DNA from: Macrosoma leucophasiata
Lineage: Eukaryota > Arthropoda > Insecta > Lepidoptera > Hedylidae
Length of the DNA stretch: 64,000 nucleotides
Direction: 5' to 3'
Assembly: GCA_036365455.1 (NCBI GenBank)
Contig: JAWQUS010000022.1
Coordinates: 4,092,001 to 4,156,000 of the forward strand
The notes under the pieces are model-generated. The model did no database searches and was not told the DNA's origin. It saw nothing but the letters and a program-made list of their open reading frames with translations. The position numbers and the translations under genes were made by a program. This document shows positions 1 through 64,000 of this stretch, piece after piece. The stretch's first letter is position 1; each line of letters opens with the position of its first letter.

Positions 1-1
1 T

Positions 2-211
2 AGTCCTGACCTTGCACCTTCAGATTTCCACCTGTTTCGGTCTTTTCAGAATTCTTAATGCAATGTTAGGTTAACATCACGAGAGGACTGCCAAATCCAC
101 TTGTCGCGGTATTTTGATGAGAAGTCCCAAAATGTTTATAGCAATGGGATCATGTCCCTACCTACAAGATGGCAAAAGGTTATCGAACGAAATGGTACAT
201 ACATACTTTAG
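2..211 (+). pseudogene. mariner transposase, C-terminal remnant
   Basis: Reading from base 2, the sequence encodes SPDLAPSDFHLF, the motif around the third catalytic Asp of mariner (DD34D) transposases (Asp codon at 23-25), then a typical mariner tail containing LSRYFDEK, SNGIMSLPTRWQ and a terminal GTYIL before TAG at 209-211. An in-frame TAA at 56-58 shows it is dead. The 5' part lies outside the window. The AT-rich sequence to about 290 looks like the mariner 3' UTR leading to the terminal inverted repeat. Confidence 0.85.
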
Positions 212-461
212 TTAAATTTAAATAAACTATATTAAAAAATGTTTTGAATTATCTTAAAAAATGCGAAGAAACTTTTTCCCCAACCAATATTTTGATTCCA
301 CTTTTATTTTAATTTTGTAAAGTGGGTGATCTGAATGTTTTTTTTTTAATTAAATAATTGTTGAATGTTATTACGAGTACGTAATTTTTTTAATGCTTTT
401 CTATCGCATTGAGCAAAATCTGTAATGGCAGATTTAAGTTCGATGAATAAATAAATACATT

Positions 462-585
462 GTATGGCCTACAGATATTTGTTTCGAGTCTGAGATTTTG
501 TATGTTTTGAATGTTAGAACGGCTCTGATTCTGGTTTATACCTAGTGTGAGGCTGTTAGTGTAAGCGTATTTTATGTTTTATTTT
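462..585 (+). repeat. SINE body fragment, same family as 51762-52015
   Basis: The stretch with the phrases cagatatttg and gtgtaagcgt matches the 3' body of the tRNA-headed SINE at 51762-52015. The tRNA-like head is missing. Bases 290-460 on its left are AT-rich with nothing recognisable. Confidence 0.5.
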
Positions 586-639
586 ATTTGAATACTACAT
601 TATCTATCCACTATTCGAATTGTGATTGTGATAGGTCAA

Positions 640-860
640 AATGAAGACGCATTGCCTCCGTTGACGCTTAAGTTGTTTTGCCTCTGTGCAGTCAGTCAAC
701 CGAACAATGGCGGTCAAACCATTCAAATAGAATATAGTAAATCAATAACGCGGGATAGGTTGCAGCGTCCCGCCATAAAACTTCCGCGGCTGCGAACGCC
801 AACCCGCATGCCAAGCGTGGCTATTATGGTGTATATGGCTTTAGTCCAGTAGTGGACCAG
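640..860 (-). repeat. LINE-tail-like repeat (family H)
   Basis: Shares blocks such as gcatgccaagcgtgg and caatggcggtc with 18893-19125, 48160-48480 and 54756-55035. The family ends in 'your block plus a trinucleotide microsatellite' style tails (atcatc), as LINE 3' ends do. This copy is inverted relative to the one at 54756. The 76-codon reading frame across it is incidental. Confidence 0.5.
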
Positions 861-1094
861 TTTTCTGACATAAACCACGTTTAAAATTGATTAAAAAATA
901 GGTACACAACAAGAAATGTAATTGTACTTATTTTTCGCAATAACATATGCGAGTGATCTTTAGAAATTAAAGCAAAAAACCGGTCAAGTGCATGTCGGGC
1001 CAAGCGCAGTGTAGGGTTCCGTAGTTACAGAGTAAAATATGTAATGAAAAAAATTAATAAAATTTTGTATGGACTAGTTCGAAATTTTCGAGTA

Positions 1095-1602
1095 ATGTAC
1101 ATTTGATCGACTATTACTCGCAAACTTGCAAGGCCAACTTAAGTGTGATAGTTTTCCTTTTAATTTCGCTATATGTAGCTACTATTGCCGTAACGTTTGA
1201 ATTTCTAACAACAACCGTTTAGTCTGTAGGGGGGGGGGCACTTGAGTATAACGAAAATTTGCGCTTTAAAGCTTAATAAGTCACGAACAGTTATCTAAAT
1301 CGAAAAATGATGTTCGGACACCCATACTATTTTTTAAAAACCTATCCAACGATACTACACACTATATGGAAATCAAAAATTAAAAAAAAATATTGCGAGT
1401 TACATGTAGGCGAGGTTACCCTAAATATTTTTTTTTTCATGTTTTTATTCTACCACTTTGTCGGCGTGATTAAGGTGTATACTTGTGCCAAATTTCAAAT
1501 CTCTAGTACGAATAGTTTTTGCGCTAAACCGCGGACGGACAGACAGACAGACAGACGGACATGGCGGAACTATAAAGGTTCCTTGTTTACTACGGAACCC
1601 TA
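1095..1602 (+). repeat. Interspersed repeat K, inverted partner of 62372-62870
   Basis: About 500 bp match, in reverse complement, the repeat at 62372-62870, including the shared blocks actcgcaaacttgc, gccaaatttcaaat and the terminal cggaaccct. The outer segment from about 983 (accggtcaagtgc) is a second terminal motif that also occurs, inverted, near 49240. Fragments occur at 1973-2025 and near 42000. Contains a (GACA)n run at 1537-1556 and a G9-10 run near 1229. Class unknown. Confidence 0.7.
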
Positions 1603-1612
1603 AAAACGGAAA

Positions 1613-1688
1613 GACTTCGGGCAGGAATCGAACCTGCGATCTCAAGATAACCTGTCCAGGCGCTTTACCACGAAGCTACCGAAGCTGG
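1613..1688 (-). repeat. tRNA-like SINE head (family F)
   Basis: Read on the minus strand this is tRNA-like: a D-arm-like GTAGCTT block, a B box GGTTCGATTCC, and CCGAAG pairing back to CTTCGG. The same sequence forms both arms of the palindrome at 26065-26420 and occurs at 60207-60285. The anticodon arm does not fold well, so this is a tRNA-derived SINE head and not a tRNA gene. Confidence 0.6.
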
Positions 1689-2099
1689 AGTACTGTATAA
1701 TACAATTTACGGCACTGCAATTCCTGGATTCGTGTTCAAACAGAATCTTTCAAAATTAACTTGTCAGTGAAATAAAAATAGTTCGAATATTCAACCAAGA
1801 AACAAGACAATTACTTGAAAAGAAAGCAGACTTTTTTTCAAACAATACGTAATTTTTCATTGTTACCGAAACAGAAGGCAAGTCTTAGACCATATTTACA
1901 TAATGACCGATTTAATTAATGAGGAGGCAACCCTGTGGCCCTGGGACGACGTCATTTGTTTTCTTTTTAGGGTTCCAGAGCTTTAAATGAAAAACCGGTC
2001 AAGTGTCAGTCGCGCGCTGAGTTCTGTACAAATGAAAGAAGGAAGCCGATAATCGAGCTCCACGTTCTCTGCTTACCCCGTATGGGAGCTGGTGTGAAG

Positions 2100-2985
2100 A
2101 TAAATACATATATACTGTTAAATCCTTCTTATATATCAGTTTTCGTATATTTGTAGTAAACTATCTGCTACGGCGTAGCGCTAAGCTACGCAGTCCAATA
2201 TTCTTTCTTAAGATTATCATAGAGTGTATTAGTATTTATAATAGTCAATTAATTTAAATTATGCTGTAATAAATAGAAAAGCGAATCCCATTTATTTGAA
2301 GTAATCAATGCAATAATATTAAAACTTGCAGAATTTGCGGACAGAGAAAACAGAATTTGCGGTTTTAATAATGAATTCTATACTTCTATAAAAAAATCAA
2401 GTCGCATAATTGTATTAGTTTTATAACTCGAGAACGTTTTCACCGATTTTCACCATATTTGATGGGTTAAATTTGTATGCAGAAGCAAAACGATTTTTGC
2501 ATTTTTGAATAGAAAAAAACTGAGAAGGTATATTTCTAATTTTAAACCGGTACGGTGTTCTCCGAGACAGCTGTTATGCACTCTAATAATAGGATTTAGC
2601 TTCATGTTCGTCAGTAGTAAAATATGTCGTGTGAATAACCATACAACACAAGTCGACACGATCAATCACGCGATTCAGCTATCGCCGAGACAGATACGTT
2701 GTTTTATCAGAAACACGCAACGTGGCACGTCTCTAAGGCAGACGTGACAAAGGAATATATCAAAACGTGCTGACGGGACGGTCTGACACAGAGGTTCGAA
2801 GAAATCCAACTTTCTTACAATACTTGTAATGGTTTTTCAATTTCAGTCTATTGCTTTCAAAATGTCCGCTCTATATACTTTTACACTCTATGAAATGTTT
2901 TCATAGAACGATTGACTACGCTACGTAGACATGTGCTACGAAATTGTTCTTGCAGCTGTTTTGTTACGTCTACGAATTATATATT
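2100..2985. other. AT-rich stretch with TACG-rich palindromic blocks, no gene
   Basis: No coding sequence is supported. Short palindromic clusters built on ctacg/cgtag occur at 2165-2200 and 2918-2945 and again at 7810-7875, each near the phrase atgaaatgttttcata or its equivalent; they may be the ends of one unnamed MITE family. Bases 2055-2095 carry the very end of the LINE tail described at 5105-5345. Confidence 0.3.
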
Positions 2986-2989
2986 ATTA

Positions 2990-3279
2990 CGAGCTGTGCC
3001 CGCGACTTCGTCCGCGTGAGAATTTATGATTGTTCAGTATATACCCAGGCAAAGTCGTGGGCGCAGCTAGTATAAAAGTTATTACATAAGCTATCTGCCA
3101 GTCCCGTTAAAATCGGTCCAGCCGTTCCCGAGATTATCGGGAACAAACAGACAGACAGACAAAAATGGTAAAAAATGTTGTTTTGGTATATGTACCGTGT
3201 ATACATACATATACATTTAGTAAAAAGCGGTTATTTTAGTATTACAACCAGACACTCCAATTTTATTTATGTGTATAGA
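2990..3279 (-). mobile_element. Helitron-like non-autonomous element
   Basis: On the minus strand it begins TCTATAC and ends in the GC-rich hairpin block that includes GACGAAGTCGCGGGCACAGC. Close relatives lie at 28253-28817 and 46118-46398. It contains a (GACA)n run. The terminal CTAG seen in other family members is changed here. Confidence 0.55.
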
Positions 3280-3329
3280 TTAAATGAGAAAATTTTTACA
3301 CAGTATAGAACATAGATATCTACATTTTT

Positions 3330-3620
3330 TACTGGTGGTAGAGCTCCAGTGATGGAGCTCGCGGGCGTAGGCACCACCGCATTACCTAATATACTTGCCG
3401 TTAAATGGTAGTGTTCAGCACTGTCATGTTTCGGTCAGGTGGTAATGTACGGCTCTGTAATTTCCGGCACAGAGGCATAACACCTAATGCCTCAGGAGTG
3501 GCAGCGCATTTGCATTTTGACCTCTGGTCATTGTGTGGGTGTCTATAGGCTGCAGTCATCACTTAACATCAATGTGATCTGCACGCTTGTTTGCCACTTT
3601 TATTACATAAAAAAAAAAAC
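3330..3620 (+). repeat. SINE A, near full length
   Basis: The commonest repeat in the window. It starts tactggtggtagagctcc, passes ctatcgtgttccgg-like and ggtgtctataggctgcag blocks and ends in an A-rich tail after ccacttttattaca. The polarity and A tail suggest a retrotransposed SINE or LINE 3' end. Other copies are listed separately. Confidence 0.75.
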
Positions 3621-4029
3621 ATAAAAACCGCAGGTTTCAAATAATGTTCACTCTTGTATTGTCCGAATGGATAGGTAGAGTTAAAATCACGTATTATTTG
3701 CATAATATTTTTTTATGTCATGGAAGTGGCAAACAAGCATTCTTTCAAGATCAAAGTTATTCACTTAGCAGAGTTCCAAGACTTCCAAGTGCAGTCACTA
3801 CTGAGAAGAACTCCGCTACCCAACAATTTCAGTAAGAGCTCTTTTAAATGAGAGCTTAAATCTAGTACAGATTATCTTGAAAAATCAAATAATGTGAACG
3901 TCCATAGCATAGATGCAAATAAACTGCTATCTACTAAATGTGATGTAGCTCCTGCAAACCAGAACAGTCCAGTCCCCACCAACAGCACCCGTTCACGAGT
4001 ATGACGCATGTGACAGCCATGTGACAGTT

Positions 4030-4121
4030 AGTTATTACGGAGCCATACATTACCATCTAACGGGAACACGATAGTGCTAAACACTACCATTTGGTGACAA
4101 ATATAGATTAGGTAATGCCTA
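4030..4121 (-). repeat. SINE A fragment
   Basis: Contains the central block cattaccatctaacgggaac to aggtaatgcctac of SINE A in reverse orientation. Flanking sequence from 3640 to 4480 is otherwise unrecognised. Confidence 0.5.
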
Positions 4122-4479
4122 CTCCAATAACAAGAAAATAGAGTATTCTCAATTTTTCGCTTTTGCAACATGAACTTTAAAAATCCCAAATCCATATTTA
4201 ACGGAGGTCAGTGCAAACCAAACAATATTTTAACACCTAACTGCCAGATAGAAGGAAACGGGACGCCATTGCGGCCGCCATCTTGGATTTCAGAAAATTT
4301 TATTGCCACAGATAAGGGACGTTCAAAAAATGTCAAACAGTTTTATTTGAAGCGATTATTAACACTGCGGAGTTTTTGGTAGTATTGAAATAAGTGGATT
4401 TGAAAGGATTTTCGTGTTGATATTATGGTTTGAATAAAGGTTTCGTTTTGTGCAGATTTTGTCACGTTTTTAGGGATTT

Positions 4480-4744
4480 CAATGTATTCAAGCATACATG
4501 CAAACACCCACGATTCGCCGGTTACGTTTTTGGCCCATGTAACATGTAGGTGGCGAGCCTGTTGACATCTCCGGGCACATTACCAAACTTCGAGGTACTG
4601 GGAAATTTCCAGAAAATGGAAAAATCCCAATAGAACCAGAGATAAAGGACTTTACACCATTATCTCTGATAACCCCCTACCCGGGAATCGAACCCAGGAC
4701 CTCAGCGTAGTAGTAGTGGCCTGCTACCACTAGGCTACCGAGGC
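4480..4744 (-). repeat. SINE B (tRNA-headed)
   Basis: On the minus strand the head reads GCCTCGGTAGCCTAGTGG (A box) and GGTTCGATTCC (B box), followed by the body with gataatggtgtaaagtcc and the tail block acctgttacatg. Pol III promoter elements plus a body and no coding capacity mark a tRNA-derived SINE. Other copies: 12183-12500, 33664-33976, 49263-50065, 52099-52300, 62876-63143. Confidence 0.75.
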
Positions 4745-4749
4745 AGTTA

Positions 4750-5100
4750 ACAAAGTACGGTCATTAATGATAAATCGTTTTTTAAATGTTTATTTTACTT
4801 TAAGTGAAGAGAAAATCAATTTTTCGATTCCTTATGTTTGGTTTTAAATTACCTACTTCTAAATGATGTGTTTTCACAACTTGCGACCTTGATTTTTTTT
4901 ATTGCTAATGTCCAATTTAGGTAAAGTCTTAAAAATAGGACATTAACAATAAAAAGAATCATTGCGTCTTTACTGTTTTTAAAGACGCAATGCAACTCAC
5001 CAAAAAGTTCTGGGAGTTTTCAGTTCAATGATTCAATATGGTTCACTAGTTAAACTCCGTTTTGACACAGCCACTTAAGAGTCAATAGTTTTAGGCTTTT
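4750..5100. other. AT-rich sequence, nothing recognised
   Basis: No supported gene. A short near-palindrome of aaagacgcaatg and its complement is present around 4966-4990. Confidence 0.5.
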
Positions 5101-5104
5101 ACTT

Positions 5105-5345
5105 ATTATAATTTATTATTATTATGTAGATGGTAGCAGAGGCCCAGGAAGACCAAGACTGACCTACCATAACCAAATAGGTCGAGTTCAGTCTGATGGT
5201 GGGGTCAATAGTCTTAGGAATCGGCGTGCATGTATGAAGAGAATGATGAAGGTAGATGAGGCACGAGAGGAATGTCAGGACCGGGATATCTGGCGCTCTA
5301 CACTCTCTGCCTACCCCGTTAGGGACCTGGCGTGAAGATACATAC
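5105..5345 (+). pseudogene. LINE pol C-terminal fragment with 3' tail
   Basis: The plus strand encodes GRPRLTYHNQ, then MKVDEAREECQDRDIW and LSAYPVRDLA before a stop. This is the C-terminal signature of a common lepidopteran RTE-like non-LTR pol protein. A related end occurs inverted at 32570-32762 and 42208-42310. Only the last 70 or so codons remain, which fits a 5'-truncated insertion. Confidence 0.65.
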
Positions 5346-5349
5346 TTAT

Positions 5350-6285
5350 TATAATGTAAAATCACAAAAAATGCACCGAATAGACGGCCATTTTTAGGCA
5401 AGTAAGTGTTTTCTCTCGACGCCGCTAGCCACGTGGCGTTAGTGTCGCCTCGACGTATGAAGGTGCCACGAACTCCCTGGTTTAGGTAACCCAACAGTTA
5501 ATGGGTATGTAAAAAGTGTTTTCGATCATGGATGGCCATCTATCAGAAAAAGAAATAAATAGCTTATTGTTAACATTTTGTAATAAATATTAAAATATTT
5601 TTTCCTTTTTTTCAGGTACGTTCGCATTGACTGAATGTGATTTCGCTTGGTGCTTATCCAGATAAGTATATAATAATAATAATGTACTTTATTGTACATC
5701 GAATTCAGATAAAAAAACAAAGAAATAAGAAATACAGCATACAAGAGTCGGTCTTATCACAAAACAGTTATCTTAGTTAGGAAACAGAGCAAAAATTCAT
5801 AATTCATAATAGGGGTGTACCATTAGTGCAACAAAAAGTGGTCTATAACCTTTCTCAGGATTCAAACTATTGCCTTTTAAAATTTTATCACTATTATTTC
5901 AGTTTTGTATTATTATAGTTCAACTGTTTCGTCGTGAAAACGTAACAGAGTTACTTCCAGAATAAGGTACAAAATCAGTATAGAAAGAAAAAAAAAAGAT
6001 TAAATATCTATCAATATCGATAACGCTCAGTCTATTATTCACTTTAAAATACCCAAAAACTTGCACATTTCACCCCCTGGCACCTACATAAAAGTAAATC
6101 AAGCTTAACCGCAATATAAAATAGATATTCCGAGTCCCGTATAAACTGCAGGCAGGCCAGTCTGCCGCCACAATCCCCGGGCTCTGTGCATGCAAAAACA
6201 ATATTTGTCATACTTTGATAGATGTTTTTGTTAGTGATGTGAAACTCTTATCGATAACTTTGGCTTCACTATAAAGAAATTATCG
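5350..6285. other. AT-rich sequence, nothing recognised
   Basis: No gene or repeat family I can name. Confidence 0.4.
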
Positions 6286-6289
6286 AGAT

Positions 6290-6390
6290 TCGTTCTTGGG
6301 AGGAGGCCTGGAGCTTATTCTACCACGCTGCTCCAATGCGGTTTGGTGCTCGTACTTAGATTAGGGTTAGTGGCCAACCCGTTGTTGGAT
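6290..6390 (-). repeat. SINE C tail fragment
   Basis: Matches the 3' half of the 5S-headed SINE C: gaggcctggagcttattc and gtggccaacccgttgt blocks. The head is missing. Confidence 0.6.
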
Positions 6391-6462
6391 TTTTTATATA
6401 TAAATATACATTTTAACTTTGACATTGTTCGCCATTCATGACATACAAAAAAATGTACCCTT

Positions 6463-6736
6463 CTTTTTATGTTATGCAGGTGGCTAAAAAGCATCCAGTT
6501 CACATTGATGCTATGACTGCATCCTGTAGACACTTACACAAAGTCCAGAGGTCAAAATGCATATGCGTTGCCACCCCTGAAACCTTAGTTATTATGCCTT
6601 TGTATAGTTATTACGGGGCCGTACATTACCATCTAACCGGAACACGATAATGCTGAACACTAACATTTATCGCCAGATAATTTAGGTAATGAGGTGGTGC
6701 CTACGCCTTTGACCTCCTACACTGTACCACCAGTAT
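6463..6736 (-). repeat. SINE A, diverged copy
   Basis: Runs from the tail side (ttcacattgatg) to the start block (gtaccaccagta) in reverse orientation, with many substitutions, so it is older than the 3330 copy. Confidence 0.7.
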
Positions 6737-7095
6737 TTTTTTTGTACGAAACCTACTTATTCACTGTTCTATTTTATTAATTTACTGTTATTTCATCTCT
6801 TGGGTGTAATAGTATCATTTAATTACGTACACAACCCACCCGTTTATGATGTGAATACTAATTATTGTGTTCACGTCATAATACATTTAATTAGTCTTAC
6901 ATCAAACGAAATATTTAATATACCTTGCTAAATAGACTGCGAAATTCTTAAGAAATATACCTATACCGGTACGTTACTAATTTGTTAACTTTTACACGTG
7001 ATTTTTTATTTAAAGGAACGCTCAGAATCATTTGACTACGAGCGAAACTTGAACCCGCGACCACTAGGACTACTAGTCTAGTCTTTCGTCCACAT

Positions 7096-7730
7096 CAGGG
7101 GGCTGACCGCCTAACTCAAATGGTCTCGTTTAGCTTTCTATTATGACATCATCTTGCCAGTTTCGTACCGCCTAACTTTTGCCTGAAGGTGTTTTCGTCC
7201 GCAGGTATATATTTTTGAGCAAAATGTTTTAATAGGCGGTACGAAACCGACAAGATAACGTCATAATCAAAAGCTCTAGAGTTAGGCGGTCGGTCCCCTG
7301 ACTGTCGAATTTTTCCTTCACAACATTTTGCCCAAAAGTATGTACCTGCGGACGAAAACACTTCCAAGCAAAAGATAGGCGGTACGAAACTGGCAAGATA
7401 ACGTCATAATTGAAAGCACTAGTGTTAGGCGATCCTTCCACTGGCTGTCGATTTTTTCCTTCACAGCATTTTGTCCAAAAGTATGTACCTGCAGACGAAA
7501 ACACTTCCAAGCAAAAGATAGGCGGTACAAAATTGGCAAGAATACGTCATAATCGAAAGCACTAGCGTTAGGCGGTCAGTCCCCTGGCTGTCGAATTTTT
7601 CCTTCACAACATTTTGCCCAAAAGTATGTACCTGCGGACGAAAACTCTTCGAGGCAAAAGTTGGGCGGTACAGAACTGACAAGATAACGTCATAATCCAA
7701 GCACTATATTTAGGCGGTCAGCCCCCTGAC
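7096..7730. mobile_element. Foldback element with tandem-repeated right arm
   Basis: The left arm (7096-7230) is the reverse complement of a unit of about 143 bp that is then present about 3.5 times in direct order from 7233 to 7730. Unit starts, marked by taggcggtac, fall at about 7233, 7377, 7519 and 7663, so spacing is 142-144 bp. The ends are CAGGGGGCTGACCGCCTAA-like and its complement. A tRNA-like T arm on the minus strand (7030-7095) abuts the left end. Open frames on the minus strand are repeat-driven. Confidence 0.75.
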
Positions 7731-8048
7731 TGTCGAATTTTTCCTTTACATTTTATTGATTCCAGGACTGACAGTCTATTACTACGGGTAGTAGAGTCAG
7801 AGTTCGTAACTAGCTACGTGTGTTACGTCGTAGCACAATGCTACGTAACGTAGTCCGTTGTTCTACGTAAACATTTCATAGAGTTAATAGTGTTTAGAGC
7901 GGCCAAATTATTTTCATAGGCTGGATTGCACCAAGATATTTGTTTAAGTTATTGTAACCTGCCCAGCAGTGGGACGTGTATTATTATTGTAACCTTTCAC
8001 ATCCTTCTCTAACTTGAAGTTCTTTAAGTCTTAGTTTATAACTTTAAC

Positions 8049-8515
8049 AAAGGAGATGTTGCGAACTCGACCCTGGTTCGTACACGTCCTCAAAAAATGG
8101 GTAAATCAAAGACGAATCTAAAAAAAATACAATTAATTTATTCAAGAATATATTTTAGAGTTACAATCACATTTAATTCAAACGATTTTATCATTTTCAA
8201 CTATGTTAAACATGGCGGCGATACAGCCGACACTTGGGATCAATCGATTTTGATAGTATTTAGAAAATATTACTTTTTTCTCCAAGTTCTATAATCAAAA
8301 TACAATTTAAAAAATGAAAATGTCAAAATCGCCCGCCATATTCGCCATGTTAGTTTTGAGTTGCAATTCTAACTGCAAATTATGTTTTGTAACTGCAAAC
8401 AAAGCTAAATAAGTGAAAATATGCAGTAAAAACGTTTTTATATTGATTTTGCCTGTTAATGATATTGTGTACAATACATGGCCGGAGGTCCATACATTTT
8501 TGCAACATCTCCTTT
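8049..8515 (+). mobile_element. MITE E with AAAGGAGATGTTGC ends
   Basis: Terminal inverted repeats AAAGGAGATGTTGC and its complement bound a non-coding interior with the block catggcggcgatacagcc. Two more copies occur: 22076-22685 (same orientation) and 36055-36628 (inverted). Only the 22076 copy has clear TA flanks, so the superfamily is uncertain. Confidence 0.75.
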
Positions 8516-8568
8516 CTTGGTGCAACTCAGGCTTAGTTTGGTCTTGGATATACAATATTAGATTATTA

Positions 8569-8714
8569 CCCCCTTATTCATAAACGTACATTAGATACGT
8601 TTTAGCTATAGAATGCTTTGTCTTTGTCAGTTGCATTGTCAAATGTGCAGGATAGAAAAAGACAAAAGAGAGATTAGCAACACTTTAGCTAAAATACGTT
8701 TATGAATAAGGGGG
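8569..8714. mobile_element. 146-bp MITE with TTA target duplication
   Basis: The ends CCCCCTTATTCATAAACGTA and its complement are flanked on both sides by TTA (8566-8568 and 8715-8717). The 3-bp TTA duplication fits PIF/Harbinger. A second copy, with a decayed right end, starts at about 47828. Confidence 0.8.
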
Positions 8715-8812
8715 TTAGTGTTTAGAGCAGCCGATTTATTTTCTTAGTTTGTTTTGGATAGACAATATTAGATATCCACAATATTGTTCACTGTTTTAAG
8801 AAAAGAATAGAA

Positions 8813-8985
8813 TGTAATTTCCGGCACAGAGGCATAACACCTTAGGCCTCAGGAGTGGTAACGCATCTGCATTTTGACCTTGGTCTTTTTGTGTGCCTAT
8901 AGGCTGCAGTCATCACTTATATGCTGCAGGCCTTGATGACTGCAGCCTATAGGCTGTGTGAACTGCATGCTTGTCTTGCCGGTAA
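8813..8985 (+). repeat. SINE A 3' half with internal inverted duplication
   Basis: Starts at taatttccggcacagagg and ends at ttgtcttgccgg. Around 8916-8960 the block ggctgcagtcatcactta is followed by an inverted copy of itself (gatgactgcagcc). Confidence 0.6.
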
Positions 8986-9315
8986 AATACCTGTTTTACC
9001 TCTGAATCACGTTTCATTTGCCGCAAAATTGCTAAAAGTATCGATATGGATAAAATGTGTAGCACCACTAAAGCTATGTCACTGGCGGACTTGGAAGAAA
9101 AACGTCTTTGTACCACACCTGAGCACCGCACGTCTGGTGGACTGGACTGTGAGACAAGTTGATACTTGCGACGGGTTTTTTCTTCACAATCCTTGTAACA
9201 TTTTTATAAAGGTAAATAAAATATAATTTATACGAAAAATACTACATAATAATATTTCTTAAATTTCAAATGGTGGATCGAGACATATCGGTTCTTAATG
9301 TGTTGTTACACTTCA

Positions 9316-9542
9316 CGCTAATATTATAAATGTGAAAGTTTTTCTTGGATATTTGTTCGTCAATCACACCGAAACTACTGAACGGATTTTGATGAAATTT
9401 GTTATACAGATAGGGTATTAGCTGACTTAGATTATAGGATACTTTTTATCCCGAAAAAAGTTCCGTGGGATGATTTGATGAGATTCCACAGGTGTACGCG
9501 AAAAGCGACCTACACGCGGGCGGGTACGCGGGCGACAGCTAG
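9316..9542 (+). mobile_element. Short Helitron
   Basis: Begins near ctaatattataaatgtgaaa and ends in a GC-rich segment then GCGACAGCTAG, followed by T. A 3' CTAG end preceded by a GC hairpin and inserted before T is the Helitron signature. The interior holds the phrase gaacggattttgatgaaat, common to this lepidopteran family. Confidence 0.65.
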
Positions 9543-9751
9543 TTAGAAATTATGGTAGTGTAATTTTGTACGATCTAAGCAACGTACCATTGAAGAAGTT
9601 TCCGGTGATATTTTTAGTATACGTATGTATATGTTATTTAACTTTTTCATATATGAAGTATGATCGCGAATTATAATGTCGTTAAATATGTTCCATGACT
9701 CACCAGATACTACTGAATAACTTATCTTCCTATCTGTACGACTGCAAAATA

Positions 9752-9793
9752 TTTAATTAATATTACAACCTTGGGGTTGTAATATTAATTAAA
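9752..9793. repeat. Perfect 19-bp hairpin
   Basis: Arms tttaattaatattacaacc and its complement are separated by a 4-base loop TTGG. The flanking 9545-10177 holds no recognisable gene. Confidence 0.8.
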
Positions 9794-10177
9794 AAACAAA
9801 GCAATTTTACAAATGCTAACATTTTTTTTCAGTAGTTAAATAGTTTTATTCTATACTTTGTTTCTTACACTTTACGTAATGTACTTGCATCTCATGTTTA
9901 TTTTTAAAACACACTGTACCAGTGTTCCGTTTAGTACTATCGTGATAATAAACACTAAATAATCAACCGATAACATCGCTATGTGCAGCCCCTTCTTTAA
10001 TTGAATACAATTTCAATTAGCTAGGTACTATAATTGTACAATGTAGACATAAAGTTGGTAGGTTTAATGAGTGGAATATTTTCTCAATTTTAATATGTAT
10101 TCAACTATAGAAATTGAAGACGATAAATTACCATCTGTAATTGGTGCACAGTAAGAAGTAACTTACAAATGCTGTAA

Positions 10178-10430
10178 TCTGTATAGATAAAAATCAATTG
10201 CTGTTCGTTAGTCTCGCAGAAAACTCGAGAACGGCTGGAACAATTTGGCTAATTTTGATTTTAAATTATTTTTGGAAGTCCAGGGAAGGTTTAAAAGGTA
10301 AAATATGAAGGAATTGAAGGGAAACAGTAAAAACGACTATTTTATTTTCCCATACAAATAGTCCGTATCTATCAAAACTTTGACACATTATTTCATTCTG
10401 AGGCAATACGAAGTTTGCCGGAACAGCTAG
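10178..10430 (+). mobile_element. 253-bp Helitron-like element
   Basis: Begins TCTGTATAGATAAAAATC after an A and ends GGAACAGCTAG before a T. The TC start, CTAG end and A/T insertion point fit Helitron rules. Confidence 0.6.
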
Positions 10431-10557
10431 TGTAACATAAAAACTTAGAAATTTCAAGCCTTTTTTAAAGTCATAAGGAATAATATAGGTACCTACATCC
10501 GAACACACATTTTTTATTTCATAATGTATAAAAATATCTAGCCTCCTTCTCTGGTGG

Positions 10558-10852
10558 CATAGAGCAACACCGGAGGAGAGTAGCCATATGCAGGCTTTCC
10601 CCTCTGTCAAAGTACAAGCCCCAGATGGGCCTATACCTCTCGCCTAGATGTTTAAATGTGTGCGTGAAATTGTTTCTGTATTTTTTTAAAGTCAAAGTGT
10701 GACTTTCGTTGTATATATACGATTTTTGTAGTGTGCGTATGTGTCGCACGCATTTCCCCCCGAAAAAAATGACAGATTGTTTTGCATCGGTAATAAACGC
10801 TATGGCTACTCCCCACCAGTCCGCCGCGGCCGGTGGCCCGTGTTGCTGTATG
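10558..10852 (+). mobile_element. hAT-like MITE (family D) with 8-bp target duplication
   Basis: The ends are CATAGAGCAACACCGG and a complement-like GTTGCTGTATG. It is flanked by perfect 8-bp direct repeats TCTGGTGG (10550-10557 and 10853-10860), the length made by hAT transposases. The interior is non-coding. Other copies: 21660-22821, 32843-33137, 49757-50049 and 60764-61122. Confidence 0.85.
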
Positions 10853-10941
10853 TCTGGTGGTATCGCAAGGACGAATAGGTACAGTACGTGGATTATTGTC
10901 TACCACTACGTGGTCGTTTACAGTTGAAACGTAAGGCCCTT

Positions 10942-11030
10942 TCATTACTGACACAGAAGCAAAAGTCTTAGGCCTCAGAAGAGATGACACATCTGCGTTC
11001 CTCTAGTTGTTATTTACATGTCTATGTTAA
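10942..11030 (+). repeat. SINE A degraded fragment
   Basis: Contains cacagaagcaaaagtcttag and cctcagaagagatgacacat, altered versions of SINE A blocks. The rest of 11030-11435 is unrecognised. Confidence 0.4.
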
Positions 11031-11439
11031 ATTATTCAGTAATGAAATTGTTGCCTTCTTTCGTTCTTTCGTAGTATTTATTTTGATATCATTATTGCGT
11101 CAAACTCATGTTGCAAATTAAAAAAAACAAAAGATTTTTATAAGATTTTCAAGTACTAAGACCTCGCAGTCCGCACACAACTACGATCAGGTGTACGCTA
11201 CCTTTAGAAACAATCACAGTATTAATTTCAATTTATATTAGAGGGGGTTTTATTAGCCCTTATTTACCCTAAATGCACCCTTTATGCTAATAAGGGGCGT
11301 CGCGGTTCGTATTTCAAAAACATTTAGCTTTTTTAATGCCAATTTTGTTGCCATTGGTAAATTAAAGAGAAAATTGTATTTTTCAATAGTACTAGCCACA
11401 GAAATCTAAATAACAAGACAATGAACATGGCATGTTTTT

Positions 11440-11680
11440 ACTGGTGGTAGAGCTCCAGTGACGGAGCTCGCGGGCGTAGGCACCACCGCATTACCTAATA
11501 TACTTGCCGCTAAATGGTAGTGTACAGCACTATCGTGTTCCGGTCAGGTGGTAATGTACGGCCCTGTAATTACCGGCACAGAGGCATAACACCTTAAGCT
11601 TCAGGACTGGTAAAGCATCTACTTTTTGACCTTGGTCTTTGTGTGGGTGTCTATAGGCTGCAGTCATCACTTAACATCAA
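11440..11680 (+). repeat. SINE A, 3' end replaced
   Basis: Full 5' part from ctggtggtagagctcc to cagtcatcacttaacatcaa, where it passes directly into the SINE B body at 11681 instead of its own A-rich tail. Confidence 0.7.
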
Positions 11681-11891
11681 GTTTGGTAATGTGCCGGCAG
11701 TTTCCCAGTACCTCGAAGTTTGGTAAATTTTCCGGAGATGTCAATAGGCTCGCCACCTGTTACATGGGCCGAAGAATAACCAGCGAATCGTGGGTGTTTG
11801 CATGTATGATTGAATGCATGCATTTACGTAACTTCACGCCTGTAATCCCCGAAGGGGTAGCCCTTCGGGGATTACAGGCGTGAAGTTACGT
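11681..11891 (+). repeat. SINE B body ending in a perfect 31-bp palindrome
   Basis: SINE B body without its tRNA head. The tail block that normally occurs once (ggggattacaggcgtgaag) appears here as an inverted pair: 11826-11856 and 11861-11891 are perfect complements around the 4-base loop GTAG. Confidence 0.8.
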
Positions 11892-12182
11892 TTTTTTTTT
11901 TAAATGTAATAATATAAAAACTGTCCACGTGTGACATGAAGCCGTCCACGTTGATTTATTCAAGAGGTCGCCAAGATTGCTGGTGACGTGGGAGCCTATT
12001 ATGCAATTGAGGCTGTCAAATACAATTGGCATTAAAACCGACTGATACACGTAGTTTAACTGGCGGTTTTTTGATATGCGATTATGTTGTTTGGCTTTTT
12101 AATCAAAACAACCTGATGACCGTGGGTTTGTTTGATTTTCGTACATGTTTTTTTCTTTTAATGTATACGTAACTACGTTTTA

Positions 12183-12500
12183 ACTGCCTCGGTAGCCTAG
12201 TGGTAGCAGGCCACTACTACTGCGCGGGGCTCCTGGGTTCGATTCCCAGGTAGGGGGTTATCAGAGATAATGGTGTAAAGTCCTTTATCACTGGTGCTAT
12301 TGGGATTTTTCCATTTTTTGGAAGTTTCCCAGTACCTCGAAGTTTGGTGATGTGCCCGGAGATGTCAACAGGCTCGCCACCTGTTACATGGGCCAAAAAC
12401 GTAACCGGCGAATCGTGGGTGTTTGCATGTATGCTTGAATACATGGATTTACCTCTGCCTACCCCTTCGGGGATTACAGGCGTGAATTTACGTTACGTTT
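12183..12500 (+). repeat. SINE B, full-length copy
   Basis: Starts ctgcctcggtagcctagtgg (A box), with B box GGTTCGATTCC at about 12236-12246, then the full body and the ggggattacaggcgtgaat tail. This is the best copy for the family's head-to-tail layout. Confidence 0.8.
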
Positions 12501-12619
12501 AACGTAGAGTGCCAAGGTAGGAGCTCGAAGGCACTTCCGCATTACAATCTATCTGCCGCCAAATGATAGTGTTCACCCCCACTTGGGCTCCCCTATACCT
12601 ACCTACCCTGTAATTTTTT

Positions 12620-12892
12620 TTTTATGTAATGGAAGTGCAATCAAGCGTGCAGTTCACATTGATGTTAGGTGATGACTGCAGCCTATAGACACTTACACAA
12701 AGACCAAGGTCAAAATGCAGATGCGTTACCACTCCCGAGGCCTAAGGTGTTATGTCTCTGTACCGGAAATTACAGGGCCGTACATTACTACCTGACCGGA
12801 ACACGATAGTGCTGAACACTACCATTTAGCGGCAAGTATTTTAGGTAATGCGGTGGTGCATACGCCCGCGAGCTCCGTCACTGGAGCTCTAC
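12620..12892 (-). repeat. SINE A, full-length copy
   Basis: Runs from atgtaatggaagtg to gtcactggagctctac in reverse orientation. It is flanked by two similar stretches (aaatgatagtgtt and ccccacttgggctccc, at 12556-12590 and 12893-12930), so it probably split or duplicated an older repeat. Confidence 0.75.
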
Positions 12893-13225
12893 TAAATGAT
12901 AGTGTTAAGCCCCACTTGGGCTCCCCCCTACCTACCCTATGTCCTTCAATATGTCCTGTGATTTACCCGTCACCCAGTATAATAGGTATGTTGGCAACCG
13001 TTAGACACATATCGATTTTTTATGTTTGTAATTATTTAAATAGGGGTGGGAATCGCATTAGACCAATTGTTTGTTATCATCGACATCCATCGACGATTAC
13101 TGTACAAACGGGAACTTGGACGTCTATAGTAATGACTGCGATCGTTATCTACTATCTGTTTTGTATTGATCCCTTTTTATATAAAACACTGCGGTATTTA
13201 GAAATATCGTTTGAAATACGTGTGA

Positions 13226-13555
13226 GTGTTTGTAATGGTGTTTAGACTCTCTCTTTTCCTACACCGTACTACCCGCCGAAGAGAGAAGTTCCACCCTCAC
13301 CGACTGGACACCTGGCAATGTTCAACGGTGCGGTTCTCACGTTCGTTTTTGCCCAGAACGTGTAAATTGTGGAATGAGCTTCCCGTCGAGGTGTTTCCTC
13401 GGTGCTACAATATGGGGTTCTTCGAAAAATGGCGTCAAAAGAGTCCTTCAGGGCTGGCAGCGTTGGCAACGCCCCTGGTGTTGCAAATGTTCATAGGCGA
13501 CGGTTACTACTTTCCATCAGGTGGCTCGTCTGCTTGTCTGTCAATCCTTTGACAT
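13226..13555 (+). pseudogene. Non-LTR retrotransposon pol, C-terminal fragment
   Basis: Open for 108 codons, with the block EKFHPHRLDTWQCSTVRFSR, then SFLPRTCKLWNELPVEVFPR and a tail SACLSIL. This is the C-terminal region of a widespread insect LINE pol. The minus-strand fragment at 26520-26935 encodes the same region, so the family is repetitive. No RT motifs remain. Confidence 0.75.
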
Positions 13556-13694
13556 TAAAAAAAAAGACTACGAATTATGCTATCGCCTACATATCTTACA
13601 TAAAACACATAAACGTACTTACATAAACTTACTTATTCAATACAGGTACCTACTATCTTAAAATGTATCAATACATATAAATAAATAATAAATA

Positions 13695-14070
13695 ATGACA
13701 ACCCAATATACGTCCCACTGCTGGGCACGACTCTCTCCCCTTTTTGCGGGGAGGCCTGAAGCTTACCACGCTGCTCCAATGCGGGTTGGTGGAGATAAGG
13801 GTTAGTGGCCAACCCGTTGTCGGATCAAACCGCCCATAAGGCATCCTACAAGGTTTAACGACTGCTACCTCTCGATAGCAACCGAGACCGACGGCTTAAC
13901 GTGCCTTCCGAAGCACGTAAACGCGCATTTTAATTTGCTACCAGCGGTCACCCATCACACATCGTTTGTAACGATGTAATGTAAATACCAACCGACCGCG
14001 CCCGTATCGCCTAACCGTGTAGATCGCTTCCGATCTACACCAGCCGCGGGGCCATGCGCGGTTCCTGGCA
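13695..14070 (-). repeat. SINE C (5S rRNA-headed), copy 1 of a tandem pair
   Basis: On the minus strand the head (right end) contains GATCGGAAGCGATCTACAC and GGGCGCGGTCGG, followed by the body with gcacgttaagccgtcggt and tail ggggagagagtcgtgcc. A 25-30-bp extra segment interrupts the 5S-like box C (around 13958-13982). A second copy follows directly. Confidence 0.75.
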
Positions 14071-14087
14071 GTATTATAATAAAATAA

Positions 14088-14445
14088 TAATAATGGCAAC
14101 CCATTATACGTCCCACAGCTGAGCACGAGTCTCTCCCCTTTTTAGGGGAGGCCTGGAGCTTACTCCACCACCCTGCTTCAATGCGGATTGGTGGAGGTGG
14201 GTGGGTTAGTGGCCAACCCACTGTCGGATGTTTTCAAACCGCCCATAAGGCCTCCGACAAGTTCAAACGACTGCTATCTATCCATAGCAACGGGGACCGA
14301 TGGCTTAACGTGCCCTCCGAAGCACGGAAACGCGCATTTTTTTATTTGCCACTAACGGTCACCCATCACACTACCCGACCGCGCCCGTAGTGCTTAACCA
14401 AGTAGATCGCTTATGATCTACACCAGCCGCTGGGCCATGCGCGCT
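14088..14445 (-). repeat. SINE C (5S rRNA-headed), copy 2
   Basis: Same orientation as its neighbour. On the minus strand the 5S-like box C GATGGGTGACCG is intact, and the body ends at an ATT-rich tail near 14088. Confidence 0.8.
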
Positions 14446-14829
14446 TCACTGGCAGCATTGCAACGTTGAAATCCCAATATTCTTTGGAAGCGTCGACCAA
14501 ACGATTCGTAATGTCTCCAAACACGATTCGACCCAGTAGAAAAAATTCTTCCGCTAGTAGGCCGTGGCCGTCACGTCCCGTCGCCAGTTCATTTCTGGAT
14601 GGACAGCCCAAAACCTAGGCCTTACACCGAACAAGACAGTAAACTGTTTCGAAAATGGAAAACATGCGAATGGCTTATTAAATACCAATAAAGTAGGAAC
14701 TTCGAAGTTAGTTTGTTGTGTCCTCTATAATTAAGATTGATAAATAGTTGACAATAAGTTCGTAGATTTGTTTCACCCACGATATACCGATGAATGAATG
14801 GCTTCGGACGGGTGAGTTGCGGGTTTTAT

Positions 14830-15670
14830 AAGTTTCATATTGTTTCGTGCTTGTGTGTATATAACGGGGTAGGCAGAGAAAGTAAAGCGCACGGGGAAGG
14901 GCTCGTACAGTACTCAGCAGTGGTAGACGGTGCAGTACGAAGAGAGACCAAGCTTGATGGCTTTGGTCTCGGACGCACTGTTTCATAGTGACAGCGCAGC
15001 TCCGACCTTGCCATCAATCTTGCTCCCGTCAGTAAAGATTCGTACTGCTTGCACATTATGGGAATCTACGAGTTGTTGGTCTACCAGAGATATGAATTTC
15101 AGGTCCATATGCAGCGCAGGGTGAGGAGCTTCTACAAATCTCACCGCACGTTCAGGCTCTCGGTTTTAACACTGACTGGCCCCCTTCCTTACCTCATACA
15201 GGGCGGCTGCCTCCTGTATTCGAAGGTCGAGAGGTAGGATACCAGCCAGCATCAACGCTGAATTCAAAAGACCGTACGGTATGATTTGCAGAGCTTTTGA
15301 GCGAAGCCTCTCTGAACTGAGTTAAGCAGCTTTCCGTTACAGATCTTCTTGGCCGATGGTGCCCAGGCGCTGGCTGCGTACAAAATGATGGGCTCCACCG
15401 TGGCTGTGTAGATGATGCGTATTACATCAGGGTGGAGACCCCAATTCACTTTGGCTGCCCTGGGAAGCTGCTTGTATACGTTCAGTGCCCTCTTGCAGAC
15501 ATTTTCCACGTGGTTGGTGAATGACAGTCTGTCGTCTATTGTCATTATATATTTAAACTCGTCAAAACTACCATCACTGCGATCCGTCTGCCAAGCGAGG
15601 CAATATTCTCCCCTAACGATGCGCAGCTTGCTGCTAAGCTTTGTCCAGCAGTGGGCGTATTGCAGCTTTA
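14830..15670 (-). pseudogene. R1-clade-like LINE pol fragment (RT C-terminus and RNase H)
   Basis: The 93-codon frame 15264-15545 includes HVENVCKRALNVYKQLPRAA and EPIILYAASAWAP, typical of the post-RT region of R1/TRAS-type elements. Downstream, IFTDGSKIDGKVGAALSL gives the RNase H start with its first catalytic Asp, followed immediately by a stop. Further shifts destroy the remainder. The upstream part is cut by the MITE at 15671. Confidence 0.7.
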
Positions 15671-16526
15671 GGGTTACAGCTCACTAGAGCCACCCGGCAC
15701 CCGACTAGCGCCCAACCGCCTCGAGCGGTCTGCGCTCATTAGATCAACTCCGCTCCGTATCGCCTCGACCTCAAGCTGTCAACGCACGGGCGGCGCGCTG
15801 TCCATGCGCGAACGGCGAGTGGACCACTCAGTTACCACTTTTATTGTCTTTTTTTTTCACCTCCTTTGTATATTTATACAAGAGGAGTAAGTATTGTTGT
15901 GGATGACTTGACAGAAGTCTTCGCTACGGTTTGGGGGCGACTTAAGTCAATATCAAGCTCAAAGGTGAGTATAGAGTGGATTAGATATGTATTTTGAGTT
16001 CAGGTGTATATGTATGTGATGATATATCATGTATGATTTAACTGTTTTAAGGTGTTAACAATGTGTTTAGTGAAGTGATTGAATGAGTTTCTTGTACTTT
16101 CTTTTAGTAGGATGATTTCTTATTTGAATGGGTCTATATTGAGCATAATAATATTGCAAATGTTTATGTGAGTGTAGCGAGCGTTACTGTAGCGAGGACA
16201 GTCGGTTAGCAGATGGTGGATGCTTTGAGTTGAAGTGTCATCACAGGGACATTTGTCCGAGAGTGTGATTTTTAGTCTATGGAGATATTGTTTGTGGTAA
16301 CCATGCCCGGTCACCACTAGCTAGACTTGCGTTGACTTTGCATTGCCAACTCGCTGTTCACAAGTAGACCGCGCGCGGTCCGCTTGGGAAGTACACGGTA
16401 GTACAAGTACCGGTTCACAAGTAACATCGCGTCGTTCAACCGTTGATCACCCGCCGACAGCGAGTGGACGCCGTAAAACGAGGCGGTGCTGGTCGGGTGC
16501 CTAGTGGCTGTAGTGAGCTATGACCC
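15671..16526. mobile_element. 856-bp TIR element with TTA target duplication
   Basis: About 40-bp imperfect inverted ends, starting GGGTTACAGCTCACTA on the left and the complement of GGGTCATAGCTCACTA on the right. TTA flanks both ends (15668-15670 and 16527-16529), as in PIF/Harbinger. It landed inside the LINE fragment to its left and carries a LINE C-terminal piece at 16080-16330. Confidence 0.75.
16080..16330 (-). pseudogene. LINE C-terminal zinc-motif fragment
   Basis: The 65-codon minus frame at 16120-16317 reads TGHGYHKQYLHR, then CPCDDTSTQSIHHLLTDCP. The C-x-C...H...C pattern is the C-terminal zinc-binding motif of R1/I-type LINE pol proteins. It is enclosed in the TIR element 15671-16526, either as captured sequence or as a later insertion. 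Confidence 0.65.
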
Positions 16527-17035
16527 TTAGTTATGATAATGATAGTGCAGGCATTAAAAAAATTCATTATAACCAAGTAATTTCACCAAGTTTTTGTCAA
16601 CTTCAATCAGTATAAATTATAGAGGCAACAACGAACTAACTCAAAGGATATTACGCTTTATTGATATTTAATACGCCGTTTGCATGTTTCCATTTTCAAA
16701 ACGAACGGGTTTTCTGTTTTGTATTGTTCGGTGTAAGACCTAGGTTTTGGACTGTCTATCTATAAATTACTTCACACGGTATTTTGTCATTTAAGGTTCG
16801 ATTGTACCAAAATTTTTGTTTAAGTTATGGCTTTTGTCAAATTTAACTATAACAGTAAGTTTAATCCCTAGTTTGCACTAAAAACATTAAACAATATGAT
16901 GTTTCGCAACTCGTCGCATAAAGTATGTATTGCGATGTTGGTGCTAGCGTTCGCACTGCTGTCAAACATATCATTTTAACATGTTTTTATGTGAATGTTT
17001 CATCAATGCAAACTCATGGTAACGGTGGCATTTTA

Positions 17036-17326
17036 AATCAGAATCAGAATCAGAAACTCATTTATTCATTTAGGGTGACAGGCACCTCTTATGACACGTC
17101 AAAAACAAACAAAATAAATTAAAGCGAATAACAATTGATATACATGTCAAACAAGATAAAAAATATATGTAAAGTCAAGAATATCACTAAGATAAAACTA
17201 AATGTAATAAACTTATGTAAAAGTATATCAGTAGAATGTCTCTTTTCCCCTTTACAAACTGATAACAAAGAGTAAAAAGAAAAGAAAAAGAGTAATTCTT
17301 TGTCATTCACCGGCAAAGAATTTGAA
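17036..17326 (-). repeat. 3' UTR of the LINE at 36845-41716, truncated copy
   Basis: In reverse complement it matches 41395-41716, including gccggtgaatgacaaagaat and the (TGATTC)n terminal repeat. It is therefore a 5'-truncated insertion of the same LINE family. Confidence 0.85.
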
Positions 17327-17613
17327 TGTAATGAAAGTGGCAAACAAGCATGCAGTTCACATTGATGTTAAGTGATGACTGCAGCCTATAGACCCACACA
17401 ATGACCAGAGGTCAAAATGCAGATGCGTTACCACTTCTGTGGCCTAAGGTGTTAGCCTCTGTGAAGGAAATTACAGGGCCACACAATTAAAATTAAACTA
17501 AATTAACAACTAACCGGAACACGATAGTGCTGAACACTACCATTTAGCGGCATAGTAGGTAATGCGGTGATGCCTACGCCCGCAATGTCCGTCACTGGAG
17601 CTCTACCACCAGT
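17327..17613 (-). repeat. SINE A, near full length
   Basis: From gaaagtggcaaacaagcatg to ggagctctaccaccagta, adjoining the LINE tail. The centre has a deletion-like change near 17490. Confidence 0.7.
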
Positions 17614-18204
17614 AAAAAACTGCGGAATGAGTTTCACCAACGTATTTTTGACATTGTTAAAGATACCAGGGTTGACAATTCCCTTTTCATCTAACGTATT
17701 TCTAAGTTATTTTGAAAACCTAGACACGAAAACAAGCGTATTAAAGCAGCCATATTGAAATAAACAATCCGCCATATTGGCAGTTAATGGAAGCGCGGGA
17801 AAACAGGCCCCAATATGTTTTGAGGGAAAGCTGGCGTTAATTGTTCTGTTATTTCAAAAAATTTTCAATTCAAAATTTCACATTAAATTTTCGATAGTCG
17901 AATTTGATAATTTATTTCACAGCGAATCGTTAATATGCTGCAGATTTTGAGAAAAAAAGAAAAATGTGTATATATTTTTAATAGATCTTTACAGATCAGA
18001 CTTTCAAAACGAACAGAAATCATAAATTACCTAGAGTGAATAACTATTACATACAGTAAAAGTAAAATCATATTTAATATTAATAGTTGAATAAAATTAA
18101 GCATCACAAAATTTTTCAATTCCTTCAATGATGATATACTTACCCTATATGAAAAAAAGAAAAACTTATTCGTTAGTGTAGAATATAGTAATATATTATG
18201 ACAG

Positions 18205-18400
18205 TATAGGCACAATGCAAAAATGAACAGTGTGGAAACTACGTACAAAACCTTGAAACGTCACACTCACACAAACATGCGCATCGACGAGGCCTCTAAG
18301 CAGTTCTCGCGGTGCTGCAGTACTGAGTCACTCGCTACATCGAGCGTCGATGCGCATGTTTGTGTTAGTGTGCCATTTCGAACGTTTTGTAAGTAGTTTC
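18205..18400. repeat. Large imperfect palindrome (cacaaacatgcgcatcgacg family)
   Basis: The left arm, with gtacaaaaccttgaaacg and acaaacatgcgcatcgacg, is mirrored by the right arm ending gtttccatactgttcatatt. A single-arm relative lies at 45780-45905, and half-arms near 44430. Probably a foldback MITE. Confidence 0.6.
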
Positions 18401-18892
18401 CATACTGTTCATATTTGAACTGTGGTATAGGTCTGCATCGTTAAGTATAAATTAACATCTCTACCTATCCTTTCAAGAAATCATAGACGGTGTCAGGATA
18501 ATTTAAAATTATTTTCAATTGGTAAATAATACACTTGGTTTAACAATCCACCATATTAGCAACTGGAAACTGGAAAAGCGTGTGAAATACAGCCTTCAGA
18601 GTGTTTTGACACCACCATTTATTCTGTCTATCTAACTAGTACGTAGTCTCTAATTTATGTTCGGAATTATTTCAAATCTAATTAATAAAATATGATAAAT
18701 AATTAAAAAACAGGTAACTGACGTAAACAAGGCGATTTTGAAGAAAACAATCCGCCATATTGGCAGCTAATAGAAGCGCGGCAAAAACAACCCCCGGAGT
18801 GTTTTGCGGGAATGCTATTATTAATTATTTGTTTTTGTTCCCTCGATTATGTTTTAGTTAAGTATTTTGTTTATAGACGTCTACGTGACGAC

Positions 18893-19125
18893 CCCAACGC
18901 TCACAAATGGAGGAGAATTCTTCCGAAAGTGCAGTCAGTCAACCGATCAATGGCGGTCTAACATTCCAATGGGGCGGTAGTAAATGTGAAAACGCAAAAT
19001 AGGCAACAGCATCGTCCGATATCACCGCCACTGCAATCGCTAATCCACATGCCAAGCGTGGCGATTATGGCATATTCTCCTCGAATTGGAAGGCTCTCGT
19101 TCAGTAGTGGCTGAGATGATGATGA
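18893..19125 (-). repeat. Family H LINE-tail-like repeat
   Basis: Shares catgccaagcgtggcgatta and ccgatcaatggcggtc with the other H copies. It ends in a (GAT)n tract near 19110. Confidence 0.55.
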
Positions 19126-19699
19126 TGATCATGTACCATCAAAAATCTAGATACAAGCGTATAAATTAAGTCACAATTTTGTGACGTAAACGACCCGCCA
19201 TCTTGGATTAATGGAAGTGCGGTAAAACCAGCCCACGAAGTGTTCTGACAAAAACATCTTTACTGTCTGATAAATTTTTATTTTTCGCAATAACACATAC
19301 GAGTGAGCTTTAGAAAATAAAGAAAAATAATCTTTACTGTCTACCCGTGCCAAGAAACGTAGTGTCTTATTTAGGAATGGAATAATTTAAAATCTAAAGT
19401 AGAAAATTTAATATGATAAACGATTTTAAAAAACCTAGACACGTAACTGACGTAAACAAGCGTATTAAGGCCGCCATTTTGTGACGTAAACAATCCGCCA
19501 TATTGGCAGCTAATGGAAAGCGCGGCAAAAACAGCCCCCGGAGTGTTTTGAGGGAACGCTAGCATTAATTAATTGTTTTCGTTCCCGCGATTATGTTTCG
19601 GTTAAGTATTTTGTTTTATCCAATTGCTATTATAGTTCGACAATGATTTGTTTATTGGTAATTGGGGTTCTGTTTTAACACGCTTTTACGGCTAATGAA

Positions 19700-21650
19700 A
19701 ACACATATTCATTGAAAGGGTTTCAATAATTGTGGTTAGTATGGAAATGCATAAACAATACACGCGTTTGTTTTTAGATTATTAAAGGCGAACAAGCATA
19801 GTTCACATTGATGGTAGATCTGGTAGTAGTCCACTTTGTGGTCTTAGGTTAATTCCTTGGTCGGTGGGTAAATGCTGGGATGTTGCTCTTTTTGGAAAGT
19901 TTCAAGTTAAAGTAATTGAAATTCATGATATATTTACTATCACTATGATTTTTTCAGACGTCCAAACGCCACCATTAAGCTGGCAAAAGGAAGGGGGACA
20001 CTTGAATTGAAAGCTTTTTAAAGCTTTTTTCACAAAAGCATTGTTGAAACAAAAAAAAATCTTCTCAAAAGATTTAAATTTTTCCTGTACCTAGTCTATT
20101 TGATGACCTAATTTGAACCGAAATCCGGCAGTCTCTGACGATCAGATTGTCCTGATTTTTTCCCCAAAAGATGGCAACTGGGATATAGGATAGGATATTG
20201 TGATATTGATAACATTTGATATTTGAGTATGATGACGTATTGATTCGTTAAAATGTATCTATACATATATTAAGACTGACTATGTCTATACATTAGAGAT
20301 TTTTAAAAAATAGGAGGAGTCTTTATAGTTTAGACTAAAAATAGTTGATGTCTCAGGGTCAAATATAAGCTCTTTTTTTTAATATCAATCTTTACAGGAT
20401 TTAAATAAGGGGTTAAAGCAGTGATTCCGAAAGTGGTGCAGGTAGACCCCTTGGGCTCCATGGGAGAATCGATCTAAGTAGGCGTGAATAAAAATTGGAA
20501 ATATGGGAATGTAATATAAATGTAGCAAGGATATAATTGTTTCGGGGTCCACCGAAACCGGAAAAATTTCAAAGTAGCAAAAATCCTTTATTTTCTTTTA
20601 TTAAATATGTTGTTAAATAAAGAAACAACATATTGGTTTGGGAACCTCTGGGTTAAAGTAAGGATGTCGCATCTTTTTAGTTCCGAATACCACGTGGACG
20701 AAGTCGCGGATAAAAGCTATAATGTATTAAGAAAGGGTTTTATAAACAGATTAGCAACAAGATCGAATGAATCCCAAACAACTCTTCTAAGTCTTTTTCA
20801 ATGTTAACCGTCTATAAACAATGAATTTTTTCTTCAATTTCCGCCGCCCCTAAACCGCTTTATATAATCTCTTAATCTTTTGCTCAAATCAAATATGAAA
20901 AGATCCATGTTCAAACATCCGCCATTTTGTCGAGCAAAATGTCGGATTTGGTTATGTTTGGCGCGCTTCTGATTGGTTTTCAAATGTTTACGTTTAATTT
21001 TGAATTAAGTACTTACTTAGGTAAGTACTTAAATCTTATAAAAAGTGTATTGGTTTAAAATGCTATACTGTAATTTGAATTATTAAGTAAGTATTTGTTT
21101 GATTTATTTAATTTTTATGTAGGGTAGGTATTTTTTTCTTTTCTAAAATACTTAATTTCCATAATATTTTATGGACTTATAGCCCAAATAAACTAAAAAC
21201 TTCGACAACAGTGAAGTAGTATCTTGAACCCTTGGGACGCGAGTTCAATGACGACTCGCACTTGGCCCCATTTTTTAAAATCTCCGGATATAATCTCCGT
21301 TATCTCTTCCGAGCCCCACGCGCACATCCTGATCCTGAAGACCTTTGGGACAATGTTTTTCATCCGTCAGGTACTGAATGCTGTTACATCCTTATGTCTA
21401 TCCTTTCTGTAAAATGTCCGGTGTACTGATAAGTTGGACGTAACCGGATAAAATCCGGATGGCCTGTCTGTATTTTTATTTAAGTTTCTCTTGTTAGCTT
21501 TTCAACGCATTTTGGTCGGTTCATTAAGCTGATAATCCCAGGATGGAGACAAACCATTTCTGTGTGTGCTTATCTTCATCCATTTTGTCCGTGATGACAC
21601 ATCTACGATTAATATTGTATGTAATGTAACTCTCATACAATTATCGCTTC
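19700..21650. other. AT-rich intergenic or distal intronic sequence, nothing recognised
   Basis: The only familiar piece is a Helitron-like end near 20690-20720 (accacgtggacgaagtcgcg). A 62-65-codon open stretch at 21224-21429 exists in two frames, has no motif I recognise and is not called. Confidence 0.4.
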
Positions 21651-21672
21651 CATTTATGTCATAGGGCCACCG

Positions 21673-21942
21673 GCCGCGGCGGACCGGAAGGGAGTAGCTA
21701 TAGCCGCGGCGGACCGGAAGGGAGTAGCTATAGCCGCGGCGGACCGGAAGGGAGTAGCTATAGCCGCGGCGGACCGGAAGGGAGTAGCTATAGCCGCGGC
21801 GGACCGGAAGGGAGTAGCTATAGCCGCGGCGGACCGGAAGGGAGTAGCTATAGCCGCGGCGGACCGGAAGGGAGTAGCTATAGCCGCGGCGGACCGGAAG
21901 GGAGTAGCTATAGCCGCGGCGGACCGAAAGGGAGTAGCTATA
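21673..21942. repeat. 30-bp tandem repeat, nine copies
   Basis: Nine head-to-tail copies of a unit starting gccgcggcggaccggaag. Eight look identical; the last, at 21913-21942, has one change (accgaaag). Sister MITE D copies contain this segment once. The 152-codon minus-strand frame across it (repeating IATPFRSAAA) is a by-product of a 30-bp period. Confidence 0.95.
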
Positions 21943-22075
21943 GCGTTTATTACCGATGCAACAGCAGTCTTGTCATTTTTTGCGGGGGAAATACGTGTGA
22001 CACACAGACACACACTACAAAATTCTATATCGTCTATTACTACGAAACTCACACCTTGACTTTGACAAAATACAT

Positions 22076-22685
22076 AAAGGAGATGTTGCGAGCTCGGCTC
22101 TGGTTCGTACACGTTCTCAACAAATGGGTAAATTAAAGAAGAATCCGAAAAAAATACGATTAATTTATTAAAGAATTTGTTTTAGAGTTACAGCCACATT
22201 TAATTAAAGCGATTTTATCATTTTCAACCATGCTCAACATGGCGGCGATACAGCCGACGCTTGGGATAGTACCTATGTATTTAAAACAAAACTATATACT
22301 TTAAAACGATGTATCGAATCGATCAATTTGAAGAAATCCCGATGAATTTCTTTTGAATTGGAAATCGATTAGTATTAACTTCTTAGTATTAACACATGAA
22401 ATCGATTTCGATAGTATATAGAAATTTTTACTTTTTTCTCTAAGTAGGTACTAAAATATCAAAAAACAATTTAAAAAAATGAGAATGTCAAAAAGACATC
22501 GCCCGCCATATTCGCCATGTTGATTTTGAGTTGCAATTTGACTGCAAATAATGTTTAGTAACTGCAAACAAAGCTAAATAAGTGAAAATATGCAGTAAAA
22601 ATCGTTTTTAAATTGATTTTGCCTGTTAATGATATCGTGTACAATACATGGCCGGAGGTCCAAACATTTTTGCAACATCTCCTTT
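22076..22685 (+). mobile_element. MITE E nested in MITE D
   Basis: Ends AAAGGAGATGTTGC and its complement. The MITE D sequence acaaaataca...tttcacgcacac, contiguous at 49920-49950, is split here, so E entered after D. TA occurs at both junctions. Confidence 0.8.
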
Positions 22686-22833
22686 ACGATTTCATGCACA
22701 CATTTAAACATCAAGTCGACAGGCATAGGCACACTTGTGCTTGTGCTTTGACAGGAGGGAAAGCCTGCATATGGCTACTTTCCTCCGGTCCACCGCGGCC
22801 TGTGGCCCGGGTTGCTCTATGATTTACGCAAAT

Positions 22834-22965
22834 AAACTAAAAAGGCTATTACACGACACGGTATCCAGGGTCCGGCAGAAAGGGTGGACGTGGCCGCGCG
22901 CCGGGTTGCCGTTTATTACACTATCCGGTCGACAGGGCCCTAACTCAGAGAAGAGGACAAGGTAA
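22834..22965 (+). mobile_element. Half of a MITE G element
   Basis: Matches the terminal region of the TIR element at 42727-42961: aaaggctattacacgacacg, agggtccggcagaaaggg and cactatccggtcgac. The other half is absent. Confidence 0.6.
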
Positions 22966-22999
22966 TTTCGAGCGGCAAGGAAACGTCCAATAGCCTGAC

Positions 23000-24340
23000 G
23001 CGCTGCGGTGTGTCCTTTTTATGCCCCGCCAATGGTGTGTCGATTTACGTAAATATTTTTTTTTGCTTTTTAAGTATGAGTGAAAGAGGAGAGAACAAAC
23101 AATTAGACAGTAAAAAAAAGGGAAAATAGAGGGATACGTGTGTTTTATGAGTATTCACTTCACTTACCATCAATGTGAACTATATGCTTGTTTACCTGTT
23201 CATGACATAAAAAAGACAGCGAAGCGATTCAAATGCCATGCAATGAGTCACGACGAATCACGACCAGTCAGCAGAATTCAGTCTCTGGTGGCTTACACAC
23301 TATTTTTTTTTTTGTCACACAGCCAAAACAACTTTGGTCTCCATAGATGGTACATTTGCGCAGTGTAGTCACAGCATTTAGAAGTAAATGACGGTATTCT
23401 TTCTTTGTTCAACCTATTCTGTTAAAAAGGAAGAGAGCGATTCTTTGTCCTGAGTCACACTCACAATTAACCGACTCAAACAACCTGAACAAAGGTCTTG
23501 GCAATTGAAACAGGTCATTCAATGAACAACCTGAACTTAGTTAATACAAAATTTCACAATAAAATCGATATAGCGAAGTGACACTTAAAAGCGCAACCGA
23601 AGGAAATACCTCCGTCTCTTGCTAACACAGGTAAAATTATTGAAATGAAGAAGACGGGTAAGTGCTCATTAGGCATTCAGAATGAAATCCAATCATAATA
23701 GACCGTGGGGATGGTTTCATGCAATAAGGTCATTTCGTTTTATTATTGTTATAAATTTTTTATTCATTTTTCTTTGTACATCTTAAAGAATTTGCCAACT
23801 AGGTGAAAGTTCTTGTTATTTGTTTTGTTTTTGTAGACTACAAGGGGGATTTTTCGATATATCGAAAATCGAATATTTCGTTATAAATATTTTTAGTTGT
23901 CACTCATATTTTCGCTCTTTGTACGATTGCCGCTACTTCGTCAATTTCCTCACTACCCGAAGGTTGACTGATAGATAACGCCTAGTGGCGTTAAGTCCGC
24001 CTTATGTATAATTTCTGTGCATAAAAGAATAAATAAATAAATAAAGTGGGTACCATTGCCCCCCATTGCAAGAGACCCCTTTAATACAATATCTGTCACA
24101 TCTGTCTGTCTGTTTCCAAGAAAGATTTCGGTAAGAAGTTTATTCCAGAATTGGTACGGCGAGAGTAAAAAAAGTACGAATCGGACTCTTAACGGATTGG
24201 TAGGATGTACAAAAAATTACATTAGAACCAGATCAAACAGTTCAGCAAAGCTAAAGATACGTAAATCGATATCAACATAGGAAGGTATACAACTGTTCCT
24301 TTCATCCTTCAACCTATAATAACTAATACAGGAATAAAAA
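23000..24340. other. No supported gene or named repeat
   Basis: AT-rich. Contains a perfect palindrome ttttcgatatatcgaaaa near 23850 and a short piece near SINE A (ttaccatcaatgtgaac) at 23160-23210. Confidence 0.4.
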
Positions 24341-24354
24341 TCCTTTGCAGTAGT

Positions 24355-24497
24355 TATCACGGGACCATACAATACATTACTATCATTACTATCTAACCGG
24401 AACACGGTACTGAACTTTACGATTTGACGGCAGATAAAATTAGGTAATGCAATTGTAACTATGGCCTTGAGCCCTACCACTGGAGCTATCGCTATTA
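24355..24497 (-). repeat. SINE A 5' part, diverged
   Basis: Contains ctatctaaccggaacacgg and ccctaccactggagct in reverse orientation. Confidence 0.55.
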
Positions 24498-24999
24498 CAT
24501 GACGTCTAAAGCCCTATTCAGACCTGCGAGTTATTCACTACTGACGGGAAGTGGAATGCCGCTACCGTAGGCGGTAGCGGATAACGCTCAGGGGTGCGGC
24601 CGACTATCGAAATTGCTGTCGTCATTGTCATTGCTGTTAAATTTTTGTGTCGATTTATAGCTCCCTTAAAAGCAGTGATAATCTGATTGATGTTCTTGCT
24701 TTCGTATGTGATGTACAAGATCAAAATAGAATCAAATTGAAAACATCCGACAGCGGGTTGAAAAGAAAAAGAAAAGAAAAGAAAACATTTATTTGGACAG
24801 CACAGAGACATGACGATACATATTGCCAAACGATTGATACACAGGTACAATTAAACAAAAAGCAAAAACAATAACAATTAAAAAAGAAAAACAAAGAGAT
24901 TAAGTCTCACGGCTGGTCCAAATGGGAGCCCAGATCAGCTTCATGTCAAGTCGATCACATCAATCGACTTGACGCTGATTTTCATCTGGGACCCTGGTG

Positions 25000-25145
25000 T
25001 TTCGGGTGTGGTGGGTTGGCCACTAACCCACCACCCACCTCCACCAATCCGCATTGGAGACGTGGTGGAGTAAGCTCCAGGCCTCCCCCCAAAAAAGGGG
25101 AGAGACTCGTGCCCAGCAGTGGGACGTATAATGGGTTGCCATTAT
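25000..25145 (+). repeat. SINE C, head-truncated
   Basis: Tail half only: gggttggccactaaccc, caggcctcccccc, gcccagcagtgggacgtata. Confidence 0.7.
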
Positions 25146-25199
25146 AATACAAGCAATAACGGTAGATTATTTAGATGGAAATTTATTATAGATTGCATT

Positions 25200-25563
25200 T
25201 TTCAATAGAAATGCGCGTGGCCCCGCGGCTGGTGTAGATCGGAAGCGATCTACTCAGTTAAGCGATACGGGCGTGGTCGGGTGTGTGATGGGTGACCGCT
25301 AGTGGCAAATTAAAATGCGCGTTTCAGTGCTTCGGAGGGCACGTTAAGCCGTCGGTTGGTCCCGGTTGCTATCGATAGATAGCAGTCGTTAAACCTTGTC
25401 GGAGGCCTTATGGGCGGTTTGAAAACATCCGACAGCGGGTTGGCCACTAACCCGTATCTCCACCAACTCGCATTGGAGCAGCGTGGTGGAGTAAGCGCCA
25501 GGCCTCCTACTAAGAAGGGGAGAGACTCGTGCGCAGCAGTGGGACGTATCGTATCATTGTTTC
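25200..25563 (+). repeat. SINE C with intact 5S rRNA-like head
   Basis: The head at about 25215-25305 reads cagttaagcgatacgggcg, ggtcggg and gatgggtgaccgc in order. These correspond to box A (AGTTAAGC), the intermediate element and box C (GATGGGTGACCGC) of the 5S rRNA internal control region at nearly the right spacing. The body and tail follow as in other copies. An RNA polymerase III transcript is implied. Confidence 0.75.
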
Positions 25564-25719
25564 CATTATTATTATATTCTTATTTAGATGCTTGTTATTT
25601 ACGAGTAGTTAAAGTAAACATTGACATGAAAATTTGACAGCAATGACAATGGCCACAGCAATGTCGATAGGCGGTCGCACCCCATGTCTGAATAAGGCTT
25701 AAAGTGGAAGACAGTAGCT

Positions 25720-26060
25720 CATTAAAGAAAAACACCCACGAAAGAAACATTGAATGTCTCGAATTCAGAAATGTCTTTCGGAAAACAGCCCCGAGCCAAC
25801 TAAACGTTGCTTTACCTGGTTAAAATAATTCTAGTCCATTTTCAGTTAATTAAGTGACATGTTTCAACAATGTCTAATGTTATTTCTTGGGTAGGGAAAT
25901 CTTGTGCAATCTTTATTTTAACTTGTAATTTCCGAGCTGAATTTCTAACAATTCTTAGTCTAAAATTGTTTTAATATCCTTTTAGAGGTTTTAATTGTCT
26001 TTGTTTTGCTATGAAGTAAAAATAGATGAATAGGAGGCTGTATTTTTAAGTTTAGAAAAA
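25720..26060. other. AT-rich sequence, nothing recognised
   Basis: No gene or repeat family I can name. Confidence 0.4.
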
Positions 26061-26064
26061 AGGA

Positions 26065-26420
26065 TTTTACTAGAAATATTATATTAGATAAGTAGTTTTA
26101 CGCAAAGTTCATTGCACTTTGAAATTTTGGCTGTCCCTCAATACTGAACATCGTTTTTACTTTAGAAATTAAAGAAAAAACGGAAAGAGTAATTTGACTT
26201 CGGGCAGGAATCGAACCTGCGTCCCCAAGATAACCAACCAGTCCAGCCGCTTTACCACTAAGCTACCGAAGTCCCGTCGCGGCTGGACTGGTTATCTTGA
26301 GAACGCAGGTTCGATTCCTGCCCGAAGTCAAATTACTCTTTCCGTTTTTTCTTTAATTTCTAAAGTAAAACGATGTTCAGTATTGAGTAAAACTACTTAT
26401 CTAATATAATATTTCTATCA
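26065..26420. repeat. Long palindrome with tRNA-like heads on both arms (family F)
   Basis: The left arm holds a full minus-strand tRNA-like sequence (B box complement ggaatcgaacc at about 26208). The right arm repeats it on the plus strand, beginning at cgcggctggactgg, about 20 bases into the head. Matching continues outward through aaattaaagaaaaaacgg to tagaaatattatattaga, with one 38-bp extra segment in the left arm (about 26102-26138). The two heads point away from each other. Confidence 0.8.
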
Positions 26421-26519
26421 AATTTTTCTTTCTGTTTTTTCTTTAATTTCTAAAGTTCACTCGCGTATGTTATTGCGAAAAATAAATATTAAAATAGTTT
26501 TTACTTTTATTTTGTGTTA

Positions 26520-26935
26520 TCAGGTTGACAGACAAGCAGACGGGCCACCTGATGCAAAGTGATCACCGTCGCCTATGAACATTTGCATCACCAGGAGAGT
26601 TGCCAACGCGCTGCCAGCCAAGGACTTTATTGACGCCATTTTTGAAGAACCCCATATTGTAGAATCGAGGTATCACCTCAGAGGGAAGTTCGTTCCACAA
26701 TTTACACATTCTGGGCAGGAACGAACGTGATCACCGCACTGTTGAGCACTGCCAGGTGTCCAGTCGGTGAGGGTGGAACTTCTCTCTTCGGCGGGTAGTA
26801 CGGTGTAGGAAAAGAGACGGTGGCACCATGTCGAACAGTTCAGCAGAGCACTCACCATTGTAGAGACGGTATAACACGCAATTTCCAAAAATACTGTCTG
26901 TACCCGAATCGAGGCAGGTGTTTTTTTAAGCTATT
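26520..26935 (-). pseudogene. Non-LTR retrotransposon pol, C-terminal fragment
   Basis: The minus strand encodes YNGECSAELFDM, HRTTRRREKFHPHRLDTWQC and LPRMCKLWNELPSEV with a stop and frame changes, the same C-terminal region as 13226-13555. It is inverted relative to that copy and slightly longer at the upstream end. Confidence 0.75.
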
Positions 26936-27071
26936 GATAGCTTCTATCGCGGGCCTTGAGCGCGGGGACCGAATTCAGAAATTCCGTAACGCAAAAAACC
27001 GGACGCTCCGGATTACAAATTTTAAACTCATTTAAAGAAAGTCATGTATAATTTCGCCGTCCGACCTCATG

Positions 27072-27448
27072 GGTAGCGTGGCCGAGCGGTCTAGGCGCCC
27101 AATCCCACCACACACACAACATCACCTTATTGCGAGTTAACCCGGGTTTCGCCACAGTCTGTGAAGCCTGACCGGCCTTTGACCACGACCTTTTTCGCAC
27201 GTTCTTGTCGTACGTGATCCACTTTTCATCACCAGTTATCAGCTTCTTCAAAAATGATTCGGTTACATTACGTCGTAATAAAGAATCACAAATGAGTACA
27301 CGGTTCATTAGGTTTCTTTCAGTGAGCTCGTGAGGTACCCAAATATCGCTTTTTTCAAATGCGCCAAAACTGTTTTGTGATCAATTCTCAATTCTGGTTT
27401 AAGGCACCAGTCTCTTCGGAGGCGTGGGTTCGAATCCCACCGCTGCCA
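27072..27448 (+). pseudogene. tRNA-Leu(AAG) gene split by a mariner fragment
   Basis: The 5' part (27072-27098) starts GGTAGCGTGGCCGAGCGG and covers the acceptor strand and D arm. The 3' part (27394-27448) starts CTGGTTTAAGGCACCAG, the anticodon arm with loop TTAAGGC and anticodon AAG. It continues with the long variable arm typical of Leu, a T arm with GGTTCGAATCC, and CGCTGCCA, whose seven bases pair with GGTAGCG. A T run at 27455-27459 would terminate Pol III. About 295 bp of mariner separate the halves between the D and anticodon arms, not at the 37/38 intron site, and one base of the D arm appears deleted. Confidence 0.85.
27099..27393 (-). pseudogene. mariner transposase, internal fragment
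   Basis: The minus strand encodes LRIDHKTVLAHLKKA, then TGDEKWITYDKN (first catalytic Asp), WSKAGQASQTVAKPGL and VMLCVWWDW. Both ends are cut inside the coding region, so no terminal inverted repeats are present and it cannot have moved here by normal cut-and-paste as this piece. It may be a deletion remnant or filler DNA. Confidence 0.8.
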
Positions 27449-27499
27449 AGATTGTTTTTGTTCATTTTTTTTATTGTTTGTTTTTCCATTCAATATATA

Positions 27500-28240
27500 A
27501 AAAGTGGTAATATTAATAGAAAATTATTGTTTCATTTTGTTTTGCATAATTTTAGATAATTATGTTAATGCAATAGCTTTACCGCGGCAGTCCCCGAGTG
27601 CCACACGTCTTTTTATTCTGGTTTCTGTGGACCCCCGTCCTTTGCTAAATTTATATGATTAAAATTAATATCTTAGAAAAAAATCTAACTTGCACGTGTA
27701 ACGTGAACGCGACGTTTAATATGATAATACGCGAGATTAATTCAAAAACTAGTTTTATTTCAATGAGTGTAGCTCGCGAATACCTAAGAACATTTTTGAA
27801 TTTTTTTTCGTAAATCATTTGGCAGATCTACTATATCCGGGTCAGCTAGTTAAAATATATGTGAAAGTAACTCTGCCCGGTCTGCTACACTTTGACGACC
27901 AAACCGCTGAACCGTTTCTGATGAAATTCAACAAAGATATAGTTTGAATACCGAGAAAAGACAAAAGGTACTTTTTATGCTGAAACTAAAGTACATGGGG
28001 ACGAAGTCAGTTAGTGAAAAATAATTCGTATTACAATAGATATCGTAACATACTGATGCAATGTTACATAAACCGGCCCATCTCGGCAATACGATTAACA
28101 GCTTTGACGAGAGAATGTGATTACATCTAATAATAAAACGTACGTTACGTTGTACGTTCACACGGGACATAATTGGGGTAATAATTGATTTAATAAAGTC
28201 CTTTGTGAAACGTAGGTATGGCTAGTACTGAGTTATTACT
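27500..28240. other. AT-rich sequence with a Helitron-like end
   Basis: The phrase gggtcagctag before T at 27840-27849 looks like a Helitron 3' end. No gene is supported. Confidence 0.4.
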
Positions 28241-28252
28241 TTAGGTATAACT

Positions 28253-28817
28253 AACTGTCCCCGTGACTTCGTCCGCGTGAGAATTTATGATTGTTCAGTA
28301 TCTACCCGGACGAAGTCGTGGGCGAAGCTAGTATAAAAGTAGCCTAAGTTACTCCTTATCACATCAGCTATCTGCCAGTGAAAGTTCCGTCAAAATCGGT
28401 CCAGCCGTTCCCAAGATTAGCCCCGCCAAACAGACAGACAAACAAAAATGGTAAAAAAAGTTGTTTTGGTATATGTACCGTACCGTGTGTGTATGTATAT
28501 ACGTGTAGCGTCCACTACATTAAGGCGCCAACTAGTGGAACACAGATGAAACCTCACAGTACTTGTCTAGTACGATAGATGGCGTGCATTCGAATTACAT
28601 CGCACATGCGAAGATTTCTCAAGAGTTGGCATATATACAACTTCCCAACGTCAATCGTTGGGCCGCGGCCCGCCAGGCGCTACCACCTCGCCTGGTCGGA
28701 GGATCCTCCCTTTACGTCAGAGGAACACTTCCACCCGTTCCTCCACATACGCATTGAGTAAAAAGGGGTTATTTTAATATTACAAACAGACACTCCAATT
28801 CTATTTATTTGTATAGA
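28253..28817 (-). mobile_element. Helitron-like element split by a solo-LTR candidate
   Basis: Shares ends and interior with 2990-3279 and 46118-46398 (gacttcgtccgcgtgag, cggtccagccgttccc, cagacactccaatt). It is interrupted at 28504-28747. Confidence 0.6.
28504..28747. mobile_element. Candidate solo LTR (244 bp)
   Basis: Starts TGTAGCGTCC and ends CCTCCACA, so it has the TG...CA form of an LTR. It is flanked by TACG on both sides (28500-28503 and 28748-28751), and removing it rejoins the surrounding repeat as seen at 3190-3240. A TATA-like atatatac lies near 28630. No second LTR or internal region is present. The strand and superfamily are unknown; a 4-bp duplication fits Gypsy or Copia better than BEL. 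Confidence 0.55.
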
Positions 28818-28829
28818 TTAGGATTGCTA

Positions 28830-29375
28830 ATAGCGATGCCCGCCTTGAGGTCAATATACAGAGTAGACACCGGTTCCGTTTTTAAATTGATTTGACAGAT
28901 ATTTTGTATGACATTTTCACGTCAGCTGTCATGTTACTATGGGCAAGTGTAATCAAGATAAAGTTAGAACTAAAAAATGTATTATTAACTACAATTTAAG
29001 TATAGCTTTTTGAAAATGTATCTTTAATTTTTTTTTAAATATATATCTAATGCATAGATTTGTTATCTACTTCTAATGTAATTTAGTGTAGGGTTGATCT
29101 TGACAGCCGGTTCCAATGTTCCTACCAAAATTGAAGAATTGTAACCGGCTGACCAGATCAAGTCTTATTAACAGCTATGGTAGGTACATATAGTATAGAA
29201 CTGAGTTTTACCTTGCCAACAAACTGCTTCGTCGGTTTGGTGAGATTTTAGTTTATAAGTTTACTTGATTATGTATCTGTGGAAAATTAATAAAAAAAAA
29301 GTGTATAAAAAAAAAGGAATTTTTTGATAGGCATCTTAGTGGATATTCTCTAGTAGATTATAAATATGCGTAAGG
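28830..29375. other. AT-rich sequence, nothing recognised
   Basis: No gene or repeat family I can name. Confidence 0.4.
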
Positions 29376-29379
29376 GAAA

Positions 29380-29550
29380 ATAGCTTGGAGAGAAGAATGT
29401 TGAGGGGAAAAGGGCAAGAGGCCGATCTCCAACCAGATGGTCTGACCAGCTCAAGGACAACCCAGCATCGGTTTTTTACACCACGGTGCAAATGGCCGCA
29501 GACCAGAGCCGATGGAGACATTTCGTCCGATCGAGAGTGATGCCAGGATG
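29380..29550 (+). pseudogene. RTE-like LINE pol C-terminal fragment
   Basis: The plus strand reads NVEGKRARGRSPTRWSDQLK and MAADQSRWRHFVRSRVMPG before a stop, the end of RTE/Jockey-like lepidopteran pol proteins. A (GA)n tract follows at 29581-29598, probably the 3' tail. Confidence 0.65.
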
Positions 29551-29749
29551 ATCACGATCCTCAGCCATGAGGGAACGACCAGAGAGAGAGAGAGAGATAA
29601 ATATGCGTAAAAATTGGGTTTGCAACATATCCGGATGAACGAAATGATTCTGCAGTGGGATCTTAACCTATTAGTGGTGGATTTGGTAAAACCTCCTTTA
29701 CTGAAATGGGGGTAGACATCAAAAAAGTAATATTTTCTACAACCTTTTA

Positions 29750-29912
29750 ATGCATGGCCTTGTAATTTCCGGCACAGAGGCATAACACCTTAGGCCTCAG
29801 GAGTGGTAACTCATTGGCATTTTGACCTCGGTCTTTGTGTGGGTGTCTATAGGCAGTCATCACTTAACATCAATGTGAACTGCAAGCTTGTTTGCCACTT
29901 CCATTACATTAA
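29750..29912 (+). repeat. SINE A 3' half
   Basis: From taatttccggcacagagg to ccattacattaaaaaaaa. It is inserted in the left copy of the duplication 29700-32105; the right copy (31868 onward) lacks it. Confidence 0.7.
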
Positions 29913-30477
29913 AAAAAACCACCAATCTTATTCGTTCCACGTTCCATCCCCGTAGCATGCTACCATTCACATCGCGGCGAATAAACATTCATTTTCATAA
30001 TCGAACTAGCTGTTGCCCGCGGCTTCGCCCACGTGGATGTCGTTTTATAAATAATTTAAATTATACAATCCCATGGAAATGTCCTAATCAAGTTTCCCGT
30101 CGCGTATCTTTTTTTTATGTTACCTATATGTGGAGTACTTAATCACGTCTATAACTTCAAAAATCTCTGTTTTATTTTAACCCCTTATATTTGAAAGTTT
30201 AGGGGTGATTTTGACAAAATTCTGATACACGTACCTATTTTTTTATTCCTAACAGAAAGACTGGAACATCACTTTTCAAGTCTCTAAATTAGAAACTACC
30301 AAAAATCCCACACAAATTTTAACCTCAATTCCATACAAACAGTACCCTTCCATTTTTCATCTAGGAGGATATTTTGTCCATTTTACTTAAACAGATTATT
30401 TTTACTATTCCTAATCATGAGCCTGTATACCAATTTTTATACTGTTTAGTTCAGGAATGAGAAACTTTCCATAACGG

Positions 30478-30618
30478 TACGGCCCTGTAATTTCCGACAC
30501 AGAGGCGTAACACCTTAGGCCTTAGGAGTGGTAACGCATATGCATTTTGACCTTGGTCTTTGTGTAAGTGTCTATAGGCTGCAGTCATCACTTAACATCA
30601 ATGTGAATTGCATGCAAC
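30478..30618 (+). repeat. SINE A 3' half inside the Helitron
   Basis: From ccctgtaatttccgacacag to catcaatgtgaattgcatg, without the A-rich tail. Confidence 0.65.
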
Positions 30619-30709
30619 TTTCTACCTTGAAAATTGTGGAATGCTCCCTACATATTGCCACCCCCTATGACAGGTGGTGGGGCAGATTTCCAAAAAAAAT
30701 TTAATATCA

Positions 30710-31195
30710 AGTAAACGTTGTTTTTTTAGTATCAAAGAGGCCTCATACCAATTTTTGGCTTTCCATCTTGAACACTGCGGAAAGCCCAATACAAATTTCA
30801 CACCCTCCTTTAAGGGGATGGTGGTAGATAAAATAAAAAATATGTATTTATTGCTTGTCAGACTTATAGAGTTCGCATACCGAGTTTTAACTTTCTACCT
30901 TGAAAATTGTGGAATGCTCCATACAAATTTCCACCAAGAAAATTAAATATCAAGTAAACGTTTTTTTAGTAACAAAGAGGCCGCATACCAATTTTTGGCT
31001 TTCCAGCTTGAACACTGCCGTAAAGCCCAATACCTTCAAATTTCATCCCCCGTATTAAAGGGATGGAGGCAGATTTCTAAAAAAAAAATGATGTACGTAT
31101 TGTTTGTTAAACTCAAAGAGTTCACATACCGACTTTTAACTTTCTATCTTGAAAATTGTAGGATGCTCCACACAAATTTCGACCCCCTATTTTAG
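30710..31195. repeat. Tandem duplication of about 242 bp inside the Helitron
   Basis: Two diverged direct copies beginning gtaaacgttgttttttta and gtaaacgtttttttagta, each containing accaatttttggctttcca and gaaaattgt.g.atgctcc-like text. This accounts for the two 66-90-codon plus-strand frames here. Confidence 0.7.
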
Positions 31196-32288
31196 GGGGA
31201 TGGGGATAATAAAAGGAGCCAAAAAGTAGCCTATGTTCTTTCTCAAAGTCAACTCTATCTCTGTACCAAATTTCATCAAAATCGGTTCACTCGTTTGGAC
31301 GTGAAAAGGTAACAGACAGACAGACAGACAGAGAGACAGACAGAGTTACTTTCACATTTATAATATAAGTAGGGATATCTCCCGTAAACGTCCCGTACGT
31401 AAAGAAGGTGGCTTCCGATTTTGAAATTAAATTATTACAATAATGCCACAGGTTTCGGGGGTAGCGAAAACAATTAGGCGGACAGACAGATTCAATTTGC
31501 TTTTGTGGAGTTCTTACCTTTGTGAGCGTCTGTGAACCGTTTTCTTATATCAATTCTTTTCTGTTCAATTTCTAGCTCAGAAGGTATAGGAGGGGGGTGG
31601 GGCAGGGGCAGAGAATGACCCGTCAATATTCTGGAAAAGCCTCTAAACTAATTTTATAATAAAATTTAAAAAAGTAAATTTTTGAAGTCTAGTCTTAGGG
31701 CAGACAAAATATTCTTTTTAATTCCTCAATTTGTTCCCCAAAAATAGACTCACCGCGGCCCAATATAGAGTTAGTGATCTGTACTGTACTTACTATCTTC
31801 TATAAATGTTTGGAAACCACTGGATTAGGTAATGGTACCTTTGGCGGAGTGGCTTTAAGAAAATAATATTTTCTAGAACCATCAATCTTATTCCTTCCAC
31901 TCTCGTAGCATGCTAGCAATCACATCGCGGCGAATAATCATTCATTTTCATAATCGAATATCTCCCCCCACGCCTCTAAAGAATGTTACTTCCGATTTTG
32001 AAATTAAATTATTAAAATAATGCCACAAGTTTCGGGGGTAGCGAAAACAATTAGGCGGACAGACAGATTCAATTTGCTTTTGTGGAGTTCTTACCTTTGT
32101 GAGACACGAGAGGGGAGAAGTCTAAAACGTCTGTGAACTGTTTTGTTATATCTTTAGAGTATCATTAGTATTAAGTTGTAACCAACTGAATACTAAAGAA
32201 AGTAAAGTTAAGTTTTTCATAAAACCGGTCAAGTATGAGTTGGATTCGCGTTCACAGGGTACATTTAACTAATTTCCTGGTTAATTTT

Positions 32289-32556
32289 ACTGGTGGTAGA
32301 AGCCCAGTGACGAACCAGGCACCACCGCATTACCTCATATACTTGCCGCTAAATGGTAGTGTTCAACACTATCGTGTTCCGGTCAGGTGGTAATGAACGG
32401 CCCTGTAATTTCCGGCTTAGAGGCATAACACCGTAGGCCTCAGGAGTGGTAATGCATCTGCAGCTTGGTCTTTGTATGGGTGTCTAGGCTGCAGTCATCA
32501 CTTAACATCAATGTGAACTGCATGTTTGTTTGCCACATCCATTAGGTACATAAAAA
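32289..32556 (+). repeat. SINE A, near full length
   Basis: From tactggtggtagaagccc to catgtttgtttgccacatcc. Confidence 0.7.
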
Positions 32557-32569
32557 TAAAATCCTATGT

Positions 32570-32762
32570 ATGTGTATCTTCACGCTAAGTCCCTTACGGG
32601 GTAGGCAGAGTGTAGAGCGCCAGATATTCCGGTCCTGACACACCTCTCGTGCTTCTTCCACATTCATAATTCTCTTCATACATCCACGCCGATACCTAAG
32701 CCTTTTGACCCCACCCTAAGACAACACTCGACCTATTTGGTCATGGTAGGTCAATCTTAGTA
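32570..32762 (-). pseudogene. LINE pol C-terminal fragment
   Basis: The reverse complement of the family at 5105-5345: gtctgccta-type AYP tail block ggggtaggcagagtgtagag, agatattccggtcctgacac and gtcatggtaggtcaatctta. Frame is not maintained. Confidence 0.55.
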
Positions 32763-32763
32763 G

Positions 32764-33202
32764 GCCCTGTAATTTCCGGCACACAGGCATAACACCTTAG
32801 GCCTCAGGAGTGGTCTTTGTGTGGGTGTCTATAGGCTGCAGTCATAGAGCAACACCGGAGGGGAGTAACCATATGCAGGCTTTCCCTTCTGTCAAAGCAC
32901 AGGCCCAAATGGGCCTATACCTGCCGCCTAGATGTTTAAATGTGTGCGTGAAATTGTTTCTGTATTTTGTTAAAAGTCAAGGTGTGCGTTTCGTAGTAAA
33001 AGACGATTTTTGTAGTGTGCGTGTGTGTCGCACGCATTTCCCCCCGCAAAAAATGACAGACTGTTTTGCATCGGTAATACACGCTATGGCTACTCCTCTC
33101 CGGTCCGCCGCGACCGGTGGGCCGCGTTGCTCTATGGCCTGCAGTCATCACTTAAGATCAGTGTGAACTACATGCTTGTTTGCCACTTTTATCTATAAAA
33201 AA
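32764..33202 (+). repeat. SINE A split by a hAT-like MITE D
   Basis: SINE A runs to ggctgcagt at 32842 and resumes at cctgcagtcatcactta after 33137. The repeated CTGCAGT block is the target duplication. Confidence 0.75.
32843..33137 (+). mobile_element. hAT-like MITE D
   Basis: Ends CATAGAGCAACACCGGAG and GTTGCTCTATG. Flanking 8-mers GCTGCAGT and CCTGCAGT agree at 7 of 8 bases. Confidence 0.8.
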
Positions 33203-33204
33203 AG

Positions 33205-33373
33205 TCGGGTTTTCCTTCCTGACGCTATAACTCCAGAACGCATGAACCGATTTCCACGGTTTTGCATTCGTTGGAAAGGTCTCGGGCTCCGTGAGGTTTA
33301 TAGCAAAGAAAATTCAGGAAAAATTATATATAAAACGACATCCACGCGGGCCAAGCCGCGGGGCAACAGCTAG
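33205..33373 (+). mobile_element. Helitron 3' part
   Basis: Ends cggggcaacagctag before T at 33374, preceded by a GC-rich hairpin segment. The 5' end is not clear. Confidence 0.55.
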
Positions 33374-33663
33374 TTTTACATAAAAAAAAAATTTAGACTT
33401 CCTGCGCTGTATCACGTCAAAAAACATTAAAATAGTCACACATGCGTCAAAAGTTCAAAGACACCGCCACGCACCACTGGTTTAGGTGTCCGGAAAAAAA
33501 AAGTTCATTGAATACAATCAATGAGGAGGGTTAAACAATAGTTAGGTCTAGAATGCTAGCCTTTGTTTCTAGTCCTATTTAATAAGAACTAAGTGGAATT
33601 GGCGGTATAATAATAATTTTGGTGTTTGTCACAATTTATGGGATATAGCGGCTTTTTTTTAAC

Positions 33664-33976
33664 GTATCGTAACTTCACGTCTGTAATCCCCGAAGGGGTA
33701 CCTCTGCCTGGTAAATGCATGCATTCAATCATACATGCAAACACCCACGATTCGCCGGTAACGTTTTGGCCCATATAACAGGTGTTGAGCCTGTTGACAT
33801 CTCCGGGCACATTACCAAACTTCGAGGTACTGGGAAATTTCCAGAAAATTTGAAAAATCCCAATAGAACCAGAGATAAAGGACTTTACACCATTATGTCT
33901 GATAACCCCCTACCCGGGAATCGAACCCCGGACCTCAGCGTAGTAGTAGTGCCCAGCTACCAATAGGCTACCGAGG
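33664..33976 (-). repeat. SINE B, full length
   Basis: Minus-strand head with B box complement gggaatcgaac at about 33916-33926 and body reading back to the tail block gtaatccccgaaggggta. Confidence 0.75.
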
Positions 33977-34006
33977 CTTTTTAAAATTAGTTTATTCTTT
34001 TTTAAC

Positions 34007-34075
34007 TGCCTCAGTAGTCTTGCAATAGAAGGCTTCTACTCTTATGTTGAGTTTCTGGGTGTGATCCCGGATATG
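34007..34075 (+). repeat. SINE B head fragment, diverged
   Basis: ctgcctcagtagtcttgcaa resembles the A-box region, followed by a weak B box (gtgtgatccc). Confidence 0.45.
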
Positions 34076-34127
34076 TATAGAATTTTACTTTAATATACGC
34101 GAAATCGCGAAAAATAGTTTTATTACA

Positions 34128-34550
34128 TGTTTTTACTGGAGGTAGAGTTCCAGTTTCGAGTTCGAGGCCGTAGGCACCACCGCATAAGCTAATTTATCTG
34201 CCGTTAAATGGTAGTGTTCAGCACTATCGTGTTCCAGTTAGATGGTAACGGCCTCGTAATAACTATCACAAAGCCATAATAACGAAGGTCTCAGGGGTGG
34301 CAATGCATCTGCATTTTGACTTCTGGTCTTAGGGCAAGATTCACAGACCGCACTACGACTTTCCTTTCGAGCAAAGTACACTTCGAACTGTCAAAACCCA
34401 TACATTTCTGACAGTTCTAAGCGTACTTTGCTCAAAGTAAAGTCGTAGTGCGGTCTGTGAATCTCGCCCTTAGTGTGGGTGTCTATAGGCTGCAGTCATC
34501 ACTTAACATCAATGTGAACTGCATGCTTGTTCGCCACCTTCATTACAATA
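34128..34550 (+). repeat. SINE A split by a PIF/Harbinger-like MITE
   Basis: SINE A from tactggaggtagagttcc to ccaccttcattaca, interrupted at 34332-34469 within the tggtctt...gtgtgggtgtc block. Confidence 0.8.
34332..34469. mobile_element. 138-bp MITE with TTA target duplication
   Basis: Inverted ends starting GGGCAAGATTCACAGACCGC and the complement of GGGCGAGATTCACAGACCGC, extending about 35 bp. TTA is present at 34329-34331 and 34470-34472. A related pair of ends bounds 61793-62128. Confidence 0.85.
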
Positions 34551-34933
34551 AAACAAAATCGATGAGTGTAGCTCGCGAAAACCTAAGATCCATCGAACCC
34601 TAACGTCAAATAAAAATCGTAAACGAATTTACAATTTAAACAGCTACATTTAAAATTCCGACAACGTACACGCTTCCGCTTATGAAATGCACCCAATATA
34701 ATATGTTTATAATAACCCAGTACTATTGTCGGTGCGTTCATTGTTTTAGGCCAGGTGTTCCGTCGGTCGCTGCATGAATTGAATTGCAAGCAAACCAATA
34801 GGTTTTAATGTATTTAGGTATTTAGTATTTATGTGAGTGCGTTAGAAAACTATAGGTACCTACAGTCGGGCAGCTGTGAGACAAAAGATATACTATGAAT
34901 TTAATGTCACGTACCTATGATAAATTAAGTACT

Positions 34934-35078
34934 ATGAGACAGCGTCTCTTATTTTTGTGGAAATTTTATTTGCTGATTTTTGTCGCATATACAACAGATT
35001 TAATGACATTTATTGCCCAGAAAGACAAACACGTCACTTATCAAGAAACATGCAACAATGTTATAATACGAAATGTAG
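34934..35078 (+). CDS. Possible first coding exon (signal peptide) of the 35-63 kb gene
   Basis: From ATG at 34934 (another in-frame ATG at 34895) the frame starts MRQRLLFLWKFYLLIFVAY, a basic N-terminus followed by a long hydrophobic run as in a signal peptide. A donor-like G|GTAGTT after 35078 would leave one base of a codon, matching the two-base start of the exon at 35187 and creating Gly just before the conserved GGCTFP. The intron would be 108 bp with a good pyrimidine tract. Against it: about 20 unexplained residues between the hydrophobic run and the conserved start, and a weak donor. The real first exon could lie upstream instead. Confidence 0.35.
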
Positions 35079-35186
35079 GTAGTTGCCGTTCTTAGATTAG
35101 GTATTAATTTAGCTAAGCCCTGTTTATATTTAGTTATACCTTTTTTGTTTTTCTTTGATACTCATCTCGCTGTTCCCTCGTTCCAG

Positions 35187-35334
35187 GTGGCGGCTGCACG
35201 TTCCCAGCGGAGTGGACGGGCAGCTGGTTCCAGTCGGGCATCCTGGGTCTGATCGCCATCAACTCCACGCACATACAGTCCAAGGGCGAGTGCTCCGAGA
35301 CTGAATCGTACGACAAGTTCCTGCTTTACGACAG
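35187..35334 (+). CDS. Exon encoding the N-terminal GCTFP...W module
   Basis: The acceptor follows a pyrimidine-rich tract (ccctcgttccag). Starts with two bases of a split codon, then GCTFPAEWTGSWFQSGILGL and ends SYDKFLLYD plus AG of an Arg codon. The donor is GTGAGC. GCTFP with conserved Trp residues is the family's first signature. Confidence 0.85.
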
Positions 35335-38300
35335 GTGAGCAATTACAATATAAAAAAATAATTTTGCAAATCGGCCCACAAACGATGGAGAAATTGCGTA
35401 ACATATAGTACACACAAAAAAACAACATACGGGTCGAATTGAGAACCACCTCCTTTTTGAAGTCGGTTAAAAATAAACTTTATTTAATGCAAAAGAAAAG
35501 TCTAAGAGGAGAAAAAAAACATATAGCCCATTGTACCTCATTTTTATAATGTGTGCGTTAAAGTTTAAATAAATAAATATAGACTGCAATTATCACTTAA
35601 CATCAGTGAGCTGCATGCTTATTTGCTACCTCCCTTACATAAAAAAATAAAATGGTCTCTTTGGTTATAATAATAATAATAATGGCAACCCATTGTACGT
35701 CCCACTGCTGGTCACGAGTCTCTCCCCTTTTTGGGAGGAGGCCTGGAGCTTACTCCACCACGCTGCTCCAATGCGGATTGGTGGAGATACGGGTTAGTGG
35801 CCAACCCGCTGTCGGATGTTTTCAAACCGCCCATAAGGCCTCCGACAAGGTTTAACGACTGCTATCTATCGATAGCAACCGGCAACGACGGCTTAACGTG
35901 CCCTCCGAAGCACGGAAATGCGCATTTTAATTTGCCACAGCGGTCACCCATCACATACCCGACCGCGCCCGTAACGCTTAACCGAGTAGATCGCTTCCGA
36001 TCTACACCAGCCGCCGAACCATGCGCGCTTCTCTTTGGTTAATAAAATTAATTCAAAGGAGATGTTGCAAAAATGTATGGACCTCCGGCCATGTATTGTA
36101 CACAATATCATTAAACAGGCAAAATCAATATAAAAACGTTTTTTACTGCATATCTTCACTTATTTAGCTTTGTTTGCAGTTACAAAACATTATTTTCAGT
36201 TAGAATTGCAACTCAAAAGATGGCGGGCGATGTCATTTTGACATTTTCATTTTTATAATTGTATATTCTCAATACTATCGAAATCGATTTCAATACTATA
36301 CTAATCGATTCCCAATTTTTAAAAAAATCTTCGGAACTTCTATAAGTTGATCGATTTGATACATCGTTTTTTTTATTATTTATGTGATGCACTAGTAAGA
36401 TACAGATAGCATTAATTTTGTTTTATCTATCTTATCTTGCCCAAACGTCGGCTGTATCGCCGCCATGTTGAAATGGTTGAAAATGATATAATCGTTTGAA
36501 TTAAATGTGGTTGTAACTCTAAAATATATTCTTAATTAAATTAGTTGTATTTTTTTCCGATTCTTCTTTAATTTACCCATTTTTTGAGGACATGTACAAA
36601 CCAGAGTCGAGTTCGCAACATCTCCTTTAATATATTATTAATTGAATTGATCCGTAATTACTGTCACAAAGACATAACAACTGAGGTCTCAGGGGTGGAA
36701 ACGCATCTACATTTCGACCCATCGTTTTTATGTAGATGTCTATAGACTGCAATTATCACTTAACATCAGTGAGCTGAAAGCTTGTTTCACCTTTCTTAAA
36801 TAAAAAAAAAATGTCTCTTTGGTTGGTAAAATTACCTAATTCAAATTTCCCGGGTTCATGAAATCTCAGAAATATACAATAAAATCTAATTTTAAGTTAA
36901 GGGAACAGCGTTCCAATTTATTAAAAAAGCTGGATTCCTATTACTTTGAATTATAATATTCAAAGCTCTCTCATGAGACTGACTTACAAGACTTACAAAG
37001 CCAATTACTCCAAAAAGAATTAGAAATAGAGTCAATTTTTGTAAAATATGAAGCGGCTCAGACTAAGCTTTCTCAGCATCTGCAGGAGGCTGGTGAGTTA
37101 GTCGACTTGGTAACATATAATGCGGAGAGATATGAGTCACTAACTACCAAATATTTAATTGCTGAGACTGATTGTCCTCCTACCTCTGTGCCTCAAATTG
37201 TTCCTCCCATTATAACAAAAAATAATTGTAATATGAACATATGCAGTACAATGTTATTTTGTGACAAATTAGGTTCAGGTTTTGGACCTCTACTAAAAGA
37301 CCACCTCAATCATAACATAATCAACCATTGCTACCCATATTTAACTTTTAAGCAATTAATTGGCAGAATAGAGAACACAAAAATTAATAGTAATACATCT
37401 GTGATCATTCTGTTTGGGAATAGCTTAGGTCTTTAAAAAAAGGACATTGTTGATGGTATTGAAACCTTACTGAAAATGAATTAAAAAAATGTAATGATGT
37501 GCGCACTCCATTATTCAAAATTATTAACACAATGGTAAAATAACTCTATTTATTATTTGAATAATGTAATACATACATTGTCTTGTCGTCATAGTGACAA
37601 ATTATTGTATTTTGACACTAATAAATTTATTAGTGGTTTTAAACTGACTCAGTACGCTATGTTTCTTCCTAAGAAATGTAGAACTTTACTAGCTACATTG
37701 ATAGCTTATAATATTAACATAGTTATGGAAAATGTAACTAAAAACAATTATTTGTCGGACAGTAACATAAATATTACAAATTGTATTGTGCATGACAAAG
37801 CAGAGCGTTCATATATTGAACCTCAGTCTACATCTTCCATCACTAGAGACGTGGAGTATGCTCCAGCACAGCGAGGAAATACACGCTGTATGGCCTGGCT
37901 GTCTAGTGGTAGTGATGGGGATGGAGGACAAACTCTGTATTATTATAATTTAAACTAGATTTTAAGACAAAGGAAGTTACCAATAACAAGCATTCAAATA
38001 AATCGGTATCTTCTGGCACTCCTATGTTAAACAGAAGTAGTCATTTGGTATTATTTCACCAAAACATTCAAGGGTGGGAACAAGAAAGGGATTCTAAGAT
38101 ATTGCAATTAGAATTAGTATTAGAGAAACTTCAATTTGATATTATTTGTTTATCTGAGCATTGGTTGAAAGAAAACCAAGTGTTGATTAATTATAAAAAT
38201 TACTCTGTAGTAAGTTGTTATACCCGAAAAACTATGCATCATGGAGGTACTCTTATTATGATAAAGAATTCTATCAATTCAAGGGAACGTAGGGACATAG

Positions 38301-41300
38301 TTGACTTATCAGTGGAACATGTTGCGGAAATATCTTGTGTTGAGCTGGAGAAGCATATAATAGTGTGCGTTTACAGACCACCAAATTACGAGTACCAAAA
38401 CATTAATGTATTTGACTCCACTACGGAGGATGTATTGAAAAAAGCTTGTTCTAGTAAAAAATCTGTTATTGTATGTGGAGATTTCAATTAATATTTATTA
38501 ATATTTTGGAAAATAGCTATAATAGTTGTAGACTATTGAATCTTTTTATGTCGTTCAATCTAAGTAATGTTTTTTTGGAACCCACTCGAGTGAGTCCAAC
38601 CTCAGCAACTTGTATTGATAATATATTTTGTGATCTTAAATATTTAGATAAAAATATTGTTAACTGCATGCCTTCGGGTCATAGCGGGCAAATAATGACT
38701 TTTGCCACTGCTAATAGTAAAAATATAACACAAAAAACATACAGACAAATAACTTCTGCTAAATTAAACTATTTTAATGACATGTTAATTAAAGAGTTAT
38801 ATTCCCAAAAGTTTGATTAAAATAGTGCAAATAATTGTTATGAGCAAATTTTAAGGTACTTAATACACAATTTAATAAAACATTTAAAATTAAAACTAAA
38901 TCTACCAAATATAAATTTAGTTTCTGTGATTGGGCTACAACTGGCATTCGTAAAAGTAGGGAGAGATTATTCGAATTATATGGCCTTAAGAATTGTATGC
39001 AAAATGAAAAAACTTAATAAATATATCGCTACATATTCAAAAATTTTCAAAAATGTGTGTCAAAAGGCAAAGTCTATATATTTGAGTAGGAAAATAATAA
39101 ATGCAGACTATAAGATGAAGGCTACGTGGAAAGTAATAAATAGTGAAGCAGGTAAAAATAAACGGAGTGATGGTCGCGTGATTTTGGAGACATCTCAGGG
39201 TACTGTGAGTTCGAATCCTGACATTGCGCAGCATTTTGTAGAATACTTTGCTAATATTCCCTTTGATATTACAAAACCCTTAAACTCATCCTCTTTATTA
39301 TCCATTGATATTCTGAAAAATAACGTAGAAGCTTGTACTATTCAATTTAGGTTTAAACATGTTAGCCCACAGTCTGTAAGTTCAGCTTTTCATCAACTTA
39401 AAATAAAAGCTACCGAAGATATTTATGGCATGTCTGTTATGGTGTGTAAGTTGATTATAGATACCTTAGCTCCTTACTTAGCATCCATTTTTAACTTATG
39501 TATTGATCAGGGAGTCTTTCCAGATTTATTAAAGTTTAGTAAAGTTATACCGTTATTTAAATCAGGTGACAATAAAAACCCTAATAATTATAGACCGGTA
39601 TCTATTCTGCCCGTTCTCAGTAAAGTGTTCGAAAAACTGATGCTTACTCAATTGTTGCAACATTTCAATACAAATAACATCTTACACGAACAGCAATTTG
39701 GTATTACAAAAGGACGTTGTACAACCGATGCCGATGTTGCTTTATTAAAACATATTTTTGAAGCTTGGGAGGATTCACAAGATGCTATAAGGCGTTTGAC
39801 TGCGTGGACCACAATACATTAATTGGCAAACTTGATCATTATGGACTTGAAAATAAAGCTCTTCAACTTGTTCAATCTTACCCTAAGAATCGGGAACAAG
39901 TAGTTCAAGTGAATGGAGTAAAATCTCAAGGTGCAAAGACAGGAATGGGTGTCCCACAGGGCTCAATATTAGGACCATTTCTGTTTTTAGTCTACGTTAA
40001 TGATTTACTTCATTTGATGCCTAACAGTATGCCCAAAACAATTTTATTTGCAGACGATACTTCAATAGTTTTTAAAATGAACAGACGAAATTCAGATTAC
40101 GATACTGTAAATAAGGTAGAGGAGAAGTACATAAATGGTTTACTTGTTTTATATTATTTCGCATTAACACATGCTTGTGAAATATATTTTATTTTAAAGT
40201 AAAATGGAAAGAAAAATTTGACTTCAGGCGAGACTCGAACTCGCGGCCTACTGGGAATCTAGTCCAGCCGCTCTTCCAATTGAGCTACTGAAGTCCTGCC
40301 CGATTTGTCAAGTCTTTCCTTCACATTTGTTGCATTGCTTTATGGTAGCAGCAGCGCCATCTATTGCCAACTATGCTAGTTAGGCAGCCATCTATTGCCA
40401 ACTATGCTAGAAGAGCGGCTGGACTAGATACCCAGTAGGCCGCGAGTTCGAGTCTCGCCTGAAGTCAAATTTTTCTTTCCATTTTACTTTAAAATAAAAT
40501 GGTTTACTGTCAATAATCTTGCACTGAATAGTAAAAAAACCAAATGTATCCGTTTTACCCTCCCTAATGTAAAAAGTAAAGAAGGAGACATTCTTATAAA
40601 CAATAACAAAATTCAATTTGTTGATGACGCTACCTTCTTGGGAATAACGCTTGACTCGAAGTTACAATGGGGACCACTTATTAGGCAGTTAGCGAAACGT
40701 CTGAGTGCCGCAGCTTATGCTGTTCGAAAAATTAGGCAATTAACTGATATAGACACAGCAAGACTTGTTTATTTTAGCTATTTTCACAGTGTCATGTCCT
40801 ATGGTATTTTATGGTGGGGTCGAGCGGCTGACATACAATCAATTTTTGTATTACAGAAGAGGGCCATTAGAGCGATGTATAACTTACGTAGTCGTGATTA
40901 TTTGAAAGAACTATTTAAAGAAATAAATATAATGACAGTCCCTTGCCATTACATCTATGAAAATATACTTTTCGCGAGGAAAAATTTACATCTATTTGAT
41001 AAAATCTCCGATAGGCATAATTATAATACGAGGAATAAGAACAAGTTGTCTCTGCCAAGTTTTCGACTGGCGAAAACTAATACATCTTTCCAAAAAAATA
41101 TAGTGTAGAATTTTATAACAAGATCCCATCCGGGATTGCTGAACTCACCGATGGTAAATTCAAAGCATTACTTAAACGCACTCTATGTAAAAAGGCTTAC
41201 TATAAACTCGAGGACTATCTCAAGGATAGAAATGTTTGGCTAAATGCTGATCTAGCTCCACAAGGGTGTTAAATGTAATAATCAAAGTGTAACGTTGATA

Positions 41301-44300
41301 TTATATTGTTAATTTTAAGCTTGTTTAAATTATGGAAAATTGTAAAAATATGCCTAAGAGATATTTTTAAAAGAGCCGACTGAGTTTTTTCCGGCAAGTT
41401 TTTCTCAGATCATATTGGCCTTTGGAACTTTGCCGGTGAATGACAAAGAATGACTCTTTTTCTTTTCTTTTTACTCTTTTTTATCAGTTTGTAAAGGGGA
41501 AATGAGACATTCTACTGATATACATACTTTTTACATTAGTTTATGACATTTAGTTTTATCTTAGTGATATTCTTGACTTTACATATATTTTTTATCTTGT
41601 TTGACGTGTATATCAATTGTTATTCACTTTAATTTATTTTGTTTGTTTTTGACGTGTCATAAGAGGTGCCTGTCACCCTAAATGAATAAACGAGTTTCTG
41701 ATTCTGATTCTGATTCATGACCACAGCTTCGACATAGCAACTGGTGATATTGACAGAGAAAAAACAAGTGGGAATAATAAATAATGAATTATGTATTATC
41801 TATGTGATTCCATTTGGTTTTTTATTGTAATATCATTTGTTTTCCCATATGTTTTATTGAACAGTTTGCCGATGAGAATTTCCACCATTAGGGTGTGTTA
41901 TTTATTGTTTATTGTGATTCTTGTTTATGGAAGTCTATGATATGGTTGTTTTTTTTTTGGAAAATGTTCAGGGTTCCTCAAAAGAAAATAAAGGAAACCG
42001 TATAAATCACTCGTGCGTCTGTCTGTCCGTCTGTCAATCTCTCACAAACAATTAGCTTGACTAATTATTTGTGAGAGATTGACGACAATTGCTGAGTCGA
42101 TTGAGATGAAATTTGGTGCACATGCATCAATTACCCAAACGAGTAGTAGGTATACATATATGTGCACACATTTCACACTTTTGGAGGATAAAAAAGTTTG
42201 GCAAATATTATGTATCTTCACGGCAAGTCTCTTATGGGGTAGGCAGAGAGTATAGAGCGCCAGATATTCCGGTCACTGAGTACTGACACACTTCGCGTGC
42301 TTCTTCTATATTATGTATTATATTAAGGTTTTATTGTAAGTACCTCAATCATTTATAGTTTTGAAATTTATCAGAAATAAATAAGCGAAAAATTACCATT
42401 CTCTCCCTATAATTGCAAAAATAGGTAATCGACCCAAAAAAATTTAAAAATAAAAATATATACGGATAATGTTATGTATTTTTTTTATTTATGGATTACT
42501 TACAGGAAAGCCTATAAGAGATTTATGGAATTTAGTAAAAAGGAAGCATCTCCATTGTACGGAACCCTGAACACGCGAAGCCGACTAGCACTTGTCCAAC
42601 TTTTTTTTATCTTAGAACTGTGTATAATCAGAATGGTAAACATTGAAAAAGCAAAACATTTAGGATTGTGAGAAAATGCACTGAACGTAAACTGTTTCCT
42701 ACATTGTGTTCGTGTTTTACATTCTAAAGGACTTATTACACGGCACGGTATTCAGGGTACGATAGCAAGGGTCAGGGTAGTGTAATAAAATTTAGGGAGT
42801 TAGGGCCCTAATTAGGGCGACCGGAGCGGCCCGTGTATTTGTACTGTGATTGGGTTAGGGCGCTGTCGACCGGATAGTGTAATAAGCGGCAACCCGGCGC
42901 GAGGCCACGCTTACCCTTTCTGCCGGACCCTGAAGACCGTGTCGTGTAATACGCCTTTTAACTAACAGGCAAATGTCGTTCTGTAATATTATAAGTCATG
43001 GCATCATCGGTGTAAGCATAGAGAACGCGGGCCACGGTACTCCATTGCTGCCTGCTTCTCCCTTATTCCCACCTACGTATGCCAATGTTCATACATTTAA
43101 CGTTTTGGTAGTTAAAAATGAACGAATTTTCGAAATACTGAACTATGCTGAACATTTTCATTAACGATTGGCTGCTGATTTTAATGAATTCAATCGGTGC
43201 AATGTATCGCACATTGTTTACCGTTTAGATACTCAAATTAGCCCGAGTTTTCCTGAAAGTGTGCACTGGATTGGAGTATTTAAAACGCATAAAAAGTTAA
43301 TTTATGGAAAAATTGATATTCAGTTGTTTCGTGATCAAGCAAGATTCAAGACCTAATCAAAATGGGTAGGGTATTTGACTAATACAACGTGTAAAATAAT
43401 GAAGAAATAATATTTGAGAGTATTAATTTACATCGTATCCACAATCAAATGGCAAACTATCGACACAGCGCTGTATTTATTTTCCATATAATTTTATTTA
43501 TTAGTTTAATGTTAAAAATTGTACAACCCTAAACAAAGACTGAAGCGAAGTCGTAACGGCGCGGGCGTCGCGTTAGCGCGGCGCGAAGTAGAGATAAGTG
43601 AAGTCAACACAGGGCTGTTACTTGAAATATTTGAGAAAAACATTGACTTAGATTTTCTCCTCAACTATAACCTTTTCAATTGCCTAATTATCACTGCTAT
43701 AGATAACACTTTGGAATCAATATACCTACACCGTAACATTTCTTTCTTCATTATTTTACACGTTTAATATTAACACTAGCTGTTGCCCGCGGCTTCGCCC
43801 GCGTGGGTGTCGTTTTATAAATAACTAAGAAGCCTATGATCTTTCTCAAAGCCAGCTCTATCTCTGTACCAAATATCATTAAAATCGGTTCAGTCGTTTG
43901 GACGTGAAAAGGTAACAGACAGACAGACAGACAGAGTTACTTTCGCATTTATAATATTAATAATAATAGTAGGGAAGTAGGGATAGTGCTCACAGTGCTA
44001 AACACTTTTTTTATGTAATGGAAGTGGCAGACAAGCATGCAGTTCACATTGATGTTAAGTGATGACTGAAGCCTATAGACCAAGGTCAAAATGCAGATGC
44101 GTTACCACTCCTGGGGCCTAAAGTGTTATGCCTCTGTGCCGGAAATTGCAGGGCCGTACATTACCACCTGACCGGAACACGATAGTGCTAAACACTACCA
44201 TTTAGCGGCAAGTATATAAGGTAATAAAAAAAAAGGCTGCGTCACTGGAGCTCTACCACCAGTAAATAATGTTAATCTGTCAGTAATTCATGTTGTTATT

Positions 44301-47300
44301 TTCAAATTTCAGGAGCTACGACTGCTACAGATGCATGGTGATACATGAAAAACATAAATATGTGCTGCAGTACAAAGAAAGTAAGTATATGTTTGTAGCT
44401 GTAACGTAATGTGTATGTATGTGTGCAAGGCACAAACATGCGCATCGACGCTCGATATAGCGAGTGACTCAGTCACACCGCGGACACTTCGCCAAAATGC
44501 CATACAAACGCTTATTTTGGTTACCTATTACATAAACATCAATCAGTTACATGTAGTAGTCAAACGTGCAACCGTGTGCGTAGCACGTAGGGTTATGACG
44601 TTATGACTTTAGGCCTCGGACCGACATTAAAGAAATAAAATAATAGTATGTACTTACATAGATATTTTTTTTTTTTTATGTAATTGAAGTGGCAAACAAG
44701 CATGCAGTTCACATTGATGTTAAGTGATGACTGCAGCCTATAGACACCCACACAAAGACCAAGGTCAAAATGCAAATGCGTTACCACTCCTGAGGCCTAA
44801 GGTGTTATGCCTCTGTGCCGGAAATTACAGGGCCGTACATTACCACCTGACCGGAACACGATAGTGCTGAACACTACCATTTAGCGGCAAGTAAATCAGG
44901 TAATGCGGTGGTGCCTACGCCCGCGAGCTCCGTCACTGGAGCTCTACCACAAGTAAGTATTTATTTCTTTCTTTCTATTCTTGGACCCACACTGTGCACC
45001 CCGTCAGGCCACGAGAAAAATATGACAATTGATTTCCAATTTTATTGTTCTTGGCCGATATGGGCCAACTGCGGCTCAACAATTAGGCAAATTTCCTATT
45101 TATGAGTTTCACCCAGTTTACCGGTGCATTTTACACATAAAACACAAACACTACTTCAACAAATAGCACAAGTATTGGAAAATAACACTACCTTCTACTC
45201 ATTCCGTCGACAAGTCACTTCAATTCAATGTACTGAAACATTTTTATTACTAATGCAATACAATCACATTTCTTGGCAAGACTTTTTGCCGCAAGAGAAG
45301 AAAAAATAAACCGAAAAAAGATGGCAGCATACGAAAGAGCGAGATACTCGTAGTTGCGGAACAGTTAATTTGAATTAAAATATCTTTTAACAATAAATAA
45401 AATCATAAATTGTGAAATTTTGTGATAGTCCCATATTTATTTAAATTTAACTATTTTATTGACTAAACAGATAAAGTACCTAAAGTTTTGTAATTGTGAA
45501 CATAATTATTTAACCTTATTTTTTCCTTCGGGAAACTAAAAAAATGATCTTTTTTTTACGACTTGTTGACATACAACCATACACTGCACAATAAAGCACC
45601 ATATTAATGTTAATAAATAATATATTCGATTACAAAATAATCAAAACTAGGCCGCTCGTAACCTCGCTGTAGAGCACCAACTCGTGGGTAACCAAGAGGG
45701 AGGAGAATGGGTGAAGCGCGGCAAATGGGTGGGACGTCGAAGTGTCCATTCTGTACGTAGTATTATTACATATTCTCTGATGCAGTACTGGCAGCACCGC
45801 GAGAACCGCTTGAGAGGCTTCGTCGATGCGCATGTTTGTGTGAGTGTGACGTTTCAAGGTTTTGTACGTAGTTTCTACACTGTTCATATTTGTACTGTGG
45901 TTTTGGTGTCCAATAAAATGTCACTTAATTTCTATTTCTATCATTTCAGCATACTGCAGAGAAAAAGACTCGATCTCGTCTATCTGCGACGAGATAAGCG
46001 GCGATGCGCCCCTGTACTCGATGTTCCGGAAGGAGCCGCGACCCGAACCGCAGCCCTGCCCTTTCCACCCACCACCCTTCACTTTCACTTATAACAGGTG
46101 AGTTTGTCTGATTTATACGAGGATAAGCTGTGTCCGCAACTTCGTCCGCGTAGAATTTAATTCTGTAATGAATGTAGAATAAGTAACCTTATTACATCAG
46201 TTAACTGTCGGTGAAAGTGCCGTCTTAATCGGTCCAGTCGTTTCAGAGATAAGCCGAAACAAACAAACAGACAGACAGACTGACAAAAAAATCTAAAAAT
46301 ATATATTTTGGTACATGAACCGTGTACATATGCATTTAGTAAAAAGCGATTATTTTTATATCACAAACAGACACTCCAATTTTATTTATTAGTATAGATA
46401 ATTCCCTGGAAATCATCGTTAGTCTGCGGGCCGCAGAAACCTTGGAAAGGGTGTTATCAGGTCAAACTTAACACCCCAACCAATAGTGAAAAACTAACAT
46501 ACCACTAACACTAACATACCCACCCTTGGGGAGTGGGGTGGGTTATGTGGGACTCCGGGAAAAGACATCCGTCCAACCACTAGAAACCCCTGGGTGCTCC
46601 GACTCGTCCGCCATTAGTGGCGGGGTCACGGGAACGCTGTCGTTCACATCCGAAACCCCACCGGCGGCTGCCAGTCTCCGAACCCTCATCGGAGCCTTTC
46701 GGCTCCAACTGTAGGTGTTCTTCACGCCACTAGTGTTTAGTGGCGTGAAGAACACCTACACGCCAGCAAGCCCGGGACCTCCATCGGCGTCCCAAGACGT
46801 CCGGGTGGAGGTCCAGGGGCACACAGTCCGGCCCGAGGGGAACGAGGGTGCGACCGCCTATCGACATTGCTATTGTCGTTGTCATTGCTGTCAAATTTTC
46901 ATGCCGATTTTTGCTTTAACTATATAACAATAATCGAAATGAGTTTTGACGGGAACCTTGAAAGAGGCGTATGGTGCCCTTTTTTTATTTCATTTTCTTT
47001 GTGTTTTTTTAAGTAATATTCAATAAATTTGGTGGCATTTTGTTTGGTATAGGTTTATTACAGTGCCCGTGTATAGTGAAATAGAATAACAGTGCGAAAA
47101 CACGACTTTTCAGGTTGCCTCCAAAACTTCATTGTGAATCGCTTTACTTGAATAACTTGACTGTAACTCACTTGACTGACATATTATACTTCATAACTTA
47201 TTTATTTGATACTTGCATATTATACTTGATGACTATAATAAACTAACTTTTACACTGCTTAAATAAATACGAAATATCGTTTTACTTGACACTGGCAATA

Positions 47301-50300
47301 TGTGTAATAGCGATGTCATAATACCAAAAAAAAAAAATATATCGAAATAATCTACCATTATCGCTTGTTTCTTACCTACGAAAGCAACTAGCTCCGAGTT
47401 ATTAGAGCTTTTAAAGGAGCTACAAATGGACATGAAAATTTGACAGCAATAACAACGACAATAGCAACGTTGATAGGCGGTCGCATCCCGGGAGTGTCAG
47501 GGATGAACTGACCCTCCACCGCCCCCACCGCGGCCCCACCACGTTCCTTATCTGACTAGGTACTTATAAATACCTCTGCCTTTGCCTACCGGGAATACAG
47601 GCATGAATATATGATAGCATATATTATATAATCTCCTTATTTCTCATTACAGGGGGTCAGGCGACTGCACGTACCCCCCGTCACGAGCGGAGTCCTGCAC
47701 GGATGACTCGAGACTGCTGCTGCGGTACATGGCCTGCCCCGACGTGCCCGGCACCGAGAGCAATGGTGACATCATCATCATCTTAGCTAAAACGTCCACT
47801 GTTGGACAAATTTAATAGTAGAATTACCCCCTTATTCATAAACGTATTTTAGCTAAAGTGTTGCTAATCTCTCCTATGTCTTTTTCTATCCAGCACATTT
47901 GACAATGCAACTGACAAAGACAAAGCATTCTATAGCTAAAACGTATCTAATGTTAATTTATGAACAACTAACCCCCTATTAACAACTAACTAGAAACTAA
48001 CGCTTAGGGTTAGGTTTTAAGGCAAGACATTTTTTGACATTTTTATTCTATTTTGTAATATTGATGACATTGATGTATAAGTAATATAGGTAATTCAATA
48101 GCGATAATACTGTCTTCTATAAAAAAAATAATATGTATATTCTATTCTATAAAGCCACCCGATTAGAGGGGAAAATGCCACAATCGCCACGCTTAGCATA
48201 CGGATTGGCAGTCGCAGTGGCTGTAGTTTTATCGCAGCACGCTGCTACCCATCTTGGGTTTTCGCATTTGCTCCCAGCCTCATCAGAACGGTTTGACCGC
48301 CATTGTTCGATTGACTGACTGCACTAGTGGAAGGACTCTCTTCCAGTAAAAGAAAAAGAAGGCCTCCCCCAAAAAGGGTAGAGACGGGCGTATAATGGGC
48401 CATTATAATATTATTATTAAAAGAAAATTCTCCCGCTGGTGGGGTCGTCACGTCCCGACGCCGTTAACGTAATATAGTAGCATATTATGAAACAAGTTAT
48501 GTTTCGTTTAAATTAGACTCGATGGTAGGGTCAAGAGTCTTCGGTAAAGTAAAAGAGGTGTGTAAGGTGTAGTAAGTATCGAGATATGAATAAGAATTCT
48601 CCTATATCTACTTCGAAGGGACTTAGCATGATATATTCATAATATTAATTGAATCTAAGGGCGGATCCCACATGGGAATGAAGAGCTCATGACTAAGGAG
48701 TCATGAGTCATGAGGGGAAGGCCCCTCAAGGTTAGGCTGAGGCCTATAGAAATAAACCCTTGAAGATTGAACTAGGACCGTCCCCAAGATCCGCCACGAA
48801 GGACCAATTTTTTTTCTTGTTTCTAGTGGAAGAGTTGGTGTGCCTGGCGACATGGAAGGAAGGCTCCACGCGGTACCTGGTCGGCCAGATATCGCAGGTG
48901 CAACGGAGGAACTCCATAGTCTCTGATGAAGATACTTATAGGTGAGGGTTTTTGTCAAGTGATATAGATTCTGAATACCACAATTGATCAAGTATTTTCG
49001 GAGAAAACTGGCTGTGATAGACGGACAGCCAATCAAACAGACAGATGTACGAGTGATTTTATGAGGGTGACGTGTTTAGCGCAAAAACTGTTGGTACTAG
49101 AGACTTGAAATTTAGCACAAGTATACAACTTTATCACGCCGAAAAACTGGTAAAATAAAAACATGTTTTTTTTTTGATTTTAGGGTACCTCCCCTATATG
49201 TACGCCCAACGCGTGTCCCGACACGCACTTGACCGGTTTTTTTCCTTTTGAGTACGGAACCTTAAAAACGTAACTTCGTAACATGCCTGTATTCCCCGAA
49301 GTGGTAGGCAGAGGTAAATGCATGCATATAAGCATACATGCAAACACGCACGATTCGCCGGCTACGTTTTGGTCCATGTAACAGGTGGCGAGCCTATTGA
49401 CATCTCCGGGCACATTACCAAACTCCAACGTAGTGGGAAACTGCTAGAATAATCCCAACAGGACCAGAGATAAAGGATTTAACACCGTTATCTCTGATAT
49501 CCCCCGATCCCGGAATCGATCCCAGGACCCCAGCGTAGTAGTAGCTGTTTCAATGTACGGCCCTGTAATTGCCGGTACAGAGGCATAAACACCTTAGGCC
49601 TCAGGAGTGGTAACGTATCATTTTGACCTTGGTCTTTGTGTAAGTGTCTATAGGCTGCAAACATCACTTAACATCAAAGTGAACTGCATTCTTGTATGCC
49701 ACTTCTATTACATATAAAAAAGTAGTCGTTGCCTGCTACCTCTAGACTACTGAGGCCATAGAGCAACACGGGCCACCGGCCGCGGCGGACTGGAGGGGAG
49801 TAGCTATAGCGTGTATTACCGATGCAAAACAGTCTGTCATTTTTTGCGGGGGGAAATGCGTGCGACACACACGCACACTACAAAAATCGTCTATTACTAC
49901 GAAACTCACACCTTGACTTTAACAAAATACAGAAACAATTTCACGCACACATTTAATCATCTAGGCGACAGGTATAGGCCCATTTGGGCTTGTATTTTGA
50001 CAGAGGGGAAAGCCTGCATATGGCTACTCCTCTCCGGTGTTGCTCTATGACTGAGGCAGTTACCACTTATAAATTTTAATATACATACATTAAAATTCCA
50101 GATGCTTCATCTACAAAGGGCAACACAGCGACAAAAGCATGACGTACATAATTGCGCAGTCCGGCGACGCTACCTGCAACGGCCTGTCGTCACCTACCGA
50201 CGGCAGCCGTACCATGAAGTTGACCAACAGTGAGTAATTCATCATTTTCTCTTGTTACGTGTAGGTATACCTGGCCTACTGGACTACTTGCACACCGCGG

Positions 50301-53300
50301 ACACTTTGCCATAATTCCATACAAACGCTTAATTCGGTTTCTATTACACAGACATCAATCAGTGATGTGTATTTATACGCGCACCTGTGTGCGTAGCACG
50401 TACAAAATACCAACCGTCGCCCGTAAGAGGGGAAGGGGTTGAGTGATGCGGGCAAATCCGCACGTCGAAGTGTCCATTCTATACGTAGTATTATAACATA
50501 TTCTCTGCTTACTGGGTCTGATATTCGTTTGTCACCAAATAGCTTCCAGTTGAAAATCAGCGTCGGGCTTCGGCCTGACTTATGCTGAACTGGAATCTAT
50601 TTGGTGCAGCCGTGAGACGCTGTTCATTTTTTTTTTTTTTTTTATGTAATTGAAGTGGCAAACAAGCATGCAGTTCACATTGATGTTAAGTGATGACTGC
50701 AGCCTATAGACACCTACACAAAGACCAAGGTCAAAATGCAAATGCGTTACCACTCCTGAGGCCTAAGGTGTTATGCCTCTGTGCCGGAAATTACAGGGCC
50801 GTACATTACCACCTGACCGGAACACGATAGCGCTGAACACTACCATTTAGCGGCAAGTATATTAGGTAATGCGGTGGTGCCTACAACCACGAGCTCCGTC
50901 ACTGGAGCTCTACCACCAGTAAAAAACATCATTAACGGAGGTATTGTGTATATATGCAAGTAATTTAATTTGTCAATTGTTATATGTTTTAAAATTCTTT
51001 ATTTTCTCTCTCTTTTTTGTTTAATAGCCTGTAATAAGCATGTCTCGCAACTGCGCTGATAAAGGATTATTTCTTCTTTCTTATTTCACCCGAAAGACGT
51101 CTACTGCTGGACAAAGGTCTACCCCAAAGACGAAGAAAGGTGACCTTGGCGCGCCACCGCCTGTAGAAATTATTGTCAAAATTGTTATTTATATCTCTTT
51201 TAAGCCCGTGTCAAATAGCTAGCGAACCGAAAGCGTGGCAAAGCGTTTGTATGGTATTGTTTGAATCAATCAATAAAATATACTTTGCCGCTAAATGGTA
51301 GTGTTCAGCACTATCGTGTTCCGGTCAGGTGGTAATGTACGGTCCTGTAATTTCCGGCACAGAAGCATAACACCTTAGGCCTTAGGAGAGGTAACGCATC
51401 TGCATTTTGACCTTGGTCTTGCTGCATGTGGGTGTCTATAGGCTGCAGTCATCACTTAACATCAATGTAAACTGCATGCTTGTTTGCCACTTCTATTACA
51501 TAAAAAAACCATCTTCCAGGCGACGACGAGCACAACCGCTGCCACTTCCCCTCGTGGATCGTGGAGCACCACAAGTGGTTCAGTCTTGACCACACGCACC
51601 AGTATCATTTTACCACAAAAAATGCTACACTCAAGGTACTGTTTTCTTTACTTAAAACGTGTATACTTCTTCATCTAAACTTGTTTTTAATATGATATGG
51701 TTTTAGGTTTTCGCGAGCTACACTCATTGAATTATTATTATATATTATATATTATTTGACGACCCGGTTAGTCCAGCGGTGCGAAACCACCGCTTGATTC
51801 GTGTCCGCGGTCACGGGTTCGATCCCCACACGGAACAAATATTTGTATGGCTCACAGATATTTGCTTCGGGTCTGGGTGTTTGTGTATGTATGTGTTGTA
51901 TACATGTGCACAAGGGCATCCACGCCACAGGTTTATATAATACCTAATGTGGAGCTGTGAGTGTAAGCGTAATAAAAAAATGCCTATTTTAATTAATAGC
52001 TGTTTAAAAACTAAAAAAAAAACGGTTTTTACGGTTTTTTTCTCGCGTATATTAAACTAAATTGTTTTCAATATTTAAGTATAATACTAAATCATTAAAC
52101 TGCCTCAGTAGTATAGTAGTGGTAGGCCGCTTCTATAACGCTGGGGTCCTGGGTTCGATTCATTGGTCGGGCTGTCAGGGGTAACGGTATGAAAACGTTT
52201 ATCTCTGGTTCTATTGGGATTTTTCAATTTTCTGGAAGTTTCCTAGTACCTCGGAGCTAATTTACCCGGAGATGTCAACAAACTGGTCACGTAACACTTA
52301 TTCACACACAACGTGACACTTTTGCGTGGGGCCTGTTTCATCGAATCGCAAGCCGTTATCACGTCTAAAACCATTCGCCAATATTATCAGCAGTTATTCA
52401 TAATGTATAGTTTGTAATATCTTAACAATTTCAAAATACATTAAGATTTATTCAAATTTCATTACATTTTATTTCTTTCATCTCTCCATAAAATCGAGTT
52501 TTGGGTTCCTTGTTGTGACCCTACTATTCTTTGTGCTAGTGATTTAATTATTTAATTAATGAATAGTTGTGTCTATTTGTGAGACACAAAACGAAGATAC
52601 AACTTTTGTAGATGGGCTTGGTAGAAAATGATGCAGCAGGTTTAAGTGAATAACGTGTAATGCGTCAAAAAACAGAAAAAAAGATCGGTTTTATAACATT
52701 TAAAAATTGCACTGAAAGACGGCCGCCATTGGTCAATTTCGTGCCGTCGTGACCGATAGCAGCTCTTATTGGCCCGCAGCACTCCGATGGCTCAGGATTG
52801 GCTAATATACAGAAACATCTGACGTAGTGCGTGAACATTCTCCCGGCCTTGGAAGCTGCAGCTTTCAAATAATTTGGATGTAGGTATGTCGCAGGCACAT
52901 CATATAGGTATAGTTATGTAATCTAATCGTTACTACTCCTCAATCAGTAACGGACATATTTTTGAAAAGGCTCTCCGAATTATTCCCTTGTTGGTCTTGA
53001 TGTCAGCTACGCGCGAAATTCCATCTTTGCCAGGGTAAGTTTTGATGATACGGCCCAAACTCCACTTCAGCGGTGGCAGATTATCGTCTTTGATTAGAAC
53101 CATGGTGTCGTCTGTAAGTGTGTCTTGGTTCGTCGTCCATTTGCACCGCGTCTGAAGCTCCGACACGTACTCGGTTGACCAACGTCTCCAGAAATGTTGG
53201 CGCAGCTGTTCGACCCTCTGGTAGTGAGTCAATCGGTGTACAGGAACGTCCTCGAGATCTTTGAGGACAGGCGCAGTCAGTGGACGGCCAACCAGGAAAT

Positions 53301-56300
53301 ATGCGGGAGATAGGGGTAGGAAGTCTGTAGGATCGGTAGACAAGGGGCTTAATGGTCGGGAATTCAGGATTGCTTCTACTTGTGCCAATACTGTACTGAA
53401 TTCTTCAAATGTAACATGTGCGTTACCCACTACACGAACCAAGTGATATTTACAGCTTTTAATTCCTGCCTCCCACAAGCCACCACAATGACTAGCGTAA
53501 GGCGGTATCATTGAAAATTTGATATTTTGCGATAATGCATAATCAGTAATATTTTTACAAGAAGAGGAAAGAAATTTAGCGAATTCATTTTTAAGACCGA
53601 CGAAATTCTTTCCGTTATTGGAGAAAATTTCTAAAGGTTTTCCACGACGCGATATAAATCTTTTTAAAGCTAGCAAGTATGCATCCGATGAGAGATCACT
53701 AACCAACTCAATGTGAACAGCGCGAGTTGTGAAACATATAAATAAACAAATGTACGCGTTTACAGTTCTGGCGCCTCTCCCCTTGTGCCTCAATATGAAC
53801 ACAGGCCCCGCATAATCAACTCCGCATCGCATAAAAGGAAACCCTGGGTCTAAACGTTCTTTAGGTAGATTTCCCAATATTGGTTTCAAAACCTTACCTC
53901 GCATCCGTGTGCAAGTGACGCAACTGTGTACTACCTTCTTGGCTAGATTTCTGCCACCAACGGCCACCAGGTGTCCCTTATGATAAATAGGAGTAGCTGC
54001 GGTGGAGCGTGCAGTAACTGCTTGTGTTCATATTGAAACAACAATTCTGTAAAACGATGTTTAGAATAAATTAAAATAGGATGCTTTTTACAATATTCAA
54101 AATGTGATGTTTCAAAGTGTGATGTTTTAGCGAGTAACAATATAGATTCATTCAGTTCATCCGAATTAAGCGAATTATTACGTTTGTCGGTTTTATTGTG
54201 TGCATCATGTATAAAACGCAGTACATAAGCAAAGCTTCGCGTCAATCTATTGAACTGGGAGAATCTTAAAAACGGAAACAATGACGATGACTCATTTCCC
54301 GAACATTATTTTGTTATCAGTGTGTTAATATTAATATTTTTTATTTTAAGTAAATTTTCAATTGATGACAATTCTGTGTGTTAAATAAATTGAAAGCGTT
54401 TTTTTTCCTTTTATACCTACTGTTTCCTTTAGTAACGTATCATATACGTGCGGGAAAGATTCCCTTTGTGATATTCTAGCGAGTAACAATATAAATTCAT
54501 TCAGTTCATCCGAATTAAGCGAATCAGTGCGTTTGTCGGTTTTATTGCGTGCATCATGTATAAAACGCAGTACATAAGCAAAGCTTCGCGTCAATCGATT
54601 GAACTGAGAGAATCTTACAAACGGAAACAATGACGATGACTCATTGCCCGACATTATTTTGTTATCAATGTGTTAATATTAATATTTTTTATTTTAGGTA
54701 AATTTTCAATTGATGACAATTCTGTGTGTTCGTTATAATAAGTATTATTCATCATATCAATCGAAAAATGTCCGCTGATGGACCAAAGCCTCCCCATAAG
54801 GGGGAATGTGCCATAACTGCCACGCTTGGCATGTGTATTGGTGATCGCAGTGGCGGTAGTTTTATCGCAGGACGCTGCTGCCCATCTTGCGTTATTGCAC
54901 TTACTACCGCCCTATTGGAATGGTTTGACCGCCATTGTTCGGTTGACTGACTGCACTAGTGGAAGAATTCTCTTTCAGTAGAAGAAAATTCTTCCGCTAG
55001 TGGGCGGTGGGGTCGTCACATCCCGACGCCTATAATCATCATCGTCATTATTACACCATCCTAACCTAAAGTCCTAAATGATACATTTCATCTAGTGACA
55101 AGTTTTTGCATAATACCTAAAATGTTTACTTTGGGTATACAATTAAATTATAAACCCATTTGTGCAATAGAAAACAGCCTGATTTTAAAACGTTGGTAAG
55201 TTCATGACATACCTTTGTGAGGGCGTTAATGTCTGAAGATCCTAGTATGACGTCATCGACATAACAGTCCTCACGGATAACTCGTGCTACCTCATCGCTA
55301 GTACATTCACAAGCCAGCTGTTTCAGACATCTACAACTTAAAAATGGCGCTGACGCGGTACCATAAGTGACCGTGTTTAATTGATAAATACCTAAAGCGT
55401 CACATGGGTTCTCACGCCACAATATTAGTTGCAGATCTCGCTGGTTTTCATCCACTAGTACCTGTCTGTACATTTTTTCCACGTCGGCGCACGCTACATA
55501 CCTATTCTCGCGGAACCTAAGTAAAATAGCAATCAAATCTCCTTGAATTGGCGGTCCTATCATTTGTAAACTATTTAATGATCTTCCGTTACTGGAGCGT
55601 GCGCTGGCGTCAAAAACAACCCTAAGTTTAGTGGTAGTAGCGTGTTCACGAAATACGCCGTGATGAGGCATGAAATAATACGGCTTTCCGTAGGTATCAA
55701 CGCGAGTCATGTGACCTAAAGCTATGTATTCATTAATGAATTCTGAATATAATTTTTTGTACTCAGGATTACGTTGCAATCGTTTTTCTAATGCAAAAAA
55801 CCTATTTTGAGCCTGAGGGAACGATTCTGCTAAAACATCGGGAGATTCTTTGAATGGAATTTGTACACAGAATCTTCCGTCAGCAACACGACGAGTAGTT
55901 TGCTCGAAATGATTTTCACACGCACGTTCTTCGTCGGTAATCGAATTTGTCTGTGAACTAATCGAACCCTCTTCTAGTTCCCAAAAACTACGCAGCAACG
56001 CATCCATAGCTTCAGGTTCAATAGATTGCGAAAAATTACAACGGACTTGTTTCATCTGACGTGTTGAATAGATCGGGCCTGATAATATCCATCCAAGTTT
56101 TGTATTCAATAAATACGGACCATTTGATAAACGTAATCGACCTTCTATTATGAGGTCCCAAAATAAATCCGCGCCTATGAGTAAGTCAATAGGTTGCGAC
56201 TCGTTAAAACTTGGATCAGCTAATTTAATGTACTCAGGTATTAGAAAGTTATTTCTTTTAACAGAAATGTGTGGCATATTTAGAGTAATTTGCGGCAATA

Positions 56301-59300
56301 TTATACAAGTAATGCGTGTTTTAAAATCAGCGATAGTGGAATGTATTTCTATATCACACATTTGCGAACTTTGTGTGACAGAGTTCCCTACGCCGCGTAT
56401 TTGAAAAGTGGACTGTATGTTGCGCGTGTTAAGTTTGTCGCTTAAATTTTGTGTTATAAAACACCGTTCGCTTCCGTTGTCTAATATTGCGCGCGCTTTA
56501 ACAAATTTACCTACATCGTCGATAATCTCAACAATTGCAGTTGACAACAGAACGTGCGAAACCGGTGACAACTGAGCGTCTAAGTTGTCCGTGTGTGCAC
56601 TATTTACGTTATAGGTAGATAGTGCTAGTGTGCCTTGTTTGTTTTCATTACTATCAACGATGGCGAGAGAACCGGTTTTGTTGCATGTTTTATTTAATGA
56701 TAACAATGCAGTTGTGTGCTTACTTACCGAATTCTCCTCAACGTTATCACCGTCGTAATGAATTAGCGAATTGTGCTTTTTCTCGCATTTCCGACATGGT
56801 CCGAATCGACATTCCCGAGATGTATGACCTACATTGAAACAGTTTTCGCATAACCCTTTATCACGTACCAATTTTAATCTCTTCTGTGCGCTTAAATCAA
56901 GAAATAGTTGACACGAATATAATGGGTGTTTTCCATTGCACATAGGACACAATCTATTTGAAAAAGTAGATTTCGAATAACCGGAATTATTTTTTGATTT
57001 ATTGTTATTATTCGTAACAATATTGCAGTGAATCTTAGTATCACTCTGTGATGAATTGTATCGCTTAGAACTGTGTGAATTACCTTTACTGTGTGTCAAA
57101 ATAAGTGTTTCTAACATTTCTGCCCTACCTCTTAGAAAGTCTAATAAAGTATTCACAGTAGGCGAAGATACTGAGTCACCACTTTTATTATGAGTGCCAG
57201 CTTGTCCCGATAGTGTTAATTTAAATTGTTCCCATTCTCGTTCAGTGGTCGAATCTAATTTTGATACGATTAAATAAATAAGCAAGGTGTCCCAGTGCTC
57301 TGTGGGTTCACCGAGGGATTTTAATGCGCGTATGTTTTTTAATACTGTATCAATAAGCCTTCGTAATAAAACCGGTGACTCATTAGATAACGACTGCATC
57401 GAAAACAAAGCCTTTACATGGTTATGTATCAATAATTTATTATTGTTATATCTATTTAATAATAGCTCCCATGCAACACAATAATTGGAAGACGAAAATT
57501 CGAGAGAATCTATTACCATTAGTGCATTGCCCGATAGTGATGATTTTAAATAGTGAAATTTTTGTATGCTAGTTAAATCGTGCGTATTATGGATGAGTGA
57601 CACGAATGTATCGCGAAACTCAAGCCATTGATCGCAGGCACCATTAAACGAAGGTAACGTAATAGTAGGTAATTTCACTGACTGTGTTATACTACGCATT
57701 GTTCCCCGAGCTTGATCAGATCCCTCATCGGAGACCGCCAAGCTTTGAGCTTCAGCCAAAATACAATAATATTCGTTCTCAAAATCCTCTCTTATTTGAA
57801 GTTGATTTTCTATATCGCTATCCGAAATAAAACGTTCTATACGATCTTGAACGTCGTTGAATTCGCTAAATAGACTTTCGAATCCTTTAATGCGTAATTT
57901 TAATTCGGCATTATGCGAAGTAAAAATAGACCGGCCATCTTTACAAGACTGATTAGTCGTTAAGTATTTTTTAAAATTTGTAAGCCTCCCTTTTATTACA
58001 CCGCGACGTTTATTAAGCTCACGAATATCACTATTACTGATCTTTGCGTCTACACTAGTCATCTTGGCACTTAATAGAAAGAAAAATACTCACAGTTAAC
58101 AGGTGGAGATTAATTACGTAGATACTTAGCTTTACTTAGCTTCCATAAAACCTCGGTTCCGTTTAGCGGGCACACATATACAATTTTATTAATCGATAGG
58201 CAATATGCTGAAATTAACTGAAATATGCACAAATACAGTATTAACACAAAGTAAAAGTGGGAAAGGTTTGGGAATGGAATGGCTGACACGTTTCACCTAA
58301 TGCGCGCTGGCTGCTGCTTCAATCGCCCGTGATTTCTTGTATATACCTCCGTCGATTGCTTATTTCTTCAACTTTCGGCTCGAATGACCAATTTATGTCT
58401 ATTTGTGAGACACAAAACGAAGATACAACTTTTGTAGATGGGCTTGGTAGAAAATGATGCAGCAGGTTTAAGTGAATAACGTGTAATGCGTCAAAAAACA
58501 GAAAAAAGATCGGTTTTATAACATTTAAAAATTGCACTGAAAGACGGCCGCCATTGGTCAATTTCGTGCCGTCGTGACCGATAGCAGCTCTTATTGGCCC
58601 GCAGCACTCCGATGGCTCAGGATTGGCTAATATACAGAAACATCTGACGTAGTGCGTGAACAAGTTGCTTCAACGAATTGTACGTAATAAAATAAAAGAA
58701 AAATGTTATAGCGCCACCTCAATTACAGGTGCATGCGTAAACCACAAAAACCAGCAAACAAAAAATTATTCTAAAGATTTCCATTTCCAAGCATTTCCAT
58801 AATTAAAAACATGCAACATTTTAACATTTTTTGATAATAATTGAAACACTTTATAAACCATACATAGATTGTCTTACGAAAACTTATATGATTCCAGATA
58901 ATGAATGCCGACCGGACGTTCGAGGAGAAGCGGCTGGTGTGCCACTCCATACTGGAACAGAAAGACAAGAAATACATCAAATTAGTGGCGCACGTCACTA
59001 GAGGATGGTGAGTTTGATTGAATAATTTGTTATTCTGATAACAATGTCTCAGCCAGAGGCGGCTCTTGACGTTTTTTAGTGGAAATTCCCAAAAAAATGC
59101 ATACCTAATTCTTTTCTCATTCAATTTTAAATATTTATTTAAAAGAAAAACTGCAAAATAACTGATGAATCCATCACGTTTGTTTGTATACCTACATAAA
59201 ACGGCAAAAGCAACACAGCGTATGATTCCCGCGCACTTGCGGGCGCCGCGGTTCGGCAATGTCACGTGATCACGTGTGAGCGGCGCTCCGCATTAGGCTA

Positions 59301-62300
59301 ATTTCACATACAAGATGTTCTGTTTCACGCGCCGGCCTGTGTCGATGTTTCCCTTTCGCACTCATTGAATACAGAGCCAGGAATTGTACCAAACTCTGGT
59401 TGTATTGGAACTTTAACATTTTCTGGAACAAATATTTTGATGCAACCGAACCTAAATGTTTACGCAATTGTCGACAGTGAGTCGGGCCACGTGTGCCTGT
59501 CGTTCTACCGGCGCGAGGGCAACGTGCTGGAGCTGCAGCAGGGCGCGCTGTGGGACGCGCCACACGACGCCTGCGTCACCCCCGCCCAGCCGCCGCCCTA
59601 CGTCACCCTCATCGGTCAGTACCCCTCTCCCCGGCCGCACAGGGCGCGCTGTGGGACGCGCCGCACGACGCCTGCGTCACCCCCGCCCAGCCGCCGCCCT
59701 ACGTCACCCTCATCGGTCAGTACCCCTCCCCCCGGCCGCACAGGGCGCGCTGTGGGACGCGCCGCACGACGCCTGCGTCACCCCCGCCCAGCCGCCGCCC
59801 TACGTCACCCTCATCGGTCAGTACCCCTCCCCCCGGCCGCACAGGGCGCGCTGTGGGACGCGCCGCACGACGCCTGCGTCACCCCCGCCCAGCCGCCGCC
59901 CTACGTCACCCTCATCGGTCAGTACCCCTCCCCCCGGCCGCACAGGACGCGCTGTGGGACGCGCCGCACGACGCCTGCGTCACCCCCGCCCAGCCGCCGC
60001 CCTACGTCACCCTCATCGGTCAGTACCCCTCACCCCGGCCGCACAGGACGCGCTGTGGGACGCGCCGCACGACGCCTGCGTCACCCCCGCCCAGCCGCCG
60101 CCCTACGTCACCCTCATCGGTCAATATCCTTCCCCCCGACCGCACACCCTCATTTAGGGTACAGACATTAAACTTAAAAGGGACAGAGAAATTCGACTCT
60201 CGGATATGGGACTAGTAGCTTAGTGGTGAAGTGGCTGGACTGGTTATCCTGAGGTCGCAGGTTCGATCCTTACCCGAAGTCAATTTTTCATTACATTATT
60301 AAACCTTGCCTATTTAAGTGTATTTATATATTGTATGATTAATGTTTACAGCGACGTCGCTGGTGCCGATGAGATGTCCTGTGATCGGACGGTACTCGGT
60401 GGTGAACACGCAGTCCGAGAGAAGGAAGAAGCGCCAACAGGCCACTATAGGTATGTCGAGTGTTTAATTACTAACATCACCCAATGTTTGAAAGAATTAT
60501 AACATATATTTATTTTAAAAGATACATGGCCGTCGGTCCTGTACTCGATCTCTCTCCGGTCGTGTCGGATTCCCGTCCCATCGGGCTACGAGAGTGAGGG
60601 TGAGGGAATAGAGAGTGCACCTGTGTTAGCGCATACACTTGTGCACTATAATATCTCCCGCGCAGTTGGCTAGTCTCCGTTGAGATTGGCCGCCGTGACC
60701 GAAATTCGGTCTGGAGGACATTATTATTATTAGACATTCTCTGAGCGCGTGTTGTCGGTTGTCGGCATAGACGAACACCGGAGGTGTTTAATTGTTTAAT
60801 ATGTCCACTAGATGGCGTTGTACTTTTCGTAGTATATGGTAAATGACGGTGTAGGAGTAGCCATATGCAGGCTTTCTCCTCTGTCAAATTTCAAGTCCAA
60901 ATGGGCCCATACCTGTCGCCTAGATGTTTAAATGGGTGCGTGAAGTTGTTTCTGTATTTTGTTAAAGTCAAGGTGTTTTGTAGTAATAGATGATTTTTGT
61001 AGTGTGCGTGTGTGTCGCACGCATTTCCCTCCGCAAGAAATGACAGAGTGTTTTGCATCGGTAATACACGCTATGGCTACTGTCCTCGGGTCCGCCGCGG
61101 CCGGTGGGCCGAGTTGCTCTATGCTCGGAGAGCACGTAAAGCAATCGTTCATGCGCCCGATCTCTCTCCGGTCGTGTCGGATAACTGTCCCATCGGGCTA
61201 CGAGAGTGAGGGTGAGGGAATAGAGAGTGCACCTGTGTTCGCGCATACACTTGTGCACTATAATATCTCCCGCGCAGTTGGCTAGCCTCCGTTGAGATTG
61301 GCCGCCGTGACCGAAATTCGGTCTGGACGACATTATTATTATTAGACATTCTCTGAGCGCGTGTGGTTGTGTTGTCGGCGCAGGGTCGGAGGCGGAGGCG
61401 GAGGCGGAGGCGGAGGCGGCGGGCGGGGCGGCGGCGCCGGCGTGCGAGTGGCGCCGGCGCGAGCGGTACGAGCGCGCCAGCGTCGGCTGCGGCGCCGCGC
61501 AGGACTACATCGACTTCAAGTCCGAGTGCGCCAACACCGGTCGGTGCCTCTTTGTGTAATTTATTAACAGCTCCGTTGGAGTTTTGGCGGGGAAACTTGA
61601 AAGAAGCGTGCGGTGCTCTTATTTTATTTAATTTTCTTGGTGTATTTTTAAGTTATATTGAATAAAGTCGGTGACATTTTGTTTTATATAGGTTTATTAC
61701 AGTGCCCGAGTTTTACTTAGCACTGGCAATATGCGTAATGCGATGCCACAATTTCTAAAAGTCGCACCGTACGGCGGCGACTTTATGTGTGAGACTCACA
61801 GACGGCCCTACGACTTTACTATGAGCAAAGTATGCTTAGAACTGTCAGTACAGTATGGGATTTAGTATGTTCTTAGGTTTTCGCGAGCTACACTCGTTGA
61901 AATAAAACTAGTTTTCGGATTTATCTCGCGTACATAAAACTAAAATGATTATTTAAAATCGAACGCGACGTTTCGGTCGCTTTTCAGCTTCCGTGGTCTC
62001 GGGCAGACTGAGGTGGTATTTGTCTGACAGCAGTTTGAAAAATTATTATGTGCAGCTACCTCCATCTATTGACAGTTCGAAGCATACTTTGATCACAGTA
62101 AAGTAGTGCGGTCTGTGAATCTCCCCATAAGGCTATATTTCTGAATCCACTGCGGCCACTACTAGAGGTGATGTTAGTACAGTGTACTGCGAAGCCGTTC
62201 CGTTTTATTAGACAACACTGTTTACTACTGTTCACTGTTTAACAACGGAACGCCCTATCCAATATACTGGATGGATGCACGATTATACATTTCTTAAGTT

Positions 62301-63306
62301 GCTTTCTTTTTATATAAAATATAGGTATACCACCCTGCAATAAAAACAATATCTACGAATTTCCCATTTTTAGGGTTCCGTAGTAAACAAGGAACCCTTA
62401 TAGTTTCGCCATGTCCGTCTGTCTGACTGTCTGTCCGTCCGCGGTTTAGCGCAAAAACTGTTAGTACTAGAGACTTGAAATTTGGCACAAGTATACACCT
62501 TAATCACGCCCGATAGAATAAAATTGTGAAAAAAAAATATTTTTAGGTTCAGGGTAACGTGCGGATATTTTTTTAATTTTCGATTTTCATATAGTGTGTG
62601 GTATCGTTGGATAGGTCTTTTATAAATGTTATGGGTATACGAATATCATTTTTCGATTTAGTAAACTGTTCGTGACTTATTAAGCTTTAAAGTGCAAATT
62701 TTCGTTAGACTCAAGTGCCCCCCCCCTACAGACTAAACGGTTGCTGTTAGAAATTCAAACGTTACGGCAATAGTAGCTACATAATATATAACGAAATTAA
62801 AAGGAAAACTATCACACTAAAGTTGGCTTTGCAAGTTTGCGAGTTATAGTCGACCAAATGTATTTTACTATTACGCTGGAGGTCCTGGGTTCGATTCCCG
62901 GGTCGGGGGATATTAGAGATAACGGTTTAAAATCCTTTATCTCTGCTTCTATCGGGATTTTTCCATTTGCTGGAAGTTTCCCAGTACCCCGGAGTTTGGT
63001 AATGTGCCCGGAGATGGCAACAGGTTCGCCATCTGTTACATGGGCCAGAACGTAACCGGCGAGTCGTGGGTGTTTACATGTATGATTGAATGCATGCATT
63101 TACCTCTGCCTACCCCTTCGGGGATTACAGGCGTGAAGTAACGTTTTTATTATAAATAACATGTTATGTGGTGTGTGCGGCAGTGTACACGTGCTACGGC
63201 AGCTGGGCGGAGGGCGGGCGCGGGTACCTGATCGCGGCGCCCACCGCGCGCGCCTCGTCCCACCCCCCCACCTTCTGCTTCATCTACACGCGCACCACGC
63301 ACAACG
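35187..63306 (+). CDS. Cysteine-rich secreted or ectodomain protein, insect uncharacterised family (12 internal exons, partial)
   Basis: Coding exons: 35187-35334, 44313-44380, 45950-46097, 47653-47765, 48827-48941, 50102-50229, 51520-51635, 58898-59007, 59478-59614, 60352-60450, 61384-61539, 63184-63306. Every intron is GT-AG and every split codon joins in frame, giving 487 codons with no stop. Three related cysteine modules are visible: GCTFPAEWTGSWFQSG, then CPF..PFTFTYNR, then LVCLATWKEGSTRYLVG and the later YTCYGSWAEGGRGYLIAAP, which look like repeated folds. I know the pattern from conserved uncharacterised insect proteins and recall the DUF7042-7045 domains, unverified. Both ends are missing; a membrane anchor cannot be judged. 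Introns range from 0.27 kb to 9 kb and are filled with transposons. The function is unknown. Confidence 0.85.
35668..36027 (-). repeat. SINE C with 12-bp target duplication
   Basis: Flanked by tctctttggtta on both sides (35655-35666 and 36031-36042, approximately). On the minus strand it runs from the 5S-like head at the right to an (ATT)n tail at the left. The long A/T-containing duplication and the tail show retrotransposition. Confidence 0.8.
36055..36628 (-). mobile_element. MITE E
   Basis: Ends AAAGGAGATGTTGC and its complement, inverted relative to the copies at 8049 and 22076. It shares with them the block gccgccatgttgaa. Confidence 0.8.
36655..36815 (+). repeat. SINE A 3' half, also present at 35575-35650
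   Basis: Both pieces carry the same altered block agactgcaattatcactta and the same following motif tctctttggtt, so they derive from one locus duplicated before the SINE C and MITE E insertions. Confidence 0.6.
36860..37958 (+). pseudogene. LINE ORF1 remnant (esterase-like region)
   Basis: The first part has heptad-like YNAERYESLTTKYL text. At 37230-37436 the frame reads MLFCDKLGSGFGPLLKDHLN and SVIILFGNSLGL, resembling the SGNH/esterase-like domain of CR1-group ORF1 proteins. After a broken stretch, 37557-37958 carries VIHTLSCRHSDKLLYFDTNK. At least two frame changes separate the parts. Confidence 0.6.
38024..38820 (+). pseudogene. LINE apurinic-type endonuclease domain
   Basis: Motifs in order: HQNIQGWE, IICLSEHWL (catalytic Glu), GGTLIMIKN, VCVYRPPN and IVCGDFN. 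Then a stop and frame change at about 38491, followed by VFLEPTRVSPTSATCIDNIF and PSGHSGQIM. The final box is normally S-D-H; here it reads S-G-H, so a catalytic Asp is lost as well. Confidence 0.8.
38926..40142 (+). pseudogene. LINE reverse transcriptase domain
   Basis: The 298-codon frame contains VIPLFKSGDNKNPNNYRPVS and LSKVFEKLM (RT motifs 0-1) and QQFGITKGRCTTDADVALLK. A small deletion and frame change near 39770-39790 leads into AFDCVDHNTL (motif A), MGVPQGSILGPFLFLVYVND (motif B) and LFADDTSIV (motif C, catalytic FADD). Catalytic residues are intact, but the frame is not. Confidence 0.85.
40145..40496. mobile_element. tRNA-like foldback SINE inserted in the LINE
   Basis: 352 bp flanked by the 12-bp duplication aaatggtttact (40133-40144 and 40497-40508). 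Two arms of about 90 bp (40186-40275 and 40411-40500) each hold a tRNA-like head pointing outward. The head has a 7-bp acceptor match (ACTTCAG/CTGAAGT) and T arm GCGAG-TTCGAGT-CTCGC. The right arm starts inside the D loop. The spacer holds gccatctattgccaactatg twice. Confidence 0.8.
40500..41272 (+). pseudogene. LINE pol C-terminal region
   Basis: WFTVNNLALNSKKTKCIRFT opens the part after the foldback insertion. The 156-codon frame at 40638-41108 has FLGITLDSKLQWGPLIRQLA, LSYGILWWGRA-like text and VLQKRAIRAMYNLRSRDYLK. A frameshift in an A run near 41095 precedes the last part (FYNKIP to a stop at 41270-41272). Confidence 0.85.
42208..42310 (-). pseudogene. LINE pol terminal fragment
   Basis: The reverse complement of the 5105-5345 family end: ggggtaggcagagagtatag and agatattccggtcac. 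Nothing else is recognised between 41720 and 42700 apart from a repeat K fragment near 41975-42060 that includes a near-perfect inverted repeat of ctcacaaa at 42046-42080. Confidence 0.5.
42727..42961. mobile_element. 235-bp TIR element (MITE G)
   Basis: Inverted ends: AAAGGACTTATTACACGGCA on the left and the complement of AAAAGGCGTATTACACGACA on the right, about 30 bp long. The related half-element lies at 22834-22965. Confidence 0.75.
42970..43775. other. Intron sequence, nothing recognised
   Basis: AT-rich apart from a GC-rich pocket at 43550-43600 (ggcgcgggcgtcgcg) that belongs to no repeat I know. Short open frames are not called. Confidence 0.4.
43776..43983 (-). mobile_element. 208-bp Helitron
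   Basis: On the minus strand it starts TCCCTACTTCCCTACTATTA and ends GCGAAGCCGCGGGCAACAGC followed by TAG, inserted between A and T. The termini match the 1370-bp element at 30006-31375, so it is a deletion derivative of the same family. Confidence 0.75.
44009..44268 (-). repeat. SINE A
   Basis: From tatgtaatggaagtggcaga to ctctaccaccagta, ending about 45 bp before the exon at 44313. Confidence 0.75.
44313..44380 (+). CDS. Short exon, CYRCMVIHEKH
   Basis: 68 nt. Completes Arg, then SYDCYRCMVIHEKHKYVLQY with two conserved cysteines. The donor is GTAAGT. Confidence 0.85.
44665..44954 (-). repeat. SINE A, full length
   Basis: From a T run and atgtaattgaagtggc to gagctctaccaca. A half-palindrome relative of 18205-18400 precedes it at 44425-44480. 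Confidence 0.75.
45660..45905 (+). repeat. Repeat related to the 18205-18400 palindrome
   Basis: Shares cgtcgatgcgcatgtttgtg and tttctacactgttcatattt. Its left half, with gacgtcgaagtgtccattct, also occurs at 50460-50500. It ends about 45 bp before the exon at 45950. Confidence 0.55.
45950..46097 (+). CDS. Exon ending the first module, starting CPF...FTFTYNR
   Basis: 148 nt. TYCREKDSISSICDEISGDA, then PLYSMFRKEP and CPFHPPPFTFTYN before a split Arg. It was the clearest family match for the second domain. Confidence 0.85.
46118..46398 (-). mobile_element. Helitron-like element
   Basis: Begins TCTATACTAATAAATAAAAT on the minus strand and ends near gctgtgtccgcaacttcgtc. It sits about 20 bp after the exon ending at 46097. 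Confidence 0.55.
46711..46759. repeat. Perfect 22-bp hairpin
   Basis: Arms starting gtaggtgttcttcacgcc are perfect complements around the 5-base loop GTGTT. The surrounding 46430-46850 is GC-rich and repeat-like but not identified. Confidence 0.85.
46850..47491. mobile_element. Foldback element related to 24509-25700
   Basis: Inverted ends starting gcgaccgcctatcgac with the shared inner block tgacagcaataac / gtcattgctgtca. The interior includes gtttattacagtgcccg, which also occurs at 61690-61710. Confidence 0.65.
47653..47765 (+). CDS. Exon with SRLLLRYMACPDVPGTE
   Basis: 113 nt. GSGDCTYPPSRAESCTDDSR, then LLLRYMACPDVPGTES. The donor GTGACA is weak at +5, but the phase and the continuation into VEELVCLATW are exact. 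Confidence 0.8.
47790..47977. mobile_element. LINE tail scrap and MITE copy
   Basis: 47770-47815 has the microsatellite atcatcatcat and acgtccactgttggacaa, a LINE 3' end. From 47828, cccccttattcataaacg starts a second copy of the MITE at 8569-8714 with a decayed right end. Confidence 0.6.
48160..48480 (+). repeat. Family H repeat with SINE C scrap
   Basis: ccacaatcgccacgcttagc, cattgttcgattgactgact and attctcccgctggtgggg are family H blocks. A SINE C tail piece interrupts it at about 48358-48420. Confidence 0.55.
48827..48941 (+). CDS. Exon with LVCLATWKEGSTRYLVG
   Basis: 115 nt. VEELVCLATWKEGSTRYLVG, then SDEDTYR. Strong acceptor (tttcttgtttctag) and donor GTGAGG. Confidence 0.9.
49075..49250 (-). 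repeat. Repeat K fragment
   Basis: gtttagcgcaaaaactgtt and gagacttgaaatttagcaca match repeat K, followed by its outer terminal motif gcacttgaccgg. Confidence 0.6.
49263..50065 (-). repeat. SINE B interrupted by SINE A and a hAT-like MITE D
   Basis: The SINE B body is 49263-49540. SINE A (49554-49718, plus) breaks the head, which resumes as cctgctacctctagactact. MITE D (49757-50049) then sits between perfect 8-bp copies of ACTGAGGC (49749-49756 and 50050-50057), the second belonging to the rest of the SINE B head. Insertion order: B, then A and D. Confidence 0.8.
49757..50049 (+). mobile_element. hAT-like MITE D, best-preserved copy
   Basis: Ends CATAGAGCAACACGGGCC and GTTGCTCTATG, perfect 8-bp target duplication ACTGAGGC. 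Contains one copy of the 30-bp segment that is repeated nine times at 21673-21942. Confidence 0.85.
50102..50229 (+). CDS. Exon with IIAQSGDATCNGLSSP
   Basis: 128 nt. CFIYKGQHSDKSMTYIIAQS, then GDATCNGLSSPTDGSRTMKL. The acceptor lies only about 50 bp after the end of a hAT-like MITE (50049). The donor is GTGAGT. Confidence 0.9.
50633..50921 (-). repeat. SINE A, full length
   Basis: From a long T run (tail) to gctctaccaccagta. Little diverged from the copy at 44665-44954. Confidence 0.8.
51283..51508 (+). repeat. SINE A lacking its first 60 bp
   Basis: From ctttgccgctaaatggtagt to acataaaaaaacc, immediately before the acceptor of the exon at 51520. 51097-51130 carries a LINE tail phrase ctactgctggacaaagg. 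Confidence 0.75.
51520..51635 (+). CDS. Exon with CHFPSWIVEHHKWFSLD
   Basis: 116 nt, ending on a codon boundary (ATLK). CHFPSWIVEHHKWFSLDHTH is conserved in the family. A SINE A ends about 10 bp before the acceptor; its A-rich tail is followed by ccatcttccag. Confidence 0.9.
51762..52015 (+). repeat. tRNA-headed SINE
   Basis: A-box-like ttagtccagcgg and B box GGTTCGATCC at about 51819-51828, then a body with cagatatttgcttcgg and gtgtaagcgt and an A-rich end. Body fragment also at 462-585. Confidence 0.7.
52099..52300 (+). repeat. SINE B, diverged
   Basis: actgcctcagtagtatagta and B box GGTTCGATTC, followed by the family body with gtttcctagtacctcgg. Confidence 0.65.
52570..52837 (-). repeat. 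3' LTR of the BEL/Pao element
   Basis: 268 bp, TG...CA ends on the minus strand. Apparently identical to the 5' LTR apart from one base in an A run. Confidence 0.93.
52933..53967 (-). pseudogene. BEL/Pao integrase core and C-terminus with catalytic change
   Basis: 344 codons. The frame opens within the zinc-binding region (HSCVTCTRMRGK). The core has DYAGP (catalytic Asp at 51) and GLWEAGIKSCK (catalytic Glu at 166). At the second catalytic position the sequence reads SNNGKNF, with Asn at 117 where the family has Asp. The C-terminal domain (LKWSLGRIIKTYPGKDGISR) and stop are intact. It is one frameshift away from the upstream integrase N-terminus at 53943-54281, so it could not be made as part of a normal polyprotein. 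Confidence 0.9.
53943..54281 (-). pseudogene. BEL/Pao integrase N-terminal piece
   Basis: 112 codons. SFAYVLRFIHDAHNKTDKR is the linker typically found before integrase, and YEHKQLLHAPPQLLLFIIRD is the start of the zinc-binding domain. It runs out of frame at about 53950, next to the integrase core frame. Confidence 0.8.
54140..54735 (-). repeat. Duplicated 240-bp segment inside the BEL/Pao element
   Basis: 54143-54381 and 54500-54731 are direct copies with roughly 5% difference, sharing gtttgtcggttttattg, gtataaaacgcagtacataa and ttgatgacaattctgtgtg. The right copy encodes the same linker residues (SFAYVLRFIHDARNKTDKR). The difference contrasts with the near-identical LTRs. Confidence 0.8.
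54756..55035 (+). repeat. Family H repeat inside the BEL/Pao element
   Basis: tccgctgatggaccaaagcc to cccgacgcctataatcatc, with a (ATC)n tail. It lies where RT C-terminal and RNase H sequence should be, so it is a nested LINE-type insertion accompanied by loss of BEL sequence. Confidence 0.65.
55126..58062 (-). pseudogene. BEL/Pao Gag-Pol polyprotein, truncated in RT
   Basis: 978 codons. Residues about 130-320 match the DUF1759 gag region (LPTITLPSFNG...WLEFRDTF). Residues 372-424 hold two CCHC-like zinc fingers (CPMCNGKHPLYSC; CENCFNVGHTSREC). Residues 526-640 are the aspartic protease with DNGS at 528-531, usual for BEL (DUF1758). RT starts near 790, with VVFDAS at 815, the motif A Asp at 860 (ADVEKMYRQV) and YVDD at 934-937. 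The frame ends at LIVYPK, just past the palm, where a family H repeat and a deletion remove the thumb, connection and RNase H. Full BEL proteins run well over 1500 residues. Start ATG chosen as the first, about 330 bp inside the 5' LTR. Confidence 0.9.
58396..58662 (-). repeat. 5' LTR of the BEL/Pao element
   Basis: 267 bp. On the minus strand it runs TGTTCACGCACTACGTC to CACAAATAGACA. Against the other LTR I see only one difference, a shorter A run (6 against 7 A). Confidence 0.93.
58898..59007 (+). CDS. Exon with LVCHSILEQKDKKYIKLVAH
   Basis: 110 nt. IMNADRTFEEKRLVCHSILE, then KLVAHVTRG and TG of a Cys codon completed in the next exon. It follows the BEL/Pao insertion. Confidence 0.85.
59478..59614 (+). 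CDS. Exon whose 3' part is tandemly repeated downstream
   Basis: 137 nt. CESGHVCLSFYRREGNVLEL, then GALWDAPHDACVTPAQPPPY and VTLI. The donor GTCAGT at 59615 joins in phase to 60352, giving VTLIATSLVPMRCPVIGRY, which fits the family. The last 73 nt plus 28 nt of intron form the unit of the 101-bp array. Confidence 0.85.
59542..60147 (+). repeat. 101-bp tandem array spanning an exon end and its donor
   Basis: Six units start with ggcgcgctgtggg (or gacgcgctgtggg) at 59542, 59643, 59744, 59845, 59946 and 60047, an exact 101-bp period. Each holds the last 73 nt of the exon at 59478 and 28 nt of intron (GTCAGT...CCGCACAG). Units are nearly identical; the last ends GTCAAT and then diverges into unique intron. 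All three plus frames are open across the array because 101 is not a multiple of 3 and no stops occur. Confidence 0.95.
60207..60285 (+). repeat. tRNA-like SINE head (family F)
   Basis: tagcttagtggtgaagtggc (A box region) and ggttcgatcc (B box) followed by acccgaagtc. The T arm is mismatched, so a functional tRNA is unlikely. Confidence 0.6.
60352..60450 (+). CDS. Exon with MRCPVIGRYSVV and a basic stretch
   Basis: 99 nt. ATSLVPMRCPVIGRYSVVNT, then QSERRKKRQQATI. The run RRKKR resembles a furin-type cleavage site. The donor is GTATGT. Confidence 0.85.
60525..61375. repeat. Intronic direct duplication split by MITE D, reaching a splice acceptor
   Basis: 60546-60763 and 61156-61375 are near-identical (gatctctctccggtcgtgtc to agacattctctgagcgcgtg), including sequence beyond the (ATT)n tail of the repeat they contain. 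MITE D (60764-61122) lies between them. The second copy ends at the acceptor of the exon at 61384; the first copy ends at a comparable ggttgtcggcatag. Confidence 0.8.
60764..61122 (+). mobile_element. hAT-like MITE D with a 68-bp internal insertion
   Basis: Ends CATAGACGAACACCGGAGG and GTTGCTCTATG. About 68 bp (60783-60850) interrupt the left end relative to sister copies. No clear 8-bp target duplication. Confidence 0.7.
61384..61539 (+). CDS. Exon with Ala-Glu repeat and VGCGAAQDYIDFKSEC
   Basis: 156 nt. Five GAGGCG hexamers encode alternating Glu-Ala, followed by Gly/Ala-rich codons, then CEWRRRERYERASVGCGAAQ and DYIDFKSECANT. The acceptor (ttgtcggcgcag) has a poor pyrimidine tract because a duplicated intronic block abuts it. 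The donor is GTCGGT. Confidence 0.8.
61793..62128. mobile_element. Larger relative of the 34332-34469 MITE
   Basis: Left actcacagacggccctacga and right agtgcggtctgtgaatctcc are the same terminal family, with the inner blocks agaactgtcag and ctgacag-like text. The middle contains ttttcgcgagctacactcgt, a repeat phrase also at 27765 and 51710. Confidence 0.55.
62372..62870 (-). repeat. Interspersed repeat K, inverted partner of 1095-1602
   Basis: Colinear with 1095-1602 in reverse complement over about 500 bp, with a matching run of nine C near 62721. Confidence 0.75.
62876..63143 (+). repeat. SINE B lacking the A-box part of its head
   Basis: Begins ggaggtcctgggttcgattc (B box) and runs through the full body to the tail ggggattacaggcgtgaag. 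It ends about 40 bp before the exon at 63184. Confidence 0.75.
63184..63306 (+). CDS. Exon with YTCYGSWAEGGRGYLIAAP
   Basis: 123 nt. VYTCYGSWAEGGRGYLIAAP, then FCFIYTRTTHN. The donor is GTAACA. The gene continues beyond the window, since the codon is split and no stop has been reached. Confidence 0.85.
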
Positions 63307-64000
63307 GTAACATACTCCTACTTTCCAAAGATATTAGATGAATTAGATTGCCAATCCGCACCGGCCGCTGAGCGTTCGTTTAGACTCGCGGACGGTCAGG
63401 TGACCGTTCCCGCTCACGCGTCAAGCATCATCCATTCATTGTGCATTCGTCCGCCGACCGCAAACTTAGTGAGAAAAAACCGTTGAAAATGCCTAATTGT
63501 TCAGTGTTTTGGTGTAAAAACCGAATAGTAAAGCAAACTAAACCACTCAATAGCATTACTTATCACTGGGGTCTTAATTTTGTTATTTTATTAACCGAGT
63601 CCAAAAAACGTGAAGGTTCTCAATTCGGCCGGTATATTTTTTAGGTACTTCTAGATTTTATAGTGTAATCACGTCTATACACTCGTGTACGAACTGAGAA
63701 TACGCCATTTTTGTGACGTTTTGTGGCGCGAACAAACACTAATCAGGTGAAGTCAGGTGCGTTGACCTCGCGCCTAATTCGTGTATATTTCCGCGGCAAG
63801 ATAAGCTCCTCCCACTTACAATGGTTGAAGCGGTTTCATAGAAATGCGTGTGTATTGTCAATCTATTCTTATAATATATTTGGTTCTTTCCTTTTTTTAT
63901 AATAATATCTAGCTGTACCCTGCGCGCGTTAATACGGTATCAACTAGAAAAATACAGTGGCGCCATCTGTCGAATTTGCCAACTCAGAAACCTTCGCGGG
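63307..64000 (+). other. Intron start, nothing recognised
   Basis: Follows the donor after 63306. AT-rich with a GC-richer block at 63355-63440 and no further exon that continues the phase. The window ends here. Confidence 0.5.

Follow-up and report, generated by a model that had tools for sequence, protein, structure and literature searches.

A six-unit 101-bp tandem array over an exon–intron boundary of a conserved insect gene in Macrosoma leucophasiata

Introduction

A tandem repeat in human IFI6 reportedly supplies several splice donors, to judge by the title of Turri et al. 1995, and human alternatively spliced introns are said, in the title of Zhuo et al. 2007, to derive from tandem arrays. 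Two downstream repeat units of the human IFI6 (G1P3, 6-16) minisatellite are reported to act as splice donors and give rise to three mRNAs (PMC4526556), and tandem repeats at exon–intron boundaries of human paralogs in segmental duplications can change splicing by way of novel introns (PMC2812944). Intron gain by tandem duplication is likewise described for Drosophila (PMC2891723) and for a potato RdRp gene, in which the duplication crosses an intron–exon boundary and departs from the intron-gain model based on a duplicated AGGT proto-splice site (PMC4974935).

Here we describe an array from a 64,000-nt stretch of the Macrosoma leucophasiata genome (hereafter the window) in which the end of a coding exon is repeated in tandem together with its splice donor.

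Array structure

On direct comparison, six tandem units of exactly 101 bp occupy positions 59542–60147, and Tandem Repeats Finder reports at 59539–60146 a period of 101 with 6.0 copies, 98% matches, 0% indels and a score of 1153, confirming the unit number and exact period given in a first-pass annotation of this DNA. Each unit combines the final 73 nt of the coding exon with 28 nt from the start of the intron, the latter beginning with a GT donor that lies at the same place in all six units (GTCAGT in five, GTCAAT in one), and CACAG|G occurs at all five internal unit boundaries. The array spans an exon–intron boundary that was placed with a hand-made gene model and the proteins of 120 relatives. 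The units and the coding exons and intron around them are as follows.

58898..59007, plus strand: preceding coding exon, found by hand, open frame
59478..59614, plus strand: coding exon of 137 nt, its last 73 nt being the exon part of unit 1; encodes ...CESGHVCLSFYRREGNVLELQQGALWDAPHDACVTPAQPPPYVTLI(A)
59542..59642, plus strand: unit 1, 73-nt exon end and 28-nt intron start; GTCAGT donor at 59615
59643..59743, plus strand: unit 2; GTCAGT donor at 59716
59744..59844, plus strand: unit 3, same sequence as unit 2; GTCAGT donor at 59817
59845..59945, plus strand: unit 4, same sequence as unit 2; GTCAGT donor at 59918
59946..60046, plus strand: unit 5, two differences from unit 2; GTCAGT donor at 60019
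60047..60147, plus strand: unit 6; GTCAAT donor at 60120; continues into unique intron
60148..60351, plus strand: rest of the array intron, GC 0.38, with a tRNA-like stretch at about 60208–60300
60352..60450, plus strand: next coding exon, ATSLVPMRCPVIGRYSVVN...; acceptor GTTTACAG
61384..61539, plus strand: following coding exon, with a short GGAGGC repeat (SEAEAEAEAEAA)
63184..63306, plus strand: last coding exon found within the window, found by hand, open frame

Units 2, 3 and 4, 303 bp in all, share one sequence. Relative to them, unit 1 differs at two positions (21 and 87), unit 5 at two (2 and 87) and unit 6 at six (2, 78, 81, 84, 93 and 101), the last of these being the final base of the array, which adjoins the unique flank. 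The first-pass description of every unit as 73 nt of exon, a donor (at the six GT positions listed, the last of them GTCAAT) and 28 nt of intron therefore stands, as does its proposal that the exon end was duplicated in tandem with its donor. The last unit, unit 6, meets unique intron; its GTCAAT, taken in that annotation as probably marking the original boundary, may be either the original donor or a decayed one.

Uniform middle copies are also what miscounting during assembly would leave, in which case the true allele would have fewer or more units. However, the four unit types (1; 2–4; 5; 6) require a tandem array of some length. A single-unit locus could not give the present sequence, although the count of middle copies may be off, and 606 bp is short for long reads; we regard an assembly effect as improbable.

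None of the 81 20-mers of unit 2 that were tested recurs elsewhere in the window on either strand. The array coincides with a GC-rich island at about 59500–60150 (GC 0.764 over 59500–59999) in a window with a GC content of 0.396, and on the minus strand every one of the six units carries a G-rich motif that would qualify as a quadruplex under a loose definition (loops of up to 9) but not under a strict one (loops of up to 7). Quadruplex-type motifs can favour repeat instability, and the minus-strand motif hints at such a source here.

Host gene

Twelve exons on the plus strand between 35187 and 63306, found by hand from the reading frame and GT/AG signals and joined through donor 1, form one open frame of 486 aa. 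Exon 59478–59614 is based on this frame, on a DUF7043 match and on the alignment with 120 relatives. Against Pfam cut-offs of 27 each, the protein matches PF23069 (DUF7044) at 131.9 bits, PF23070 (DUF7042) at 92.8 and PF23071 (DUF7043) at 88.8, the last over residues 244–347, and PF23073 (DUF7045) scores 20.7 bits, under its cut-off of 27. The predicted gene is a conserved, uncharacterised insect gene of the DUF7044/7042/7043 family.

A protein search scored 7991 candidates, 427 of them at E ≤ 0.001, of which 120 are listed. Where a species name is given, the listed match comes from an insect, and Bicyclus, Maniola and Epargyreus supply the best among the matches listed; the top identity at full coverage among them is 81%, and none is near-identical. 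Zerene reaches 93% identity over 65% of the query, and Maniola 84% over the 470 columns of a tree built from the window protein and 33 of the 120 listed relatives. In this tree, the window protein falls in a 12-row group (support 87/82) with Epargyreus, Aricia and a joint Pieridae and Nymphalidae group (90/89), lying outside the latter, outside Papilionidae and in no starred set. Epargyreus belongs to Hesperiidae and Aricia to Lycaenidae, and with moderate confidence the gene can be placed near butterflies.

Other elements were seen in the window. The intron just before exon 58898–59007 holds a minus-strand retroelement (52567–58662), presumably BEL/Pao-like, with open reading frames at 55126–58062 (DUF1759, DUF1758 and an RVT_1 match below cut-off) and 52933–53967 (DUF5641); its flanking direct repeats are 98–99% alike, and it is probably a recent insertion. 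In the intron after exon 60352–60450, two 223-nt copies (60533–60755 and 61145–61367) are 95% alike and 612 bp apart, the second ending about 16 bp before the following exon. The stretch at 60208–60300 aligns with the minus strand at about 26176–26275, a predicted tRNA-Gln(CTG), with a score of 107, whereas 20 shuffles reach no more than 43, and appears to be tRNA-derived, not being called as a tRNA itself. A predicted minus-strand tRNA-Ser(AGA) at 40219–40480 sits inside a reverse-transcriptase-like element and is followed by what by eye is an inverted copy of much of that stretch. Another local expansion, a 30-bp unit in 9.1 copies with 99% matches (21673–21944), lies in an element that by eye is dispersed, copies of which near 33090, 49780 and 61075 have a single unit.

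Splice-site choice

Exon 59478–59614 ends TCG|GTCAGT inside unit 1. Joining donor 1 (59614/59615) to 60352 gives ...YVTLI-A-TSLVPMRCPVIGRYSV..., which is the family sequence in the alignment with the 120 relatives. The VTLIATSL junction has the same eight-residue length in 116 of these 120, the other four (P0037, P0040, P0095 and P0097) being shorter or lacking this stretch, and an insert at VTLI-A-TSL occurs in none. Donor 1 is thus the family-correct donor, in agreement with the first-pass proposal that the first donor joined to 60352 restores the family sequence. The relatives were compared as proteins, which are silent on arrays within the introns of those species.

Joined to 60352, donor 1 keeps the full frame. 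Every further unit adds 101 nt and the frame returns after three units, as had been claimed: donor 4 (+303) is the sole later donor in frame and would add 101 residues. Donors 2 (+101) and 5 (+404) read six codons of the exon, RRRWCR, and then meet a stop, donors 3 (+202) and 6 (+505) shift the frame and leave it open through the last exon found (ending at 63306), and intron retention meets a stop ending at 60171. A concatemer of the unit is free of stop codons in any forward frame, and the open reading frames across the array measure 268, 233 and 240 aa in the three forward frames. The absence of stops claimed earlier for every frame therefore holds within the unit concatemer and fails beyond the array, at 60171 and, for donors 2 and 5, in the next exon. 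The accompanying expectation of long novel peptides and not truncation is right for three of the five later donors, which stay open, one of them in frame, and wrong for donors 2 and 5.

Splice signals were scored with ViennaRNA duplex energies to U1 and with small matrices made from the gene's own sites, the matrices being a rough guide. Donors 1–5 share the same nine letters in a near-identical local context and each reach −6.6 kcal/mol in duplex with U1, against −2.8 for donor 6. Among the 11 other donors of this gene, which span −5.1 to −12.2, 7 pair better than donor 1 and 4 pair less well, so that donor 1 is middling. In a matrix from those 11 donors, donors 1–5 score 8.1, donor 6 scores 3.7 and the best other GT in the exon and intron 4.3.

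This equality of donors 1–5 in duplex energy and matrix score, above the next GT, favours a reading in which the repeated donors are truly used, so that transcripts would form a ladder in 101-nt steps, the IFI6 situation in an insect; donor 4 would then yield the full-length protein plus 101 residues, and donors 2 and 5 truncated products from transcripts that are probably decayed. A precedent exists in the human gene, where two downstream repeat units are reported to serve as splice donors (PMC4526556). The lack of a junction insert in all 120 aligned relatives speaks against the ladder, albeit weakly, since those species may be without the array, and a homology search with the array peptide returned no match among 6889 candidates, but it missed even family members and so carries no weight. 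Later donors would also make exons of 238 to 642 nt, which exon definition disfavours. On balance, we consider regular use of the later donors unlikely.

On the acceptor side, 60352 scores 11.1 with a matrix of the gene's twelve acceptors and is the top AG among those scored across 59478–60400, partly by construction because 60352 was among the sites from which the matrix was made; when it is removed from them its score falls to 6.7, and an AG at 60261 in the tRNA-like stretch, at 8.1, ranks higher. The CACAG|G sites of the array score −1.4 to −1.7 with the twelve-acceptor matrix. In leave-one-out scoring, the gene's own acceptors range from −8.9 to 11.2, ten of the twelve above the array AGs and two, 59478 (−3.6) and 63184 (−8.9), below them, so that a low score does not mean that a site is unusable.

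With an AG at each internal boundary, a donor in each unit and scores under which two of the gene's own acceptors fall, an intron could in principle be born within the array if a donor were spliced to the CACAG|G of a unit further on, giving 73-nt mini-exons and 129-nt mini-introns. The 28 nt between a donor and the adjacent acceptor are fewer than the usual spliceosomal intron minimum, which would force splicing to pass over one complete unit or more (129 nt); the array AGs lie under ten of the twelve own acceptors; and each mini-exon adds 73 nt, none of the seven combinations tried restoring the frame and all three combinations of two mini-exons meeting a stop. We therefore hold intron birth here to be very improbable. 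The five extra donor/acceptor pairs of the first-pass annotation do exist as donor GTs and boundary AGs, yet as pairs they were overstated, given the low-scoring AGs and the 28-nt spacing.

Array history

The probable reading, in our view, is a minisatellite over the exon–intron boundary in which donor 1 is used and the other donors are intronic spares. A segment made up of the exon's last 73 nt and the adjoining 28 nt of intron would have undergone tandem duplication, and slippage or, as we infer, unequal exchange would then have raised the copy number to six; unequal exchange would keep the middle units uniform as the ends drift. The first donor would still close the exon, preferentially joined to 60352, and the mature protein would retain the family sequence. 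The five later copies would be carried as intron, lengthening it from 232 to 737 nt, with their donor-like sites mostly ignored and at most used as occasional alternative donors. Counting against donor 1, the later donors lie nearer the acceptor (an intron of 333 nt from donor 5 versus 737 nt from donor 1), and intron definition would favour the nearer donor.

The unit junction leads from intron ...CCGCACA to exon CAGGGCG..., the two parents having a 2-bp microhomology (CA) in common, which is consistent with a simple tandem duplication. Identical units 2–4 between diverged ends are as expected from an array homogenised in its middle. All seven variable positions (101 omitted) have G/C in units 2–4 and A/T in at least one of units 1, 5 and 6. 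AT-biased mutation of a GC-rich sequence would produce this, or it is a trace of GC-biased conversion.

Mutation rates of 2.9e-9 and 4.1e-9 per site per generation are given for Heliconius and Bombyx in PMC10048334. With these, and ignoring unit exchange and selection, the five differences per 100 sites between units 2 and 6 translate roughly into 6 to 9 million generations, the seven between units 1 and 6 into about 9 to 12 million, and the absence of differences among units 2–4 into up to about 2.4 to 3.4 million. The recent expansion or assembly effect suggested earlier is half right: the middle is identical, and the divergence of the end units points to an older first duplication and argues against pure assembly stutter.

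The 28-nt intron part is harder to accommodate. Unit 1 has a GC content of 0.71 in this part and unit 6 one of 0.61, whereas the initial 28 nt after each of the 11 other donors have 0.18–0.36 and the rest of the array intron has 0.38; outside the array, 0.71 is attained by 1.6% of 28-mers. The five variable sites of the 28-nt part all coincide with third codon positions when read in the frame of the exon, where a translation by hand (GQYPSPRPH) shows them to be synonymous, and six of the seven variable sites have unit positions divisible by 3. Under random placement, the latter has a probability of 0.015 for any class and 0.005 for this class, and the five of five in the 28-nt part one of 0.0016, in tests picked after the pattern was seen. 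This composition and third-position pattern are not predicted by a simple intron origin of the 28 nt and count against the preferred reading. The pattern may be chance or reflect an ancestral stage with a longer exon. Selection on a read-through protein was considered and rejected: in read-through from unit 1 only unit 4 returns to the exon's frame, and such selection leaves unaccounted for a pattern to which unit 6 contributes most. Variants are also clustered in the intron part (5 of 27 sites versus 2 of 73, p 0.015), which weaker homogenisation at the array edge can produce.

A source for the 28 nt was sought in the exon, where no score exceeded those of 2000 shuffles, and elsewhere in the window, where none exceeded those of 20 shuffles. 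A 9-bp word, CACCCTCAT, common to the flank and the exon end, was spotted past 60147 before a test for a relic of a seventh unit was run; by local alignment against 2000 dinucleotide shuffles this test gave p 0.07 and 0.10 for 60120–60180 and 0.01 for the flank alone, and we do not claim such a relic.

A further reading makes the array an alternative-donor counter, in which donors 1 and 4 would yield two full-length proteins, the longer with a 101-residue insert that is the same unit read in three successive frames, donors 2 and 5 would give truncated products and allelic copy number would tune the ratio; in a variant, the 28-nt part would itself have been under coding constraint, at which its composition and third-position pattern hint. 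This seems to us a long shot.

Discussion

Five identical donors, 101 nt apart and facing one acceptor, offer a natural test of donor choice: with sequence nearly constant, use of donor 1 would point to exon definition and use of donor 5 to choice of the nearest donor. If donor 1 is indeed used, an exon boundary can multiply while the family protein stays readable, and such multiplication would be a possible step towards longer introns and the origin of isoforms. A literature search for such arrays in Lepidoptera found none by title among the matches listed, which is no proof of absence.

The Drosophila and potato cases resemble this locus in that gene sequence is duplicated in tandem with its splice signals; there a new intron results (PMC2891723, PMC4974935), whereas here the copies sit in an intron that has its own acceptor. 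The 101-bp unit contains no AGGT proto-splice site, its donors reading TCG|GTCAGT. In the paralogs of segmental duplications, the novel introns have transcript support (PMC2812944); here the old intron stays, and the layout is read from sequence. Closest is IFI6, with which this locus has in common an array over an exon–intron boundary with a donor in every unit, and from which it differs in gene and host and in that its donors are predicted from sequence. Minisatellites vary in copy number between individuals; the six copies described here come from one sequence. By its anatomy, the array is another, unusually regular case of the known boundary repeats, and IFI6 is its direct precedent.
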